From IMG/VR virus record IMGVR_UViG_3300042876_000236, positions 1-45,894 of that record: a stretch of DNA of 45,894 nucleotides; one strand, given 5' to 3'. A program made the translations under genes and the position numbers. Positions 1 through 45,894 of this stretch are shown one piece after another. Under the pieces are notes generated by a model. It ran no database searches. It worked only from the letters and a program-made list of their open reading frames with translations, and was not told the DNA's origin. Position 1 is the stretch's first letter. Each line of letters starts with the position of its first letter. Source of the stretch: a virus.

Positions 1-47
1 CAGGGGCAGTCGCGGCAGCGGCAACCGTCGCCCCGGCCATCGTGATC
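1..47. repeat. Terminal direct repeat of the contig (matches 45848-45894)
   Basis: Bases 1-47 are identical to bases 45848-45894. Merging them keeps the repeat protein in frame (2394 nt, 798 codons), so the molecule or assembly graph is circular or circularly permuted. Because the match lies inside a tandem repeat, it may only be an assembler overlap, and the number of repeat units may be collapsed. Confidence 0.85.
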
Positions 48-368
48 GCGGCATCAGCCTTCGCAGGGGCAGTCGCGGCAGCGGCAACCGTCGCCCCGGC
101 CATCGTGATCGCGGCCGAGAGTGTCGCCCCGGTGCTCGTTGAAAGCGTGGCAACAACCGTCGCCCCGGCCATCGTGATCGCGGCATCGACCTTCGCAGGG
201 GCAGTCGCGGCAGCGACAACCGTCGCCCCGGCCATCGTGATCGCGGCATCGACCTTCGCAGGGGCAGTCGCGGCAGCGGCAACCGTCGCCCCGGCCATCG
301 TGATTGCAGCCGACGCCTTCGCAGGGGCAGTCGCGGCAGCGGCAACCGTCGCCCCGGCCATCGTGATC
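1..368. repeat. 63-bp tandem repeat array, left part
   Basis: Six copies of a 63-bp unit can be followed by the core accgtcgccccggccatc, which ends in GTGAT(C/T) at 47, 110, 179, 242, 305 and 368. Spacing is 63 bp except 69 bp between the second and third. The array is in frame inside the minus-strand repeat protein and encodes a 21-aa unit. It continues at the right end of the window (45739-45894). There are no unique spacers between copies, so it is not a CRISPR. Confidence 0.93.
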
Positions 369-2137
369 GCAGCCGACAGCGTTGCCCCGCCGCCGGCCGC
401 GGCCTTTGGAATTACGAGCTTGGTCGTATAGACCTTGCCCTTGACCGCTGGCGGCACCTCGCGCAAGCGAACCACCACGCCGCCCGCCGACACTGCTGCG
501 CTCGCTGTATAGGCCCAAGTCGTTGCTACGCTAGCCGTTCCCGACGTTACTGCATCAAACGTGTCAACAACATGCCGCAAGTCGTTGCCGGTAGTGACTG
601 CGGTCGTTGCTCGGTTCGTCCGGGCGCCGAAGGTAATGCCTGCCGCGGTCAAGGCTTGCGCGGACTGCGTCGCTGTATCGACTCGCTGGCCTACCACAAC
701 GGACGCGCAATCGCCCGGCGCCCATTCGATCGCCGCCGTCGTCATGCTGACGCCCGTGCCGCTCGTGCTGTCGTTCGCGCCCTGCGCAACCACGTCCCAA
801 GAATACCCGGCGTGCCCGAGCACCCATCGCGTCATTGTTCCGCGAGCGGTATTGCCGTTCGTGATGCTGACCGTTACGGAAGTCTCGCCACCGACGGCAA
901 CCTTACCGAATACAGTCGCGCGACGCGGCCCCGTATCAACGCCGAAAGTTCCGTCAGTGCTCGCGCCCGTTGCGAGCAACGTCCAGCCACTAGGCGTACT
1001 CGGGACTTCGCTGTTCGTCGCGCCACTGGATACCTCAATCGTCAGATAGTTGCCGGCGACAATACCCGTCGGCACTGGAACAACAACAGAAGTTGATCCG
1101 TTCGCCCCCGTGCCGATCGCGCCAAAACTGACCGATGGCGCCGGCACTGATGTTGCGGCGGCAATCTCACATTGAATATTGAGGTCGCCATAATTGCTAA
1201 TGCCGCTCGGCGTAAACGAATAGCTCGTCACGCCGATCGGCAGCGGATCGACTGTGACTGTTCCCCGAGTCGTGCCCGCGCCTTCGATCAAGGTCGCAAT
1301 TAGCTTTTTCTCAGGCGAGCCCGACGCTCGAAATGCGAGCGTTTGCGTGCCGGCTTCTGGCGTGCTCAGTGCCGCTAGGCCCACCTTGCAAGTGCTATCG
1401 GCTGACGTTTCGATCCATTCGCTATCCGTTTCGTCAGCGAGCGGCGCATACAGGTCCGCGCCCGTGCTCGGCGTCCATGCTCCGTCGGTCACGTCCGCGT
1501 TCGGGTAGGCGACTTGAGGGAACGACGCCGTCGCGGCCACGGTCGCCCCATCCATCGTAATCGAGGCCGACATAGTCGCCCCGCCCGCGCCGGAAGCTAC
1601 CGCATTGAAGTCGTCAAAGTAGCATGACGAATTCGACCCGACGCAATATATGCCGGCGAAATCTGCGGCAGTAACGCCCGTGGTTGCCGAAATGCGCTCT
1701 ACGCCATCAATTAGCAGTTTCGCCGTCGTTCCAGCGAGGCGCAATTCCAACGACCGGGCCGTCGTCGGCGCATCCCCGGCGTAAGTGCCCAACGAGCTTG
1801 CCGACCCATTGATAACTTCAGTCAAAACCCATTCTTGAAGTCCGCCATGCCAAAGCGCCGCAATATAGGTCGCCACACTGGCGGACATGCGACCGGCCGG
1901 GCCGGGGGCGTATGAGGTTGTCGCGTTAGCGGCGGAAGTCAGGAAAACGCTGTAATCGGCCGTACCCGGAGCGGCATTGTAGTAATACCAAGGGCCATTG
2001 TTGTACTGGTCGTAAGCGTGTCCGCTGCCGTCTAGGACAGCATTGCCAGTGCTACCCGGCGCTGGCGTCCAATTCGCATCATGCGCCTGCAGCGTCGTGC
2101 CGGCGGTTCCGTTAAACAGATCGGACGCAAATGCCAC
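1..2137 (-). CDS. Large repeat-containing virion protein, N-terminal part (continues at 45894-45591)
   Basis: The minus frame is open from a GTG at 2137, with GAGG seven bases upstream, to the window edge. Collapsing the 47-bp terminal repeat joins it in frame to the segment ending at 45591 and gives about 797 aa. Residues 1 to about 190 look like a concanavalin/LamG-type jelly roll (ends LLIDGVERI, FDDFNAV). Ser/Thr/Ala-rich beta modules follow, and from about residue 585 to 748 there are 21-residue repeats around AITMAGATVAA. It lies between head genes, so a capsid decoration or adhesion fibre is my inference; there is no enzymatic motif. A terminator-like hairpin stands 20 bp upstream. Because no ATG opens the frame, a standard gene caller may miss it or report only fragments. 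Certain: one long in-frame ORF. Uncertain: role and exact repeat number. Confidence 0.8.
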   Translation of the reverse strand, partial: MAFASDLFNGTAGTTLQAHDANWTPAPGSTGNAVLDGSGHAYDQYNNGPWYYYNAAPGTADYSVFLTSAANATTSYAPGPAGRMSASVATYIAALWHGGLQEWVLTEVINGSASSLGTYAGDAPTTARSLELRLAGTTAKLLIDGVERISATTGVTAADFAGIYCVGSNSSCYFDDFNAVASGAGGATMSASITMDGATVAATASFPQVAYPNADVTDGAWTPSTGADLYAPLADETDSEWIETSADSTCKVGLAALSTPEAGTQTLAFRASGSPEKKLIATLIEGAGTTRGTVTVDPLPIGVTSYSFTPSGISNYGDLNIQCEIAAATSVPAPSVSFGAIGTGANGSTSVVVPVPTGIVAGNYLTIEVSSGATNSEVPSTPSGWTLLATGASTDGTFGVDTGPRRATVFGKVAVGGETSVTVSITNGNTARGTMTRWVLGHAGYSWDVVAQGANDSTSGTGVSMTTAAIEWAPGDCASVVVGQRVDTATQSAQALTAAGITFGARTNRATTAVTTGNDLRHVVDTFDAVTSGTASVATTWAYTASAAVSAGGVVVRLREVPPAVKGKVYTTKLVIPKAAAGGGATLSAAITMAGATVAAAATAPAKASAAITMAGATVAAAATAPAKVDAAITMAGATVVAAATAPAKVDAAITMAGATVVATLSTSTGATLSAAITMAGATVAAAATAPAKADAAITMAGATVAAAATAP

Positions 2138-2156
2138 GGGATTACCTCGCGCAAAC

Positions 2157-2192
2157 TAAAAAGCCCCGGCCGGTTTTCTGACCGCCGGGGCT
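2157..2192 (-). terminator. Rho-independent terminator-like hairpin
   Basis: Arms AGCCCCGGC (2162-2170) and GCCGGGGCT (2184-2192) form a 9-bp GC-rich stem, followed on the minus strand by a run of five T. It lies after the 94-aa gene and only 20 bp before the GTG of the repeat protein. With no promoter visible in that gap, it probably acts as a partial terminator or attenuator. Confidence 0.75.
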
Positions 2193-2209
2193 CGCTGTAA
2201 CGACGACGA

Positions 2210-2494
2210 CTAGCCTGCCGAGGGCTCGGGGGCGGGCTCGGGGGCGGGCTCGGGGGCGGGAGTAGCCAGCAGCGCAGCGGCGTCACCGACATCACTCGAC
2301 GCGAGCGTCACAGTTTCCACGGGCTCGGGCGGCCTACGAGCGAGGCGATCAGCGTCGAGCGTGGCAAGCTTGCCGTCGATATATTCCCGCAACGACGTGA
2401 GAGCGCCGCGCACGTCATCGACTGGCGCGTCATCATGCGTTGCGATGCTGTCGGCATGCATCTTCGCATAGCCCCATTTGGTATTGATGTCCAT
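2210..2494 (-). CDS. Hypothetical protein with Pro-Glu repeat tail (94 aa)
   Basis: I do not recognise this protein. It starts MDINTKWGYAKMHADS at 2494 and overlaps the stop of the upstream 134-aa gene (TAATG), which implies translational coupling. The C-terminus is low complexity with PAPEPAPEPAPEP, encoded by 12-bp direct repeats at about 2220-2260. It lies in the head block between the 134-aa structural protein and the repeat protein, so a small virion or assembly protein is possible. There is no membrane segment or catalytic motif. A terminator-like hairpin follows directly. Confidence 0.75.
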   Translation of the reverse strand: MDINTKWGYAKMHADSIATHDDAPVDDVRGALTSLREYIDGKLATLDADRLARRPPEPVETVTLASSDVGDAAALLATPAPEPAPEPAPEPSAG

Positions 2495-2898
2495 TACGGG
2501 TTCCCCTCGGTCATAGTGAACGTATTGACGGACACGGCTTGCGCATTGGCAAGCGTGGTGTTATCCATCGTGGCATCGCCGCCGCCGCCGGTCGCAGTGA
2601 CGGTGCCTTGCATGTGGCAAGTCGTGCCGGCGGTATCCTTGATGCGGAAGTGCGCGGCGGTGCCGGCGGCGATCGCAGTGCCCGACCACGTACCGGCGAG
2701 GGCTTTCGCGCCCGAGGCCGAAGCGCCGAGCCAATCGGACGGCAAACTCAGTTCGGCGAGCAGCGTGCCCGAATCGGCAGCGGCGCAGTTTGCCGGCTGC
2801 GCCCCGGTGCGCAGTTGCAGTTTCGGCGAAGTGCCGATCGCGGTTTCGCGGGCATCGTTCGCCGCGTTGCGCACGGCTACGGAAGTTTGAATAGTCAT
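2494..2898 (-). CDS. Conserved phage head-region structural protein (134 aa)
   Basis: The protein opens MTIQTSVAVRNAANDA and carries LQLRTGAQPANCAAADSG, LAGTWSG and GTVTATGGGGD. This matches, from memory, a widespread small phage family of about 130 aa, usually annotated hypothetical, that sits next to portal and minor head genes and has an all-beta character. The start at 2898 has an upstream GGAG-like site (tctaggagcgtcgagca on the minus strand). It follows the gpF-like gene by 12 bp and overlaps the next start. A small capsid-associated or decoration protein is likely but not shown. Confidence 0.8.
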   Translation of the reverse strand: MTIQTSVAVRNAANDARETAIGTSPKLQLRTGAQPANCAAADSGTLLAELSLPSDWLGASASGAKALAGTWSGTAIAAGTAAHFRIKDTAGTTCHMQGTVTATGGGGDATMDNTTLANAQAVSVNTFTMTEGNP

Positions 2899-2910
2899 TG
2901 CTCGACGCTC

Positions 2911-3693
2911 CTAGATTGGCAAGACGGCCCGACTCGTACAACGACAATTGATTTCCTCGCCGGGCTGGATATATTTGCCGGAAATCAGGCAACCGGCCGC
3001 TATCTTATACCGTTTTCCGTTTGCCGCAACATGATCCGGGCGAGGATTCTTGCCGGCATGCGAATGCATCCATATCGCTTCGGTGATCCCGAGCTCAAGC
3101 TGCCGGGTCCGATTGACGACCGCATTCGCTTTATTCGACTGATCCCGGGCGATCAGTTCGGCACGTTTCGCCGTTACCGGGTATATCTGCCGGAGCTCCG
3201 CGACCATTGTTTCGAGGTCGCGCCCGAGCGAATACGACCGCATGACGACGCCGTCGATTTGCCGCAGGTATTGCTCGGGAATCGACTTTATCAAATTGAC
3301 ATTTTCAGCAATCGACGCATTCAGCGCGTCACGCATCGCCGCGGTCATGTTGAAGTCGACCGCCCATCCGGCGTCTTTGAGTGCCTGACGAAACGCGCTG
3401 TCACTCGCCTTGAATGCGCCGCGCACGTATGCGTCGGCAATCTTCGGGGCGTACTCGTCGAATTTGGCAATCCATCGTTTCGCAAGGCCGTCGAGCGTCT
3501 TGCGCATGCTTTGCGACGGCGAGGCGTCTTGCGCGAGCATGCCGATTCTCGGGGGCGCCTTGCGATACGCTGCCCTGATCCAATACTCAATGCTGCCATG
3601 CATTTCCGCGATCAGATCAGCAAGCGCCCGCCGATATCGCGACTCAATGCCACGATTCGCATGCACGGGCTTGCAGAGCTTAGGCTTTGTCAC
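2911..3693 (-). CDS. Phage minor head protein, Mu gpF / SPP1 gp7-like
   Basis: This 260-aa protein has the C-terminal signature of the head morphogenesis family: RAELIARDQSNKANA, then WMHSHAGKNPRPDH and PGEEINCRC near the end. Family members are minor capsid proteins that act with the portal in procapsid assembly. The start is a GTG at 3693, overlapping the portal stop by 14 bp, which fits coupled translation and the usual portal-gpF order. Length is normal for the family. No fused toxin domain is visible here, unlike the neighbouring portal. Confidence 0.9.
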   Translation of the reverse strand: MTKPKLCKPVHANRGIESRYRRALADLIAEMHGSIEYWIRAAYRKAPPRIGMLAQDASPSQSMRKTLDGLAKRWIAKFDEYAPKIADAYVRGAFKASDSAFRQALKDAGWAVDFNMTAAMRDALNASIAENVNLIKSIPEQYLRQIDGVVMRSYSLGRDLETMVAELRQIYPVTAKRAELIARDQSNKANAVVNRTRQLELGITEAIWMHSHAGKNPRPDHVAANGKRYKIAAGCLISGKYIQPGEEINCRCTSRAVLPI

Positions 3694-6088
3694 GCTTCAC
3701 CATGTAGGCATCAGACTTGTCGTTATCGGGCATTACCTTTTCGAGCTTGTAGCCTTTATCGGCAAGCGCCGACTTTGCTTGCGCCATAAATTCCGGGTCG
3801 CTATGTGCATCGCCGAACAACACGCCGACGCCCTTGCCGTACTTCGTAACCGATATGCCGCCTTGATATTTCGCAATGTCCTTTTGACGCTCAGCGATCG
3901 GCAAATCGTATCGCAGGAATTTGCCGCCGAGCGCCTTCAAAGTCGACGTGACATTGCTTATGCGTTGCTTAATGCTCTCGGGCGGCTCGCTCGACTGCGC
4001 GGGCGGCTCGCTCGACTGCGCGGGCGGCTCGCTCGACTGCGCGGGCGGCTCGGCCCATTGTGAATATTGCCGCATCACTTCCGGCGAATACTCTTTGCCG
4101 GTATGAATTCCGGCGAACACTTCGGCAACAAATTCTTTCGGGCTTGTCATTGCGTAGCGGCTCACCTCGCCGGCAAGTTCCTTTTGCGCTGGCACGGGCC
4201 AATAGCCCGGCGCTTTCGTGTGCAGAGTATGCCCCACTTCATGCAATAGCACGCCCATTGGCGACGACGACGCCAAATGGCCCGACTCGGCGTTGCTCTT
4301 TGCCATGGCGGCCGGGTCTTTCCAAAACGGCGACGACTTGTTGATTAAAACGCCATTCGTCGGACTTCCGATCGCGGCAAATCTGCCGTCAGTCTTTCGC
4401 CCGGACGGATTTTCAGTCATGGCATTTATGCCGGCGTCATTTAGAATCCGCGCGGCAATTTCGGCATTAGCTTTCGCCGTTTTACCCCATGCTGGCGTCA
4501 TCGCGCCTATGTCGGCAAACTTTTTTACCACATGGGCCGCCCCCGCCGGGGCGTTACCTTTTGGGCCGCCGCCGCCCCCCGAGCCGAATTTGCCGTCAGG
4601 CGCTCGGGGGTGATCCCCTTCTTTCCAATCGCCGTCTTTCGCCGCGAATGGCGGCGCATTCGGGTCGTCGTTTGGGTCAGTCTCACCGAATCCCGGGGGC
4701 GTCGGCGGCACAATCTCGACGGAAGTGTCGAGCCCCAGATAGCCGCTTTTCGGATCGCGGGCGAGCCGTTCGCGTTCCTCTTGCGGGTCAATGACGCCGG
4801 CATTGATATACGCCGTCGCGGCCTGACTATCCTTGAGGCGAATATCGGCCTCTTGCGTAGCGTCAAGCTGATACAGCGGCACGAATTCAAAGCTGATATC
4901 CGGGTCGATTTCGCCAAATTCGGAAAGCTGCACGATACGCAAAACGGTTTCGATCAAGCTGCGATAGTGCGCCTCTTGCTGCGCGGCAACCCAATCGTAA
5001 AAGCTGCGAATTTCCCCCTCGCTTGAAGCATTCAAGCCGGTAGGGCTGACGCCAATCAAGATGATTGCGGGAATATGCGACACGCTGCACATTTGTTCCT
5101 GTGCCTGCGCCTGCAGTTCATGCAGTCCCGAGAGCGGCGTATTGATCTGCACCAATTCCTCGCGATCTTTGTCGAGCAGCATTAGCCCGCGATTGCTCCG
5201 CGTGGCCGTAAATAGCTGCGCTCGCGCAACGACCGCGGCGCCGTCATCGTCACCATTCAAAACCTCATCCATTGCCGTTGCGAGAGCGGTAATGCTGAAA
5301 TTGTTGATAAGGTCGGCCACGCTTTGCCGAGTGCGGAGCCAGTTATCGACGTAGGGCTCGGCAAGCTGCGAGAGCGACATGCCCGCGAAGTTAAATGCGG
5401 GCTTGAGGATATCCGGCAGCGGTCGCGTCACGACCGTCAGCAAACGCGACGCATGCACCTCTTTGCCGAGCATGAACCACTTTGCGGGGCGGTAGAAGTC
5501 AGGGGCGGTCGGGTCGATTGAGTCGTACCCGGAAGGCGTAGTCCACACCGGATCGACAGCCGTTATCCGCTTCAACGCCCCTTTGCGTATGGTGCGCTTG
5601 TCGAGGATAAGAGGCAATTCGCGATTTGGGTCGCCGACATCGACAAACATTTGCCCGCGGCCGAATAGCGCATCGTGCTCGGCAATCTGGCGAATGACGT
5701 TGCGCAAATCGAGTTCGACGAATTTGCGCTCGATTTTCTTAATTTTCTCCGACGTGTCGGTCGCGTCGTCTTGCTTGCTCGTCAGCTTGATCCATTCGCG
5801 AGTAAGCTCGGTCGAGAGCGCCGCAGCGAACGCCCGATACTCTGCGCGGGTTGCTAGTTGCGCAAGGTACGGGAAGCCCGGGAAACCGCCCCCGACGGCG
5901 CCGCTTGCTGCATAGGTATAGGTCGCACTGTCGGCAGCCAAAACGGGCGCGTCCACTCCGGCAGGCACTACGCCGGGCATTAGTGTCGGGGGTCGGATCG
6001 GGAAATCATAGACCTTTTTCCCGCTCGCCTTCGCCATTTCCCGATCGGCCGCTATTTGCAGACCGCGCTTGTCGCTAGTTTTAGCCAT
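3680..6088 (-). CDS. Portal protein (DUF1073/HI1409 type) fused to a zincin-like domain
   Basis: This 802-aa protein is much longer than the roughly 450-500 aa typical of this portal family. Residues 1 to about 480 fit a DUF1073 portal (FGRGQMFVDVGD, PAIILIGVSPTGLNASSEGE, DATQEADIRLKD). A Gly-rich linker follows (HPRAPDGKFGSGGGGG). Then comes a domain with HEVGH at 616-620 and KEFVAEVFAGIH with Glu652/Glu656, the pattern of a zinc metallopeptidase (gluzincin or lethal-factor-like). Three EPPAQSS repeats (about 681-705) and a C-terminal domain of about 100 aa end the protein. The start ATG at 6088 has GGAG upstream. Portal function is secure; the peptidase role is inferred from the motif. Confidence 0.9.
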   Translation of the reverse strand: MAKTSDKRGLQIAADREMAKASGKKVYDFPIRPPTLMPGVVPAGVDAPVLAADSATYTYAASGAVGGGFPGFPYLAQLATRAEYRAFAAALSTELTREWIKLTSKQDDATDTSEKIKKIERKFVELDLRNVIRQIAEHDALFGRGQMFVDVGDPNRELPLILDKRTIRKGALKRITAVDPVWTTPSGYDSIDPTAPDFYRPAKWFMLGKEVHASRLLTVVTRPLPDILKPAFNFAGMSLSQLAEPYVDNWLRTRQSVADLINNFSITALATAMDEVLNGDDDGAAVVARAQLFTATRSNRGLMLLDKDREELVQINTPLSGLHELQAQAQEQMCSVSHIPAIILIGVSPTGLNASSEGEIRSFYDWVAAQQEAHYRSLIETVLRIVQLSEFGEIDPDISFEFVPLYQLDATQEADIRLKDSQAATAYINAGVIDPQEERERLARDPKSGYLGLDTSVEIVPPTPPGFGETDPNDDPNAPPFAAKDGDWKEGDHPRAPDGKFGSGGGGGPKGNAPAGAAHVVKKFADIGAMTPAWGKTAKANAEIAARILNDAGINAMTENPSGRKTDGRFAAIGSPTNGVLINKSSPFWKDPAAMAKSNAESGHLASSSPMGVLLHEVGHTLHTKAPGYWPVPAQKELAGEVSRYAMTSPKEFVAEVFAGIHTGKEYSPEVMRQYSQWAEPPAQSSEPPAQSSEPPAQSSEPPESIKQRISNVTSTLKALGGKFLRYDLPIAERQKDIAKYQGGISVTKYGKGVGVLFGDAHSDPEFMAQAKSALADKGYKLEKVMPDNDKSDAYMVKRDKA
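3981..4043. repeat. Three perfect 21-bp tandem repeats in the portal gene
   Basis: Exact copies lie at 3981-4001, 4002-4022 and 4023-4043, with a partial fourth copy after them. On the minus strand they encode EPPAQSS three times, a flexible Pro/Ser linker between the HExxH domain and the C-terminal domain. The copies are identical at the DNA level, which implies recent expansion. Confidence 0.95.
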
Positions 6089-6137
6089 CGTGGCCGCTCC
6101 TATCCAAAGTGCGGCCCATTGTACGCCCTAAAAATAA

Positions 6138-6184
6138 TTGTTGACGTATGTAAATAATTGACATACACTGCAATCGTCAACAAC
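6138..6184 (+). promoter_or_regulatory. Promoter/operator P1 (class I copy)
   Basis: -35 TTGACG (6141-6146), a 17-bp spacer, -10 TACACT (6164-6169). The unit is enclosed by arms TTGTTGAC (6138-6145) and GTCAACAA (6176-6183). The spacer holds the near-palindrome TATGTAAATAATTGACATA. An A-rich stretch upstream may act as an UP element. It drives the gene at 6203. Confidence 0.88.
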
Positions 6185-6202
6185 ACAAACGGAGCGCAAA
6201 TC

Positions 6203-6838
6203 ATGACGAATACCAAGACCCAAACCCGCGGCCACTGCCAATGCTGCGGCCGTCAGCAGGCCGTCAATGGGACGATGGCCCACCACGGATACACGGTCGA
6301 GCATGGCTATTTCAACGGAGTCTGCCACGGCCACAATCATGCGCCGATCGAAAATGATCGCAGCGTCGCCGACCAAGTTATCGCCACGGTTCGCGCCGAC
6401 GCCATCGCGCTCCGCGCCGAAGCTGATCGATTCGCATCCGGCGAGATTCACCCGAAGCAAATCGAAAGCGGTCGCAGCGAATGGCAGAATGGCCGCCTCG
6501 TTCCGATCATGCTCGCTTGGGACGATGCCCCTGAGTACAAGCGGCAAGAGGCCGTCAAGTCTATCGAATGGTCGAAGCGAAACCGCGCACGGGCGGCCGA
6601 CCAGTTCGCTAACGACCTGCAGCAAATCGCCGACAGCTTCAACGGCAAGCCCCTGCAAGTCGTCGAAGTCGAAGCGAAGGCGGCACGCATTCAAGCCGGA
6701 GAAAAGCGCGAAGGCAATAACTGCACGCTGATCGCCGAGTATCAAGACGGCGGCCGGGTCTATTACAAGCTCAACGGGACCGGCCCGATAAGGTGGCGTG
6801 GCGTCGCTAGCTGGCGCAAGATGCCGCTGATTTCCTGA
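6203..6838 (+). CDS. Hypothetical zinc-binding protein (211 aa)
   Basis: I chose the ATG at 6203 because GGAG lies just upstream and promoter P1 ends before it; an in-frame ATG at 6158 lies inside the promoter. Residues 8-35 hold CQCCGRQQA, then CHGHNHAP, a likely CxxC...CxH zinc site. The middle is charged and helical, rich in Ala/Glu/Arg, and the C-terminus ends RWRGVASWRKMPL. Similar small Cys-His proteins occur in phages of GC-rich hosts, but I cannot assign a function. It is the first gene of the plus-strand cassette between portal and terminase. Confidence 0.82.
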   Translation: MTNTKTQTRGHCQCCGRQQAVNGTMAHHGYTVEHGYFNGVCHGHNHAPIENDRSVADQVIATVRADAIALRAEADRFASGEIHPKQIESGRSEWQNGRLVPIMLAWDDAPEYKRQEAVKSIEWSKRNRARAADQFANDLQQIADSFNGKPLQVVEVEAKAARIQAGEKREGNNCTLIAEYQDGGRVYYKLNGTGPIRWRGVASWRKMPLIS

Positions 6839-6847
6839 CGAAACGCC

Positions 6848-6865
6848 GAGGGGCTTCGGCCCCTC
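6848..6865 (+). terminator. UUCG-loop hairpin after the 211-aa gene
   Basis: GAGGGGC (6848-6854), loop TTCG, GCCCCTC (6859-6865). This is a very stable tetraloop hairpin 9 bp after the stop, but it is followed by eleven A rather than T. It could still slow or end transcription; the A-tract also sits directly upstream of promoter P2, where it could serve as an UP element. Confidence 0.5.
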
Positions 6866-6879
6866 AAAAAAAAAAATAA

Positions 6880-6926
6880 TTGTTGACATATGTAAATAAT
6901 TGACATACACTGCAATCGTCAACAAC
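6880..6926 (+). promoter_or_regulatory. Promoter/operator P2 (class I copy)
   Basis: -35 TTGACA (6883-6888), a 17-bp spacer, -10 TACACT (6906-6911). Arms TTGTTGAC (6880-6887) and GTCAACAAC (6918-6926) flank it, and the predicted start of transcription lies at the right arm. The right arm runs straight into the CAGGAG ribosome-binding site of the gene at 6941, so the leader is only about 23 nt. Confidence 0.9.
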
Positions 6927-6940
6927 AGGAGTTCGCTACC

Positions 6941-7219
6941 ATGTCCCTGATTCTCCCCGCATCTACTTCCCCGCTCCGCGCTCTTTTCGACGTTAGCCAC
7001 CTCGCCGAAATGTGCGCCCCGAGCAATCGCGCCAAGCTGCCGACGCTGTTGGGGGCGCTGCAGTCCGCTCGCGATACGCTGCGCAGCGACAAGGCGATCC
7101 GCATGGTGCACCTGATCGCGCTGCGTGCCGACGGCCACGTCATTCTGATGGAGTGCCGGCGCTCGCACAATTCTTCGCTGCCGTCACACGTCACGCTGTT
7201 CGATTTCGGAGCCCTCTGA
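6941..7219 (+). CDS. Hypothetical protein (92 aa)
   Basis: Unrecognised. ATG 6941 follows CAGGAG and promoter P2. The N-terminal half is helical (LRALFDVSHLAEMC, KLPTLLGALQSARDTL); the C-terminal half looks like a beta sheet (MVHLIALRADGHVILMEC, HVTLFDFGAL). There is no signal peptide or membrane segment. It is followed two bases later by the next gene, so the two are co-transcribed. A small cytoplasmic early or accessory protein is likely. Confidence 0.75.
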   Translation: MSLILPASTSPLRALFDVSHLAEMCAPSNRAKLPTLLGALQSARDTLRSDKAIRMVHLIALRADGHVILMECRRSHNSSLPSHVTLFDFGAL

Positions 7220-7221
7220 CC

Positions 7222-7488
7222 ATGAGCAGCCCGGCAGAAGTCAAAGCCCTCGCGGATAAGCATGGCGTGCAGTTGGAAATCCTGCGATCCGCGAGCGGAT
7301 GGGATATCGATTGCTGGTCGCCCAACGGCCTGCGCTTCAAGTGCTCGGGCACGCATTTTCTAGCGTTGCCGGGCGACGGCTACTACACGCGGCCGGATTG
7401 GGCCGAGACTAAGCGAGCCCTTGCCGACGCAATCGCCTACGGCTTCGAGGAATGCGACGATCCCGACTGCGACGTTTGCGAAAAATAG
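7222..7488 (+). CDS. Hypothetical protein (88 aa)
   Basis: Unrecognised. I chose ATG 7222 because it follows the previous stop by two bases and has GGAG about ten bases upstream; the longer frame upstream overlaps the 92-aa gene. The sequence has VKALADKHGVQLEIL, an aromatic centre (GWDIDCWSPNGLRF) and an acidic Cys pair at the end (CDDPDCDVCEK), which could bind metal. Its TAG stop ends at 7488, touching the left arm of promoter P3. Confidence 0.75.
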   Translation: MSSPAEVKALADKHGVQLEILRSASGWDIDCWSPNGLRFKCSGTHFLALPGDGYYTRPDWAETKRALADAIAYGFEECDDPDCDVCEK

Positions 7489-7535
7489 TTGTTGACGTAT
7501 GTAAATAATTGACATACACTGCAATCGTCAACAAC
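7488..7535 (+). promoter_or_regulatory. Promoter/operator P3 (class I copy)
   Basis: -35 TTGACG (7492-7497), a 17-bp spacer, -10 TACACT (7515-7520). Perfect 9-bp arms GTTGTTGAC (7488-7496) and GTCAACAAC (7527-7535) enclose it, followed by AGGAG for the gene at 7549. The left arm begins on the last base of the upstream stop codon. Confidence 0.9.
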
Positions 7536-7548
7536 AGGAGCAACGAAC

Positions 7549-7851
7549 ATGGCAAACCAAATCGCGCAAACGATCCTGCAGCAACTCGGCGGCAATCGCT
7601 TCACCATCATGACCGGCGCAAAGAATCTTGTCGCCGGCCCCAACTATCTGCAATTCGACATCGGCCGCGGCGCGATCAACAAGGCTAACAAGGTGCGCGT
7701 CACGCTCGACACGAACGATACTTACCTCGTCGAGTTCTTCTATCTGCGCGGAGTCAATTGCAAGACCTGCCCGGGCGCCGCTCGCGGCATCTACGCCGAT
7801 CGCCTCGCGCCCTATTTCACCGAAGCAACCGGCATGGATACGCACCTCTAA
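7549..7851 (+). CDS. Hypothetical protein (100 aa)
   Basis: Unrecognised by function. ATG 7549 follows AGGAG of promoter P3. Sequence features are QTILQQLGGNRFTIMTGAKN, KANKVRVTLDTNDTYLVEF, and a CKTCPGAARGIYADRL loop near residues 68-85. The pattern is a small alpha/beta protein of a type often seen as an unannotated phage gene. It has no membrane segment. The next gene starts two bases after its stop. Confidence 0.78.
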   Translation: MANQIAQTILQQLGGNRFTIMTGAKNLVAGPNYLQFDIGRGAINKANKVRVTLDTNDTYLVEFFYLRGVNCKTCPGAARGIYADRLAPYFTEATGMDTHL

Positions 7852-7853
7852 TC

Positions 7854-8261
7854 ATGGATCGCGTAACTCGAATCGACGACGAGGCGAGCTATCGGCTGAT
7901 GTCGGCCGCGCTCCCTCTCCTGACCCCGGCAGCGCAAGAGCTCGTCAAGAGCGTTGCGGTATTCGTCACAGCCGCCCGACGTGGTCGCGCAAATTGGCGG
8001 GGGCGCCTCGTGCGCGTTCCGACGTTCGTATTTAACGACACGATCAACTTTGCCGGCCGCGGAACGGTCGCAGGGGGCGACGCCTTTGCAGCCTATTACC
8101 TCGCGCACGAGCTCGCGCACGTAGCGGCAAAGACCGGCACGCATAGCCCGCAATTTATGGCGGCCTTCAAAGAGCTATGCCCGCCCGAATTGCAATGGTA
8201 CGAAACGCTCTACAAACCGAGAGCGGCAGCCGCGGCCGGCATCGTTAAAAATAGTTGTTGA
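7854..8261 (+). CDS. Small HExxH putative metallopeptidase (135 aa)
   Basis: ATG 7854 lies two bases after the previous stop. The protein carries YYLAHELAHVAAKTG with His85, Glu86 and His89, then His97 in GTHSPQF, a pattern like SprT/WLM-type minigluzincins, where a HExxH and a nearby third ligand bind zinc. A DNA-associated protease or a phage accessory peptidase would fit, but the substrate is unknown. There is no signal peptide. The TGA stop (8259-8261) lies inside the -35 hexamer of promoter P4. It is the second HExxH protein in this genome besides the portal. Confidence 0.82.
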   Translation: MDRVTRIDDEASYRLMSAALPLLTPAAQELVKSVAVFVTAARRGRANWRGRLVRVPTFVFNDTINFAGRGTVAGGDAFAAYYLAHELAHVAAKTGTHSPQFMAAFKELCPPELQWYETLYKPRAAAAAGIVKNSC

Positions 8262-8301
8262 CATATGTAAATAATTGACATACACTGCAATCGTCAACAA
8301 C
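8254..8301 (+). promoter_or_regulatory. Promoter/operator P4 (class I copy)
   Basis: -35 TTGACA (8258-8263), a 17-bp spacer, -10 TACACT (8281-8286). Arms GTTGTTGAC (8254-8262) and GTCAACAAC (8293-8301) enclose it, followed by AGGAG. The last codons and stop of the upstream metallopeptidase gene overlap the left arm and -35. Confidence 0.9.
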
Positions 8302-8315
8302 AGGAGCCCGCCGCC

Positions 8316-8552
8316 ATGACAAACAAAGTAGCCCAAGTCTGCAACCAAGCCGCAAACGCTGTCGCCCGTAACGCCACGCTGCTCGATTGGGGCGTGCGGT
8401 TCACGCTCGACAACGAGCTCGACGCGCTGCGCGTTGCCTATGCCCATCGCAACGCCCCCGGCGGCGTCAAGTGCGAATATCTGGAAGTGACGGGCGAGTA
8501 TGCCGTCACCATCTTTAACAAAGATTGCCCCGCGGGCATCGATCGGAGCTAA
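8316..8552 (+). CDS. Hypothetical protein (78 aa)
   Basis: Unrecognised. ATG 8316 follows the CAGGAG of promoter P4. The N-terminal half is helical (VAQVCNQAANAVARNA); the rest looks like beta strands (GVRFTLDNELDALRVAY, CEYLEVTGEYAVTIF). There are no known motifs and no export signal. It leads a short operon with the genes at 8558 and 8810. Confidence 0.73.
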   Translation: MTNKVAQVCNQAANAVARNATLLDWGVRFTLDNELDALRVAYAHRNAPGGVKCEYLEVTGEYAVTIFNKDCPAGIDRS

Positions 8553-8557
8553 CCGCC

Positions 8558-8806
8558 ATGACCAAGACCGAATTGCAAGTAATTCGCAACATCATCCGCC
8601 GCCTGCAGTCGCAAAACCTCGGCTGCTCCAATAGCCCCGCGCATGACGCCCTCGTTGCGCAAGCGAACGCCGCCGGCCTTGAAGTCGCCAGCCGTCACTA
8701 TCTCGATTCATGGGTCGTTCCGGCGCTTGAGCTCCTGCTGCCCGACGGCGAGGTCGAAAGCATGCGCCACGACCCAAAGCTCGCCGCTAGCCTCTCGGGG
8801 CGCTAA
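8558..8806 (+). CDS. Hypothetical protein (82 aa)
   Basis: Unrecognised. I prefer ATG 8558, with CGGAG about eight bases upstream and only a 5-bp gap after the previous stop; an upstream in-frame start at 8525 would overlap that gene. It is mostly helical (TKTELQVIRNIIRRLQSQ, PAHDALVAQANAAGLE, VVPALELLLP). It may be a small DNA- or protein-binding helical protein, but no motif proves this. Confidence 0.73.
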   Translation: MTKTELQVIRNIIRRLQSQNLGCSNSPAHDALVAQANAAGLEVASRHYLDSWVVPALELLLPDGEVESMRHDPKLAASLSGR

Positions 8807-8809
8807 GCC

Positions 8810-9097
8810 ATGAAGCCAATAGACCGAGAAAGATGGATTCTCGCGTACATGCAAAGAAAGGATCGCAGCGTCGAGAATGTCGACGCAAATTTCGTTGACG
8901 ACTATGTGGACGCTACGGGCGCCGCATTCGTCGGTCAGCCGTTCGGCGCCCATAAATGCAAGCAACTCGGGCGAGATTTGGGGCGAATGCATGCCCGAGG
9001 GGTTTTGACGCGATGGGCATGCGGCTTGCCGAGTGGCGATGCCGCAATGGGTTTTCCGAAATGGGTGTGGACTTACAGCATCGCGCAGAGAGACTAG
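8810..9097 (+). CDS. Hypothetical protein, possible winged-helix fold (95 aa)
   Basis: Last gene of the plus cassette; it starts 3 bp after the previous stop and its end overlaps the end of the large terminase gene by 4 bp (tail to tail). It has RERWILAYMQRKDRSVENVD, AFVGQPFGAHKCKQLGRDLG and HARGVLTRWACG, an order of helices and turn that looks like a small winged-helix DNA-binding module. This is a fold guess only. Confidence 0.75.
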   Translation: MKPIDRERWILAYMQRKDRSVENVDANFVDDYVDATGAAFVGQPFGAHKCKQLGRDLGRMHARGVLTRWACGLPSGDAAMGFPKWVWTYSIAQRD

Positions 9098-10557
9098 CCC
9101 CTGACGCCCAAAGCGGCATTGATGGCCGCCTGCGTCACGTTGAGCTTGCCGAACAACGGATACAGGCGGCGCAGGGCTTGCGATAGCGCGTCGACTTGGT
9201 CGTCATTCGGCGCCGCCGGAAACGTCGTAAGCTCGGCGACCAAATCCTTAACCCAAGGGGCAATATCGGGATGCGGCAGCCACACGTTGCCAGCTTCCCA
9301 ATACGCCGTAACCGCGTGCGCCCGTGCGAGCTTTGAGCCGTCAGGCTCGACCGGGATCAAACCCGGGACGTGCTTTCTGAGCGTGTCGATTACCGCAGGG
9401 CCGTTCGCCTTATCTTCGATCAGAATCTCGCGCACGCGAGGCCATGCGTTGCGCAGCGTGACGACAGCATCGACGGTCTTTGTAAATGACATGCGTGCCC
9501 GCGTCTGCGCGAGCAGGTAGCTATTCGCGCCCGCCTTGCCCCACACTTGCCCAACGACGAAGTCGGTCCCGTCAGTGTCCTTAAATGTGCAGTCCCACGA
9601 GGCGAGCACCTTGTCGAATTTCGTCGGCAAGTCTTTCGGCAAGTAGTATTGCACGCCCGATTCTTTAAACACGTTGCCGCCGATCGGCTTCGGGCTTTGC
9701 TGATACATGGCCGACCACCAGTAATCGCTAAGCTCAGCCTTAAATTCTAGTAGCTGCTCGATTGGGTGCAGTTCCGGCACGAGCGGACCCTGCGGCAATA
9801 GCGGGTTGTAACCACTCTCGCCGGGCAGGTTGATCGCAGGGAATCGCAGGACCGTTAGGCGCGAATCGCCAGCATGTAGCGCAGCAATCTTTGCGGGCAG
9901 ATCATCCTCGGCCCATGATGTCGCCATAATGATCTGGCCGCTATCTTTCGACATGCGCGTTTTGCACGTCGATTGGTACCAATTCCAATGCCCCTCTTTG
10001 AACGTCGGGCTGAGCGCCTCTTGCGCATTCTTGATCGGGTCGTCAATTATGAAAATGTCAGAGCTTTTGCCGGTGAATCCCCCGCCGACGCCGTCGCCGA
10101 TATAGCTGCCCGTTCCGTTCGGTGAGGAAAATTCGCCGTTGCGGTTAATCGTAAATTTGCGCCGCTCAGTCGGCGCCGGAAACAGCCGCAAGTGCTCGGG
10201 CGACGCGAGATTGCGGCGCACGTCAAGCGACATGGAATCGGCGAGCGTGGCCGAGTAGCTTGCTGCAGCCACACGCCAATCAGGGAAGCGGCCGAACAGG
10301 TAGCACGGCAATTTTCTGCTGACTAGCTGCGACTTGCCATGCTGCGGGGGCGCCTGAAAGATCATAATCGGCCGCTTGCCCGCCCGCATGTCCTCGATAA
10401 ATTTGTCGAGCGCGGCGCAAACCATGTCAGAGAAAAATGACTTTACGTAACCCGGCGTCGTATATGCGACATAGTCGCCAAACGAGGACCGAGCCCGACG
10501 ACGTGCGAGTAGTTCGCTAGCCGCTTGTTGCGCTGTCAGCATGGAGGATCGCCGCAA
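9094..10557 (-). CDS. terL: Terminase large subunit
   Basis: This 487-aa protein has the packaging ATPase-nuclease layout. The Walker A-like APPQHGKS lies at 69-76 and Walker B IFIIDD at about 169-174. The RNase H-like nuclease has acidic residues at Asp323 (SWDCTFKDTDG), Glu382-Asp383 (ILIEDKANG) and Asp453/454/457 (NDDQVDAL). It cuts and pumps phage DNA into the prohead through the portal. The start may be 10557 or the internal ATG at 10542; both overlap the small subunit gene, as is usual. Separation from the portal by a plus-strand cassette is unusual. Confidence 0.95.
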   Translation of the reverse strand: MRRSSMLTAQQAASELLARRRARSSFGDYVAYTTPGYVKSFFSDMVCAALDKFIEDMRAGKRPIMIFQAPPQHGKSQLVSRKLPCYLFGRFPDWRVAAASYSATLADSMSLDVRRNLASPEHLRLFPAPTERRKFTINRNGEFSSPNGTGSYIGDGVGGGFTGKSSDIFIIDDPIKNAQEALSPTFKEGHWNWYQSTCKTRMSKDSGQIIMATSWAEDDLPAKIAALHAGDSRLTVLRFPAINLPGESGYNPLLPQGPLVPELHPIEQLLEFKAELSDYWWSAMYQQSPKPIGGNVFKESGVQYYLPKDLPTKFDKVLASWDCTFKDTDGTDFVVGQVWGKAGANSYLLAQTRARMSFTKTVDAVVTLRNAWPRVREILIEDKANGPAVIDTLRKHVPGLIPVEPDGSKLARAHAVTAYWEAGNVWLPHPDIAPWVKDLVAELTTFPAAPNDDQVDALSQALRRLYPLFGKLNVTQAAINAALGVRG

Positions 10558-11242
10558 GCTGGTCGTCGGTCAAATCTTCAGCCTTGATTGTCGCGATCGG
10601 CAGGGGGCCGCCGCCGGGGCCGCTGAGCTCTTTGCGATCAACGAGCATGCCGAGGTATCGAGCGAGATTATTCAATGCGGCATCCTGATCCCGCATAAGC
10701 ACCTTGACGCCGTCGCGCGTGCGCTGCACTCCGGCAAAAAGTAGCTTTGCCGAGCCCTTGAGCTTGCGAGTGTCGGCGAAAAACACCTCGTCGGTGCCGA
10801 GGCCGCCGCACTCCGGGCAATCTGGATTCGGCTCGCCCGCGGGATCAAAGCCGAAGCCGCCGAGGCCGTCAGGCGCCGGTTTATTGAGCGATTCGGCGTG
10901 CTCGACGGCTCGATAGTATTCAACCTGCGTCCATTGGTAGGCATGCTCGACGCCATGGCAGTGCCGGCAATTGACGCGACGCATTTGCGTTAGCTCGTTC
11001 GGATCAGCGCGAGCCAATTTAGCCCACTGCGACGCGACCCATTCGGGCGTAACGCTGGCAGCGATTGCCACTTCAGCCATGCGTTCCGCGATCGCCTCGC
11101 GAATATACGGCTTTGAAAGGTTCTCGGACCCCATTTGCCGGGCCGTATCTTGCGAGTATCCGGCGCGAATTGCGGCCCGCGTCGCGTTCTCATCGACACA
11201 ATACTCATTCACAAATTTGCGTTGCTTGGGCGTCAAGTCCAT
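10517..11242 (-). CDS. terS: Terminase small subunit (Terminase_2-like) with zinc-finger insertion
   Basis: The N-terminus, MDLTPKQRKFVNEYCVD followed by ATRAAIRAGYSQDTA and RQMGSENLSKPYI, is the HTH region of the Terminase_2 family that recognises phage DNA. I prefer ATG 11242 (241 aa); a TTG at 11290 would add 16 atypical residues. An insertion carries CRHCHG (Cys92, Cys95) and CPECGG (about Cys141, Cys144), a probable zinc site between the DNA-binding part and the oligomerisation part. It directly precedes and overlaps the large subunit gene. It is the first late gene downstream of the AT-rich region. Confidence 0.9.
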   Translation of the reverse strand: MDLTPKQRKFVNEYCVDENATRAAIRAGYSQDTARQMGSENLSKPYIREAIAERMAEVAIAASVTPEWVASQWAKLARADPNELTQMRRVNCRHCHGVEHAYQWTQVEYYRAVEHAESLNKPAPDGLGGFGFDPAGEPNPDCPECGGLGTDEVFFADTRKLKGSAKLLFAGVQRTRDGVKVLMRDQDAALNNLARYLGMLVDRKELSGPGGGPLPIATIKAEDLTDDQLAAILHADSATSG

Positions 11243-11294
11243 AGTGCGGGCAATTCTGTCAGTGATCGCCACAATTTGCAAGGCTATCAATTCC

Positions 11295-11374
11295 GGGGTA
11301 ACGGGGTATTTACGGGGTGGGTACTCTAACTCATTGATTTACTTCTATATATCTCTCTAATACCCCGTTACCCC
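11295..11374. repeat. 16-bp perfect inverted repeat
   Basis: GGGGTAACGGGGTATT (11295-11310) and its exact complement AATACCCCGTTACCCC (11359-11374) flank 48 bp of AT-rich sequence. Each arm contains two GGGGTA motifs. It lies just upstream of the small terminase gene and could bind a dimeric protein or form a cruciform. Confidence 0.92.
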
Positions 11375-11406
11375 TCTAAAAAGGTAACAAAAGAGGTATA
11401 TACATG

Positions 11407-11438
11407 CGTTAGTTATTAGAAGCGTTCTAATAATAACG
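11407..11438. promoter_or_regulatory. 32-bp palindrome, operator-like
   Basis: TTATTAGAA (11413-11421) and TTCTAATAA (11425-11433) are perfect arms around GCG. The symmetry extends with CGTTA (11407-11411) and TAACG (11434-11438), with one unpaired base on the left. The size and symmetry fit a repressor or initiator site in the terminase/zinc-protein intergenic region. Confidence 0.7.
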
Positions 11439-11508
11439 TATGCTCGTATCGTATACGGATTTGATGCATGCGGGGTATGAGAAACCGGGGTATAATGAAA
11501 TCAAGCAC

Positions 11509-11538
11509 TTGCAGATTTGCCCGGGGTTATGGTATCTT
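11509..11538 (+). promoter_or_regulatory. Possible promoter of the 265-aa zinc-knuckle gene
   Basis: TTGCAG (11509-11514), an 18-bp spacer, TATCTT (11533-11538), 34 bp before the ATG at 11572. A perfect TATAAT also lies at 11491-11496 but lacks a good -35. Neither matches the repeated TTGAC class, so this gene is probably controlled differently. Confidence 0.4.
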
Positions 11539-11571
11539 AGAATGCATCTAAACTAAGAACTAAGAAAAATC

Positions 11572-12369
11572 ATGGAATACGTAAATCCGAAAACTGGCGA
11601 ACGCGCTCCGATTCCTTGGGGGAAATCTGCCGCGGCTGCGGCGGGATATTCTCGCTATATGGACGAACGCGGCTGTACGAAATGCGGTAACGCCTCGGTC
11701 GGTCGCTACTTTGAGCGCGACGCCTGCGTCGTCTGCTCCATGAAAGAGGCCGCCGAGATTTGGGCGCTTTGGGTCATGGGCAGCCCCGATCGCCCCGCCA
11801 ATTTCGCCACGAGTCGAGCGCAGGCATTGGAGCTCGGCGTCGACCACTACTACCGGGAAACGCTTTGCAAGGGCGGGCCGCATTTCGTGCAGCCACACGT
11901 CAAGAGCGGCAAATGCGTTGCCTGCAGCAAGACGACCCCTGTCGAGCAATCCGCCAGCGACATCATGCAAGGCAACCCGGGGCTGATCCTCGGCCGCGAG
12001 GACGCTGCTCTTTTGGGCATGCCGGTCTATCGCACTGGCGAGCCCTGCCGCCGGGGGCATATCGACTTTCGCTACGTATCGAACGGCGGTTGCCTGTCGT
12101 GCATGCGGGGCGTCGTTACGGCGCCGGCAATCGCTCAGATTGATGCTAATCGGCGCATGACGGTTGCTGAGCAGGCGCAACTATTCATTGGTTACGCTTG
12201 GGACGGGCGGCGCATGCTCGACCCTGATGGTCGCAAGCTGACTGTCGCGCAGTTCAATATCGCGATAGGGGGCGCCGGTCGTTATGAGCTCTCAGGGGGT
12301 CGGCCCGACGTATTCACGTCACACGCGGCATTTATTGGCAACTTCGGCCCGGGTCGGCCGCGTCAGTAA
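11572..12369 (+). CDS. Protein with three zinc-knuckle motifs (265 aa)
   Basis: Three Cys-rich units repeat along the chain. The first is CTKCGN...CVVCS (about residues 35-57), the second LCKGGPHFV...CVACS (about 100-122), the third PCRRGHIDF...GCLSCMRG (about 158-180). The last two follow CxxGH/P-x(15)-CxxC, like the zinc knuckle of endonuclease VII/HNH-type proteins, but no nuclease motif follows. The ATG has only a weak ribosome-binding site. It is an isolated plus-strand gene between minus blocks, facing the GGGGTA region, so a DNA-binding or replication/regulatory role is possible. The function is unknown. Confidence 0.82.
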   Translation: MEYVNPKTGERAPIPWGKSAAAAAGYSRYMDERGCTKCGNASVGRYFERDACVVCSMKEAAEIWALWVMGSPDRPANFATSRAQALELGVDHYYRETLCKGGPHFVQPHVKSGKCVACSKTTPVEQSASDIMQGNPGLILGREDAALLGMPVYRTGEPCRRGHIDFRYVSNGGCLSCMRGVVTAPAIAQIDANRRMTVAEQAQLFIGYAWDGRRMLDPDGRKLTVAQFNIAIGGAGRYELSGGRPDVFTSHAAFIGNFGPGRPRQ

Positions 12370-12755
12370 AACAGATGATTGCCCCATCGCCCTAGCGGAC
12401 GCATTGAGCGCCCCCACGCGGGGGCGACGTCGTGCCTATGGTAATGGGTCGCCCCGCCGGTAAAGTCGGGCAGGACTCCCCATAGCGCGACCCTAGCCAC
12501 ACCGACGGCGGTCTGCCACTCTCGCCCCCGGGTATCGGGTCGCTTGTCGTGCTTCAAGCGACCGTGGCGCATGTCCGTGGCCGTCCAACTAAATTGCTTG
12601 GGCGCCATGACAACATCGCATACGTCGCGGCCCGACAGCTTCGCCCGATTGATCGTGACCAGCGCGACCGCCTGCTGCCCTGCGATCGGCTCGCCTCGCG
12701 CCTCTTTATACACGTTGAGCGCGAGGCATATCAGCGCGGCGTCAATTCCAGTCAT
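12363..12755 (-). CDS. Cell wall hydrolase, SleB-like (Hydrolase_2)
   Basis: From ATG 12755 (AAGGGA upstream) the 130-aa protein begins MTGIDAALICLALNVYKEAR and contains GEPIAGQQAVALVTINR, FSWTATD and GGATHYHRHDVAPAWG, the order expected of the SleB/Hydrolase_2 family. Glu18 is the expected catalytic acid. These enzymes cleave peptidoglycan, so this is the best endolysin candidate. It has no signal peptide and would need a holin. It lies at the end of the early minus operon, far from the holin-type genes at 27.5-28.7 kb. A longer upstream frame is Arg-rich and unlikely. Confidence 0.85.
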   Translation of the reverse strand: MTGIDAALICLALNVYKEARGEPIAGQQAVALVTINRAKLSGRDVCDVVMAPKQFSWTATDMRHGRLKHDKRPDTRGREWQTAVGVARVALWGVLPDFTGGATHYHRHDVAPAWGRSMRPLGRWGNHLFY

Positions 12756-12804
12756 GGTCCCTTGACTCTCACGCCGTCGCCGTCGCCTTGAAACTGTATA
12801 AGCC

Positions 12805-13026
12805 TCATGGCGCAGGCTTCCAATACGGGCAATGCTTCGCGAGCTCGGCATGCCGATCGATCGAGACTTTGAGCGGCGCAGGCTCTCGCCCGGTCAGCCA
12901 GAACATTGATGCGGGAAGCGCGGGCAGTTTCCAAACGTAGGTGCATTGCCCGACGCCAGATGGGTGCAGCCGCCCATCTGCCGTCATTGCCCATTTAGCA
13001 TAACCGCAGCCTTTACAGGTTTTCAT
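12805..13026 (-). CDS. Small Cys-rich protein (73 aa)
   Basis: It begins MKTCKGCGYAKWAMTADGR, with further Cys in GQCTYVWK and HCPYWKP, a probable four-Cys zinc site. Similar small proteins starting KxCxxCxYxKW are common in phages of GC-rich bacteria, with unknown function. The start at 13026 overlaps the stop of the frame above in ATGA style, which supports coupling. It is followed by the wall hydrolase gene. Confidence 0.8.
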   Translation of the reverse strand: MKTCKGCGYAKWAMTADGRLHPSGVGQCTYVWKLPALPASMFWLTGREPAPLKVSIDRHAELAKHCPYWKPAP

Positions 13027-13132
13027 AGCGTTGCCTTTATGTTGTTCGCCAGTGCTTGAGCGATAGGACCGGGCGCATTCTGCTGCGCGTCAGCAACACG
13101 AACGCCACGACAATGAACCGGATGAGCTTCAT
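13023..13132 (-). CDS. Small exported peptide, probably frameshifted near 13093
   Basis: ATG 13132 has AAGGAG nine bases upstream and encodes MKLIRFIVVAFVLL, a signal-peptide-like segment. In the sequence as given this frame ends at 13037 after 31 aa. One missing G near 13092-13095 would join it to ADAQQNAPGPIAQALANN, which ends at 13023 in an ATGA overlap with the 73-aa gene. The restored product would have a signal peptidase site after ADA. It was too short for automatic calling. Either a sequence error or a decayed gene; the function is unknown. Confidence 0.5.
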
Positions 13133-13559
13133 GTCGGCTCCTTCCCCTGCGCGATGGCGGCTTTCCGATGTTCCTCGGCAATCGCTCGAACAGGTAGGCG
13201 GCATCGTGCATCGCTATTGCGTATGAAGTTCTCCCCGCCTTCTGCCGTGCTTCGTTAGCGGCGGCGAGTTGTTCGCGTAAGCTACTTTTCGCTTCATTGG
13301 CTAACGTGAATTGGCTCTCCAACTCCGCAATGCGCTGTTCGAGTTTTCTCACGCCATCAATAACCCACGGCGCAGCTTCGCAGTTTGGACGTAGACGTTC
13401 GCTCAGGCACGCAACCGGCTTGGCTTCGAGGGCGGCGCGGAGCAGGCGAGTCACAAGGCTTGCCGTTGCGATACCGCAGCCGTCGCGCACAACCGCGGCC
13501 AGATGCTCGATCTCCTGTTCCGTGAATGCTTCACGCGGCACTAGTTCCCTGTCGGTCAT
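13023..13559 (-). CDS. Coiled-coil protein, probably frameshifted near 13185
   Basis: As written, the frame encodes 178 aa. Residues 1 to about 110 look real: TEQEIEHLAAVVRDGCG, then a coiled coil (VRKLEQRIAELESQF, SSLREQLAAANEARQ). After residue 125 the frame turns into Arg/Pro-rich sequence. In the -1 frame the text continues AIAEEHRKAAIAQGKEPT and stops at 13129, overlapping a good downstream start in ATGA style. One missing G near 13184-13187 would join the two as YLFEAIAEEHRK. I therefore think the true gene is 13129-13559. The role is unknown; a spanin-like lysis role is possible from its place beside the wall hydrolase but is not supported by a membrane segment. Confidence 0.65.
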   Translation of the reverse strand: MTDRELVPREAFTEQEIEHLAAVVRDGCGIATASLVTRLLRAALEAKPVACLSERLRPNCEAAPWVIDGVRKLEQRIAELESQFTLANEAKSSLREQLAAANEARQKAGRTSYAIAMHDAAYLFERLPRNIGKPPSRRGRSRHEAHPVHCRGVRVADAQQNAPGPIAQALANNIKATL

Positions 13560-13876
13560 TGCGCTTTTTCCTTCGGTTGATCGATAACCGCATTCCCTTG
13601 GGAATCCCGCTGAGTATCGCTGTGACTACCACCACAGCCGGCGAGGATCAGCGCGAGCAAGAAAAGCCCCAAGCCGACAACAACGCCGATTGCCGTCGGC
13701 GTGCTCGCTTCGCTCGTGACGGCATGCTGCTCGTCACGAGCGAAGTAGATCGCGGAGCCAGTGACGAGCGTCACAAACAGCACGAACGCGACGACCGCGA
13801 CTGCCCAAAATGCGGCCTCTTGACTGATGCCGATCAGCGCGAAAAATGCCTCGGTGCTAAACATCGCTTCAATCAT
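13556..13876 (-). CDS. Small membrane protein with two hydrophobic segments (106 aa)
   Basis: Hydrophobic segments are AAFWAVAVVAFVLFVTLVTG (about 21-40) and GVVVGLGLFLLALILAG (about 64-80). The second ends in LAGC, a lipobox-like sequence, followed by a polar tail (GGSHSDTQRDSQGN). A two-segment holin-like protein, or a protein containing an internal lipoprotein start, are both possible. The start at 13876 overlaps the ParB-like gene stop (ATGA). It lies upstream of the coiled-coil, exported and wall-hydrolase genes, so a lysis role is plausible but unproven. Confidence 0.75.
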   Translation of the reverse strand: MIEAMFSTEAFFALIGISQEAAFWAVAVVAFVLFVTLVTGSAIYFARDEQHAVTSEASTPTAIGVVVGLGLFLLALILAGCGGSHSDTQRDSQGNAVIDQPKEKAQ

Positions 13877-14700
13877 GACGGAATCCCCTTAAGCAGTTCG
13901 CCGATGGCCGCCTGCAGTTCCCCGGAAAGCATGACGAAGCCCGGATCGTTATGGATGCGCTGCAGCGCATTGTGCATCGGCTCGGCGACCTTGCGCAGCG
14001 CGACCTTGCGCTCGTGGCCGGGCATGTGCTTCGGCGACACGCGCCCGCCTGCCGCCTTGACCAGCGCGTTAAGCAATTGTTGGTGCGCTTGGTCGCCATA
14101 CTTAGCGATAGCCGCGATCGCGGTCGTTGCCGATACGACGTTTTCCTCGACCATCTTGCGCACGGGCAGCGGGGCCGCGGCAAGGCTCAGCAAGCCATCG
14201 ACGTATTGCGCCGAGGCGTAGCACAGCCGTTGCGCGATTGCTTTGCTTTCCCATCCGAACGACGCGAGGCGCTTGCAGACGATCGCTTGCTCGTATGCGC
14301 TCAGCGGCTCGCCGTCGTTACCCGTGGCGAGCTCTACGGTCAAGTCCTCGATACTCGTACCACGGGGGCTGACCACGACCGGAACGGTCGGAATTTCCAC
14401 GCCTTCGCTGATCGCCAGCAAGACGGCCGCATGCCTGCGATGGCCGCCGGTAATGTAGATAACGTCGGCGTCGCCTTCGCGAGCAACGTAGCCGGCGAGC
14501 GGCATATTCTTGTAATACCCGTTCGCCTTGATGCTGTCGGCGATCCAGCGCACGCGAGCCTTGTATGCGTCATTAATGACGCGCACGTTGAAGCCGTCGA
14601 GTACGCGCAGCTTGTCGGGGGCGACTTGCCACAAGTCGGCACTGACCGCCCCCACGTCACGCATTGCGGCCTTGACGTTACCCATTGTCAAACTATCCAT
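13873..14700 (-). CDS. ParB-like nuclease/CTPase-domain protein (275 aa)
   Basis: ATG 14700 has GAGAGG upstream; a GTG at 14709 is less likely. After about 25 residues comes a ParB/sulfiredoxin-fold domain with DGFNVRVIND, a KANGYYKNMPL strand-helix and ITGGHRRHAAVL with GGHRRH at 85-90, the family signature. A helical part follows (SAYEQAIVCKRLASFGWE and KAIAQRLCYASAQYV, an HTH-like region), then a long helical C-terminus. Phage ParB-like proteins may act as DNA-binding regulators, partition-like factors or nucleases; there is no parA or obvious centromere array here. It lies in the early operon. Confidence 0.88.
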   Translation of the reverse strand: MDSLTMGNVKAAMRDVGAVSADLWQVAPDKLRVLDGFNVRVINDAYKARVRWIADSIKANGYYKNMPLAGYVAREGDADVIYITGGHRRHAAVLLAISEGVEIPTVPVVVSPRGTSIEDLTVELATGNDGEPLSAYEQAIVCKRLASFGWESKAIAQRLCYASAQYVDGLLSLAAAPLPVRKMVEENVVSATTAIAAIAKYGDQAHQQLLNALVKAAGGRVSPKHMPGHERKVALRKVAEPMHNALQRIHNDPGFVMLSGELQAAIGELLKGIPS

Positions 14701-14722
14701 AGCTTGCACCTCTCACAGTGTT

Positions 14723-14741
14723 GCCGGGGATGCGCCCCGGC
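14723..14741 (-). terminator. GC-rich hairpin between 184-aa gene and ParB-like gene
   Basis: GCCGGGG (14723-14729) and CCCCGGC (14735-14741) form a 7-bp stem with a 5-nt loop in the 51-bp gap. There is no T-run after it on the minus strand. It could be a weak terminator or RNA-processing structure that tunes ParB-like gene expression. Confidence 0.4.
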
Positions 14742-14751
14742 GGCGCGTTGT

Positions 14752-15306
14752 CTAACTGATCCCGGTAACTTGCGCAATGACTTGCCGCGATTTCTCGGCG
14801 ACGCCTCGCGCCACGCTATGCGCGTTCGTATTCGGCACGTACCGCGCGAGCATGTTCGAGAGCTCGCGCTCAGCCGCGACAAGTTGCGCCAGCAATACCG
14901 GCCCCGCCTCCATAACCTTGCGCACCCGCGCGGCCTCGGCTGCGACCGCCTCGTCGTGCGCTTTCGCTGCGGCACGTTCCTGCCGGCGGCCTTCGATCTG
15001 GCCGGGCGTCGGGATATGGTCGATATGCGCGAGCGTCAGCGGCTCGAATTGGTCTTTCGTTTCGGCCAGCACATGCATCATCCAGCCCGAGCGGCTAAAG
15101 CTCTTTGTTTCGAGGCTATAGCTCGGCGCCTTGATATCTTCGCGGTCCAAATCGACGAGGTTGTAACCGCGACGCCCGGCGATCCACAAGCACCACGTCG
15201 CCACCTTGACGCCATCTACGACCACGTCGTAATCGTAGATTTTACGGCCGGCGGTTTGCTTGTTGTGCTTGCAGTCGCGCAGCACTTTGAGGAATTCGAG
15301 TTTCAT
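14752..15306 (-). CDS. Hypothetical early protein (184 aa)
   Basis: Unrecognised. I chose ATG 15306 because CGGGAG lies upstream and promoter P5 ends before it; the in-frame start at 15348 lies inside the promoter. The N-terminal half is beta-rich (YDYDVVVDGVKVATWCLW, AGRRGYNLVDLDRED); the C-terminal half is a long charged helix (RRQERAAAKAHDEAVAAEAA) ending LLAQLVAAERELSNMLAR. It is the first gene under class II promoter P5, followed by the ParB-like gene, so an early regulatory or takeover protein is possible. Confidence 0.77.
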   Translation of the reverse strand: MKLEFLKVLRDCKHNKQTAGRKIYDYDVVVDGVKVATWCLWIAGRRGYNLVDLDREDIKAPSYSLETKSFSRSGWMMHVLAETKDQFEPLTLAHIDHIPTPGQIEGRRQERAAAKAHDEAVAAEAARVRKVMEAGPVLLAQLVAAERELSNMLARYVPNTNAHSVARGVAEKSRQVIAQVTGIS

Positions 15307-15321
15307 GCTTGCTCCCGTTTC

Positions 15322-15365
15322 GTTGTTGACGGTTGCACTATATGGCAATTATTTACCTATGTCAA
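15322..15365 (-). promoter_or_regulatory. Promoter/operator P5 (class II copy, minus strand)
   Basis: Minus-strand -35 TTGACA (15365-15360), a 17-bp spacer, -10 TATAGT (15342-15337). GTCAACAAC follows at 15330-15322, 30 bp from the TTGAC core. The spacer TAGGTAAATAATTGCCA equals that of P6. A second GTAAATAATT lies just upstream (15376-15367). The TGA stop of the primase gene overlaps the -35. Confidence 0.9.
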
Positions 15366-17746
15366 GAATTATTTACGGGGAACGGGACGCGGGTATGGTT
15401 GTTGGCTTGTTCGTAGGCTTTGGCGGCCTCGGCAACGGTTGCGAGAGCTCGCGCCGGGCTGTCCTTATGAATGAATAGCCGAGGCTTTGCGCCATCGGGC
15501 AGGACAATGTTATTTACCCGACCGTCATGCAGTGCGGGATGGTAGCTATAGCCGAGCTCGTGCAGCAATTCCTTGCGCCGTGAGTGTGTCACACGACGAG
15601 CGGCCCCGAGGCGATCTAGCAATCGCTCAAGCTGCACTGACGATATCCAGCCACCACAGAAGCCGGGCAACTCTTGCGCGATAGCCTCTTGTATCTCCTG
15701 CTCGACGCCGCCCATGCTTTCGCCGATGGCCGCCTCGGTGCTCGTCGTTGCGGGGGCACGCTGGCAATCCGTGGCGGGGTTGAATTCGTCAGGGATCGGC
15801 ATCGTATGCAGTATTTCATTGACGATTGCATAACCGTCGCTGCGCAGCCATTCGTATAGCTTCGGAAAGTAATCGCCCGTCATGCCGTCGCGGATCAGGT
15901 CGCTCGCTTGCTGTTGCGCCGAAAACAGCATGCAAAATCGACGATCGTTTCGAGTCTTACGCACCGCCCCCTTGTGGTTGCTGTTAAACATGAAATTGCC
16001 GCAGATATCCACGCTGATTTGGTCGACGCCTTTGCTCTCGATTTCGAGGCCGTCGCCGCCGGTAATCATCGGTTTCAGTTCCTCGATAATCTCGCGTTTG
16101 TGGTCGGGCACATAGATATCTTCGACGCCATAGAACAGCTTGCCGACCATCCAGCCGTTAAACTCTTTCGACAGCTTCGATGCCTTCGGCCAATGCACAT
16201 ACCGGCGGCCGATCGCCTCGGCGACGCAGCGAGTAAAGAGCGTTTTGCCGTTGCCTTCCACACCTTGCAGCAGCGGCGCCCATTGAAATTTGACGCCCTT
16301 ATGCTGCACACATGCGGCCATGTAGCACAGCAGAATATATGCATCGCGTTCGTCGGGAAGCACCTTGCGCAAATGCGTATAGAACGGCGTGGCGTCGCCG
16401 ACCTTGCGAGGCACTTCTACCGGCCAATAGGTATTGACGAACGTCAAGCCATTGCGCTCGACGATCGCCCCCGGGGCAAGATCGGGCCTAAAGCACTGGC
16501 TTGTCACACGGGGGCAGCGGTAGGCTTGATTCTGCGTAAATGCTTCCCATGCGTCGCGGCTCGTGCGCTCGTTCGCCGTGTCCATTGTGAAGGTATAGCC
16601 GCCGTAGGCAACCCGAAATTGATCGGGCTTGAGCATGACGCCGCCGGGCAGCAGTACGCGATGGATATCGAGAATATACACACAGCCGGCAAACAGCTTC
16701 GCTTGATCCTCGTTATTGACGAATGTCGAGCCGCCGACCGGCGTCGGTTTGGGGGGCTCGTTCGTTGCGCTTGGGATCGGTGCTGAGGTTGCCGTCGCAA
16801 CAGGCTCCGTTGCTTTGTCGGTCAGTACCTCGAATTGGCGACCGACCGCGCCCAATATCGTGCGCGGTAGATAATCCTCGCGCTCCCACTTGTCGCGAAC
16901 AAGCGAGCTTTGCATCATCAGGCGCCGCATGCGCTCGCAGTCTTTGCCAGTCCAAAACGCCAAATGCTGAGCGAGCGCCGCGTCGGCGCTGCTAGCGTCA
17001 TATGCTCGCACGGGATCGGGATAGCAACGCTGCAACGCTTCGAGGTTTGCCGTCCATAGGTCAGCAAACGACGCCCGCCCACCGAACGCCGCCGCCGAGC
17101 TTTGCGAGCGCAATGCGCGTCGAATCAGGTCGTCGTCGCCGACCGGCCCGCGCCATTCCGGGCACGGCTCAATCGTCCATTCTTGCGCGAGCGATTGGAT
17201 CGGGTCGGGCGGGAAGTATTGCGCGACGATCGCGGGCAGGATGGCGCTACAGTCGAGCGAAACGTCGCCCACAGCGCCGATCCCGGTCAAGGCGACAAAC
17301 CTGCCTGCGTGATAGAGCTCAAGCCCTAGCGCCTCGTTTTTGCAGCCGTGCGCAGGGGGGCGCCCTGATCCGAAGATATGCAGCCCGCGACCCGAATAGC
17401 TGACTTCAATAGCAGCCCCGGAGAGCGCCCCGCATAGCGATGCTGCGATCGGCGACCATGTGTTATCAGCCTGCAGACAATTGTCGATATCGAGAAACCA
17501 AAACGGGTCAGACTCGGTAAAAACGAAACCGACGCCGTAGCTTTGCCCCAATGTGGCAGCAGCAGCGATCGCGGTCGCGGCATCTGTCCAGCATTGGGCG
17601 TCGTGCGCATTGGCTACACGGCCGGTACGAAAGTCACAAGGAAATTTGTCGAGCTTTCCGGGCCGCGTTCGGCTCGGCTGTACCGAATAGACGATAAATT
17701 GCCGATAGGCGACCATCGCCCGCAATGCTTGCGGAAGCTCTCGCAT
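15362..17746 (-). CDS. Primase-polymerase / SF3-type helicase (NrS-1-like, DUF5906)
   Basis: This 794-aa protein joins an archaeo-eukaryotic primase/primpol domain and a superfamily 3 helicase. The primpol part has FWFLDIDNC with Asp86 and Asp88, SYSGRGLHIFG with His123, and LYHAGRFVALTG near 144-155, the three family motifs. A linker of about 150 aa follows. The helicase part has Walker A GVEGNGKT (about 495-502), GKLFYGVEDIY, and NFMFNSNHKGAV as the SF3 motif C/sensor. The C-terminus (residues 700-790) has a winged-helix-like region. It probably unwinds and primes phage DNA for the family B polymerase. The stop lies inside promoter P5. Confidence 0.92.
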   Translation of the reverse strand: MRELPQALRAMVAYRQFIVYSVQPSRTRPGKLDKFPCDFRTGRVANAHDAQCWTDAATAIAAAATLGQSYGVGFVFTESDPFWFLDIDNCLQADNTWSPIAASLCGALSGAAIEVSYSGRGLHIFGSGRPPAHGCKNEALGLELYHAGRFVALTGIGAVGDVSLDCSAILPAIVAQYFPPDPIQSLAQEWTIEPCPEWRGPVGDDDLIRRALRSQSSAAAFGGRASFADLWTANLEALQRCYPDPVRAYDASSADAALAQHLAFWTGKDCERMRRLMMQSSLVRDKWEREDYLPRTILGAVGRQFEVLTDKATEPVATATSAPIPSATNEPPKPTPVGGSTFVNNEDQAKLFAGCVYILDIHRVLLPGGVMLKPDQFRVAYGGYTFTMDTANERTSRDAWEAFTQNQAYRCPRVTSQCFRPDLAPGAIVERNGLTFVNTYWPVEVPRKVGDATPFYTHLRKVLPDERDAYILLCYMAACVQHKGVKFQWAPLLQGVEGNGKTLFTRCVAEAIGRRYVHWPKASKLSKEFNGWMVGKLFYGVEDIYVPDHKREIIEELKPMITGGDGLEIESKGVDQISVDICGNFMFNSNHKGAVRKTRNDRRFCMLFSAQQQASDLIRDGMTGDYFPKLYEWLRSDGYAIVNEILHTMPIPDEFNPATDCQRAPATTSTEAAIGESMGGVEQEIQEAIAQELPGFCGGWISSVQLERLLDRLGAARRVTHSRRKELLHELGYSYHPALHDGRVNNIVLPDGAKPRLFIHKDSPARALATVAEAAKAYEQANNHTRVPFPVNNS

Positions 17747-17753
17747 GATTCAG

Positions 17754-18059
17754 TTAGGCCAGCGAATTAAGGGCGCGTTGCTTCAGTTCCGGGGTGGCTT
17801 TACGCGCATGCGGATCGCCAGCGGCAAGCCCTTGCGCAATGATCGACAGGTTTTCGGCAGCGATCGCCGAGCGCATGATAGTACGCTTGAAGCTCGGCAT
17901 TGTCCCGAAGTATCGCGAGATAAGAGCCGGCACGCAGCCCACTTGAGCAGCGACAAGCTCGCGCGTCAGCTTGCCGAGGCCGCCGGGCTTCGCAGCGACA
18001 ACGATCGCCGCGGCAAGGATTTGTTGCCGACGGTCGTCGGGCTGTTGTCTTTTCTTCAT
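17754..18059 (-). CDS. TetR-like HTH regulator (101 aa)
   Basis: I chose ATG 18059 because it overlaps the VRR-NUC stop (ATGA) and has AAGG upstream. The first 60 residues resemble the TetR N-terminal DNA-binding domain: RRQQILAAAIVVAAKPGG, LTRELVAAQVGCVPALISR, YFGTMPSFKRTIM. At 101 aa it is far shorter than a full TetR protein of about 200 aa and lacks a ligand-binding domain; this short form is seen in phages. It could bind one of the operator families described here. It lies directly upstream of the primase-polymerase. Confidence 0.83.
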   Translation of the reverse strand: MKKRQQPDDRRQQILAAAIVVAAKPGGLGKLTRELVAAQVGCVPALISRYFGTMPSFKRTIMRSAIAAENLSIIAQGLAAGDPHARKATPELKQRALNSLA

Positions 18060-18541
18060 AGCGTACCTTCCCCAGTGCAAAACATAGCGTCGCCGCCGTC
18101 TTTGATTACAAGCTGAGCCCATGCAAGTTGCGCCTGCTCGCGCTCGGTATTTTTGTACTTCCATCCGACCTCTTTGCATTCCCGCGAGAGGAATTGCGCG
18201 ATCGGTTTGCCGACGTGTTCGGGCGTGATAATCACACGTCGCCAGCCGATCAGGTCGGCAGATTTGACGACCCTATTTAGCGCAGGCGAGTCGTTCGCGA
18301 GGCCATAGCGCACGGGGCGGCCCGTCGCGTCAGTCAGCACGCCGACGTTATTGCGCCACAAGCGGCAATCGTTGCGGCCAGCCTCAAGCCTGACGACCGC
18401 TTGCACGGCGGATTCACTCGTGCCGGTCGCAGCCTCTGGCATCACGTTGCCCCCGAGCATGCCGAACAGGACTTGTAATTCGTTGATTGCTTGCAGCGTG
18501 ATCCCGTGCCGGGCTGCCCATTGGTAAATTAGCGGACTCAT
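18056..18541 (-). CDS. VRR-NUC domain nuclease (161 aa)
   Basis: The C-terminal 80 residues match the VRR-NUC version of the PD-(D/E)xK fold: SADLIGW with Asp96, then SRECKEVGWKY with Glu121 and Lys123, and REQAQLAWAQLVIKDGGD with the conserved Gln and Gly-Gly. Such stand-alone proteins resemble Holliday-junction or flap nucleases and act in replication and recombination. Starts and stops overlap both neighbours (ATGA), a tightly coupled operon. The N-terminal 50 residues are of unknown role. Confidence 0.88.
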   Translation of the reverse strand: MSPLIYQWAARHGITLQAINELQVLFGMLGGNVMPEAATGTSESAVQAVVRLEAGRNDCRLWRNNVGVLTDATGRPVRYGLANDSPALNRVVKSADLIGWRRVIITPEHVGKPIAQFLSRECKEVGWKYKNTEREQAQLAWAQLVIKDGGDAMFCTGEGTL

Positions 18542-18726
18542 GACATAGCCCTTTTCGCGTCGTCGTATGTCGGATAAAGCGGGAACGTCTTGGGGTCGAT
18601 CGTGCGCTCGAATTGGCGTTCGCCTTCGAGCGATCTGACGACCGTATGCACGGGGAGAGTGCGCACAATCTCGACCGCAATCGGCTTATCCGACCAAATC
18701 GGCAGCAAGACGTATCCTAGTTGCAT
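18538..18726 (-). CDS. Hypothetical protein (62 aa)
   Basis: Unrecognised. It begins MQLGYVLLPIWSDKPIAVEI and ends PTYDDAKRAMS. It has beta-type N-terminal sequence, is soluble and has no motif. The end overlaps the VRR-NUC start (ATGA), and its start overlaps the end of the 60-aa gene. The tight overlaps support it as a real gene of the early operon. Confidence 0.72.
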   Translation of the reverse strand: MQLGYVLLPIWSDKPIAVEIVRTLPVHTVVRSLEGERQFERTIDPKTFPLYPTYDDAKRAMS

Positions 18727-18899
18727 TTGATCGGCTTGCCGACCTTGTACATAAGCCCATCGTGCCGCACGAGGTAATGCGTATCGGCAACGACTTTGAT
18801 CTGACAGGCGTACCAGCCAGAACGGGCGAGCGTCAGCATTGCGGCGCGGAGTTTCGCCGCCCGCCTGCGTGCTCGCAGTGCCTCAAAAAATCGCTTCAT
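18717..18899 (-). CDS. Small basic protein (60 aa)
   Basis: From ATG 18899, with GGAGAG upstream, it encodes MKRFFEALRARRRAAKLRAA, a strongly basic helix, then a short beta part (WYACQIKVVADTHYLV) and YKVGKPIKCN. The basic helix suggests nucleic acid or membrane contact. The longer upstream frame overlaps the helicase gene and is unlikely. It lies between helicase and nuclease genes. Function unknown. Confidence 0.72.
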   Translation of the reverse strand: MKRFFEALRARRRAAKLRAAMLTLARSGWYACQIKVVADTHYLVRHDGLMYKVGKPIKCN

Positions 18900-18912
18900 T
18901 TGCTGAGCTCTC

Positions 18913-20661
18913 CTATTGATTTGCGAAGTATGCACCAGCATTGACGGTCCCGTCAATACCGAATTGCGCAAGTTCGGCCAGCACTCGCCCGCGAAGCTCG
19001 TCAGCCTCTTGCGCCCCGAGGGTTTGCGCGTTGCCAACATCAATGCCGAATCGGAAGTAGAACCGGCGATAGCTCTCAGACTCGGCCCGCCCCTGCGCAC
19101 TCTCGACACCGGCCCACCACGCTATCGCGTTGCGCAATGCCGTCTGTGACTCTTGCCGCTCCATGTGGCGACGACGCGCAGCAACTTGCGCCGGCCACGG
19201 CAGCCCTGACGGGGCGTAAAAATCCCCATCAACGCGAGCAATATCGCCCCGCATCGCTTGCAGCGTGGCGCTGTCCAATTCCAATAGATCGCCATCAACT
19301 TGTGCGGGGCTGCTGCGACCGACGACAGGCGGATAGGTGCCGCAGTATGGGCAGCAATTGTGCGTGCGTTCGTAGGGCTGCACGCATAGCGGATTAACGC
19401 ATACCCGCATCGGGATCGCGTCGGACTTCTTTGCGCTGCGGCGCTCGCGCCTATCGAGCGACCATTCGCGAACGGCATCAGGCAACCCGTGGCGAACTAC
19501 GTTGTTAACGTGGTCGATAATGAACGCAACCGGCTTACTGCTCATTGCAATAGCGACGCGACGCTCGGCGTCCGTTAGATGCATATGCACGGCAGCCGCC
19601 TCGTCGCTTAGCATCAGCCGTAACGCTCGCCCGAATTGCTGACAATACAGCGCAAACGACTCTGTCGGCCGGGCAAAGCTGACGACCTCAATTGCCGGTA
19701 GGTCAAAGCCTTCGCCGAACAGATCGACGTTGACCAATTGCAGGACTTCGCGAGCCTTGAATCGCCGCAGGATTTGCGATCGCAACGTGTCAGGCGTCTT
19801 TGCGCTGACGACCTCGGCGGCTACGCCTGCCGCACGAAACGCGCTTGCGATTTCGGTAGCCGCCTCAACGTCGACTGCGAACGTAACGCCGAGCTTGCCG
19901 GGGGCGAGCCGCTGATAGTGCGCAACAACGTCGCCGACGATATGGGACGCATGCACGGCCTTGCGAAGTTGGTCGGCGTTGAAATCGCCGGTCGCCTGAC
20001 TTGTGGCGACGTTCGTTAGATCAAGGTCCGACGGCGGCGCGAATATACGATAGTCCGTCAAATAGCCCATGTCGATGATATCGCGCATGGATGGGGCGAC
20101 AACCATCGTATCGACAAGCCCGTCGGCGTGTCGCCCTAGCCCGCGACCATCCGCTCGCAGCGGCGTCGCTGTCGGGAACAAGCCGAGCGCGTGCGGGAAT
20201 AGCTGCGCAGCTTTGCCCCACTTGTTTTCTTTTAGTACGTGGTGCCCTTCGTCTTGCACGACCTTTCGCACTTGGGAAAACCATGGGTCGGACCCATCCA
20301 TGCGAATGACCGTATCAACGCCGCCGACGCCCGTCTTTGCATTCGGGTCGTAATAGGAATAACCGAGCTCGGCAATCTGCAAGGCGCTAATCACACGGAT
20401 CAGATTGGAGCCTTTGCGAGCACCTATAATCCTATGCCTGACCCCGTTGCGAGCGAGTGCTACGGCAATTTGACTGACGAGCTCTTGCCGGTGCGCAATT
20501 GCAGCAGACGCTCCGGGCTCGTCGTAAAGCAGCTTTGAAATAACAACCGTCTTTCCGCTACCCGTGGCCGATACGGGCATGACGTTTTGCGCTCCGGCTT
20601 GCCACGCTTCATAAATTCGACGTTCTAGCTCGGCTTGGAATGGGCGAAGAGTTACGGGCAT
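18913..20661 (-). CDS. SF2 DEAD/DEAH-like helicase with C-terminal zinc ribbon
   Basis: This 582-aa protein starts at ATG 20661 (AGGTG upstream). It has LRPFQAELERRIYEAW (Q-like motif), Walker A SATGSGKT at 31-38, the DEGH box at 137-140, PTATPL (motif III), GEGFDLPAIEV and QQFGRALR (motifs V-VI). After the helicase core, CVNPLC and CCPYCG form a zinc ribbon, and the C-terminal 100 residues are helical. Such phage helicases (RadD/UvsW-like) act in replication, recombination or fork restart. It is the first gene of the early minus operon, from the divergent promoter at 20686-20714. Confidence 0.9.
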   Translation of the reverse strand: MPVTLRPFQAELERRIYEAWQAGAQNVMPVSATGSGKTVVISKLLYDEPGASAAIAHRQELVSQIAVALARNGVRHRIIGARKGSNLIRVISALQIAELGYSYYDPNAKTGVGGVDTVIRMDGSDPWFSQVRKVVQDEGHHVLKENKWGKAAQLFPHALGLFPTATPLRADGRGLGRHADGLVDTMVVAPSMRDIIDMGYLTDYRIFAPPSDLDLTNVATSQATGDFNADQLRKAVHASHIVGDVVAHYQRLAPGKLGVTFAVDVEAATEIASAFRAAGVAAEVVSAKTPDTLRSQILRRFKAREVLQLVNVDLFGEGFDLPAIEVVSFARPTESFALYCQQFGRALRLMLSDEAAAVHMHLTDAERRVAIAMSSKPVAFIIDHVNNVVRHGLPDAVREWSLDRRERRSAKKSDAIPMRVCVNPLCVQPYERTHNCCPYCGTYPPVVGRSSPAQVDGDLLELDSATLQAMRGDIARVDGDFYAPSGLPWPAQVAARRRHMERQESQTALRNAIAWWAGVESAQGRAESESYRRFYFRFGIDVGNAQTLGAQEADELRGRVLAELAQFGIDGTVNAGAYFANQ

Positions 20662-20671
20662 ACAGCACCTA

Positions 20672-20700
20672 TTGACGGATGCGTCATTATCTGAAATACT
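20672..20700 (+). promoter_or_regulatory. Early promoter, rightward operon
   Basis: TTGACG (20672-20677), a 17-bp spacer, AATACT (20695-20700), ahead of the gene at 20738. It overlaps the leftward promoter on the other strand. Its -35 is one arm of the inverted repeat TTGACGG (20672-20678)/CCGTCAA (20708-20714). Confidence 0.75.
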
Positions 20701-20714
20701 GGCGCCGCCGTCAA
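20686..20714 (-). promoter_or_regulatory. Early promoter, leftward operon
   Basis: Minus strand: TTGACG (20714-20709), a 17-bp spacer, GATAAT (20691-20686), 25 bp before the helicase ATG. It overlaps the rightward promoter, and the two -35 boxes are the arms of one inverted repeat. A protein bound here could switch both early operons at once, and the two polymerases would compete. Confidence 0.78.
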
Positions 20715-20737
20715 TCAACTTTTTAGGAGAGTCACGA

Positions 20738-21601
20738 ATGGCAATTCAGATCAACGTCGACCCGTCGGGTCTGACGAAAGAGCAACGCGAAGCCGTCGCC
20801 GGTTTCATTCTCGCATGGCCGAATGCTGCCGGCGCGTGTCCCTGCGACAAGCCGAGCACGCCGCCGGCAGCAGCGCCCGAGTCGCCGGCAATCGTTCCCC
20901 TTACCGATCCGGCCGTCGCCTTTGGTGCCGGGGGAAACCCTACTCAAGAGGCACCGACGATCCCGACCTCTGCCGGCGCCTCGCCCGTTACCGCTGCGTC
21001 GTCCGTGACGACGAGCACTGCCCCTGCTATCCCGACGAATGGGCCTGTCTCTTCGGTCGCGACTGCCCCGTCGGCCGCTGTTGAATTGGACAGCGCCGGC
21101 CTGCCGTGGGATGCGCGAATTCACGCGCAGAACAGGGCGAAGGTCAAAGACGGCACGTGGCGCAAAGGCAAGGGCGTCGAGCCCACGCTGATTGCAATGG
21201 TCGAAGCTGAATTGCGCGCAGCCGTGCGAGCTACTACGCCCCCGGCGCTCGCTGTTGCTGCCAATCCGGCGCCTGCTGCGCCCGCCGCTGCAGTTGCTGC
21301 CAATCCCGCGCCTGCTGCGCCCGCAACAGCACTTGCCGGGCAACCGTGGCCGTTCCCCGAGGCTCCGGCTGCTCCGGCTGCTCCGGCTGCTCCGGCTGCT
21401 CCGATCGATCCCAAAGCCGCATATGTCGCGCTTGTCGGCAAAGTGTCGGCGGCCATCGGCGCCAAACGCATTACCGCCGCCGAAGTGTCGCAATGCTGCA
21501 CCGAGTCGGGCGTCAACACGTTGCAGATGCTCGTCACGCGGCCCGACCTCTTGCCGGCCGTCGAGTCGAAGGTTGACGCAATTCTCGCGGTTCGGCCATG
21601 A
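20738..21601 (+). CDS. Conserved phage replication-region protein, Pro/Ala-rich (287 aa)
   Basis: ATG 20738 follows AGGAGA. The N-terminus (INVDPSGLTKEQREAVAGFI) is followed by a long Ala/Pro/Thr-rich linker. A conserved block, DSAGLPWDARIHAQNRAKV then GTWRKGKGVEP, is one I recall from phage proteins adjacent to SSB-like and DUF2800 genes. A second Ala/Pro repeat region (AANPAPAAP twice; PAAPAAPAAPAAP) precedes a C-terminal helical domain. There is no catalytic motif, and an accessory role in replication or recombination is inferred from position. It is coupled to the next gene by ATGA. Confidence 0.8.
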   Translation: MAIQINVDPSGLTKEQREAVAGFILAWPNAAGACPCDKPSTPPAAAPESPAIVPLTDPAVAFGAGGNPTQEAPTIPTSAGASPVTAASSVTTSTAPAIPTNGPVSSVATAPSAAVELDSAGLPWDARIHAQNRAKVKDGTWRKGKGVEPTLIAMVEAELRAAVRATTPPALAVAANPAPAAPAAAVAANPAPAAPATALAGQPWPFPEAPAAPAAPAAPAAPIDPKAAYVALVGKVSAAIGAKRITAAEVSQCCTESGVNTLQMLVTRPDLLPAVESKVDAILAVRP

Positions 21602-22734
21602 GCGGAGCGCATAGCGTTCTGCCGCCGTCGGGGGCTGATGCATGGCGCATTTGCGCTATGTGGCCAACGATGGCGCAACGATATCCGCGGGAAGAAACCC
21701 CGGAAACGCTTGAGGGGACGGCGGCGCATTGGGTGTTTGCAAAAATGCTCGACGGTGCCGCCGTTGCCGCAGGCATGCAGGCACCGAATGGCGCGATCGT
21801 TACCGAGGAAATGCTCGAAGGGGGTGAGCTTGTCGTCGATGTCGTGCGGTCGCGATTCGGCCCGACACATTCGATGCTCGTCGAATCTCCGATCGGATGC
21901 GAACGAATCGACGCGCGTTGTTGGGGTACGCCTGACATTTGGGGCTTTGACGATCCGACGCTCGTGCTTGAGGTGATCGATTACAAATTCGGGCACCGCT
22001 TCGTCGACGAATACGACAACTATCAAGGCGTGACATACGTTGCTGGAATTCTCGACCATTTGGCCGCCGTTCGGAATCTGCCGAGCGGGCAATTCGATCA
22101 AATGGTTCGCGTAAATTTCACGATCGTACAGCCTCGGTGCTTCTATCGCGGCGCTCCTATCCGCACATGGTCGTTTATGGGCAGCGACATTCGTGCGCAC
22201 GTCAATCAATTGCAAGCTGCTGCAGCGAAGGCGCTAGGGCCGAACCCCGAGGCCGTCACGAATGAGGCGTGCCGCGATTGCCCGGGGCGCCATGCTTGCG
22301 TAGCGTTGCAGAAAGCCGCGTACTCTGACGCCGAGTTTGCTGTCGTATCGGTGCCGGTTGAATTGTCGCCGGTCGCCGCCGACCTTGAATTGCGCATGCT
22401 TGAGCGAGCCGCGGATAGATTGCAAGCTCGCTTAGAGGGCTTGCGCGAGACTTGCGTCGCGAACGCGAAACGCGGCCACGCGCTGCCGTACCATCGCCTC
22501 GTGCAAGGGTACGGCAGACAGCAATGGACGTTGCCGCCCGAGCAGGTTGTCGCGATCGGTCAGCTATACGGCGTCGATTTGGCGAAACCGTCAGTCATGA
22601 CACCGAAGCAGGCGGCAAAACTCGGTATTGACGAGTCCGTCATTAAGCAGTATAGTCTTACGCCATTGGGCAAATTGAATTTGGAGCCCGATAACCCTGC
22701 CGATGCGCGTCGCGTATTCGGCGCCAATATGTGA
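21598..22734 (+). CDS. DUF2800-type PD-(D/E)xK exonuclease (RecB/Cas4-like)
   Basis: This 378-aa protein shows the RecB-family order: EGTAAHWVFA with His44, GTPDIWGF with Asp113, and EVIDYKFGH with the E/DxK residues (Glu125, Asp128, Lys130). Downstream, CRDCPGRHAC may bind a metal or iron-sulfur cluster as in Cas4-like proteins. DUF2800 proteins in phages probably process DNA ends in recombination. The start overlaps the previous stop, and the next gene is SSB-like, a typical exonuclease/annealing neighbourhood. Confidence 0.9.
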   Translation: MSGAHSVLPPSGADAWRICAMWPTMAQRYPREETPETLEGTAAHWVFAKMLDGAAVAAGMQAPNGAIVTEEMLEGGELVVDVVRSRFGPTHSMLVESPIGCERIDARCWGTPDIWGFDDPTLVLEVIDYKFGHRFVDEYDNYQGVTYVAGILDHLAAVRNLPSGQFDQMVRVNFTIVQPRCFYRGAPIRTWSFMGSDIRAHVNQLQAAAAKALGPNPEAVTNEACRDCPGRHACVALQKAAYSDAEFAVVSVPVELSPVAADLELRMLERAADRLQARLEGLRETCVANAKRGHALPYHRLVQGYGRQQWTLPPEQVVAIGQLYGVDLAKPSVMTPKQAAKLGIDESVIKQYSLTPLGKLNLEPDNPADARRVFGANM

Positions 22735-22745
22735 GAGGAAATCGC

Positions 22746-23750
22746 ATGTCACAAGCCATCAATATCACCTCGCCCGTCGGTCGCATCGTCATGGGCTCGC
22801 TGTACAACCCGAACACGACCGACGCCGAAGGCAAGCCGCTGGTCGTCAAGAGCGGCCCGAACGCGGGGCAGCCGCGCGTCAATTTCTTTTTCGCGCTGGC
22901 GATTCCGAAAGAGCCCGGGCATACGCATTGGGCGCAAACCTCGTGGGGGCAACGCATTTGGGCGCTCGGTCATCAGTGCTTTCCGCAAGCCGCCCAATCG
23001 GCAGCGTTCGCGTGGAAAATCGAGGACGGCGACAGCCAAATCCCCAACAAGAAAGGTCGCAAGCCCTGCGATAACGAAGGCTGGCCGGGGCACTGGATTC
23101 TCAAGTTTTCGGGCGGTTTCCCGCCGAAGATTTACCGGCAAGAGGGCGGCGGCTACGTGCAAATCACCGACAAGGATTTCGTCAAGCCGGGCTATTTCGT
23201 CGAGGTGGCCTATAACGTCGACGGCAACAACTCGCAATCGCAGCCGGGCATCTACCTGAATCACAGCATGGTTTGCTTCCGCGCATACGGCCCCGAAATC
23301 GTGTTCGGCCCCGACGTGAATGCCGCGGGCTTCGGTGCCGCCCCGCTGCCCGCCGGTGCCAGCATGACCCCGCCCGCCGGATCGATCCCGATGCCTGCGG
23401 CCGGGGGTATGCAAGCGCCCGGGACGGGCTATGCGCCGCCTGCCGCCCCCGGCGCAGGTAACGTGCCGCCAGTTCCGGGAGCGATGCCGAGTGCGAGCCC
23501 TTTTGCCGGTACTGCTTCGCCCCCCTCGGCCCCGGTGAACGTCGGTACGGGCTATGCTTCGCCTGCGACGATATCCCCTTCTAACGGCATCCCCGTTGCC
23601 CCCGCGCCGCAATTCCTGCAAGTGCCGGCTGCCCCTGCGGCCCCCGTCAAGCAAATGACGGCGCTCGCGAACGGCGTGCCCTATGAGGCGTTCGTCGCGA
23701 AGGGATGGACCGACGCGATGCTCGTCGCTAACGGGCTGATGCTCGCCTAA
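22746..23750 (+). CDS. Single-stranded DNA-binding-like protein (DUF2815-like)
   Basis: I chose ATG 22746 (GAGGAA upstream). Residues 1-205 resemble DUF2815-type SSB proteins: VGRIVMGSLYNPN, FFFALAIPK, FAWKIEDGD, WILKFSGGFPP, FVKPGYFVEVAYNVDG. A long disordered Gly/Pro/Ala tail follows, and the end (GWTDAMLVANGLMLA) is a short helical tip that could contact replication partners, as SSB tips do. It lies between the exonuclease and the polymerase, which it overlaps by one base. SSB function is inferred from family and place. Confidence 0.85.
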   Translation: MSQAINITSPVGRIVMGSLYNPNTTDAEGKPLVVKSGPNAGQPRVNFFFALAIPKEPGHTHWAQTSWGQRIWALGHQCFPQAAQSAAFAWKIEDGDSQIPNKKGRKPCDNEGWPGHWILKFSGGFPPKIYRQEGGGYVQITDKDFVKPGYFVEVAYNVDGNNSQSQPGIYLNHSMVCFRAYGPEIVFGPDVNAAGFGAAPLPAGASMTPPAGSIPMPAAGGMQAPGTGYAPPAAPGAGNVPPVPGAMPSASPFAGTASPPSAPVNVGTGYASPATISPSNGIPVAPAPQFLQVPAAPAAPVKQMTALANGVPYEAFVAKGWTDAMLVANGLMLA

Positions 23751-25768
23751 TGCGCGAGGCACCGACGCCGCCGGCCACAAGCAAGAGGCCGGCGGCTTTT
23801 TACGATACAGAGTGCTACCCTAACTTCTGGCTGCTCAAGGTCAGGGCGCAGGGTAGCGCGGTTGTCTATACCTTCCGGCTCGACTCGGGGCAAACGCTAT
23901 CCGCAGAAACTTGCGGCCGAATCGTCTTGCTGTTTGATGCTTATTGCATGGTCAGCTTCAACGGCAACGGGTATGACGTTCCGATGATTACCGCCGCGCT
24001 TGCCGGCTATAGCTGCGAGCAATTGAAATGGCTAAACGACCGCATCATCGTCGATAAAGTCAAACCGTGGGATTTAGGGCTGCCCGAGTGGCGCCCGTCA
24101 GATCATATCGACGTAATGGAAGTCGCCCCCGGGCAGGGCTCGCAAAAGCAATATGCCGGGCGCATTCATTACAAGACCATGCGCGACCTACCTTATGAGC
24201 CGAGCACGTACCTTGACGCAGATCAAAAGAACAACGTCGCCGAGTATTGCGAGAATGATCTAGGTCAATTAGAAGCAATTTATGTCGAGCTCGCCCCGCA
24301 GATCAGGCAACGCGAGGCGCTAGGCGCTCGCTATGGGCTCGACCTTCGCAGCAAGTCGGATGCGCAAGTCGCAGAGGCCGTTTTGCGGTATCGCTGCGAG
24401 CAAGTGGTCGGTCGCCGACTGTATAAGCCCGACATCGATTGGAATCTGAAATTTCGCTATCGCGTGCCTGAGTTCATTTCGTTTAGCCCGCTATATCCGC
24501 AACTCGGTCGCGTGCTTGAGGCTGCCCGTGATTCGATATTCCGGCTAGGGCCATCCGGTGCAGTCGAAATGCCGCCGCAACTTGAGGGGCTTTGCGTCAC
24601 GATCGGCGCGACCACGTACAAGCTCGGCATAGGCGGCCTGCATTCGCAAGAAAAACGCCTTGTCGCGATCAGCGACGACCTTTATCAAATTCGCATGCCC
24701 GACGTGGCAAGCTACTACCCGAATCTGATTATCAATTCCGGCGAGTGGCCGGCGGCCCTCGGGCAAGCGTTTTTGCAAGAGTTTGCCGCCATCAAAGACG
24801 AGCGTCTAGCCGCGAAGGCGCTAGCGAAGCGGCTCAAGAAAGAGGGCTTCGAGGGTACTGTCGAATATATCAACGCTTCGACAGAAGATGCCGGCGGCAA
24901 GATCATGATTAATGGCACGTTCGGCAAGACCGGCAGCCCGTTTAGCATCCTCTTCGCGCCGCAGATGCTCATTCAAACGACATTGACCGGACAGCTATCG
25001 TTACTCATGCTGATCGAATGGCACGAGCATTACGGCATCCCGGTCGTGTCCGCCAATACCGACGGCCTCGTCATTAAGTGCCCGCGAGACATGATCGCAA
25101 CAAGCGACTTTCTCATTAAGGAATGGGAACGCAGAACCGGGCTCGAAATGGAAACCGAGAATTACGTCGCTATCTATGCGCGTGACGTGAACAACTATTT
25201 TGCGGTCAAGACCCCTGACGACGTAAAGCGTAAAGGCGAGTACGGCAAAGCGGGTATGGCTGAAAAGAAAAACCCGGACTGCGAAATTTGCAGTGACGCC
25301 GTGGCCGAATATCTCGCCAAAGGCACGCCCGTCGAATATACGATCGGCATGTGCCGAGACATTCGCAAATTCGTGACGATCCAAAGAGTCGCCGGGGGCG
25401 CCGTCAAGCTATGGGGCGACGGGCCACGCAAAGGCGCTTTGGTCCGTGACATGCTCGGCACGCTACAGGCTAACGGATGGGTCAAAGAGGGTCGCCAATG
25501 GCGCAACGGCGCTCGTCTTGCCAATGCGGCCACGGCATACGAATCATGTTTCGCGCCGCAGCGCCCCGAGTATTTAGGCAAGGTCGTGCGCTGGTATTAC
25601 GGCACGCGCTCGCCCGGCCCGATCGTCTATTCGAGCAACGGCAATACGGTCGGCATGTCGTATGGGGCACAGCCATGCATGACGCTACCTGACGAATTCC
25701 CCGACGACATCGACTACGCTTGGTATCTCAAAAAGGCGCAACAGATTCTTGTTGACATAGGTAAATAA
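23750..25768 (+). CDS. Family B DNA polymerase with 3'-5' exonuclease
   Basis: This 672-aa protein has an exonuclease domain with YDTEC (Asp19, Glu21), SFNGNGYD (Asn71, Asp76) and YCEND (Tyr166, Asp170). The polymerase domain has motif A PDVASYYPNL (Asp318), motif B KIMINGTFGK (Lys384) and motif C SANTDG (Asn436-Thr437-Asp438). The usual DTD of motif C is NTD here; Asp318 and Asp438 can still hold the metals. It is smaller than T4/RB69 polymerases. It works with the primase-polymerase/helicase, SSB-like protein and nucleases. Its last codons overlap promoter P6, and the TAA stop lies in the spacer. Confidence 0.92.
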   Translation: MREAPTPPATSKRPAAFYDTECYPNFWLLKVRAQGSAVVYTFRLDSGQTLSAETCGRIVLLFDAYCMVSFNGNGYDVPMITAALAGYSCEQLKWLNDRIIVDKVKPWDLGLPEWRPSDHIDVMEVAPGQGSQKQYAGRIHYKTMRDLPYEPSTYLDADQKNNVAEYCENDLGQLEAIYVELAPQIRQREALGARYGLDLRSKSDAQVAEAVLRYRCEQVVGRRLYKPDIDWNLKFRYRVPEFISFSPLYPQLGRVLEAARDSIFRLGPSGAVEMPPQLEGLCVTIGATTYKLGIGGLHSQEKRLVAISDDLYQIRMPDVASYYPNLIINSGEWPAALGQAFLQEFAAIKDERLAAKALAKRLKKEGFEGTVEYINASTEDAGGKIMINGTFGKTGSPFSILFAPQMLIQTTLTGQLSLLMLIEWHEHYGIPVVSANTDGLVIKCPRDMIATSDFLIKEWERRTGLEMETENYVAIYARDVNNYFAVKTPDDVKRKGEYGKAGMAEKKNPDCEICSDAVAEYLAKGTPVEYTIGMCRDIRKFVTIQRVAGGAVKLWGDGPRKGALVRDMLGTLQANGWVKEGRQWRNGARLANAATAYESCFAPQRPEYLGKVVRWYYGTRSPGPIVYSSNGNTVGMSYGAQPCMTLPDEFPDDIDYAWYLKKAQQILVDIGK

Positions 25769-25791
25769 TTGCCATATAGTGCAATCGTCAA
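25752..25791 (+). promoter_or_regulatory. Promoter/operator P6 (class II copy)
   Basis: -35 TTGACA (25752-25757), a 17-bp spacer TAGGTAAATAATTGCCA, -10 TATAGT (25775-25780), GTCAA at 25787-25791. It matches P5 on the opposite strand at 15322-15365. It lies in the 3' end of the polymerase gene and drives the small genes from 25806. Confidence 0.9.
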
Positions 25792-25805
25792 TAGGAGAAA
25801 CGAAC

Positions 25806-26081
25806 ATGAAATACCGTTTAGAGCTCGGCGAAATCTCGAAAGACTACAGGGCGACAAGCGTCGAAGAGTTCCGAAACGACGTGATCCTCGCCCCCGAGGC
25901 TGACGGCTATCGGTATTTCGTCGATGGCAAGCAAGTGTCTCGCGACGCCGCGCTTGCCGCCACGAGTGCCGCACGGCAAGCGCGTTGGGATAAAAAGTGT
26001 CAAACGCATAAGCGCGTGCGCATTAGTGTCGGTTGCACGACGTTGTCAAACACTTATCGCGAGACTTGGGTCAGGAGGTAG
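25806..26081 (+). CDS. Hypothetical early protein (91 aa)
   Basis: Unrecognised. ATG 25806 follows AGGAG of promoter P6; the in-frame start at 25779 lies inside the promoter. It begins MKYRLELGEISKDYRATS and has ADGYRYFVDGKQVSRDAALAA, then a basic C-terminus (KRVRISVGCTTLS, YRETWVRR). It is soluble, with no motif. It leads the group of small genes behind the polymerase. Confidence 0.76.
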   Translation: MKYRLELGEISKDYRATSVEEFRNDVILAPEADGYRYFVDGKQVSRDAALAATSAARQARWDKKCQTHKRVRISVGCTTLSNTYRETWVRR

Positions 26082-26085
26082 CGCC

Positions 26086-26445
26086 ATGCGCAAACTAATC
26101 GCACTCGTCGCTTTGCTGCCCGCACTCGCTGCGGCCGATCAAGGCTATTACCGGCTCGCAGGGAACGTCATGGCAAAGGCGTTTCTGCAAGGCGACACGA
26201 TCGCCGCCGAGCTCGTCACGAACATGCCGGCAAGCGATATCGTCGGCGGCCCGAAGTCCGTCGCGTGGCGCCTGTATGGCTCTTGCTCGCAGCGCACTTA
26301 TGTCGGGCAAGGCTATTTGTTATTCTCCGGGGCGTGGCGGGGCGGATACGTGGTCGACAACATCGAAGGCGACAACGTCATGCGTATCGTGGTGCCCGGG
26401 TCAGTCGTTGCAAAACTTTTCGATATGGAGTGTCCAAGCAAATGA
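26086..26445 (+). CDS. Small exported protein (119 aa)
   Basis: ATG 26086 follows a strong site, AGGAGG. The N-terminus MRKLIALVALLPALAAA is a clear signal peptide, with cleavage expected before DQGYY. The mature part is beta-rich (YYRLAGNVMAKAFLQGD, RTYVGQGYLLFSGAW) and has two Cys (SCSQ, DMECPSK) that could form a disulfide in the periplasm. Exported early phage proteins often act at the envelope, for example in superinfection exclusion; that is a guess. It overlaps the next gene by 4 bp. Confidence 0.82.
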   Translation: MRKLIALVALLPALAAADQGYYRLAGNVMAKAFLQGDTIAAELVTNMPASDIVGGPKSVAWRLYGSCSQRTYVGQGYLLFSGAWRGGYVVDNIEGDNVMRIVVPGSVVAKLFDMECPSK

Positions 26446-26879
26446 AAATTATTTACCTAACCGGGACGAAACTGACTTGCCGCGATAGTGGTGACGAATT
26501 CGTCGTCACCTACTCCGACCCGACCATGACGAAATACCGCAACGCAGATTCTATCGGCGAGTGCCGAACGCCCGACGTTGTCATGCTGTTCGTCCCCGAC
26601 GCCGAGCCGATCGTACAGCCGACGCCCGAGGAAATTGACGCGCTTCGTCGCCCGCAGTCGGCTCTCGACGTTCAAATCGGCGGGGAGCATTACAAGACCC
26701 TCGGCGACTATCAGCCGTGGGAAGTCTTGCGCCACTGGCTGACGCCTGACGAGTTTCGCGGCTACATGAAAGGTACGGCAATCACGTACCTCGCCCGGGA
26801 ACGGCAAAAGGGCGGCATGCAGGATATCCAAAAGGCTTGCCACACCCTTGAAGGGCTGATCGAATTGGAGGACCGCTAG
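26442..26879 (+). CDS. DUF3310 (SaV-like) domain protein (145 aa)
   Basis: I chose ATG 26442, overlapping the previous stop. Residues 1-70 are a beta-type region (MKIIYLTGTKLTCRDSGDEF). Residues 78-145 match the DUF3310 pattern: VQIGGEHYKTLGDYQPWEV, LTPDEFRGYMKGTAITYLAR, RQKGGMQDIQKACHTLEGLI. DUF3310 occurs alone or fused in many phages and is sometimes labelled nucleotide kinase-like, but its activity is not established to my knowledge. The N-terminal part appears to be a separate module. Confidence 0.87.
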   Translation: MKIIYLTGTKLTCRDSGDEFVVTYSDPTMTKYRNADSIGECRTPDVVMLFVPDAEPIVQPTPEEIDALRRPQSALDVQIGGEHYKTLGDYQPWEVLRHWLTPDEFRGYMKGTAITYLARERQKGGMQDIQKACHTLEGLIELEDR

Positions 26880-26880
26880 C

Positions 26881-27045
26881 ATGGCCGCAAAAGTGTCTGC
26901 CGAAATGCTGAAAGCGAAACGGCTCGTCGTCGAAAGGGGTCTGACTCCATACGCTGCAGCAAAAGAGGCCAAGATCAGCACGAGCGCGATTTATATGTCG
27001 CAATGGTACAAGGATCGTCGCGATGCCAATAAAAAGCGGAAATGA
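26881..27045 (+). CDS. Small helix-turn-helix protein (54 aa)
   Basis: A 54-aa gene too short for usual cutoffs. ATG 26881 follows the previous stop by one base, with GGAGG upstream. The sequence has a helical N-terminus (SAEMLKAKRLVVERG) and an HTH-like LTPYAAAKEAKISTSAIYMS, then a basic tail (KDRRDANKKRK). It is a good candidate for a small Cro-like DNA-binding regulator, perhaps of the TTGAC operators; no direct evidence links them. Confidence 0.78.
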   Translation: MAAKVSAEMLKAKRLVVERGLTPYAAAKEAKISTSAIYMSQWYKDRRDANKKRK

Positions 27046-27346
27046 TCGCCACGCTTGCGAGGCGAGGCGCTTCGGCGATCAGATGATTTGCGGCCGGTGC
27101 CGGTTGTCGTGGGACATTTCCGACTGGGCACCGCCGGCATGCCGGTCCCGGCAGCCCAGTTCGCCCATTGAAGTTGTCGCCGACAGACCTGCGGAAACGA
27201 TCGGCATTCGCGCAAACGTGCCTGAAACGCTCCCCGACGCGCTCGTCGATGCGATGGTGCGAACATACCGGGCGAACGAATCGCGAGGCGCCTGCGAGGC
27301 TATGCGCCTCGCCTATCGGGTTTTTCTTGACGAGGTGGTGCAATGA
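27023..27346 (+). CDS. Zinc-finger hypothetical protein (107 aa)
   Basis: It starts at ATG 27023, overlapping the HTH gene by 23 bp. The N-terminus has HACEARRFGDQMICGRCRLSW, with CxxC and another Cys (APPACR), a likely zinc site. The second half is helical (ETLPDALVDAMVRTY, ACEAMRLAYRVFLDEV). Similar Cys-Trp proteins are seen as orphan genes in phages. The stop overlaps the next start in ATGA style. Function unknown. Confidence 0.75.
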   Translation: MPIKSGNDRHACEARRFGDQMICGRCRLSWDISDWAPPACRSRQPSSPIEVVADRPAETIGIRANVPETLPDALVDAMVRTYRANESRGACEAMRLAYRVFLDEVVQ

Positions 27347-27513
27347 TTGCGAAAACGCTGCTAGCGGTCGCCCTTGTGGCCGCGCTAGCCTATCTGAGCA
27401 ATGACGACTACAGCGCGGAACAAGCCGACGCCGCCCAATATCTTGAAATGGTCGACGCCGGCTATTGGCCGGATTACTTAGGGCTTCGTGACGGGCGCCG
27501 AGTTCGCAAGTAG
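27343..27513 (+). CDS. Small exported/membrane peptide (56 aa)
   Basis: ATG 27343 overlaps the previous stop (ATGA). It encodes MIAKTLLAVALVAALAYLS, a hydrophobic signal or anchor, then QADAAQYLEMVDAGYWPDYL and a basic tail (RDGRRVRK). It is too short for the usual cutoff. Its last 36 bases overlap the end of the 3TM holin-like gene on the other strand. It is the last gene of the rightward early operon. Function unknown. Confidence 0.73.
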   Translation: MIAKTLLAVALVAALAYLSNDDYSAEQADAAQYLEMVDAGYWPDYLGLRDGRRVRK

Positions 27514-28017
27514 CGTCGACTTGATCTGGCTACCGTTCGTCGTGCCGTACCAATACGCGAGCACCATCATTGCGACGGCGTCGAGCAAGCCGAGCACGCG
27601 GCCGACAATGATGTCGGGGATTTCGTTTGGATAGCCGCGGAAGAGTACGGCAATCTCACTGCCAAGAGTGACGAGCAACAGCAGAACGGAGAGCCAAAAC
27701 AGCGGCATTTGCGTATGACCTTCGACGTTCGCCCGACGTGCGCTGTCGCGGTCCTTATATTCGAGTTCGGCGTACCTGAATCCGCGCTCGCGCTCGTTGT
27801 CTTGGTATTTCATTTCGAGCGATCGCAAATCAGCCACTTGCTGCCCGGTAAGCGCCCCGTTTTCGATAGCCGTCGCAATCTTGTCTCTCGTCGGCTCCGA
27901 AATGCCGAGGATCGAACCGAGCGCAGCGACGGCCTCACCAGCAAGCGGGCCACCTAGCGCGGTTGCAACAGTCGGCGCCAGCTTGCCGACAACGGCCACG
28001 ACGTCGGACCAATTCAT
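27478..28017 (-). CDS. Three-TM-type holin-like membrane protein (179 aa)
   Basis: The protein has an N-terminal hydrophobic/Gly-rich region (VVAVVGKLAPTVATALGG), a charged middle (LRSLEMKYQDNERERGF, DRDSARRANVEG) and two C-terminal membrane segments (PLFWLSVLLLLVTLGSEI; VGRVLGLLDAVAMMVLAYWYG). This layout and the RDSARRAN block fit the GTA/3TM holin family. It is the last gene of the late leftward block; GAGAGGGGG precedes the ATG. It could release the wall hydrolase at lysis. Confidence 0.83.
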   Translation of the reverse strand: MNWSDVVAVVGKLAPTVATALGGPLAGEAVAALGSILGISEPTRDKIATAIENGALTGQQVADLRSLEMKYQDNERERGFRYAELEYKDRDSARRANVEGHTQMPLFWLSVLLLLVTLGSEIAVLFRGYPNEIPDIIVGRVLGLLDAVAMMVLAYWYGTTNGSQIKSTLLANSAPVTKP

Positions 28018-28032
28018 GATATCCCCCTCTCG

Positions 28033-28431
28033 TCAGTCAATCGTTAGCCACACTTCGCCGACAGCGAGCGCAGCGCGGAGCAAATCCATTAGATGCGCAT
28101 TGACCCCTGCGCAATTGCGGACGCCGTTGCTCGTGCGCTCAGCGCCCAAAAGCGGACAGCCCAAAGTGTCGGCAGCAGTATTGCCGCCGTGTATCCGCAC
28201 GCCAGTAAAGCCGGGCACGTCGAGCACGATCGGCATATCTTTGCCGAACCGACTCGAATGCGAGATTTCGACGCGGTAGCGTCCGCGAGGAATAGCAGTT
28301 CGCCCATAGACTTTTTCCCCTTCGCGCTCCGTGTCCTCGCAAGTGTAGCCGACAAACGAGTCGTCGCAATACAGTTTGCCGAGGGTGAAATCGGGGTTGA
28401 AGATTTCCCGACGCAGTCTGAGCTCCATCAT
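28033..28431 (-). CDS. DUF5675 family protein (132 aa)
   Basis: I chose ATG 28431, which overlaps the holin stop (ATGA). The chain carries FTLGKLYCDDSFVGYTCED, AIPRGRYRVEISHSSRFG, GVRIHGGNTAADTLGC and NGVRNCAG, typical of DUF5675, a small domain with conserved His/Gly/Cys often found next to phage lysis genes or in phage-derived clusters. The GNTAADTLGC loop resembles an L,D-transpeptidase-type active site, so a wall-related activity is sometimes considered, but it is unproven. Confidence 0.87.
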   Translation of the reverse strand: MMELRLRREIFNPDFTLGKLYCDDSFVGYTCEDTEREGEKVYGRTAIPRGRYRVEISHSSRFGKDMPIVLDVPGFTGVRIHGGNTAADTLGCPLLGAERTSNGVRNCAGVNAHLMDLLRAALAVGEVWLTID

Positions 28432-28748
28432 TCGCGCTCGGTTGTTGATAGCTTGCGCTCGATAGCTCGCTCGATAGCGAACAGCAGGCGCGTCGCCATG
28501 TGGCCGCCGATGCCTGCCGCCGCTCCGCATAGGCCGAGGGGCTGCCCGATAGCGTCGAGAAACATAAACACGGCTAGACCGACAAAGCCCGAAGTGAATA
28601 TTTCGCCAATGAGCTCGACGAGGTTGAAAAGTCGAGCGCGGCCCTGTTTGACTTTCGCGTACCAGTTAATCATTCCGCCCCCAATCCCCATGCTCAGCGC
28701 GAGCAGCCACGTTGCGGCGCTCCACGTTGTCGGGTCTTTTTCCGGCAT
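28428..28748 (-). CDS. Holin (superfamily III, LydA-like), 106 aa
   Basis: It starts MPEKDPTTWSAATWLLALSM and has ELIGEIFTSGFVGLAVFMFL and GQPLGLCGAAAGIGGHMATR, three hydrophobic segments in about 100 aa, as in LydA-like phage holins that follow the pattern RARLFNLVELIGE-TM-TM. The charged tail (RAIERKLSTTERE) is also typical. It lies between DUF7338-type and DUF5675 genes at the end of the late block. Assignment to this family is from memory of the pattern. Confidence 0.86.
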   Translation of the reverse strand: MPEKDPTTWSAATWLLALSMGIGGGMINWYAKVKQGRARLFNLVELIGEIFTSGFVGLAVFMFLDAIGQPLGLCGAAAGIGGHMATRLLFAIERAIERKLSTTERE

Positions 28749-28761
28749 TGCAATGACTCCC

Positions 28762-29334
28762 CTATGCGATCCGTGACAGCTTGACGGAAGTCACGACCGG
28801 CGCCGTCGGATCGCTAACAATTCGCGCAGGCACTTCGGCGTAGGTCTTTAGCTTCCATCCGAAATTGAGTTTTAGCACGCGGTTACCTACGCGCTTGACC
28901 CTATTGTAGTTCCAGAATTGCGACCCGTCGGGGTTCGTGATTCGCACGCGGCAAAAGCCCTCGCGAATGCCGTTTGCCGCGTTGCTTATATACGGGTCGC
29001 CTGAATATTCGAGGGTTGCGTCAGGCGCGATATGCGCGGCAGCGACAGCCTTGTCGAAGCCGTATGCGGGATTTCGCCATAACCATTGCACTTGCCCCCA
29101 ATAAGCGTGCCAGTGCTTGCAATGCTCAGTGCGCCAGCCAATGTCACCATATAGCGAATTGTCGGGCGTCATGAACCACGCAAGCCACGTCGGCAGCCTC
29201 GGCTCTACTCGCGTCGCATGACTGTTGTCGCATGGGCCGAGTGTTGGGCTAGCGAATGCCGGCAATACTGGCGCCAGTATCATCGCAAGCAACGTCACGA
29301 CAATCGAACCGACGGCGGCCTTTAGATAGTTCAT
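28762..29334 (-). CDS. DUF7338-type membrane-anchored phage protein (190 aa)
   Basis: I chose ATG 29334, in ATGA overlap with the fibre chaperone stop. An N-terminal membrane segment or signal (YLKAAVGSIVVTLLAMILA) is followed by LPTWLAWFMTPDNSLYGD and VQWLWRNPAYGFD, a signature I recall in many phage proteins near holin and tail-fibre genes. Function is not known to me. Two Cys (PCDNSH, HCKHW) lie after the anchor. It probably faces the periplasm. Confidence 0.82.
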   Translation of the reverse strand: MNYLKAAVGSIVVTLLAMILAPVLPAFASPTLGPCDNSHATRVEPRLPTWLAWFMTPDNSLYGDIGWRTEHCKHWHAYWGQVQWLWRNPAYGFDKAVAAAHIAPDATLEYSGDPYISNAANGIREGFCRVRITNPDGSQFWNYNRVKRVGNRVLKLNFGWKLKTYAEVPARIVSDPTAPVVTSVKLSRIA

Positions 29335-29864
29335 GGGGCGACCGGCCAATCGATTTGCGTGGGAAACCCCGGCTGCGCAGGAACGTCGCGCAGAGCTTGC
29401 CTATACGCTTTCCATGCCGTTTTGTCGGTTGAGGACAGGGGCGCGTCAGCAAGCACGGTCCAATCACACGCAGCAAGCCGCGCGTCACGTTGCATGCGAG
29501 CCTCATTGGCGCAAGCAACGGCATCGACAACCCATGCGGCCCCGTCCCACTTGTGGGGGAAAGACGATTCCGGCGGGGCTTGTTCGGTCAAGTTGTAGTC
29601 TGCCGGAAGCATCCCGACGACGCCGATACGAGCCGGCATGCTCGTCGCGATATCGTAAAGGGCGACGCCTCGATAGTCTGCAGCAAGCCGCCATTCGCCG
29701 GAGTCGGGCGAGAAAACTGCGCACTGACGATCGCCAGCAACAGGCGGCACAATGGTCGTCGAATTGACGGGCAGCAGCCACTCGCCCGGGGACATGGGAG
29801 ATTCGTCAGCGACCCCCTCGCTCAAAAGCTCGCCCGTCGTTTGGCTGAAATTGAAAATGCGCAT
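29331..29864 (-). CDS. Tail fibre assembly protein / chaperone (177 aa)
   Basis: It begins MRIFNFSQTTGELLSEGVAD and has PVNSTTIVPPVAGDRQCAVF and SFPHKWDGAAWVVD. The C-terminal 55 residues (RDARLAACDWTVLADAPL, AWKAYRQALRDVP, PTQIDWPVAP) match the tail assembly chaperone/Tfa type domain. Such proteins help the collar fibre fold and are encoded just after it, as here (12 bp). Confidence 0.88.
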   Translation of the reverse strand: MRIFNFSQTTGELLSEGVADESPMSPGEWLLPVNSTTIVPPVAGDRQCAVFSPDSGEWRLAADYRGVALYDIATSMPARIGVVGMLPADYNLTEQAPPESSFPHKWDGAAWVVDAVACANEARMQRDARLAACDWTVLADAPLSSTDKTAWKAYRQALRDVPAQPGFPTQIDWPVAP

Positions 29865-29876
29865 GTCATGTCCCCC

Positions 29877-31043
29877 TTAATACTTGATACAAGCGAGCTC
29901 GGCGATGTTGCGCGGTCGCGCTTCGGTGCCGCCGTCTGCGTTAGTGCTCGACGCTTGGTTATTGAATACCGATCCGCCGCCGCCCCACATTGGGCCAGTG
30001 TCCGAAGTCCCCGCACCGTAGGTGTGATACCACGGGCCGAGCCCGTGCGAGTGCGAAAGGTTCTGCGAGCTTTGATCGCTGCCGATCGCTCGGCCAGAAT
30101 CGACGCCCCGGCTATCGTCCCATCCGCGCACGAATTCGCCGCGGCCATCGGGAATGCGGAACGTAGTCGAGCCGTCACCCGGGGAAAATTGGCCGGCAGT
30201 CCATGCGCCATCGGTCGCGGCAAGATTGTTGGATGCCTGCGCAAACGCCCACAATGCCGGGTAGCTGGCTCGGGTGAGCAGCGCCCCATTTTTCTTGATA
30301 AACCCCGCGGGCGCTGTGTTGCCGGGCACGTAGATCGTCGCACCGACCGGGACGCCGACGGACGCGGCTGCTGCGGTCGCAATGCTCTTGACGTTCGTGC
30401 CGTCGCATACGATTTCGTCTGCACCGATGATCGTAACGCCGCCACCCGATGCGGTTTTCGCCGTGATCGAATATGCGCCCGTGGTGCTGTTGATAACAGA
30501 CCACTTGCCAGCAATGGCCGGGAAAATTAGCTGCAGATTCGCCGTAAGCGTTCCGGTAATGACGATGATCGGCTTTCCGTATTGCAACGGGGTCAGCGTC
30601 ACGTTCGCGTTCGTCATGGCAACAGTCGTGACGCCATTGACCATGCCCGGCACCCATCCGGCGCCGCCGGCTTCGGGGTCAGCGGTATTGGCGTCAACCG
30701 TGTTGATCCAGAAACCGAGCCCGTCGCTGCGCAGAACCGACGCGCCTTTCGGGTAGCCGGAAACATTCGAGTCGGCGGCAAACGCCGAGTCATACACGAA
30801 ACTGCCGCCGGCAGCAGCCCATCGGGCAATAGCCGAAACGGCGTAAAGTATGCCGTTCATGTCGAGCCCGGACGGAGGAACGCCGCCCGACGCGAGCGGC
30901 GTGCGAGTCAGCGGCGGGAATCCGTCAACAAGCGACGCGGCGCCCGGAGTGACGCCAATCTGCGACGCTGCTGGAATGGTATTTTTACCCCCACCATTCG
31001 CGAATGGCAAAGTAAGTTTGCCGGGAGCATTAGTTAGCTGCAT
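29877..31043 (-). CDS. Tail fibre protein with tail collar domain (388 aa)
   Basis: I chose ATG 31043 (GAAGG upstream). The N-terminal part (NTIPAASQIGVTPGAASLVDG, PLASGGVPPSGLDMNGILYA) fits a baseplate-attached fibre; the middle is beta-rich. Residues 260-340 contain the collar domain: PVGATIYVPGNTAPAGFIKK, SYPALWAFA, TFRIPDGRGEFVRGWDD. A His/Gly-rich tip (QNLSHSHGLGPW) and conserved RPRNIAELACIKY end the chain. It probably contacts the host surface. The other candidate adhesin is the 797-aa repeat protein. Confidence 0.9.
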   Translation of the reverse strand: MQLTNAPGKLTLPFANGGGKNTIPAASQIGVTPGAASLVDGFPPLTRTPLASGGVPPSGLDMNGILYAVSAIARWAAAGGSFVYDSAFAADSNVSGYPKGASVLRSDGLGFWINTVDANTADPEAGGAGWVPGMVNGVTTVAMTNANVTLTPLQYGKPIIVITGTLTANLQLIFPAIAGKWSVINSTTGAYSITAKTASGGGVTIIGADEIVCDGTNVKSIATAAAASVGVPVGATIYVPGNTAPAGFIKKNGALLTRASYPALWAFAQASNNLAATDGAWTAGQFSPGDGSTTFRIPDGRGEFVRGWDDSRGVDSGRAIGSDQSSQNLSHSHGLGPWYHTYGAGTSDTGPMWGGGGSVFNNQASSTNADGGTEARPRNIAELACIKY

Positions 31044-31695
31044 ATGTCGCGCCTTCCGATATGAATGTTGCTTGACCAAAGGGGGCCGCAGAATCAGCGC
31101 CGGCCTCAGAGAAACCAAACGCCGGCAGAACGAGCGAAACGAGTATAGCACTCACCCCCGCCGGTCGGGGCATCGCCCCTGATTGCGTCATGATCGCAAG
31201 CTCGTATGGCGTCAGCAGGAATTCAAACGTGTACCTGATCTGCATGGCGCCCTGCTCGTTGGCATAGCATCGACCCCGACCCTCGAAAACATTGCGCAAA
31301 AGTTGGTTTAAGGCGCGCATTGTCGGCGTCGAGATATTTGCGAGCGCCTTTATCAAAATGAGCTTGCGATATGGATCGTCAGCGAGGCGATAGGTTTGTG
31401 TGGCAGGGGGCGTGCCGTCATAAAACGGGGCTTCGTCAAATGGGGTTGCCGCAAGTTCCTCGCTGAATCCGAAGTAGCTTAGCTCCTGCGGAATGCGCAA
31501 ATCACGCGAAATTCCGACAATCCTGCCGAGAATGTCGAGGCCGAAGCCGCGGGCAGTGTCCACATTCCAAACGAACGAATAGAAAGCGTCGATATCGGCC
31601 CGGGGGTCGACATACTCGTTCATATTGCGAACAAGCTGCGTTATTGTCGCGCTGTTGCCGTATTGGCTGACTATCGTGCGCTCAATATCGATCAT
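31030..31695 (-). CDS. Baseplate protein, DUF2612-like (221 aa)
   Basis: The chain holds YVDPRADIDAFYSFVWNVDT, RGFGLDILGRIVGISR, YRKLILIKALANISTPTMRA and LTPYELAIMTQSGAMPRPAG, the signature of DUF2612-type baseplate wedge-like proteins that link the J-like protein to fibres. It overlaps the fibre gene by 14 bp and follows the J-like gene by 2 bp, the usual order J-DUF2612-fibre. Confidence 0.9.
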   Translation of the reverse strand: MIDIERTIVSQYGNSATITQLVRNMNEYVDPRADIDAFYSFVWNVDTARGFGLDILGRIVGISRDLRIPQELSYFGFSEELAATPFDEAPFYDGTPPATQTYRLADDPYRKLILIKALANISTPTMRALNQLLRNVFEGRGRCYANEQGAMQIRYTFEFLLTPYELAIMTQSGAMPRPAGVSAILVSLVLPAFGFSEAGADSAAPFGQATFISEGATYAAN

Positions 31696-31697
31696 GA

Positions 31698-32915
31698 TTA
31701 GACGAGCGTGACGACGATGTCAGTGTCGGCGATCGTGGGCCGCTGATCGATACCGACAGCAACCTGCGTTAGCGTCGGCGTGGCAGTTCCGATAAGAACG
31801 CTCAGCAGCGACACGTTACTTGCTGCAGCAACGACCGCGCCGTAATAGCGGCTAGCAAGAATCATCGAGCCCACGCGCTCGCGCGTCGTGCCGTCGGCGC
31901 CGTTGAAGCGGGCAACAATCGCGCTCTTTATGAGCGAAACGATGTCCGCGGGGAGTAGGGGGGAATTGACGATCTGCACCGCAAACTTGATAGCAAGCGC
32001 CGGGGGTCGTTCAAATTTGACGACGTATGAGGGTTGCGGATAGCTGTAGCCGCTATCGTCGGTGACAGTCACCGACGTATTGCCGTTATAGTCGCATCCG
32101 CCGTCTTTCTTGCGCCATATTGCATTTGCAACGTCGGCGTCAGTTCCGCCCACGACTGCGACGTAGATCGAATGCGGGAGCATCGCATAATTGGTGGCGC
32201 CGAAATTCTGCGTGGCGTAAGAGGTGTTTTCAGCGACATACACGTCGAGCACGTCAGCTTGCTTGAATACCTCGCCATAGATTGCCGGCAGAGTGCCGCG
32301 AGCATTTACCGCAACCGATTGCTGCCGCCGATACTCAAAATCTGCACGGCTCTCTTCGTCAGCGCCGAGTGTCCCGTCGGCGGCGTTGCTCACCGCGTCC
32401 CATCCGGGTATCGCTTGATAGACCTTCGTCAAGGTGCCTGCGGGGCACGGGATCGGGCCGCTAAGTACGTTTTGAAATTCGCCCGTAACAATCCCACTAG
32501 CACCAATCGTAACGCTACCGACGAGCGCATAGGTGTTTTTGCTCGTGTCTTGCGCAAGAGTTGCCGCAGGCACTATCGTTCCGGGAATGCCCGTAAGTGT
32601 GGCAAGCACCGACGTCGGCGTCGCCCCCTTACGGTCAAGGAAATAGAAACGCCCGATGGCGTCTTGAAACCTGCCGCTTGCGTATCGCGGATCGATCTGA
32701 TTGACGATATTTGCGATTTCGGCATTCTTGTCGGCAATCACTGCGGTTTGGCTCGACGCAAGTTGCCCCTGCGGAGTCTCAAGAGCAGGATTCAAACCGC
32801 CGCCGAATGCCGCATCGATATCGGCAAACACGCCGGCCAAAATGTCAGCTTCGGCAGGGATAACGAGCCCGGCGTCGGTAAATTCGATTTTCGGAACGCT
32901 AGAAAGTAACGCCAT
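31698..32915 (-). CDS. Baseplate J-like protein (405 aa)
   Basis: From ATG 32915: DAAFGGGLNPALETPQGQLA, then NIVNQIDPRYASGRFQDAIG, SRADFEYRRQQSVAVNARGT, and VYVAENTS/LPHSIYVAVVGGTDA. This is the pattern of the Mu gp47/P2 gpJ family, which forms baseplate wedges around the hub. It overlaps the gp25-like gene by 17 bp. Confidence 0.93.
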   Translation of the reverse strand: MALLSSVPKIEFTDAGLVIPAEADILAGVFADIDAAFGGGLNPALETPQGQLASSQTAVIADKNAEIANIVNQIDPRYASGRFQDAIGRFYFLDRKGATPTSVLATLTGIPGTIVPAATLAQDTSKNTYALVGSVTIGASGIVTGEFQNVLSGPIPCPAGTLTKVYQAIPGWDAVSNAADGTLGADEESRADFEYRRQQSVAVNARGTLPAIYGEVFKQADVLDVYVAENTSYATQNFGATNYAMLPHSIYVAVVGGTDADVANAIWRKKDGGCDYNGNTSVTVTDDSGYSYPQPSYVVKFERPPALAIKFAVQIVNSPLLPADIVSLIKSAIVARFNGADGTTRERVGSMILASRYYGAVVAAASNVSLLSVLIGTATPTLTQVAVGIDQRPTIADTDIVVTLV

Positions 32916-33258
32916 TTGCGGCCCCGCTCTCGTCAATGAATTGCACTTGCCCCGTAACCTTTCGATCGGTCAGCGAGTCGATTATAACTTGCGCCGACAC
33001 AACGCCGGGAACGGTTAGCGCCGCCGCTCGCAAACGTGCTTGAATGAGTGCGACAGGCGGCATTTTGCCGAGAATGTCGTCGAAGTATGGCACGCCCTTT
33101 GTCGTATCGAACCACAGTTCGCCAAGAAACAAACGAACCGCGCTAGCCACGTCTTGCGCAAGCGCATACGGCGGCTCTGCGCGAGCGATGTCCCCGCGGC
33201 TGTCTATGACCAAATCCCACGCCGATTGATCTAATAGCAAAGTATTGTATCGCGTCAT
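32899..33258 (-). CDS. Baseplate GPW/gp25-like protein (119 aa)
   Basis: The chain has WDLVIDSRGDIARAEPPYAL, AQDVASAVRLFLGELWFDTT and GVPYFDDILGK, then RLRAAALTVPGVVSAQVI. This is the gp25/gpW fold that starts sheath assembly at the baseplate. Start ATG 33258 overlaps the spike gene. Length is normal. Confidence 0.93.
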   Translation of the reverse strand: MTRYNTLLLDQSAWDLVIDSRGDIARAEPPYALAQDVASAVRLFLGELWFDTTKGVPYFDDILGKMPPVALIQARLRAAALTVPGVVSAQVIIDSLTDRKVTGQVQFIDESGAANGVTF

Positions 33259-34034
33259 ACTGGCGTACCCGTTTGATATGGTCCGGTTTGCACGCCGCTA
33301 TGCTTATGCGTGTGCAAACTCGTGCTTGCGGCAGTAACGTCATTCGTAACGGTAAGCGGCCCGAGCATTGTACAAGAGCCCGGAGAGTCACCCATGCCTT
33401 GAGTCAGCCCGCCGTTGAGCACCGTCATGCCATTGACGGTAAATAAGGGGGTCGTGATCGTCGTGCTCGTTGAAGCATCGACCTCAACTATCGGCGCTTC
33501 TAGTTTGATGTTGGGCGCCTCAAGCACAATTGCTGTCGGCGAGTGCATTTTGATCCCCGCTGCGCTGAATTGTACGTATTGCGTCGGGGCGCCATTCAAT
33601 GCGCCGCCCACATACATTGCATCGGAGAAACTATAACGCCGACCGCTTCCCGGGTTCGCTTGAGCTCGTGACGATTTCACTTTCGAGATATCGCGCGACG
33701 CGAATAGGCAAATGCCGATATCGCCCGCAACCGGGTCCATAATGATCGCGTTCGTGCCGCCCTGCAGCCGCGAATATGGGACGTTGTATATCGTAGCGTG
33801 CTCGATTGGATTGCCTGCCCCGTCAAGCTGATTGACGAGCGGCAAGACATCGACAAATCCGACCGGCGACACGCCCCCCGAGTTCGTGCATTTCAGAATC
33901 TTGACGAGCGTGCCCGTTTGCATCTTCGCGATCGCTTGCCGTATGACGAACGCGATACCGTTGAATTCCCCGAACGCGGTCGAAGGGCGCATCGGCCCCG
34001 CAGGCGATCCGTTATTTGACGATGGCGAAACCAT
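33255..34034 (-). CDS. Baseplate spike protein, Gp138/gpV-like (259 aa)
   Basis: The N-terminal OB-type domain has TGTLVKILKCTNSGGVSPVG, FVDVLPLVNQLD and GDIGICLFASRDISKVKSS, like Gp138-N membrane-puncturing spikes. A beta-helical stem follows (IVLEAPNIKLEAPIVEVDAS). Near the tip, HTHKH at 241-245 matches the HxH iron-binding tip of P2 gpV-type spikes. It pierces the outer membrane during contraction. It overlaps both neighbours. Confidence 0.92.
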   Translation of the reverse strand: MVSPSSNNGSPAGPMRPSTAFGEFNGIAFVIRQAIAKMQTGTLVKILKCTNSGGVSPVGFVDVLPLVNQLDGAGNPIEHATIYNVPYSRLQGGTNAIIMDPVAGDIGICLFASRDISKVKSSRAQANPGSGRRYSFSDAMYVGGALNGAPTQYVQFSAAGIKMHSPTAIVLEAPNIKLEAPIVEVDASTSTTITTPLFTVNGMTVLNGGLTQGMGDSPGSCTMLGPLTVTNDVTAASTSLHTHKHSGVQTGPYQTGTPV

Positions 34035-34863
34035 GCGCCGACCCCCTTATGACCGAATGCCACGCCCCGTTAGGTTTCTCGGCTTCCAAATGATGCGACA
34101 ACGACACGACGGTCCACGATCCCGACGCTCGCGCAATGTCGGTTCGCAAATTCACCTTGCCGCCAAAAGTGACGGCCGGATTAAACAGTGCCTCGATTGT
34201 GACGCCGATGCTGTCAAACGTCGGATAGCCGACTAGCCCGGACTCCGGCGAAATCTCGGCGACATAATCGACACGAGGCTCGTATCGGTTCGTTATCGCG
34301 AGGACTTTGTCATCTATGTAATAATCGAAGTCACCCGCTAGCGACACCTCGCGAGCCTGATCGACCAAATTGCCAGCAAGATAAATGTCGGTAATTGTGA
34401 CGTTGACGTTGTTGTTTTCAAACGCAAGCCCGAGGCCGTCGGCTATACGCTTCATGACGAGAGCGCAATCGATCCCGCCACTCACGCTAAACGGCGGAAT
34501 CGGCCTTTGCTGATGGAAGTATGCCGCCTGCGCCTGCACATGCAGAAAAACGTCGGGCATGCCTCGGTAATCACCCCAAGCGTTAACGATGTTGCCTGCA
34601 AATACGAGCGTTTCGGAGTCGCCATCGATCGCAACGACTTCGATCGTATTTGGGCGCGTGAAATCCGGCCGCCACTGCAATGTGGTAACGGCATTCATAT
34701 CCGACATTGACACGCCGTAAATGCGAGCGCGAAGCGTGCCCATCTGCATGCCGCCCGCTTTTTCGATGTCGGCCGCAGCGCGGAAACCCTCAAGCGTCAG
34801 GCGGTCGCCATTGGCAAGTGTGATCGTAAAGCGCAGCCGCTTTTTATTCTCGAATGAGCGCAT
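34012..34863 (-). CDS. Baseplate hub protein (283 aa)
   Basis: The chain holds LRFTITLANGDRLTLEGFRA, RARIYGVSMSDMNAVTTL, FAGNIVNAWGDYRGMPDV and VNLRTDIARASGSWTV, and ends VSLSHHLEAEKPNGAWHS. This matches hub proteins of the Pam3/gp27 type in small contractile phages. It sits between plug and spike genes as expected. It forms the trimeric hub between tube and spike. Confidence 0.85.
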   Translation of the reverse strand: MRSFENKKRLRFTITLANGDRLTLEGFRAAADIEKAGGMQMGTLRARIYGVSMSDMNAVTTLQWRPDFTRPNTIEVVAIDGDSETLVFAGNIVNAWGDYRGMPDVFLHVQAQAAYFHQQRPIPPFSVSGGIDCALVMKRIADGLGLAFENNNVNVTITDIYLAGNLVDQAREVSLAGDFDYYIDDKVLAITNRYEPRVDYVAEISPESGLVGYPTFDSIGVTIEALFNPAVTFGGKVNLRTDIARASGSWTVVSLSHHLEAEKPNGAWHSVIRGSAHGFAIVK

Positions 34864-35158
34864 ATTCGTCAGCGGTCAAATAGACCAGTGCGAAGCGGTC
34901 GCCAAACCCGGAATAATGCGGGTCGTCGGAGCCGCGGCCATCCACGAAAAGCAGATTACCGGAAAGCCCGGCGTACTCTCGACAATTCAAAGGCACGTTG
35001 TTGCGAGCAAGCACCGATTGCACGACATCGACGCCGTCGGCGTTGATTGTCACGAAAAGCCCTTGCGATTTTTGCGCAAGACTCACGCGAACATTCTGCC
35101 CGTCAAGCACGATCTGCACGATTTGCGATGGGGCTTTTTGCAGCGGTACGCTTTGCAT
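34844..35158 (-). CDS. Baseplate plug protein, Pam3 gp18-like (104 aa)
   Basis: SQIVQIVLDGQNVRVSLAQ, GLFVTINADGVDVVQSVLAR, CREYAGLSGNLLFVDGRG and RFALVYLTADEY match the small plug-type protein found beside the hub in Pam3-like cyanophage baseplates and related phages. It overlaps the hub gene by 20 bp. The exact role is taken from that family. Confidence 0.87.
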   Translation of the reverse strand: MQSVPLQKAPSQIVQIVLDGQNVRVSLAQKSQGLFVTINADGVDVVQSVLARNNVPLNCREYAGLSGNLLFVDGRGSDDPHYSGFGDRFALVYLTADEYALIRE

Positions 35159-35884
35159 TTAATTGACAAGCCCCGAAAGGTAGTTCGATATACCATCGCG
35201 CAGCGACGGCCATTTGTTCGCGAGTGACTTCAACGTCGAAACGTCTGGCGTTTGCCCCTGAACCTTTCCGCTTTCGACGGGCGGCGTTGCTCCGTCATCG
35301 ACGGGCGCCTCAATCTTTGAATGCTTCGCCGATACCTGCCGCACCTCTTTAAGCGCGAGCTCAATGACTAGCAGCGTTGCGCCTTTTGAGCTTCGACGTT
35401 GATAGTTGTATCGCTCGACGCTATAGGCGGCATACGTCACTTCCGGCGTAACAACGTCATAGAGCTCGACCGATTTGCTAGCAGCGTCAATCGCTGCTAG
35501 AAACGCAGTGCGATCGGCTTCGGTTCCGCTAAAGCAAAGAGTAACCACGGGGGCGGCCGGCATTTCGACTTTGTTGTAACTCGCGAAACCGCCACGCTCT
35601 ACGGGAAAATCACTGATCCGCGCCTCTTTCGAGAATTCGACGGCGCCCGTCGATAGTGTGGCCCCGATGCCTATCGATTCGAGGGCGACAAAGTTGTTTG
35701 CGTCACCGAGCGGACGGCCTTTGCTGTCGAAAACGCCCCATTGCTTTTCGATCTGAAATTGACGCCACAGTGCCCCTTGTACAGCCCCGAGAGCAGCCTG
35801 CACGGCCGCGGGATACTTCGGCGAGCGAGGCACTGCAGGCACGCCGGGAAGCGCAGGCACGTTCGGGTAGGGAATGAGCGCCAT
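35159..35884 (-). CDS. Baseplate/tail protein upstream of plug (241 aa)
   Basis: The N-terminus is Pro-rich (YPNVPALPGVPAVPRSPKYP). A central domain has EARISDFPVERGGFASYNKV, RTAFLAAIDAASKSVELYDV and LLVIELALKEVRQV, a pattern shared by the gene following the tape measure in this phage type (Dit/adaptor-like). It lies 3 bp after the tape measure and directly before the plug gene. Role by position: tube-baseplate adaptor. Confidence 0.82.
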   Translation of the reverse strand: MALIPYPNVPALPGVPAVPRSPKYPAAVQAALGAVQGALWRQFQIEKQWGVFDSKGRPLGDANNFVALESIGIGATLSTGAVEFSKEARISDFPVERGGFASYNKVEMPAAPVVTLCFSGTEADRTAFLAAIDAASKSVELYDVVTPEVTYAAYSVERYNYQRRSSKGATLLVIELALKEVRQVSAKHSKIEAPVDDGATPPVESGKVQGQTPDVSTLKSLANKWPSLRDGISNYLSGLVN

Positions 35885-35887
35885 ACG

Positions 35888-37690
35888 TCAATCCCCGCCG
35901 CCGTTAGCTTGCGATGCGAATAGGTATTGCATCGATTTGCCCATGTCCTTTGCGATCCCGTCGGCGTCAGTCGCAGCGGTATGCACTGTGATTGTGCCGA
36001 TATTTGTCTCAACGACGCTAGAACTGCTGCCACCTCGGGGCGCTCTCGCGTCGGCACTCGTGGCCGCTCCGGCACCTGATGCGAGCATGCTCGCGCCCGG
36101 TATTCCGAACATCATTGCTCGCGCGAGCATGCCGCGGCTTTTCGCCTCGGCGTCGCTGGCCGCTGGCCGTTCGTACAGCCTCGATACGAGCTCGCCGGCA
36201 CGCTGCGCCGTTATGGCATTACGGAGCGCAGCCCCCGCGGCCTGCTCGCCGCCCTGAGTCAATTCGTAATGAACGAACGCGAGTTGTTCCTCGCGTGACG
36301 AATTGCGAATGTCTTTGCCGGCCCACTTAGCGAATGCGGCTTGTCGATCGGGATGCCATTGTGCGAGGCCGTATGCTTTGCCGTTGTCGCCGACGGCATT
36401 CGGGTCCATTCCAGATTCGCGCTGCAGATTGGCGGCCAGCCCGGCGGCTTGCGCGGGGCTCCATCCGCGCGAAATGAAATAGTCCTTTGCGCTCATGCGT
36501 GACGGGTCGGCCTGCGGGCCGCCGTTCGCATCGGCGTCCTCTTTGAGACTCGCGGCCATACCCTTGACGAGCGCACGCGCCGCTTGTTTGGCCCCCTTGC
36601 GATCGCCGGTTGCGAATTTATATGTCATGGTCAGGAACGCCGCCATGCGAAAGCCCGCATCCATGAGCGTATTGCGCAATTTTACGATTGCCTCGATAGC
36701 CTTGTTGATGCCGGGCACCCATTTGCCCCACGGCAAGAGGCTATCGCCGCCACGCTGCCACACTTGGAAATCCTGCCACAGCGCAGCGATGCCCGCCGCG
36801 AGAGCAAGCACGGCCACGACGACGAGATTTATCGGAACAAGTGACACGGCGATTGCGCCGAGCCCAACGGCAATGATTTTCAAAAACGTCTGCACGAATT
36901 CCTTATTTTGCCGAGCCCAATCGCCGAACGCAGCTAGGACACTGAACATTTTTTCAAGTGCAGGCGTGGCCGCGGAAACAAGCTCACGACCGAACGCCGC
37001 GAAACTTTGCCGGCTCTCGACCATTGCCACCCGTAGCCGGCTCGACTCTTCGGCCTGCTGCTTCGTAACGGCGTTGTATTCTCGCTGCCGCTTGAGCATG
37101 AGTTCGACCTCGCCGCGGCCCTTGAGCAATAGCTGCATGGTGCCCTCATCGACACCCATCATGCGACCCATGTTGTTTGCTGTGGTGCGATCCATGCGCC
37201 CGAATCGATCAGAGAGCGCGAGCAGCAATTCGCTAACCGGGCGGGCTCGCCCCTGAGTGTCGGCAAGGCTGATGCCGAGGGCGGTAAAGTAAGGAATCAG
37301 CCCGCTTTGCCCGGTCAATTGCAATTCGGTTTGCGAGCGGCTGAGCATGTCCATAGTGCCTTGCAAACCGCTCGCCGTACCGCCGGCAATCTCTGCAGCA
37401 TTCGACCACGCCGACACATTGTTTGCGCTCTCTTTGAGATTGCGCGACAAGCGATCGAGCGCCGCATTTGTCTCGATCATGTCAGTAACGAATCGCTTTA
37501 CTGCAACAGTGCCGCCGAGGATGGCGAGGAATTTTGTCGCAGCCTTCGCCACCTCGTCGAACGATCGTTGCGTGTCCTTTGCGCCTTTGCTCGTGTCTTT
37601 GAGCTTGGTATCGACTTTGCCCTTTTTGGCGTCAAAATCGGACGTGTCTAGCCCGAGCTTGACTAGCAGGGAATCGATAACGGTCGGCAT
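35888..37690 (-). CDS. Tape measure protein with phage tail lysozyme domain (600 aa)
   Basis: It has helical N-terminal parts (TKLKDTSKGAKDTQRSFDEV, NNVSAWSNAAEIAGGTASGL), hydrophobic segments near residues 270-310 (VGLGAIAVSLVPINLVVV), then from Met399 a tail-lysozyme-like domain: AKDYFISRGWSPAQAAGLAA, NLQRESGMDPNAVGDNGKA, YGLAQWHPDRQ, with Glu in QRESG as probable acid. At 600 aa it is short, so the tail should be short. It is the first gene after the frameshifted chaperone pair, and CAGGAG precedes the ATG. Confidence 0.92.
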   Translation of the reverse strand: MPTVIDSLLVKLGLDTSDFDAKKGKVDTKLKDTSKGAKDTQRSFDEVAKAATKFLAILGGTVAVKRFVTDMIETNAALDRLSRNLKESANNVSAWSNAAEIAGGTASGLQGTMDMLSRSQTELQLTGQSGLIPYFTALGISLADTQGRARPVSELLLALSDRFGRMDRTTANNMGRMMGVDEGTMQLLLKGRGEVELMLKRQREYNAVTKQQAEESSRLRVAMVESRQSFAAFGRELVSAATPALEKMFSVLAAFGDWARQNKEFVQTFLKIIAVGLGAIAVSLVPINLVVVAVLALAAGIAALWQDFQVWQRGGDSLLPWGKWVPGINKAIEAIVKLRNTLMDAGFRMAAFLTMTYKFATGDRKGAKQAARALVKGMAASLKEDADANGGPQADPSRMSAKDYFISRGWSPAQAAGLAANLQRESGMDPNAVGDNGKAYGLAQWHPDRQAAFAKWAGKDIRNSSREEQLAFVHYELTQGGEQAAGAALRNAITAQRAGELVSRLYERPAASDAEAKSRGMLARAMMFGIPGASMLASGAGAATSADARAPRGGSSSSVVETNIGTITVHTAATDADGIAKDMGKSMQYLFASQANGGGD

Positions 37691-37695
37691 CGCGG

Positions 37696-37869
37696 CTACT
37701 CCTGATTCGCTATTCGGGCATTGTAATCGTCAACCGCGGCAACTTCTAGCAAGTCGTACAGGTCTTGTACCCCATACACGCTATCGAGCTCGTGCAGCCG
37801 AGCAAGGCCCTTTGACAGAACAGTGCCGATGGGGGCCGTTAGGTTCCGGTACTCGGCGAATCGCTTTTT
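37696..37869 (-). CDS. Tail assembly chaperone, -1 frame extension (57 codons incl. slip region)
   Basis: Downstream of the 156-aa chaperone, the -1 frame is open for KKRFAEYRNLTAPIGTVL, then SKGLARLHELDSVYGVQDLY and DLLEVAAVDDYNARIANQE, stopping at 37696. There is no start codon of its own with a ribosome-binding site, and the VQDLYDLLEV...YN pattern is that of chaperone extensions made by frameshift. A slip on GTA-AAA-AGC would give a fusion of about 205 aa. It was missed by simple ORF calling because it is short and lacks a start. Confidence 0.8.
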   Translation of the reverse strand, partial: KKRFAEYRNLTAPIGTVLSKGLARLHELDSVYGVQDLYDLLEVAAVDDYNARIANQE

Positions 37870-38309
37870 ACGGCCGCCGCTGCTGCCGAAATCTTGCCGT
37901 AGAGCGAGGGGGCGGCGGCCTTCAAAAAACCCACATGCAACTTGAAAACCTCGGCACGCAGCTTGATTCGGGTCGATATCTCTTCGATGTCCTCTTCAAT
38001 CAGTGCCCGCACAACATGCGGTCGGGTCGGGTCGGGCATGATCTGCACGCAAGCCCACATTTCAGCCATGAGCGGTTCGGCGGTTTCCCATTTCAAGCCG
38101 CCAAGGGCTCGCAGACCGACCTCAGCCATGCCCGCCATGCCCATCGCCTCGAAGCCTTCGGGAATGTCGGGATTGCCCCCCATGAGCGCCAGAATCGCCC
38201 GCATTGCCCACGATTCAGCCCGGCTTGCCGGCATTTCGGTCAATACGAACGTCTTGCCTTTGTCGCGACCCTCGTCGTCGACAGTGTAGTTTGATACTGC
38301 GCGTGCCAT
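37839..38309 (-). CDS. Tail assembly chaperone (156 aa)
   Basis: I chose ATG 38309, preceded by GAGAGGG. The helical protein has DKGKTFVLTEMPASRAESWA, MRAILALMGGNPDIPEGFEA and PDPTRPHVVRALIEEDIEEI, typical of the small chaperone encoded between tube and tape measure in contractile phages. It coats the tape measure during tail assembly and probably also exists as a frameshifted longer form ending at 37696. Confidence 0.88.
   Translation of the reverse strand: MARAVSNYTVDDEGRDKGKTFVLTEMPASRAESWAMRAILALMGGNPDIPEGFEAMGMAGMAEVGLRALGGLKWETAEPLMAEMWACVQIMPDPTRPHVVRALIEEDIEEISTRIKLRAEVFKLHVGFLKAAAPSLYGKISAAAAAVKSDSPSTGT
37863..37870 (-). promoter_or_regulatory. Probable -1 ribosomal frameshift site
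   Basis: On the minus strand GT-AAAAA-GC lies 24 bp before the stop of the 156-aa chaperone frame. Five A allow a -1 slip of the Lys codon AAA. The site is not a perfect X-XXY-YYZ heptamer, so efficiency may be low, which would suit a minor fusion product. Confidence 0.68.
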
Positions 38310-38344
38310 AAATAGACCCTCTCCGGTCAAGCTCTCCTGATGGT

Positions 38345-38409
38345 GCCCCCGGCAAAACGCATAGGGAGAGGGCTATGCTCGGCCGCTGGCGAGCCTATTG
38401 CCGGGGGGC
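38345..38409 (-). other. Nested inverted repeats between tube and chaperone genes
   Basis: Outer arms GCCCCCGGCAA (38345-38355) and TTGCCGGGGGGC (38398-38409) pair with one extra G. Inside, GCATAG (38359-38364) and CTATGC (38373-38378) form a second stem. No T-run follows on the minus strand. It lies right after the abundant tube gene, so it may lower or stabilise transcripts at this point. Confidence 0.65.
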
Positions 38410-38415
38410 TTATCG

Positions 38416-38853
38416 TTAGAGCAGCGAGCGGTTGACCGACTCCCACACGATATTGAAGTCGACCGGCTGCAACACTTTCGCGGCGCTCGGGATTTGGCTC
38501 GCGTTCGCCAGAACCCCGCGGGTCAGAGAGAACGATTCGCCCGTCGAAGGCAACGACAACGAGCCCGTCATGTAATAGACCTCGCGGGCCGTTTTCATGG
38601 CCTGCACGATCGCTGCGAAAAATTCCTTGCTCGGGCTGTCGGCCTGCAAATGCACGCCTTGCTTGACGGGCATCGGAGTAAAGCCGGCAGTCATGCGGCC
38701 GTCGACCCCCATTTGCACTTCGGCCAAATCGACCGCATCGACAGTGAAACCCTTGTCGCTCGCGAAGCCCTGAATTTGGACCGGCGCCGGGAACAGCCCC
38801 GGCACTGCGATCGTCAGGACTGCGTTTGCGCTGGTGATAGTGGTATTGTCCAT
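38416..38853 (-). CDS. Tail tube protein (145 aa)
   Basis: The chain NTTITSANAVLTIAVPGLFP, PVQIQGFASDKGFTVDAVDL, AEVQMGVDGRMTAGFTPMP and VYYMTGSLSLPSTGESFSLT is all-beta and matches the small tube protein (DUF3277-like) that follows DUF3383 sheaths. It lies 15 bp after the sheath gene. It forms the inner tube through which DNA passes. Confidence 0.9.
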   Translation of the reverse strand: MDNTTITSANAVLTIAVPGLFPAPVQIQGFASDKGFTVDAVDLAEVQMGVDGRMTAGFTPMPVKQGVHLQADSPSKEFFAAIVQAMKTAREVYYMTGSLSLPSTGESFSLTRGVLANASQIPSAAKVLQPVDFNIVWESVNRSLL

Positions 38854-38867
38854 GATCGTTCAGCCCC

Positions 38868-40346
38868 TTACATGATGTCGATAGATGCGACGGTGATCTT
38901 GTGGACCGCGCCGCCGTCGGTATACCAGAAATTGATAACCGGCGTGCCACGGTTGCCGCGCACTTGAGCGCCCGGGTCGAGCACTTGCAGGTAATAGCCC
39001 TGCTGTTCGATCAAGCTCGACACGTCGAGCCCGACCGCCTGATTGACTTGCGCCTTTTGCGACATCGACATCGACACGCCGGCACGGATCGAACCGAAAT
39101 TCAGCGCCGCCGCGATCGGATCGGCCATCGCCGCACGAATCAGCGAATAGCCGGCCTCGTTGTAGGGAATGGACTTGACCGAAGTCAGCAAGCTCAGCAA
39201 CGCAAGCTGAAATTGCGAATTGAGATAGACCTGATTGACGAACGTGTCAAGCCACTTCCACTTGCCGGGCATGTGGCCGTCATAGAGGAAATTGAATTGA
39301 TCGTTTGCCGTCGCATAGATGCCATAGAAGCTGTATCCATTCGCGAGCAAGTTGGCGCCCGTCTGCTGATCGGTGCAGGTCGCGGCAAAGCCGCTTTGCG
39401 ACTTGAAGGCGGCGGTAATGCGGCCGTTCCTCTGCGCGAAATCGATCGATGCCACGGTGCCGAGGACGAACGCGGCGAGCTCGGCCGTGTTATAGACAGG
39501 CATGACGCCGTCGTATTTCGCCGTATTGGCGACGACGCCGAAACAGGTCGTCGAGCCGTTGACGATCGCTTGCGCATCGGTATCCCACACGACATAGGCA
39601 TACCTCTGATTCTGCGAATTGGCCCACGTTGCGAAAAGCACCTTGTTCGCGGCGTCGGGCTCCCAAGTGGTCATGAAATCGACCCAATTTTGCGTGGCGG
39701 CCTTGACGCGATCCATTGCGGTCGCCGGAGTATCGACGATGGCCCCTTGCGACAGAACGGCGCCGGTTGCGCTGGTCATCTTGAGCGAAGTCGCAAGCGT
39801 GCCGGTCGCATAGGTCATGGACGAAGCGGCGCCGGTCGTCACGCTGGTCAGCGTGAAAGTTCCGCTGACGGCGTCCCATGCGCAAGTCAGAGGGCTACCC
39901 GTAAAGCCGGCCGCGATCAGCGTCGCAGCGTTGCTAAAGCTCGTCGCGGCCGACAAGTTGATCGTGCCGGAAGTGCGAAGCGTGCCGTCAACCGTTGCGA
40001 TCAGCGTGCCGCTCAACGCCTTGAGCTCGGTCAACGACATTGCTGCGAGCGAGCCCGAACGCAGCCAGCCGGCGCGGGCGACGTTGGCAAACGGGGCGAA
40101 ATAGAGCGTTCCGGGCTTGATGCGCGAATTGTCAAAGCCGAGGAAATAGATTTTCGCGAGCGTCAATTCGTAAGACGACGGCCCGAAATAGGCGCTGACT
40201 GCGTCGGGGCTTGCGAAAGACTGAACGCCTGCGGCGGGCAGCAAGGCGCTTTGCGTCAGAATAACGCCATTCAGCGCCAGCGGATTGCCGCCGGAGCCGA
40301 CGACGCCGGGATTTACGACGACGATATCACTTGCGGGAATGGACAT
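38868..40346 (-). CDS. Tail sheath protein (DUF3383), 492 aa
   Basis: Features of DUF3383 sheaths are present: an N-terminal strand (SDIVVVNPGVVGSGG), SFASPDAVSAYFGPSSYELT, LAKIYFLGFDNSRIKPG, WVDFMTTWEPDAANKVLFA, YGIYATANDQFNFLYDGHMP and LDTFVNQVYLNSQFQLAL. An inserted beta domain (about 120-215) is likely surface-exposed. The sheath contracts to drive the tube. This gene is the key proof of a myovirus morphology. Confidence 0.93.
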   Translation of the reverse strand: MSIPASDIVVVNPGVVGSGGNPLALNGVILTQSALLPAAGVQSFASPDAVSAYFGPSSYELTLAKIYFLGFDNSRIKPGTLYFAPFANVARAGWLRSGSLAAMSLTELKALSGTLIATVDGTLRTSGTINLSAATSFSNAATLIAAGFTGSPLTCAWDAVSGTFTLTSVTTGAASSMTYATGTLATSLKMTSATGAVLSQGAIVDTPATAMDRVKAATQNWVDFMTTWEPDAANKVLFATWANSQNQRYAYVVWDTDAQAIVNGSTTCFGVVANTAKYDGVMPVYNTAELAAFVLGTVASIDFAQRNGRITAAFKSQSGFAATCTDQQTGANLLANGYSFYGIYATANDQFNFLYDGHMPGKWKWLDTFVNQVYLNSQFQLALLSLLTSVKSIPYNEAGYSLIRAAMADPIAAALNFGSIRAGVSMSMSQKAQVNQAVGLDVSSLIEQQGYYLQVLDPGAQVRGNRGTPVINFWYTDGGAVHKITVASIDIM

Positions 40347-40358
40347 TTCAGCACCTCG

Positions 40359-40871
40359 TTAAACGGTTGTCGAATCTGCGGCAGTCGTTGAATTCATGAC
40401 GGCCACGCTAGCCGATTGGCTTGGAACGTCAACGCTTGGATTGTATTGCATCGAAGCCGTCAGCGTCCATCGGCTTTCGTACTGCTGTTCGCCCGTAACG
40501 AGCGCCGTCTGCCGCCCGTCATCGCAATAGAGCGGAGCGATACCTGCCGGAAACTGCGCGACCGCATACGGGCTGCGATAGACCGTTTTGACAGCGGCGC
40601 ATAGATCGCCGGCATTGGGGGCGTAAAAATCGATTTGTATATCGATACGCTTCGGCCCGGTGATTGTTGCGAGCACGCCGATATCGTCAGGAACGACAAC
40701 GGGCATGCTGAAATCCACTTGTATCAACTCAGTCAGAACGACGCAGGGCGTCGAAGGCATCGGCACGCGATTGGCTTGTGCTCGCACAATCTCAGCGCCC
40801 CCAACAAAGGGCGTCAGGAATGCGGATAGCGCATCGATACAGGCATCAACGGTCAAGTCGGCGGCGTACAT
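40359..40871 (-). CDS. Neck/tail terminator protein (LIC_12616-like), 170 aa
   Basis: From ATG 40871, two bases after the previous stop: ACIDALSAFLTPFVGGAEIV, PCVVLTELIQVDFSMP, KRIDIQIDFYAPNAGDLCA and ESRWTLTASMQYNPSVDVP. The pattern matches neck terminator proteins that cap the tail before head joining. Order (connector, gp10-like, terminator, sheath) supports this. A TTG at 40907 would overlap the upstream gene and is less likely. Confidence 0.86.
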   Translation of the reverse strand: MYAADLTVDACIDALSAFLTPFVGGAEIVRAQANRVPMPSTPCVVLTELIQVDFSMPVVVPDDIGVLATITGPKRIDIQIDFYAPNAGDLCAAVKTVYRSPYAVAQFPAGIAPLYCDDGRQTALVTGEQQYESRWTLTASMQYNPSVDVPSQSASVAVMNSTTAADSTTV

Positions 40872-40873
40872 GG

Positions 40874-41239
40874 CTAGCTTTGTAACACGACGGCGGCCTT
40901 TGTCCAAGTAGGCCAGCCCTCAAGCACTTTGACGACAAGCCACGTGCGGCCGTCGATATCGATCAGATCGCCGCCCGTGCCGTCAGGTCTGACGACCCCC
41001 GCGAGCACGCCACGGAGAAAAATGGCCTTGATTTGCCCCTGAATATTCAGGCCGTCAAGCTGTCGCAGATCGTTGCCGTCGAGCGCCTGCATTTGAGCGG
41101 GACCGACAACAGGCTCCGCATACGTCGGCACCTGCTTACGGCCGGCGCCGATCGCATATCCGGTCGAGCGACGAACGGACGCAGTTACGTTCGGATTGAC
41201 TACGCTTGCGCACGAATTCGCAATGCCGCGCAGGTCCAT
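40874..41239 (-). CDS. Head-tail connector/closure protein (121 aa)
   Basis: The chain ANSCASVVNPNVTASVRRST, RKQVPTYAEPVVGPAQMQAL, NIQGQIKAIFLRGVLAGVVR and RTWLVVKVLEGWPTWTKAAV is the pattern of small head-closure proteins placed between the DUF4054 adaptor and the terminator. Function is by order and general pattern; the name of the exact family is not certain. Confidence 0.8.
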   Translation of the reverse strand: MDLRGIANSCASVVNPNVTASVRRSTGYAIGAGRKQVPTYAEPVVGPAQMQALDGNDLRQLDGLNIQGQIKAIFLRGVLAGVVRPDGTGGDLIDIDGRTWLVVKVLEGWPTWTKAAVVLQS

Positions 41240-41688
41240 TACGGCGTTACCTCAATGTCGACCGAGTTAAGCATATGCGACGAATCAATCAGCGGCTTTG
41301 CGAAGCCCTTTGCTGCGATCGTGCTGTCAGCGAGCTCCGGCGTTGTAAGGTCGTTGATGCTTTGCTGCAAGGCGCCTTTGATATCCTCACCCATGAGCGC
41401 GAGCACTGCAGGGCCGTCGTATTTATAGACCTTCGCGAGCTTCGCCATTTTCGGCGCCCATGTGGGCGATTCTTTGGCGATCATCTGTCGAAAGAACGGC
41501 CGCGGCGGGCGATTGTGAGCGGGATCGCCGTACTCATTCCAGAATGCCACGGCAGCGACGGGCGTGCCATCAGGGTACGTAGCGCCGGCCATGAATCCGA
41601 CCCCCACGCTACCGCCGCCCATCTTGCGAGCGATATCCTCTAGCGCCTTCATGACGCCGTCGGCGCCCTTCAATACTGCGTCGGACAT
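41239..41688 (-). CDS. Tail completion/gp10-like protein (149 aa)
   Basis: I chose ATG 41688, which overlaps the upstream gene by 19 bp; a longer start at 41763 would overlap by 94 bp. GVMKALEDIARKMGGGSVGV, AFWNEYGDPAHNRPPRPFF, RQMIAKESPTWAPKMAKLA and TIAAKGFAKPLIDSSHML match the phage virion morphogenesis/HK97 gp10-like family with its NEYG...PPRPF motif. It joins the tail to the head connector. Confidence 0.88.
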   Translation of the reverse strand: MSDAVLKGADGVMKALEDIARKMGGGSVGVGFMAGATYPDGTPVAAVAFWNEYGDPAHNRPPRPFFRQMIAKESPTWAPKMAKLAKVYKYDGPAVLALMGEDIKGALQQSINDLTTPELADSTIAAKGFAKPLIDSSHMLNSVDIEVTP

Positions 41689-42074
41689 GGCACGTACCGA
41701 AAGCCGCGCAGGCTCGACGTGGCTTGCCAGAACGCGGCCCCGTATTGCGTTTGCCTGAACCATGCCCCGGAGCCCGGCGTCGCAGCCACGTCGTCAAACG
41801 ACGCCGATACGGAGCCCTCAGAGGCTTGCGAGACACGCCCGACGGGGCGGGGCATGCCGTCAGCACTGAGCGCACCCCCGAGGTAAGCGAGGTGCGCGGT
41901 CAGCATCCAAAGCAACGAGGTTCGGCGTGTAACGTCCTGAACGGGGCTTGCGTCGCTGTTGGATAGATACAGGCCCGCGTCCGCAAAAAAGCCTTCGAGG
42001 GCCGGATCGGACACCTCTGAAAACTCCGCATAGCGGGCCTTAAATGCAGCCGCCGAAAAGGTCACGACGGCCAT
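41670..42074 (-). CDS. Head-tail adaptor, DUF4054 (134 aa)
   Basis: FKARYAEFSEVSDPALEGFF, LYLSNSDASPVQDVTRRTSL, LLWMLTAHLAYLGGALSADG and GRVSQASEGSVSASFDDVA form the DUF4054 signature, a helical adaptor under the portal. The C-terminus GSGAWFRQTQYGAAFWQ is typical. It follows the 113-aa gene by 6 bp. Confidence 0.92.
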   Translation of the reverse strand: MAVVTFSAAAFKARYAEFSEVSDPALEGFFADAGLYLSNSDASPVQDVTRRTSLLWMLTAHLAYLGGALSADGMPRPVGRVSQASEGSVSASFDDVAATPGSGAWFRQTQYGAAFWQATSSLRGFRYVPCPTQY

Positions 42075-42080
42075 TGCCGG

Positions 42081-42422
42081 CTAGTCCTTGTCGGCCGGCT
42101 TGACGCCTTGCGCGTTCTGCGGCATTTGCTCGAAGCCGGTTTTTTCGGCAGCGACCTCTTGCGCGGCAGTATCGACGCTGACATCATCGGGCGCCTCGAA
42201 GATTGCGCCCGACAGGACTGCGGGAAACTTCGGATGCGCGGCCTTCCATGCGGCCCACAGTTCGGCGTCGACGTCGGTCTTGCCGTAGCCGCTGCCGATG
42301 ATGCGCTCGCGATTGGCGCCGTTGAGCAGGACGGTTTTCGCCGGGTCCGCGGGATGCTCGATAATCAGGCCGGCGGGCAGCCGACAGCCGATAACGCGGG
42401 TGCTCGGGGTATTCTTTGCCAT
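42081..42422 (-). CDS. Hypothetical head-region protein (113 aa)
   Basis: It begins MAKNTPSTRVIGCRLPAGLI and has LIIEHPADPAKTVLLNGANR and ELWAAWKAAHPKFPAVLSGA, a pattern seen in small proteins after the major capsid gene in related phages; the acidic tail is probably disordered (EVAAEKTGFEQMPQNAQGV). Possible head assembly or connector role. It lies after a strong hairpin that follows the capsid gene. Confidence 0.82.
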   Translation of the reverse strand: MAKNTPSTRVIGCRLPAGLIIEHPADPAKTVLLNGANRERIIGSGYGKTDVDAELWAAWKAAHPKFPAVLSGAIFEAPDDVSVDTAAQEVAAEKTGFEQMPQNAQGVKPADKD

Positions 42423-42447
42423 TGCGTACTCTCCTAGTTAAACGAAC

Positions 42448-42471
42448 GCCGGGGGCGTCGCGGCCCCCGGC
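42448..42471 (-). terminator. Strong GC hairpin after the major capsid gene
   Basis: GCCGGGGGC (42448-42456) and GCCCCCGGC (42463-42471) form a perfect 9-bp stem with a 6-nt loop, 12 bp after the capsid stop. On the minus strand only scattered T follow (gttcgtttaac). A partial terminator or 3'-end stabiliser that makes capsid mRNA more abundant than downstream genes would fit. Confidence 0.6.
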
Positions 42472-42482
42472 AGTGACTCGCG

Positions 42483-43523
42483 TTAAATGGCGAGCATTTG
42501 GGCGATCATGGCCGGCCGGAAAATCACCGACCCCCACGTGCCTTGCGACTTCTTCTGCTTGAAGCTGGATGCGCCGACGACGATCGGATGCGCACGCAGC
42601 TTCTCGGTAAAGGCGCAGGATACCGTGCGCTGGCCTTCGACCTCGTCGGCGATCAGTTGCAGCAATTCGCCGGATTGGGTCGTGTATTCCGGGGCGGTCT
42701 TGACCGTCATATTCGGGAAATTCTTTTTGAGAATGTCCTGCACGCTGACGTTATAGGTCGTCGTGTTGGTCAGATAGACCTCGGAAATCGGCGACATCGC
42801 CAGCGTCATGCGCGTATTCAAGTCGACCGTGCCGCCGGCTTGGGTCTGCAATTGCTTGAACAGCTTTTGCACGTCGGCGAGGATTTCCAGCGCAGTCGCA
42901 ACGCTCCAACTCGTACCCGTGGCCGCCTTCGTGGTCGGCGTAATCGCCGCAGTCAGGTTCGGATCGTTCAGCAGACCGTAATTCTGCAGGCCGGAAACGC
43001 CGTAAAAATAGGTCTTGTTTTGGTACTTGTTAAGCGTCAGGACGCTCGCGATGTTGAGGCGGTTCGCCCAATCGATGCGGGCAAGCCCGGCCTTTTCGAG
43101 TTCCCGCTCGCCCCATTGCGTCACCACTTGGTAGTGGAACGATTGGCGTTGCGGGAAATTGGTATTGACGCCAGCGTTGCCGCTTTCGCTGTAGTCACCA
43201 TAGGCCGAGGTTTGGCCGGTCGATTCGACCATCGAGAACATTGCAGTTTCGGTCGTCCAATCGCCCTTTTTGACTTCGTCGCCCGTGATTTCGGCCGCCT
43301 TCATGGGCGACACGAGCACCTCGATCAGCTTGGGATCGACGAAGGTCGAAAGGAACGCCGGGATACCGCCGTTGCTGGTGGTAACGAGCGTCGGCTGCGC
43401 GTCACAAGCGAAACCGTCTTGCGCGACGCGCAGGATCGGATTTTCGACTTGAAGCTCGGGCGACGCGACGCCCATAAAGTGCAGGCCGATGCGATCGCGC
43501 AGGGCTTGGAGGGTTGCATGCAT
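42483..43523 (-). CDS. Major capsid protein (DUF2184 type), 346 aa
   Basis: The chain has PILRVAQDGFACDAQPTLVT, STFVDPKLIEVLVSPMKAAE, KKGDWTTETAMFSMVESTGQ, NFPQRQSFHYQVVTQWGERE and RLNIASVLTLNKYQNKTYFY, matching the DUF2184 family of HK97-fold capsid proteins that pairs with DUF1073 portals. The C-terminus (WGSVIFRPAMIAQMLAI) is typical. Lead site GGAG precedes ATG 43523. Confidence 0.93.
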   Translation of the reverse strand: MHATLQALRDRIGLHFMGVASPELQVENPILRVAQDGFACDAQPTLVTTSNGGIPAFLSTFVDPKLIEVLVSPMKAAEITGDEVKKGDWTTETAMFSMVESTGQTSAYGDYSESGNAGVNTNFPQRQSFHYQVVTQWGERELEKAGLARIDWANRLNIASVLTLNKYQNKTYFYGVSGLQNYGLLNDPNLTAAITPTTKAATGTSWSVATALEILADVQKLFKQLQTQAGGTVDLNTRMTLAMSPISEVYLTNTTTYNVSVQDILKKNFPNMTVKTAPEYTTQSGELLQLIADEVEGQRTVSCAFTEKLRAHPIVVGASSFKQKKSQGTWGSVIFRPAMIAQMLAI

Positions 43524-43535
43524 GTTGGCTGCTCC

Positions 43536-44018
43536 TTACAGGGACATGACGCCGAGCTCGCCGGTCAAGCAGGCGCGAGTCACGACGAACGGGGTTTCGG
43601 TATAGCCGGTGATCGTCGCCCCGGCGGCGCCGGTACGGGTCGATCCGTCGGTCTTGCTGGCGAACACTTTTTGCCCGAGAACGGCGGCATTCGTGTTGGC
43701 CGTGAAGTAGTAATCGCCATCACGCATGATCGTGACGGGCTGGCCGGCGGGCACCACGTTGCCAGATTCAGCAAGGAACGTGGTAATGAGCGCCTGCTGC
43801 TCGCGATGCACGAAGCCCGACGGAACAGCCGCGGCGTCAGCATTCAGAACGGTGCCATCGGCCTGCGCCCACGCGAAGCGGCCGACAGTGACGCCGCCGA
43901 CGCCGGCAACGAATCCGCCCTCGGGGGCGACCACGGACGAACGGGGGTTGCCGCTCGCGAAATCGCCGGCCACTGCCGGCGCGGGGGTCAAGTTGACCTG
44001 TTTTTGAAAACCGGACAT
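43536..44018 (-). CDS. Capsid cement/decoration protein, Gp24-like (160 aa)
   Basis: QKQVNLTPAPAVAGDFASGN, EGGFVAGVGGVTVGRFAWAQ, VPSGFVHREQQALITTFLAE and DGDYYFTANTNAAVLGQKVF are characteristic of structural cement proteins encoded between prohead protease and major capsid genes. It should stabilise the mature head. It lies 12 bp before the capsid gene. Confidence 0.9.
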   Translation of the reverse strand: MSGFQKQVNLTPAPAVAGDFASGNPRSSVVAPEGGFVAGVGGVTVGRFAWAQADGTVLNADAAAVPSGFVHREQQALITTFLAESGNVVPAGQPVTIMRDGDYYFTANTNAAVLGQKVFASKTDGSTRTGAAGATITGYTETPFVVTRACLTGELGVMSL

Positions 44019-44034
44019 GGTTGTTTACCTCCTG

Positions 44035-44733
44035 TTAGGCGTTGCGGAAACGCGAGGCCGCCGGGAAACGCTTGAAGGCGTCAGCGGAATCGTGGGCGAC
44101 GGCCGGAACAGCGGCGGCCTTCGCGGAAGCGGCGCGGAAAAGTGCGCGGAGAGCCGGGACGCCTTCGACGCCAGCGCGGTCGACCTTGAGGTGATCGAGA
44201 GCGAAGCCGTAGATTTCGGCGGCGGAATCCATCGCAACATCGCCGACGACGTTGCGCACGTCGCGGGCAGCTTCCATCGCTTCGCGCATTTCGGCACGGA
44301 GCTTGGTGCTCATGGCGTCCATTGCGGCGTTGACTTCGTCTTTCTTCATGCCCTTGTCCTCGTCGGGGTCAGCATCGACGGCAGCGGGTGCGGCCGGAAT
44401 CAATGCGCAAGCGGCCTCGATGGTAGCATCATCGACCTTGCCTGCCAACAGTTGCCGCAGTTTGTCGACGGGCGAAGCGTCGGCGACGGCGGTCGGCGAG
44501 GTGACGGGCTCGGGGTCGGCGCTGACATCGGTAAGCGCATCCATCAGGCTGCCGACTTGCGTCGGGTCGAGATTGGCGTCGAGCGCGAGCAGTTTGGCCG
44601 AAAGATCGGCCTTGTTGATCGTCTTGCGGTTCGCTTGACCTACCAGTGCGGGCAGTGCGGAATCCGCCGCCAATACCGGAGAGGCCGCGCAAAGTGCCGC
44701 AAAGAGGGCTTTGCCCAATTTGGTCATTTTCAT
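44035..44733 (-). CDS. Nested scaffold protein, possible internal start (232 aa)
   Basis: Met191 of the DUF2213 protein (ATG 44733) has AAGGA (44746-44742) eight bases upstream and marks the border between protease and scaffold. Translation there would yield the scaffold without the protease, as in lambda C/Nu3. The first residues (MKMTKLGKALFAALCAASPV) look a little like a signal peptide, but this is likely chance. In frame with, and within, the longer gene. Confidence 0.55.
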   Translation of the reverse strand: MKMTKLGKALFAALCAASPVLAADSALPALVGQANRKTINKADLSAKLLALDANLDPTQVGSLMDALTDVSADPEPVTSPTAVADASPVDKLRQLLAGKVDDATIEAACALIPAAPAAVDADPDEDKGMKKDEVNAAMDAMSTKLRAEMREAMEAARDVRNVVGDVAMDSAAEIYGFALDHLKVDRAGVEGVPALRALFRAASAKAAAVPAVAHDSADAFKRFPAASRFRNA

Positions 44734-45303
44734 GGCGGGAGTCCTTGGAAAAGGGTTGGCGTCGGCAACAAAAACGTCAGGTCCGGCGCGGCCGACTTCA
44801 ACTAGCGCCAGATGATTACCCCGTATATCAGTCATACGACCGTCATAGGGCTGGCCTTGATACTCGCCGGGCTCCATGACGGGCACATACCGATAGGAAC
44901 AGGACAATTCGCAAACTTGTTCGCTTTCAATCCCCGCAATCGCCGGGGCGTCCCATACGCAAATATCGGCATACAGGTACGGGTTGGAGAATTCCACACT
45001 CGACCCGATCGCGCCGACAATAAGCTGCTTCAATTCCGGGTCGTCGGCGATGCGCTCGACCGTGATCGGCACATGCTTTGACATGACCGGCAGCCGGGCG
45101 AAACTTTCGGCGCCCTTCGCCAATTCGTCAGGATCGCGAAGCAACTTGTACATGCGATCGGGGTCGAGCCCGAGCGCATCATAGCCGGGAATTTCGCGGC
45201 CGTAGTACGGGTTGACTGCAGCCTTACTAATGCGCGTGCGAGCGACATGCAGACGGCCGTCGGCGTCGATTGTTCGTGCGCTTTTGTCAAAGGCGTAACT
45301 CAT
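44035..45303 (-). CDS. Prohead protease (DUF2213) fused to scaffold (422 aa)
   Basis: Residues 1 to about 180 fit DUF2213: DGRLHVARTRISKAAVNPYY, YGREIPGYDALGLDPD, SFARLPVMSKHVPITVERIA (His candidate), EQVCELSCSYRYVPVMEPG (Ser candidate) and GNHLALVEVGRAG. From residue 191 the chain is a helical, acidic scaffold (PAAVDADPDEDKGMKKDE, TKLRAEMREAMEAARDVRNV). An internal ATG at 44733 could give scaffold alone. It matures the capsid by cleavage. Order protease-cement-capsid is standard. Confidence 0.92.
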   Translation of the reverse strand: MSYAFDKSARTIDADGRLHVARTRISKAAVNPYYGREIPGYDALGLDPDRMYKLLRDPDELAKGAESFARLPVMSKHVPITVERIADDPELKQLIVGAIGSSVEFSNPYLYADICVWDAPAIAGIESEQVCELSCSYRYVPVMEPGEYQGQPYDGRMTDIRGNHLALVEVGRAGPDVFVADANPFPRTPAMKMTKLGKALFAALCAASPVLAADSALPALVGQANRKTINKADLSAKLLALDANLDPTQVGSLMDALTDVSADPEPVTSPTAVADASPVDKLRQLLAGKVDDATIEAACALIPAAPAAVDADPDEDKGMKKDEVNAAMDAMSTKLRAEMREAMEAARDVRNVVGDVAMDSAAEIYGFALDHLKVDRAGVEGVPALRALFRAASAKAAAVPAVAHDSADAFKRFPAASRFRNA

Positions 45304-45312
45304 GGTCGAGCA

Positions 45313-45594
45313 TTATGCCCCAAATTGCTGAGCGCGAACAAAAAACGACCCTTCGCCGACACCTTGATTCGTGCCGGAGCTTTGCCAGCGGTAGGAGTAC
45401 GCGCCCGACAGGTCGAGAGGCAAGTCGGCCGAATACTTGCCGACGGAGTCGCGGGCCGTCGCAAGTGTCGTCGTCGTCGCGTCAGGCTTGAGCACGGTCA
45501 AAGTAAGCGCCGCGGGATCGACAAACGCGCCTAGCAGGTTTGTTACCTCAAGCGTAAGGTGCGCGACTTCGCCCTTAACAAATTGCGTTGTCAT
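45313..45594 (-). CDS. Small Ig-like head-region protein (93 aa)
   Basis: Beta-rich: QFVKGEVAHLTLEVTNLLGA, LTLTVLKPDATTTTLATARD, KYSADLPLDLSGAYSYRWQS and GEGSFFVRAQQF, like a small Ig/fibronectin-type module of the kind seen in minor virion proteins. The start overlaps the stop of the repeat protein (ATGA), so the two are coupled and may act together. No catalytic residues. Confidence 0.8.
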   Translation of the reverse strand: MTTQFVKGEVAHLTLEVTNLLGAFVDPAALTLTVLKPDATTTTLATARDSVGKYSADLPLDLSGAYSYRWQSSGTNQGVGEGSFFVRAQQFGA

Positions 45595-45894
45595 CGTGCC
45601 GCCACATGAAAGGCTGTAGATTTGCGCATAGTAGCCTTAAATCGAGTTTGTGGGGCGGCCAGTAATGCGAAGATCGTCGCCCTCTGCGATTTTACGGCGA
45701 AATCGGCCCATGTGATTTCGGACAAATTGACGACGCTCGCGGCAACCGTCGCCCCGGCCATCGTGATCGCGGCATCGGCCTTCGCAGGGGCAGTCGCGGC
45801 AGCGGCAACCGTCGCCCCGGCCATCGTGATCGCAGCCGACGCCTTCGCAGGGGCAGTCGCGGCAGCGGCAACCGTCGCCCCGGCCATCGTGATC
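45591..45894 (-). CDS. Large repeat-containing virion protein, C-terminal part (continues from 1-2137)
   Basis: This is the same gene as 2137-1, entering from the window end. It holds the last repeat units (AITMAGATVAAAATAPAKA) and a unique tail: AASVVNLSEITWADFAVKSQ, then RATIFALLAAPQTRFKA and a basic end. The TGA stop at 45591 overlaps the ATG of the 93-aa gene. Read alone, an internal ATG at 45887 would give 98 aa, but the frame is open to the edge. The unique C-terminus may anchor the protein to the virion. Confidence 0.82.
   Translation of the reverse strand, partial: ITMAGATVAAAATAPAKASAAITMAGATVAAAATAPAKADAAITMAGATVAASVVNLSEITWADFAVKSQRATIFALLAAPQTRFKATMRKSTAFHVAAR
45739..45894. repeat. 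63-bp tandem repeat array, right part, with terminal direct repeat
   Basis: Cores end at 45768, 45831 and 45894, exactly 63 bp apart. The last 47 bases equal bases 1-47, so the last core is the same physical unit as the first of the left array; eight cores remain after merging. Units differ by a few bases (gcatcggcc versus gcagccgac). Confidence 0.93.

What the first reader, a model, noticed from the sequence alone, without database searches (positions are those of the whole stretch)
3680..6088. Portal fused to a zincin-like HExxH domain and a further C-terminal domain
Seen: about 300 extra residues follow the DUF1073 portal, with HEVGH at 616-620 and KEFVAEVFAGIH (Glu652/656) 32-36 residues later. 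Known: HExxH plus a downstream Glu is the zinc site of gluzincin and lethal-factor-like peptidases; phage head proteins often carry fused effector domains. Inference: up to 12 copies of a metallopeptidase would be carried at the portal vertex, either for maturation or for delivery against a host target.
Basis: partly seen in the sequence, partly recalled or inferred. Interest (0 to 1): 0.78.

Follow-up and report, generated by a model that had tools for sequence, protein, structure and literature searches.

The report
Phage portal carrying a swappable protease
A phage's DNA-gateway (portal) protein carries at its tail end a zinc-protease-like domain that related phages lack or replace with other enzymes, so the portal seems to be a carrier for exchangeable effectors that may enter the host cell with the DNA.

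Summary
Minus-strand 3680-6088 encodes an 802-aa portal (PF06381) with a C-terminal zincin: HEVGH 616-620, Tyr645, Glu652, Glu656. An AlphaFold2 model of the domain (pLDDT 83.7, pTM 0.82) is nearest to anthrax lethal factor's catalytic domain and Pro-Pro endopeptidases (M34 type), though weakly (best Z 5.9). HExxH and both glutamates are invariant in seven aligned domains, including a second portal-junction-zincin fusion (L162) whose portal is only about 34-37% identical.

The zincin is one of several exchangeable cargoes. Of 75 complete portals examined (not dereplicated), 57 have no cargo; 18 carry tails, among them topoisomerase IB, ADP-ribosyltransferase, EndoU, CdiA_C and histidine phosphatase. 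A conserved junction, [FW]xExDHPRxxxGKF plus glycines, often joins head protein to cargo. No small ORF lies between portal and MuF genes, which overlap, so no immunity gene is evident there.

Best reading: a virion-carried effector protease, delivered with DNA against a host protein. Maturation is unlikely: most relatives lack the domain and the phage encodes a head maturation protease. Portal fusions to other effectors are published; no statement of portal plus zincin was found in the searches made. Activity, release, delivery and target are undemonstrated.

The parts
3680..6088 (-). Portal-zincin fusion gene, 802 aa
   Evidence: single open frame, ATG at 6088
4814..5869 (-). Portal domain PF06381, residues 74-425
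   Evidence: Pfam E 2.4e-79; phrog_146 portal protein E 1.6e-108
4565..4627 (-). Junction motif WKEGDHPRAPDGKF plus glycine run, residues 488-508
   Evidence: motif found in frame; a looser form is in 12 of 18 tailed portals and 0 of 57 untailed ones; wider conservation
4043..4537 (-). Zincin domain, residues 518-682
   Evidence: AlphaFold2 model, VIA-align to lethal factor and PPEPs, homologues
4229..4243 (-). HEVGH, residues 616-620
   Evidence: H, E and H invariant in 7 aligned domains
4121..4156 (-). Second active-site helix YAMTSPKEFVAE, residues 645-656: Tyr645, likely zinc ligand Glu652, conserved Glu656
   Evidence: helix in the model
3974..4054 (-). Pro-rich repeat linker, EPPAQSS units (residues 679-705)
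   Evidence: 21-bp tandem repeat, 3.5 copies, 100% matches, 3979-4052; residues
3680..3988 (-). Small C-terminal domain, residues about 701-802, with stop codon; unassigned alpha+beta fold
   Evidence: model of residues 480-802 and VIA-align; absent from L162
2911..3693 (-). Downstream MuF gene (260 aa, GTG start), overlapping the portal gene by 14 bases
   Evidence: PF04233 E 4.5e-11, phrog_324 E 2.8e-83
44035..45303 (-). Head maturation protease gene; the phage's own maturation protease and a candidate releasing enzyme (inference)
   Evidence: phrog_2229 E 3.2e-109

Best explanation
The gene encodes a structural portal with an accessory cargo: a metallopeptidase domain with the fold and residue layout of lethal factor and the Pro-Pro endopeptidases (M34 type), joined through a conserved [FW]xExDHPRxxxGKF-Gly junction. 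The cargo is not needed for portal function in general and is exchanged between phages for other effectors. Most likely it is built into the procapsid with the portal ring, lies inside the head, is freed or exposed at or before DNA ejection, enters the host with the DNA and cleaves a host protein (a defence or takeover target). Shown by sequence: the fusion, motif conservation, cargo exchange. Modelled: the zincin fold. Inferred: activity, place in the head, release, delivery, target.
For: Portal PF06381 74-425. Zincin model pLDDT 83.7, pTM 0.82; 35 of the 40 VIA-align rows, ranks 1-34 and 36, are lethal factor or PPEP, Z 5.9 down to 3.3, while the non-peptidase rows are at 2.4 or less. H616, E617, H620, E652, E656 invariant in 7 aligned domains. 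Second independent portal-junction-zincin fusion, L162: profile A2 E 5e-30, 38.8% identity over 196 columns of the C-terminal part, E 5e-32, MuF gene next to it 44% identical. Relatives of the cargo on other carriers: L083 on a third gene after portal and MuF-like genes, L082 beside a DUF2213 head-protease ORF, though the L083 and window portals share only a 112-residue match at 28%. Other cargoes in the same place: topoisomerase IB, ART, histidine phosphatase, GNAT, EndoU and CdiA_C, ART in cultured phage Orisa03. 57 of 75 complete relatives have no tail. Print: SPP1 gp7 (MuF) is brought into the procapsid by the portal (PMC6316719, passages); in P22 the portal C-terminal domains putatively extend inwards (PMC4992974, abstract in listing).
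Against: No activity, release or delivery shown. Structural Z values are below 8 and Foldseek alone gives E 0.08 at best. A portal stays in the virion, so delivery needs a release step that is not known. Toxin-bearing MuF proteins were reported only in temperate phages (PMC5576092, passages), while no integrase profile matches here. L173, otherwise similar, lacks the tyrosine.
Confidence: 0.6

Rival explanations
1. Self-processing protease: the zincin cleaves its own polypeptide, for example at Pro-Pro bonds of the EPPAQSS linker, to free itself or the last domain inside the head or at ejection.
For: PPEPs, which cut Pro-Pro bonds (recalled), are among the nearest folds and four EPP units follow the zincin directly. 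Autoprocessing is the role proposed for zincin domains of P1 DdrB and N4 vRNAP (PMC5512222, passages).
Against: The junction is shared with cargoes that are not proteases, so release cannot depend on the zincin in general. L162 has the zincin as its last domain with no such linker. Pro-rich linkers are common.
Confidence: 0.15
2. Bacterial weapon of polymorphic-toxin type, with an immunity gene, used by lysogens against competitors.
For: Relatives L075 and L078 carry EndoU and CdiA_C tails, near-identical portal copies with different tails, an orphan portal fragment and small ORFs after three tails. Lethal-factor-like metallopeptidases occur as toxin domains of polymorphic toxins (PMC3482391, passages).
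Against: In the window no small ORF lies between portal and MuF genes, which overlap by 14 bases; no tyrosine or serine integrase profile matches, though the record may be incomplete.
Confidence: 0.1
3. The zincin domain is inactive and serves as a structural or packaging element of the portal.
For: No activity data; parts outside the active site vary widely between homologues.
Against: All HExxH catalytic residues and both glutamates are invariant in 7 aligned domains; 57 of 75 portals do without any tail.
Confidence: 0.08
4. Head-maturation protease: the zincin trims head proteins during assembly.
For: It sits on a head protein; head-linked zincins have been proposed as maturation enzymes in jumbo phages (PMC7824862, passages).
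Against: The phage has its own head maturation protease gene and most close relatives have no such domain.
Confidence: 0.05

Closest known systems
MuF polymorphic toxins of temperate phages (Jamet 2017, PMC5576092, passages read)
   Same: Head protein with exchangeable C-terminal effectors; 20% of 191 MuF toxins carry a metallopeptidase domain, others ART or RelA-like; proposed delivery with the DNA
   Different: Trunk here is the portal, with a short MuF as the next gene; no small ORF follows directly; no integrase profile matched
Polyvalent proteins with zincin-like MPTase (Iyer 2017, PMC5512222, passages read)
   Same: Zincin is their commonest domain; portal fusions to PBECR, 2H and InPase are mentioned
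   Different: No portal-zincin fusion stated in the passages seen; the junction motif is not mentioned there
Portal-fused Nudix, 2H and ART domains (PMC9503650, passages read)
   Same: Portals as carriers of enzymes thought to be packaged and injected
   Different: Other enzymes; no zincin stated in the passages seen
Lethal-factor-like (ALF) metallopeptidase toxin domains (Zhang 2012, PMC3482391, passages read)
   Same: Same broad fold used as a toxin domain in polymorphic and PVC-delivered toxins
   Different: Delivery there is listed as PVC and T2SS, not portals
Anthrax lethal factor catalytic domain and Pro-Pro endopeptidases (M34; family name recalled)
   Same: Nearest solved folds of the zincin model
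   Different: Weak match (Z 5.9 at best), 12-20% identity, no sequence-profile match in Pfam
BFVD entries 'Lethal factor' (Siphoviridae sp. ctxdc10) and 'Minor capsid protein' (ctLNL10)
   Same: Top viral structure matches of the 323-residue model, probability 1.00
   Different: E 0.0026-0.0029 only; the names are database annotations; the carriers are not named portals

Membership tests
PF06381 phage portal | match over the curated score across the profile | tested here: met
   267.1 bits against cut-off 33.8, profile positions 3-356 of 357
zincin metallopeptidase | HExxH with a conserved downstream glutamate | tested here: met
   invariant in 7 aligned domains
zincin metallopeptidase | zincin core fold | tested here: met
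   in a predicted model only: HExxH helix 95-107 and Glu helix 135-147 in the model; zinc peptidases fill the top of the VIA-align list
zincin metallopeptidase | zinc binding and proteolysis | not testable with these tools
   needs purified protein
M34 (lethal factor, PPEP) | fold significantly closest to M34 | tested here: inconclusive
   M34 entries rank first but Z is at most 5.9 and Foldseek E 0.08
M34 (lethal factor, PPEP) | sequence-profile match (Pfam ATLF) | tested here: not met
   no ATLF match for the domain at E up to 10
MuF polymorphic toxin | N-terminal MuF domain as trunk | tested here: not met
   trunk is PF06381; MuF is a separate gene
MuF polymorphic toxin | small putative immunity ORF directly downstream | tested here: not met
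   the MuF gene overlaps the portal stop by 14 bases
MuF polymorphic toxin | carried by a temperate phage | tested here: inconclusive
   no PF00589 or PF00239 match, but the record may be incomplete
polyvalent protein (Iyer 2017) | several unrelated effector domains in one virion- or transfer-associated protein | tested here: inconclusive
   one recognisable effector plus an unassigned ~100-residue domain
polyvalent protein (Iyer 2017) | belonging to one of the 12 published MPTase clades | not tested

The most novel reading that the evidence does not exclude
Portals (and other head proteins) are a general, modular virion delivery platform: the conserved [FW]xExDHPRxxxGKF-Gly junction is a processing or packaging signal that lets phages plug many different effectors into the head, at about 12 copies per virion on portals, and the window's cargo is an M34-like protease delivered against a host target. 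The junction would be a shared mark of injected phage effectors, for which no name was found here.
Probability: 0.3. Interest if true: 0.8.

Novelty: new variant of a known kind. Interest (0 to 1): 0.56.

Why it matters
MuF proteins are the best-described carriers of head-packaged toxins; in the papers seen here portals are mentioned as carriers only briefly. If portals often carry exchangeable effectors behind a recognisable junction, effectors can be found by searching for the junction, and the question of how phages deliver proteins with their DNA becomes testable in cultured phages such as Pseudomonas phage Orisa03 (portal-ART). An M34-like protease delivered in about a dozen copies would be a new candidate counter-defence or takeover protease.

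Tried and rejected
Direct searches with the C-terminal region found little: viral contigs (9 pattern matches, none confirmed), phage records (none at E 0.01), PDB sequences (one match at E 0.57; none, last domain only: best a designed protein at E 5e-5, dismissed), phage records with the last domain (E 5 or worse), PADLOC (none). The L083 zincin gave no phage record and one weak plasmid match in Streptomyces, E 0.002, not followed. Profile A2 gave the same two viral contigs again and one bacterial locus, L087. Scanning for a motif of the second helix gave only contigs already known.

Last domain (701-802): in the model of residues 480-802 it aligned with phage neck and tail-terminator proteins (NF5 neck Z 6.5) but equally well with type II secretion proteins (Z 6.4) and other common alpha+beta folds. 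I do not assign it. Foldseek's top PDB hits of that larger model (histidine kinases, TM-score about 0.14) were dismissed as meaningless.

L053's tail has HELAH and similar downstream residues, but profile A2, built without it, did not list it at E up to 1: it counts as motif-like only. It is a row of A4, A5 and A6 all the same, so it also entered both structure predictions. L084, with a large insertion, was left out of A4-A6. The portals L170 and L139 carry other HExxH stretches, not alike after the motif by eye; not pursued.

Considered and rejected: an assembly artefact or frame error (one open frame, and the independent fusion L162).

Limits of the junction data: the search fixed the letters D, H, P, R, G, K, F, so only the other positions count as evidence; the count in tailed and untailed portals used a looser pattern (H[PK]R, 2-8 residues, G[KRQ]F), and untailed portals end within 60 residues of the portal, so its absence there is partly trivial. 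Counts are not dereplicated: five of the 18 tailed portals are one group (L007, L008, L009, L011, L012) with identical tails. Four of 18 tailed portals have neither this pattern nor the GMGGKF pattern.
Full report
Observation. The feature at 3680-6088 is on the minus strand: an 802-residue protein without internal stop. PF06381 covers residues 74-425 (E 2.4e-79). HEVGH lies at 616-620 as the only HExxH; Tyr645, Glu652 and Glu656 follow. HExxH alone is a weak signal (1079 of 100000 shuffles of the tail; 82 of 100000 with a downstream Tyr-x6-Glu), so homologues and structure had to decide.

Homologues of the cargo. An alignment of the window and L053 domains (A1) led to L082 and L083, 59% and 58% identical, and a distant L084; a genome scan led to L087. 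A profile of window, L082 and L083 (A2), run over ORFs of at least 60 aa from 211 loci, found L162 at E 5e-30, L087 at 4.5e-12, L173 at 4e-8 and L084 at 1e-4. In the seven-row alignment A6 the invariant residues are H616, E617, H620, A639, A646, E652, E656 and V671; Tyr645 is kept in six (L173 has Arg). L053 is a row of A6, but A2 did not find it, so its kinship rests on motif likeness.

Fold. AlphaFold2 with five sequences gave pLDDT 83.7 and pTM 0.82 for residues 516-689. VIA-align listed 40 entries: ranks 1-34 and 36 are anthrax lethal factor or Pro-Pro endopeptidase structures (1j7n: Z 5.9, 130 residues, rmsd 4.7; PPEP-3 9g3t: Z 5.0, 84 residues, rmsd 3.5), rank 35 is another putative zinc peptidase (Z 3.3) and the last four rows are at Z 2.4 or less. 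These Z values are modest, and only chains that Foldseek ranked were compared. Foldseek itself puts lethal factor first, at E 0.08. In BFVD the larger model's best matches are a phage protein named 'Lethal factor' and a 632-residue 'Minor capsid protein' (E 0.0026 and 0.0029, probability 1.00). I conclude: zincin fold likely, M34-like arrangement, membership of M34 not proven. That Tyr-x6-Glu is also the spacing in lethal factor and PPEP-1 is recalled, not from a call.

A second portal-zincin fusion. L162 (38.8 kb contig) has a PF06381 portal (E 3.3e-68) 34-37% identical to the window's, the junction DHPREEDGKF, then the zincin with HESGH as its last domain; from junction to zincin end it is 38.8% identical to the window over 196 columns. 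A MuF gene, 44% identical to the window's, comes next. The L162 portal also holds an inserted Hint-like segment (sub-threshold PF13403). The window's last ~100 residues are absent there. In L083/L086 the zincin instead ends a 748-residue protein encoded after a portal and a MuF-like gene, while the two portals share only a 112-residue match at 28%. In L082/L085 it lies beside a long ORF with a DUF2213 head-protease domain, in another frame. The cargo has moved between carriers.

Exchangeable cargo. In the 80 viral loci found with the whole protein, 75 portal ORFs are complete; 57 end within 60 residues of position 450 and 18 have longer tails, in 9 similarity groups, none matching the window's tail at E 1e-3 (near-identical contigs not removed). 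Pfam names topoisomerase IB (L011, 6.5e-19), ADP-ribosyltransferase (L047 1.9e-19, L050 1.8e-12), histidine phosphatase (L076, 7.9e-29), GNAT (L053, PF00583 1.5e-4) and a sub-threshold RelA_SpoT (L041, 0.089); EndoU (L075, 3.9e-19) and CdiA_C (L078, 3.4e-7). Some tails remain unnamed (L019, L033, L046). L075 and L078, short contigs from one sample, hold portal copies 84-94% identical in DNA; identity stops at the end of the portal or just after the junction, unrelated tails follow, and there is an orphan portal fragment with another tail; small frames of 96, 140 and 90 aa follow three tails. This resembles polymorphic-toxin cassettes. In the cultured Pseudomonas phage Orisa03 the 703-residue portal carries the junction and an ART (5.3e-19); ART relatives in other phage records lie mostly on features named minor capsid or head morphogenesis proteins.

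The junction. The pattern H[PK]R-(2-8)-G[KRQ]F is in 12 of 18 tailed and 0 of 57 untailed portals; two more tailed ones have GMGGKF, four have neither. Over 106 distinct copies, positions not fixed by the search are conserved too: F or W four residues before D (97%), E two before (93%), and a glycine-rich run after. Of 90 scanned of 101 such ORFs, 18 match PF06381, 2 Portal_Mu, 1 Phage_portal_2, 1 Phage_portal, 8 DUF2213 and 1 MuF; effectors include NUDIX (15), ADPrib_exo_Tox (12), Topoisom_I (11), Zeta_toxin (5) and PBECR3 (3). These loci were chosen by the motif, so the numbers are not frequencies in phages.

Genomic setting. The window is a contractile-tailed phage: terminase, head maturation protease, major head protein, sheath, baseplate wedge, DNA polymerase and primase genes. 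No PF00589 or PF00239 integrase match; the record may be incomplete. The MuF ORF overlaps the portal stop by 14 bases, so no small ORF lies between.

Mechanism. Best reading (0.6): accessory effector. In P22 the portal's C-terminal domains putatively extend inwards (PMC4992974, abstract in listing), and SPP1 gp7, a MuF protein, is brought into the procapsid by the portal and supports initiation of infection (PMC6316719, passages). A portal tail should thus be inside the head. How it leaves is open: the junction is shared by cargoes that are not proteases, so a common releasing activity (for instance the head maturation protease) is more plausible than self-cleavage. Release, delivery and target are inference.

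Known or new. In print: portal fusions to PBECR, 2H and InPase (PMC5512222, passages) and to Nudix, 2H and ART (PMC9503650, passages); MuF fusions to metallopeptidases (PMC5576092, passages); lethal-factor-like toxin domains in other secretion systems (PMC3482391, passages). I found no statement of portal plus zincin in the keyword searches and the passages read. The junction cannot be searched by keyword; only one paper was checked for its letters. Most subscription papers are not held. Hence: new variant of a known kind.

Noticed in passing
window 7758-8261 (+): Small ORF with HELAH and a weak YgjP-like metallopeptidase match (E 0.0096, below cut-off); a second zincin-like candidate in this phage, on the other strand.
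   Followed up: partly
L162:5080-8400 (-): Portal interrupted by an inserted Hint-like segment of roughly 300 residues, apparently an intein, at a conserved portal site.
   Followed up: no
L075:2-5441 and L078:748-5780: Tandem or orphan portal copies with different toxin-like tails (EndoU, CdiA_C, unnamed) and small following ORFs, in two contigs of one sample; an ORF with a C39-type peptidase match lies between copies in L078.
   Followed up: partly
L041:8766-11009 (+) and L046:8103-11009 (+): The same junction in other proteins: after NUDIX and DUF2213 domains in L041, and before an ART-ending protein in L046.
   Followed up: partly
L019:4866-8189 (+), L047:1386-3779 (+), L083:3207-5450 (+): A second recurring linker, ending in [AG]GMGGKF, precedes tails in L019 and L047 and is in the N-terminal part of the zincin protein of L083.
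   Followed up: no
L011:1533-3944 (+): Portal fused to a topoisomerase IB domain; five contigs share this tail, and 11 of 90 junction ORFs match Topoisom_I.
   Followed up: partly
window 42-518: Highly repetitive coding sequence near the window start, open on both strands.
   Followed up: no

Follow-up and report, generated by a model that had tools for sequence, protein, structure and literature searches.

We analyzed a stretch of viral DNA of 45,894 nucleotides, IMG/VR record IMGVR_UViG_3300042876_000236, which we refer to as the window. In its terL-portal interval, eight small ORFs (g1 to g8) on the plus strand occupy positions 6203 to 9097, while the flanking late genes, among them terL and portal, the identities of which are backed by PHROGs and Pfam, run on the minus strand. 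The eight genes form four units holding one, two, two, and three genes. Genes are spaced by 2 to 5 bp within units; successive units are separated by 102, 60, and 54 bp, and in each of these gaps sits a promoter of a type that we refer to as class I. This arrangement agrees with the earlier note, which had described eight packed small genes opposing the late block in four units, each with its own class I promoter. The features of this interval and those discussed elsewhere in the window are as follows:

3680-6088, minus strand: portal gene, flank (PHROGs, Pfam)
6130-6201, plus strand: class I promoter-operator module, copy 1, with −35 hexamer TTGACG (6141-6146), operator-like spacer, −10 hexamer TACACT (6164-6169), and leader
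6203-6838, plus strand: g1, 211 aa, unit 1, Cys/His N-terminus (phrog_17208, E = 9e-57)
6872-6931, plus strand: class I module, copy 2 (core match, repeat alignment)
6941-7219, plus strand: g2, 92 aa, unit 2 (phrog_15793, E = 2e-13)
7222-7488, plus strand: g3, 88 aa, unit 2, orphan, with its stop codon inside module copy 3
7481-7541, plus strand: class I module, copy 3 (core match, repeat alignment)
7549-7851, plus strand: g4, 100 aa, unit 3 (phrog_9437)
7854-8261, plus strand: g5, 135 aa, unit 3, orphan, zincin-like with HELAH, with its stop codon inside module copy 4
8247-8307, plus strand: class I module, copy 4 (core match, repeat alignment)
8316-8552, plus strand: g6, 78 aa, unit 4 (phrog_7982, E = 1e-3)
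8558-8806, plus strand: g7, 82 aa, unit 4 (phrog_34903, E = 4e-19)
8810-9097, plus strand: g8, 95 aa, unit 4 (phrog_24457, E = 1e-33), with its stop codon overlapping that of terL
9094-10557, minus strand: terL, flank (PHROGs, Pfam)
15337-15365, minus strand: diverged class I promoter elsewhere in the window, in front of a 184-aa gene (14752-15306) and a ParB-like gene (13873-14700)
18956 (minus strand), 20672 (plus strand), and 22628 (plus strand): class II sites, TTGACGnnnCGTCA, heading replication genes
25752-25780, plus strand: diverged class I promoter elsewhere in the window, in front of a small-gene operon with the helix-turn-helix (HTH) gene
26881-27045, plus strand: gene for a 54-aa HTH protein, a candidate class I regulator, whose operon begins with a class I promoter

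The window has no near DNA match among GenBank phages. Based on terL and synteny, the phage lies near Proteus RS51pmB, Stenotrophomonas B2, and Bcep781, and its layout is Jedunavirus-like. The GC content of the cassette (59.2%) is that of the core (59.6%), and a recent foreign origin is therefore not visible. We note that, in the 802-aa portal protein, the portal domain is followed by a C-terminal extension with the metallopeptidase-like motif LLHEVGHTLH. The same 63-bp repeat array is present at both record ends (18-431 and 45676-45894), which suggests that the contig ends inside one repeat gene and that the genome is circularly permuted or circular.

The class I module in the window is ~56 to 60 bp long and consists of TTGAC(A/G) and TACACT, separated by a 17-bp spacer that holds an imperfect palindrome, and a leader, with GGAG in three of the four cassette copies. 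The promoter core matches the plus strand at 6141, 6883, 7492, and 8258, compared with no match in 100 shuffles. From −11 to +45 around TTGAC, the four copies are 94 to 100% alike, and just outside this segment identity falls to 17 to 32%, i.e., approximately to chance. These sharp repeat edges support the earlier suggestion that the promoter copies are duplicates of a module. Mutual identity is 97.7% among the cassette copies versus 84% for the two copies elsewhere in the window. The spacer palindrome, which the earlier note did not mention, is poor here, with 8 to 9 of 10 pairs in the cassette copies and 7 in the other two. Moreover, the window spacer is only ~72% like the copies in relatives, and the exact window-type promoter was not found in IMG/VR. 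The weaker and sequence-divergent palindrome supports that the element has drifted in the lineage of the window.

A terL search of IMG/VR gave 80 loci, and 15 larger, near-complete records were fetched, in which most structural and replication genes are syntenic at ~45 to 80% protein identity. The counterpart of the class I promoter in the relatives, TTGACA-TAGRTAAATWATTTAYCTA-TATAMT, is of the sigma70 type, and its 17-bp spacer plus flanks forms a near-perfect palindrome. Using a reduced set of 74 sequences, we identified 62 class I sites in 25 other IMG/VR records, which together with the six in the window amount to 68 sites with 38 unrelated gene families behind them, the window counted. 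The class I pattern gave 148 matches, a number that includes palindrome echoes and redundant loci, versus 4 in reversed controls. The leader from promoter to ATG is mostly 25 to 45 nt. In whole records, most copies stand apart from one another, and outside the terL-portal interval they do not favor either strand (18 same, 20 opposite). The presence of a palindromic operator in the spacer suggests that the sites form a regulon rather than a mere set of promoters. The exact class I promoter-operator has no match in the genomes of 84,980 bacterial and archaeal species, and terL was detected in these genomes in only one close and one distant MAG contig. Together, these two observations support that the element is phage-specific and that the phages are mostly not integrated.

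Next to these promoters, the gene content varies. Among the 67 loci, window included, that have both terL and portal, the gap between the two genes has a median of 98 bp; it is shorter than 120 bp at 39 loci and at least 250 bp, i.e., contains an insert, at 22. The insertion in the window thus splits genes that are adjacent in relatives. The 37 counter-strand ORFs in the gap fall into 33 families, and sharing occurs only within two contig pairs with matching inserts. In eight relatives, a class I promoter lies in the gap, on the counter strand in every case, and the genes behind it there differ from those in the window. Conservation of the same eight genes in all relatives, the outcome named in the earlier note as arguing against a modular cassette, was not observed: seven of these genes have no counterpart in any of the 15 near-complete relatives. 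The remaining gene, g4, is present in 5 of these 15 records, truncated in two, and is located there outside the terL-portal interval, ahead of terS and on the same strand as terL; in seven IMG/VR loci, g4 stands upstream of terS behind a promoter of the class I type. Similarly, a family of 129-aa proteins lies behind class I both in L071, where it occupies the terL-portal gap, and in G001, where it is flanked by SSB and DNA polymerase, and so two families are found behind class I at two loci in different phages. The two truncated g4 copies (L135:10360-10611 and L160:12298-12501) are fused to unrelated N-terminal sequence at about the same point of g4, and the N-terminal sequence in one of this pair reads like a transposase fragment.

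The g4 gene in the window carries the window's own promoter variant and not that of the relatives, suggesting that the promoter may stay in place while the gene behind it is exchanged. The proposal that promoter plus gene act as an acquisition cassette is accordingly upheld as far as gene turnover behind a shared promoter is concerned, but not in the sense that both move jointly as one piece. Other late intervals also vary, namely those between decoration protein and MCP and between head morphogenesis and protease genes, supporting that insertions enter at several points, of which the terL-portal junction is one.

Six of the eight products have PHROG relatives at E values of 1e-3 or better, supporting that the genes are phage genes and not spurious ORFs, while g3 and g5 are orphans. 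In agreement with the description of most of the genes as lacking a recognized function, all of these PHROG relatives are of unknown function. Similarly, the HExxH protein and the Cys-His protein noticed earlier correspond to g5, with its HELAH motif, and g1, respectively. The Cys/His N-terminus of g1 is conserved in three distinct relatives; the structure model is poor in this part, and the predicted structure has no PDB match. For g5, fold matches are sub-threshold only (proabylysin at E = 0.13 in the structure library; Pfam YgjP-like at 0.0066, below the cut-off), and the scan used detected no relatives in IMG/VR. The predicted structure of g4 has a pLDDT of 89; against the PDB, it gave nothing significant (best E = 0.11, with the T4 MotA DNA-binding domain among the weak matches), and its matches below E = 1e-3 are exclusively uncharacterized viral proteins. 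GenBank relatives of g1, g4, and g8 are scattered among unrelated phages. Using PADLOC, NCBIfam, and Pfam, we obtained no solid or usable match for the eight products and no defense, anti-defense, or toxin family. Based on position, size, and variability, a role of the products in host takeover is a reasonable guess.

Three proteins were considered as regulators of class I. The gene for the 54-aa HTH protein follows a class I promoter on its own strand within 3 kb in all 11 records that have it (the window and 10 of 10 others), compared with 1.6 expected; these 11 cases are largely syntenic orthologs and represent one strong association rather than 11 independent ones, so that the P value overstates independence. 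The HTH gene was not found in G006, G009, and G010, the larger records without class I. In a comparison of recognition helices and operators, L104 lacks the recognition-helix Arg, yet has a canonical operator. We infer that the 54-aa HTH protein is the best candidate for the class I regulator. We note that L035 (G006) contains a different repeated promoter-like element, TTGCTTAATAAGTAAAT, at 14162, 14910, 15422, and 16284.

The second protein considered, a TetR-like protein of 101 aa (17754-18059), is encoded between the primase and endonuclease genes, has a wider distribution, and is conserved across the group and the jedunaviruses. It scores 13.4 bits against Pfam TetR_N (cut-off 24) and has an E value of 7.5e-5 with the BetI model, and homologs are annotated as TetR in phage records. 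We rejected it for class I, as it occurs in class-I-free records and better tracks the second promoter class, class II, in which TTGACGnnnCGTCA overlaps the −35 and of which L162 has 13 sites. The TetR-like protein is possibly the regulator of class II; three phages with this protein lack the TTGACGnnnCGTCA class, making this link weaker than that between the HTH protein and class I. The third, the ParB-like protein, was rejected because it is missing from G012, which has class I sites.

We compared the cassette with known systems. In T4-type phages, promoter early stem-loops (PeSLs) are, as outlined in PMC4503421 (see Arbiol et al. 2010 and Comeau et al. 2014), repeated promoter modules between small accessory genes for which gene shuffling via homologous recombination has been proposed. 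Relative to that outline, the cassette is similar in that a sigma70-type promoter is repeated in front of small accessory genes, and the same promoter type stands with different genes and at different loci in relatives, where recombination at the module may have taken part. By contrast, none of the six window copies has the stem-loop half, with an upstream hairpin at 19 of the 68 sites overall, the genome is not that of a T4-type phage, and in class I a palindromic operator occupies the promoter spacer. In Cluster K mycobacteriophages, the SAS/ESAS are short repeats that contain inverted repeats and immediately precede non-structural genes belonging to many families; their sequence is subcluster-specific and their function is unknown (PMC3203893). 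A 13-bp start-site repeat, GGGATAGGAGCCC, goes with the ESAS, which has 17-bp arms and a variable spacer and occurs in non-structural regions only (PMC3203893). Class I resembles it as a palindromic repeat of lineage-specific sequence just upstream of many gene families. However, the window modules read GTCAACAACAGGAG and not the 13-bp GGGATAGGAGCCC repeat, the class I palindrome fills the spacer between −35 and −10, and class I units also enter the structural block. Lacking defining features of both PeSLs and ESAS, the class I element is set apart from them. In the literature searched, we found no description of the class I element and no paper naming Jedunavirus together with promoters. A likeness within that genus is seen in Klebsiella phage 1611E-K2-1 (NC_071138), which has counter-oriented small-gene sets in the late block with repeated palindromic promoters; there, however, the sets are headed by the class II element TTGACGnnnCGTCA and use other insertion points.

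A moron is a gene with its own promoter inserted between genes that are adjacent in relatives. The cassette is similar in that it places independent transcription units between late genes that would otherwise adjoin. On the other hand, it has four tandem units under what is predicted to be one shared regulated promoter, it shows no compositional contrast (GC 59.2 versus 59.6%), and, unlike for morons, we saw no sign of lysogeny among the genes examined in the window. Also, its modules have promoters but no upstream terminators: terminator-like hairpins precede 0 of the 6 window copies, compared with 19 of 68 in the whole set and 21 of 2,000 random positions. Nevertheless, the units could have been acquired one by one as moron-like insertions by illegitimate recombination, with the promoters homogenized by gene conversion and the module playing no part in exchange. 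The local promoter variant in front of g4, the higher identity among the cassette copies than elsewhere, as local conversion would give, and the ameliorated composition all fit such a history. We consider it rather unlikely, though, because the same promoter-operator type in front of 38 families in 26 records and at several loci exceeds what separate promoter-bringing insertions would account for.

Two further explanations concern the palindrome. If the palindromes were partition or replication sites for the ParB-like protein, promoter activity would be incidental; the gene for this protein is present in the window, and in four relatives a site lies directly in front of it. This is highly improbable, given that G012 has class I sites and no ParB-like gene between primase and terS, and that the sites retain both hexamers and the leader to ATG. 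Alternatively, the operator might belong to a host regulator, so that the genes would be tuned by host physiology and not by the phage. While the host sigma70-like hexamers are compatible with this idea, the element has no exact match in the species genomes, and the operator varies by phage lineage, with that of the window unlike the rest of the group, making a host regulator highly improbable.

We therefore favor the reading that the cassette consists of interchangeable accessory genes behind copies of one phage-specific regulated promoter module, to which we assign a probability of roughly 0.7; this modular reading is largely supported by the data. In this model, each module would comprise a sigma70-type promoter (TTGACR, 17-bp spacer, TACACT) with a palindromic operator as spacer, followed by a short leader containing a ribosome-binding site. 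Upon phage entry, the units would be transcribed by host RNA polymerase against the direction of the late genes. All copies would then be controlled together, most simply by repression, through a dimeric regulator encoded by the phage, for which the 54-aa HTH protein is the best candidate. The terL-portal junction would be one of several permissive insertion points, at which the repeated ~55-bp modules may supply homology for duplication or loss of units or for gene replacement.

More tentatively, and with somewhat less than even confidence, we suggest that a broad, little-described lineage of virulent myoviruses, from the environmental relatives to the Klebsiella jedunaviruses, keeps its accessory genes in plug-in units controlled by operator-promoters that are specific to each lineage. 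In this view, a small HTH protein of the phage would regulate the spacer-palindrome class, and a TetR-like protein would possibly do so for the TTGACGnnnCGTCA class. If so, unknown accessory genes would be findable genome-wide by promoter alone. If the modular reading is right, the promoter-operator would provide a homology-independent search handle for accessory genes in this phage group, a concrete candidate regulator-operator pair, and a test case for a fixed control system with swapped genes that operates without T4-style stem-loops.
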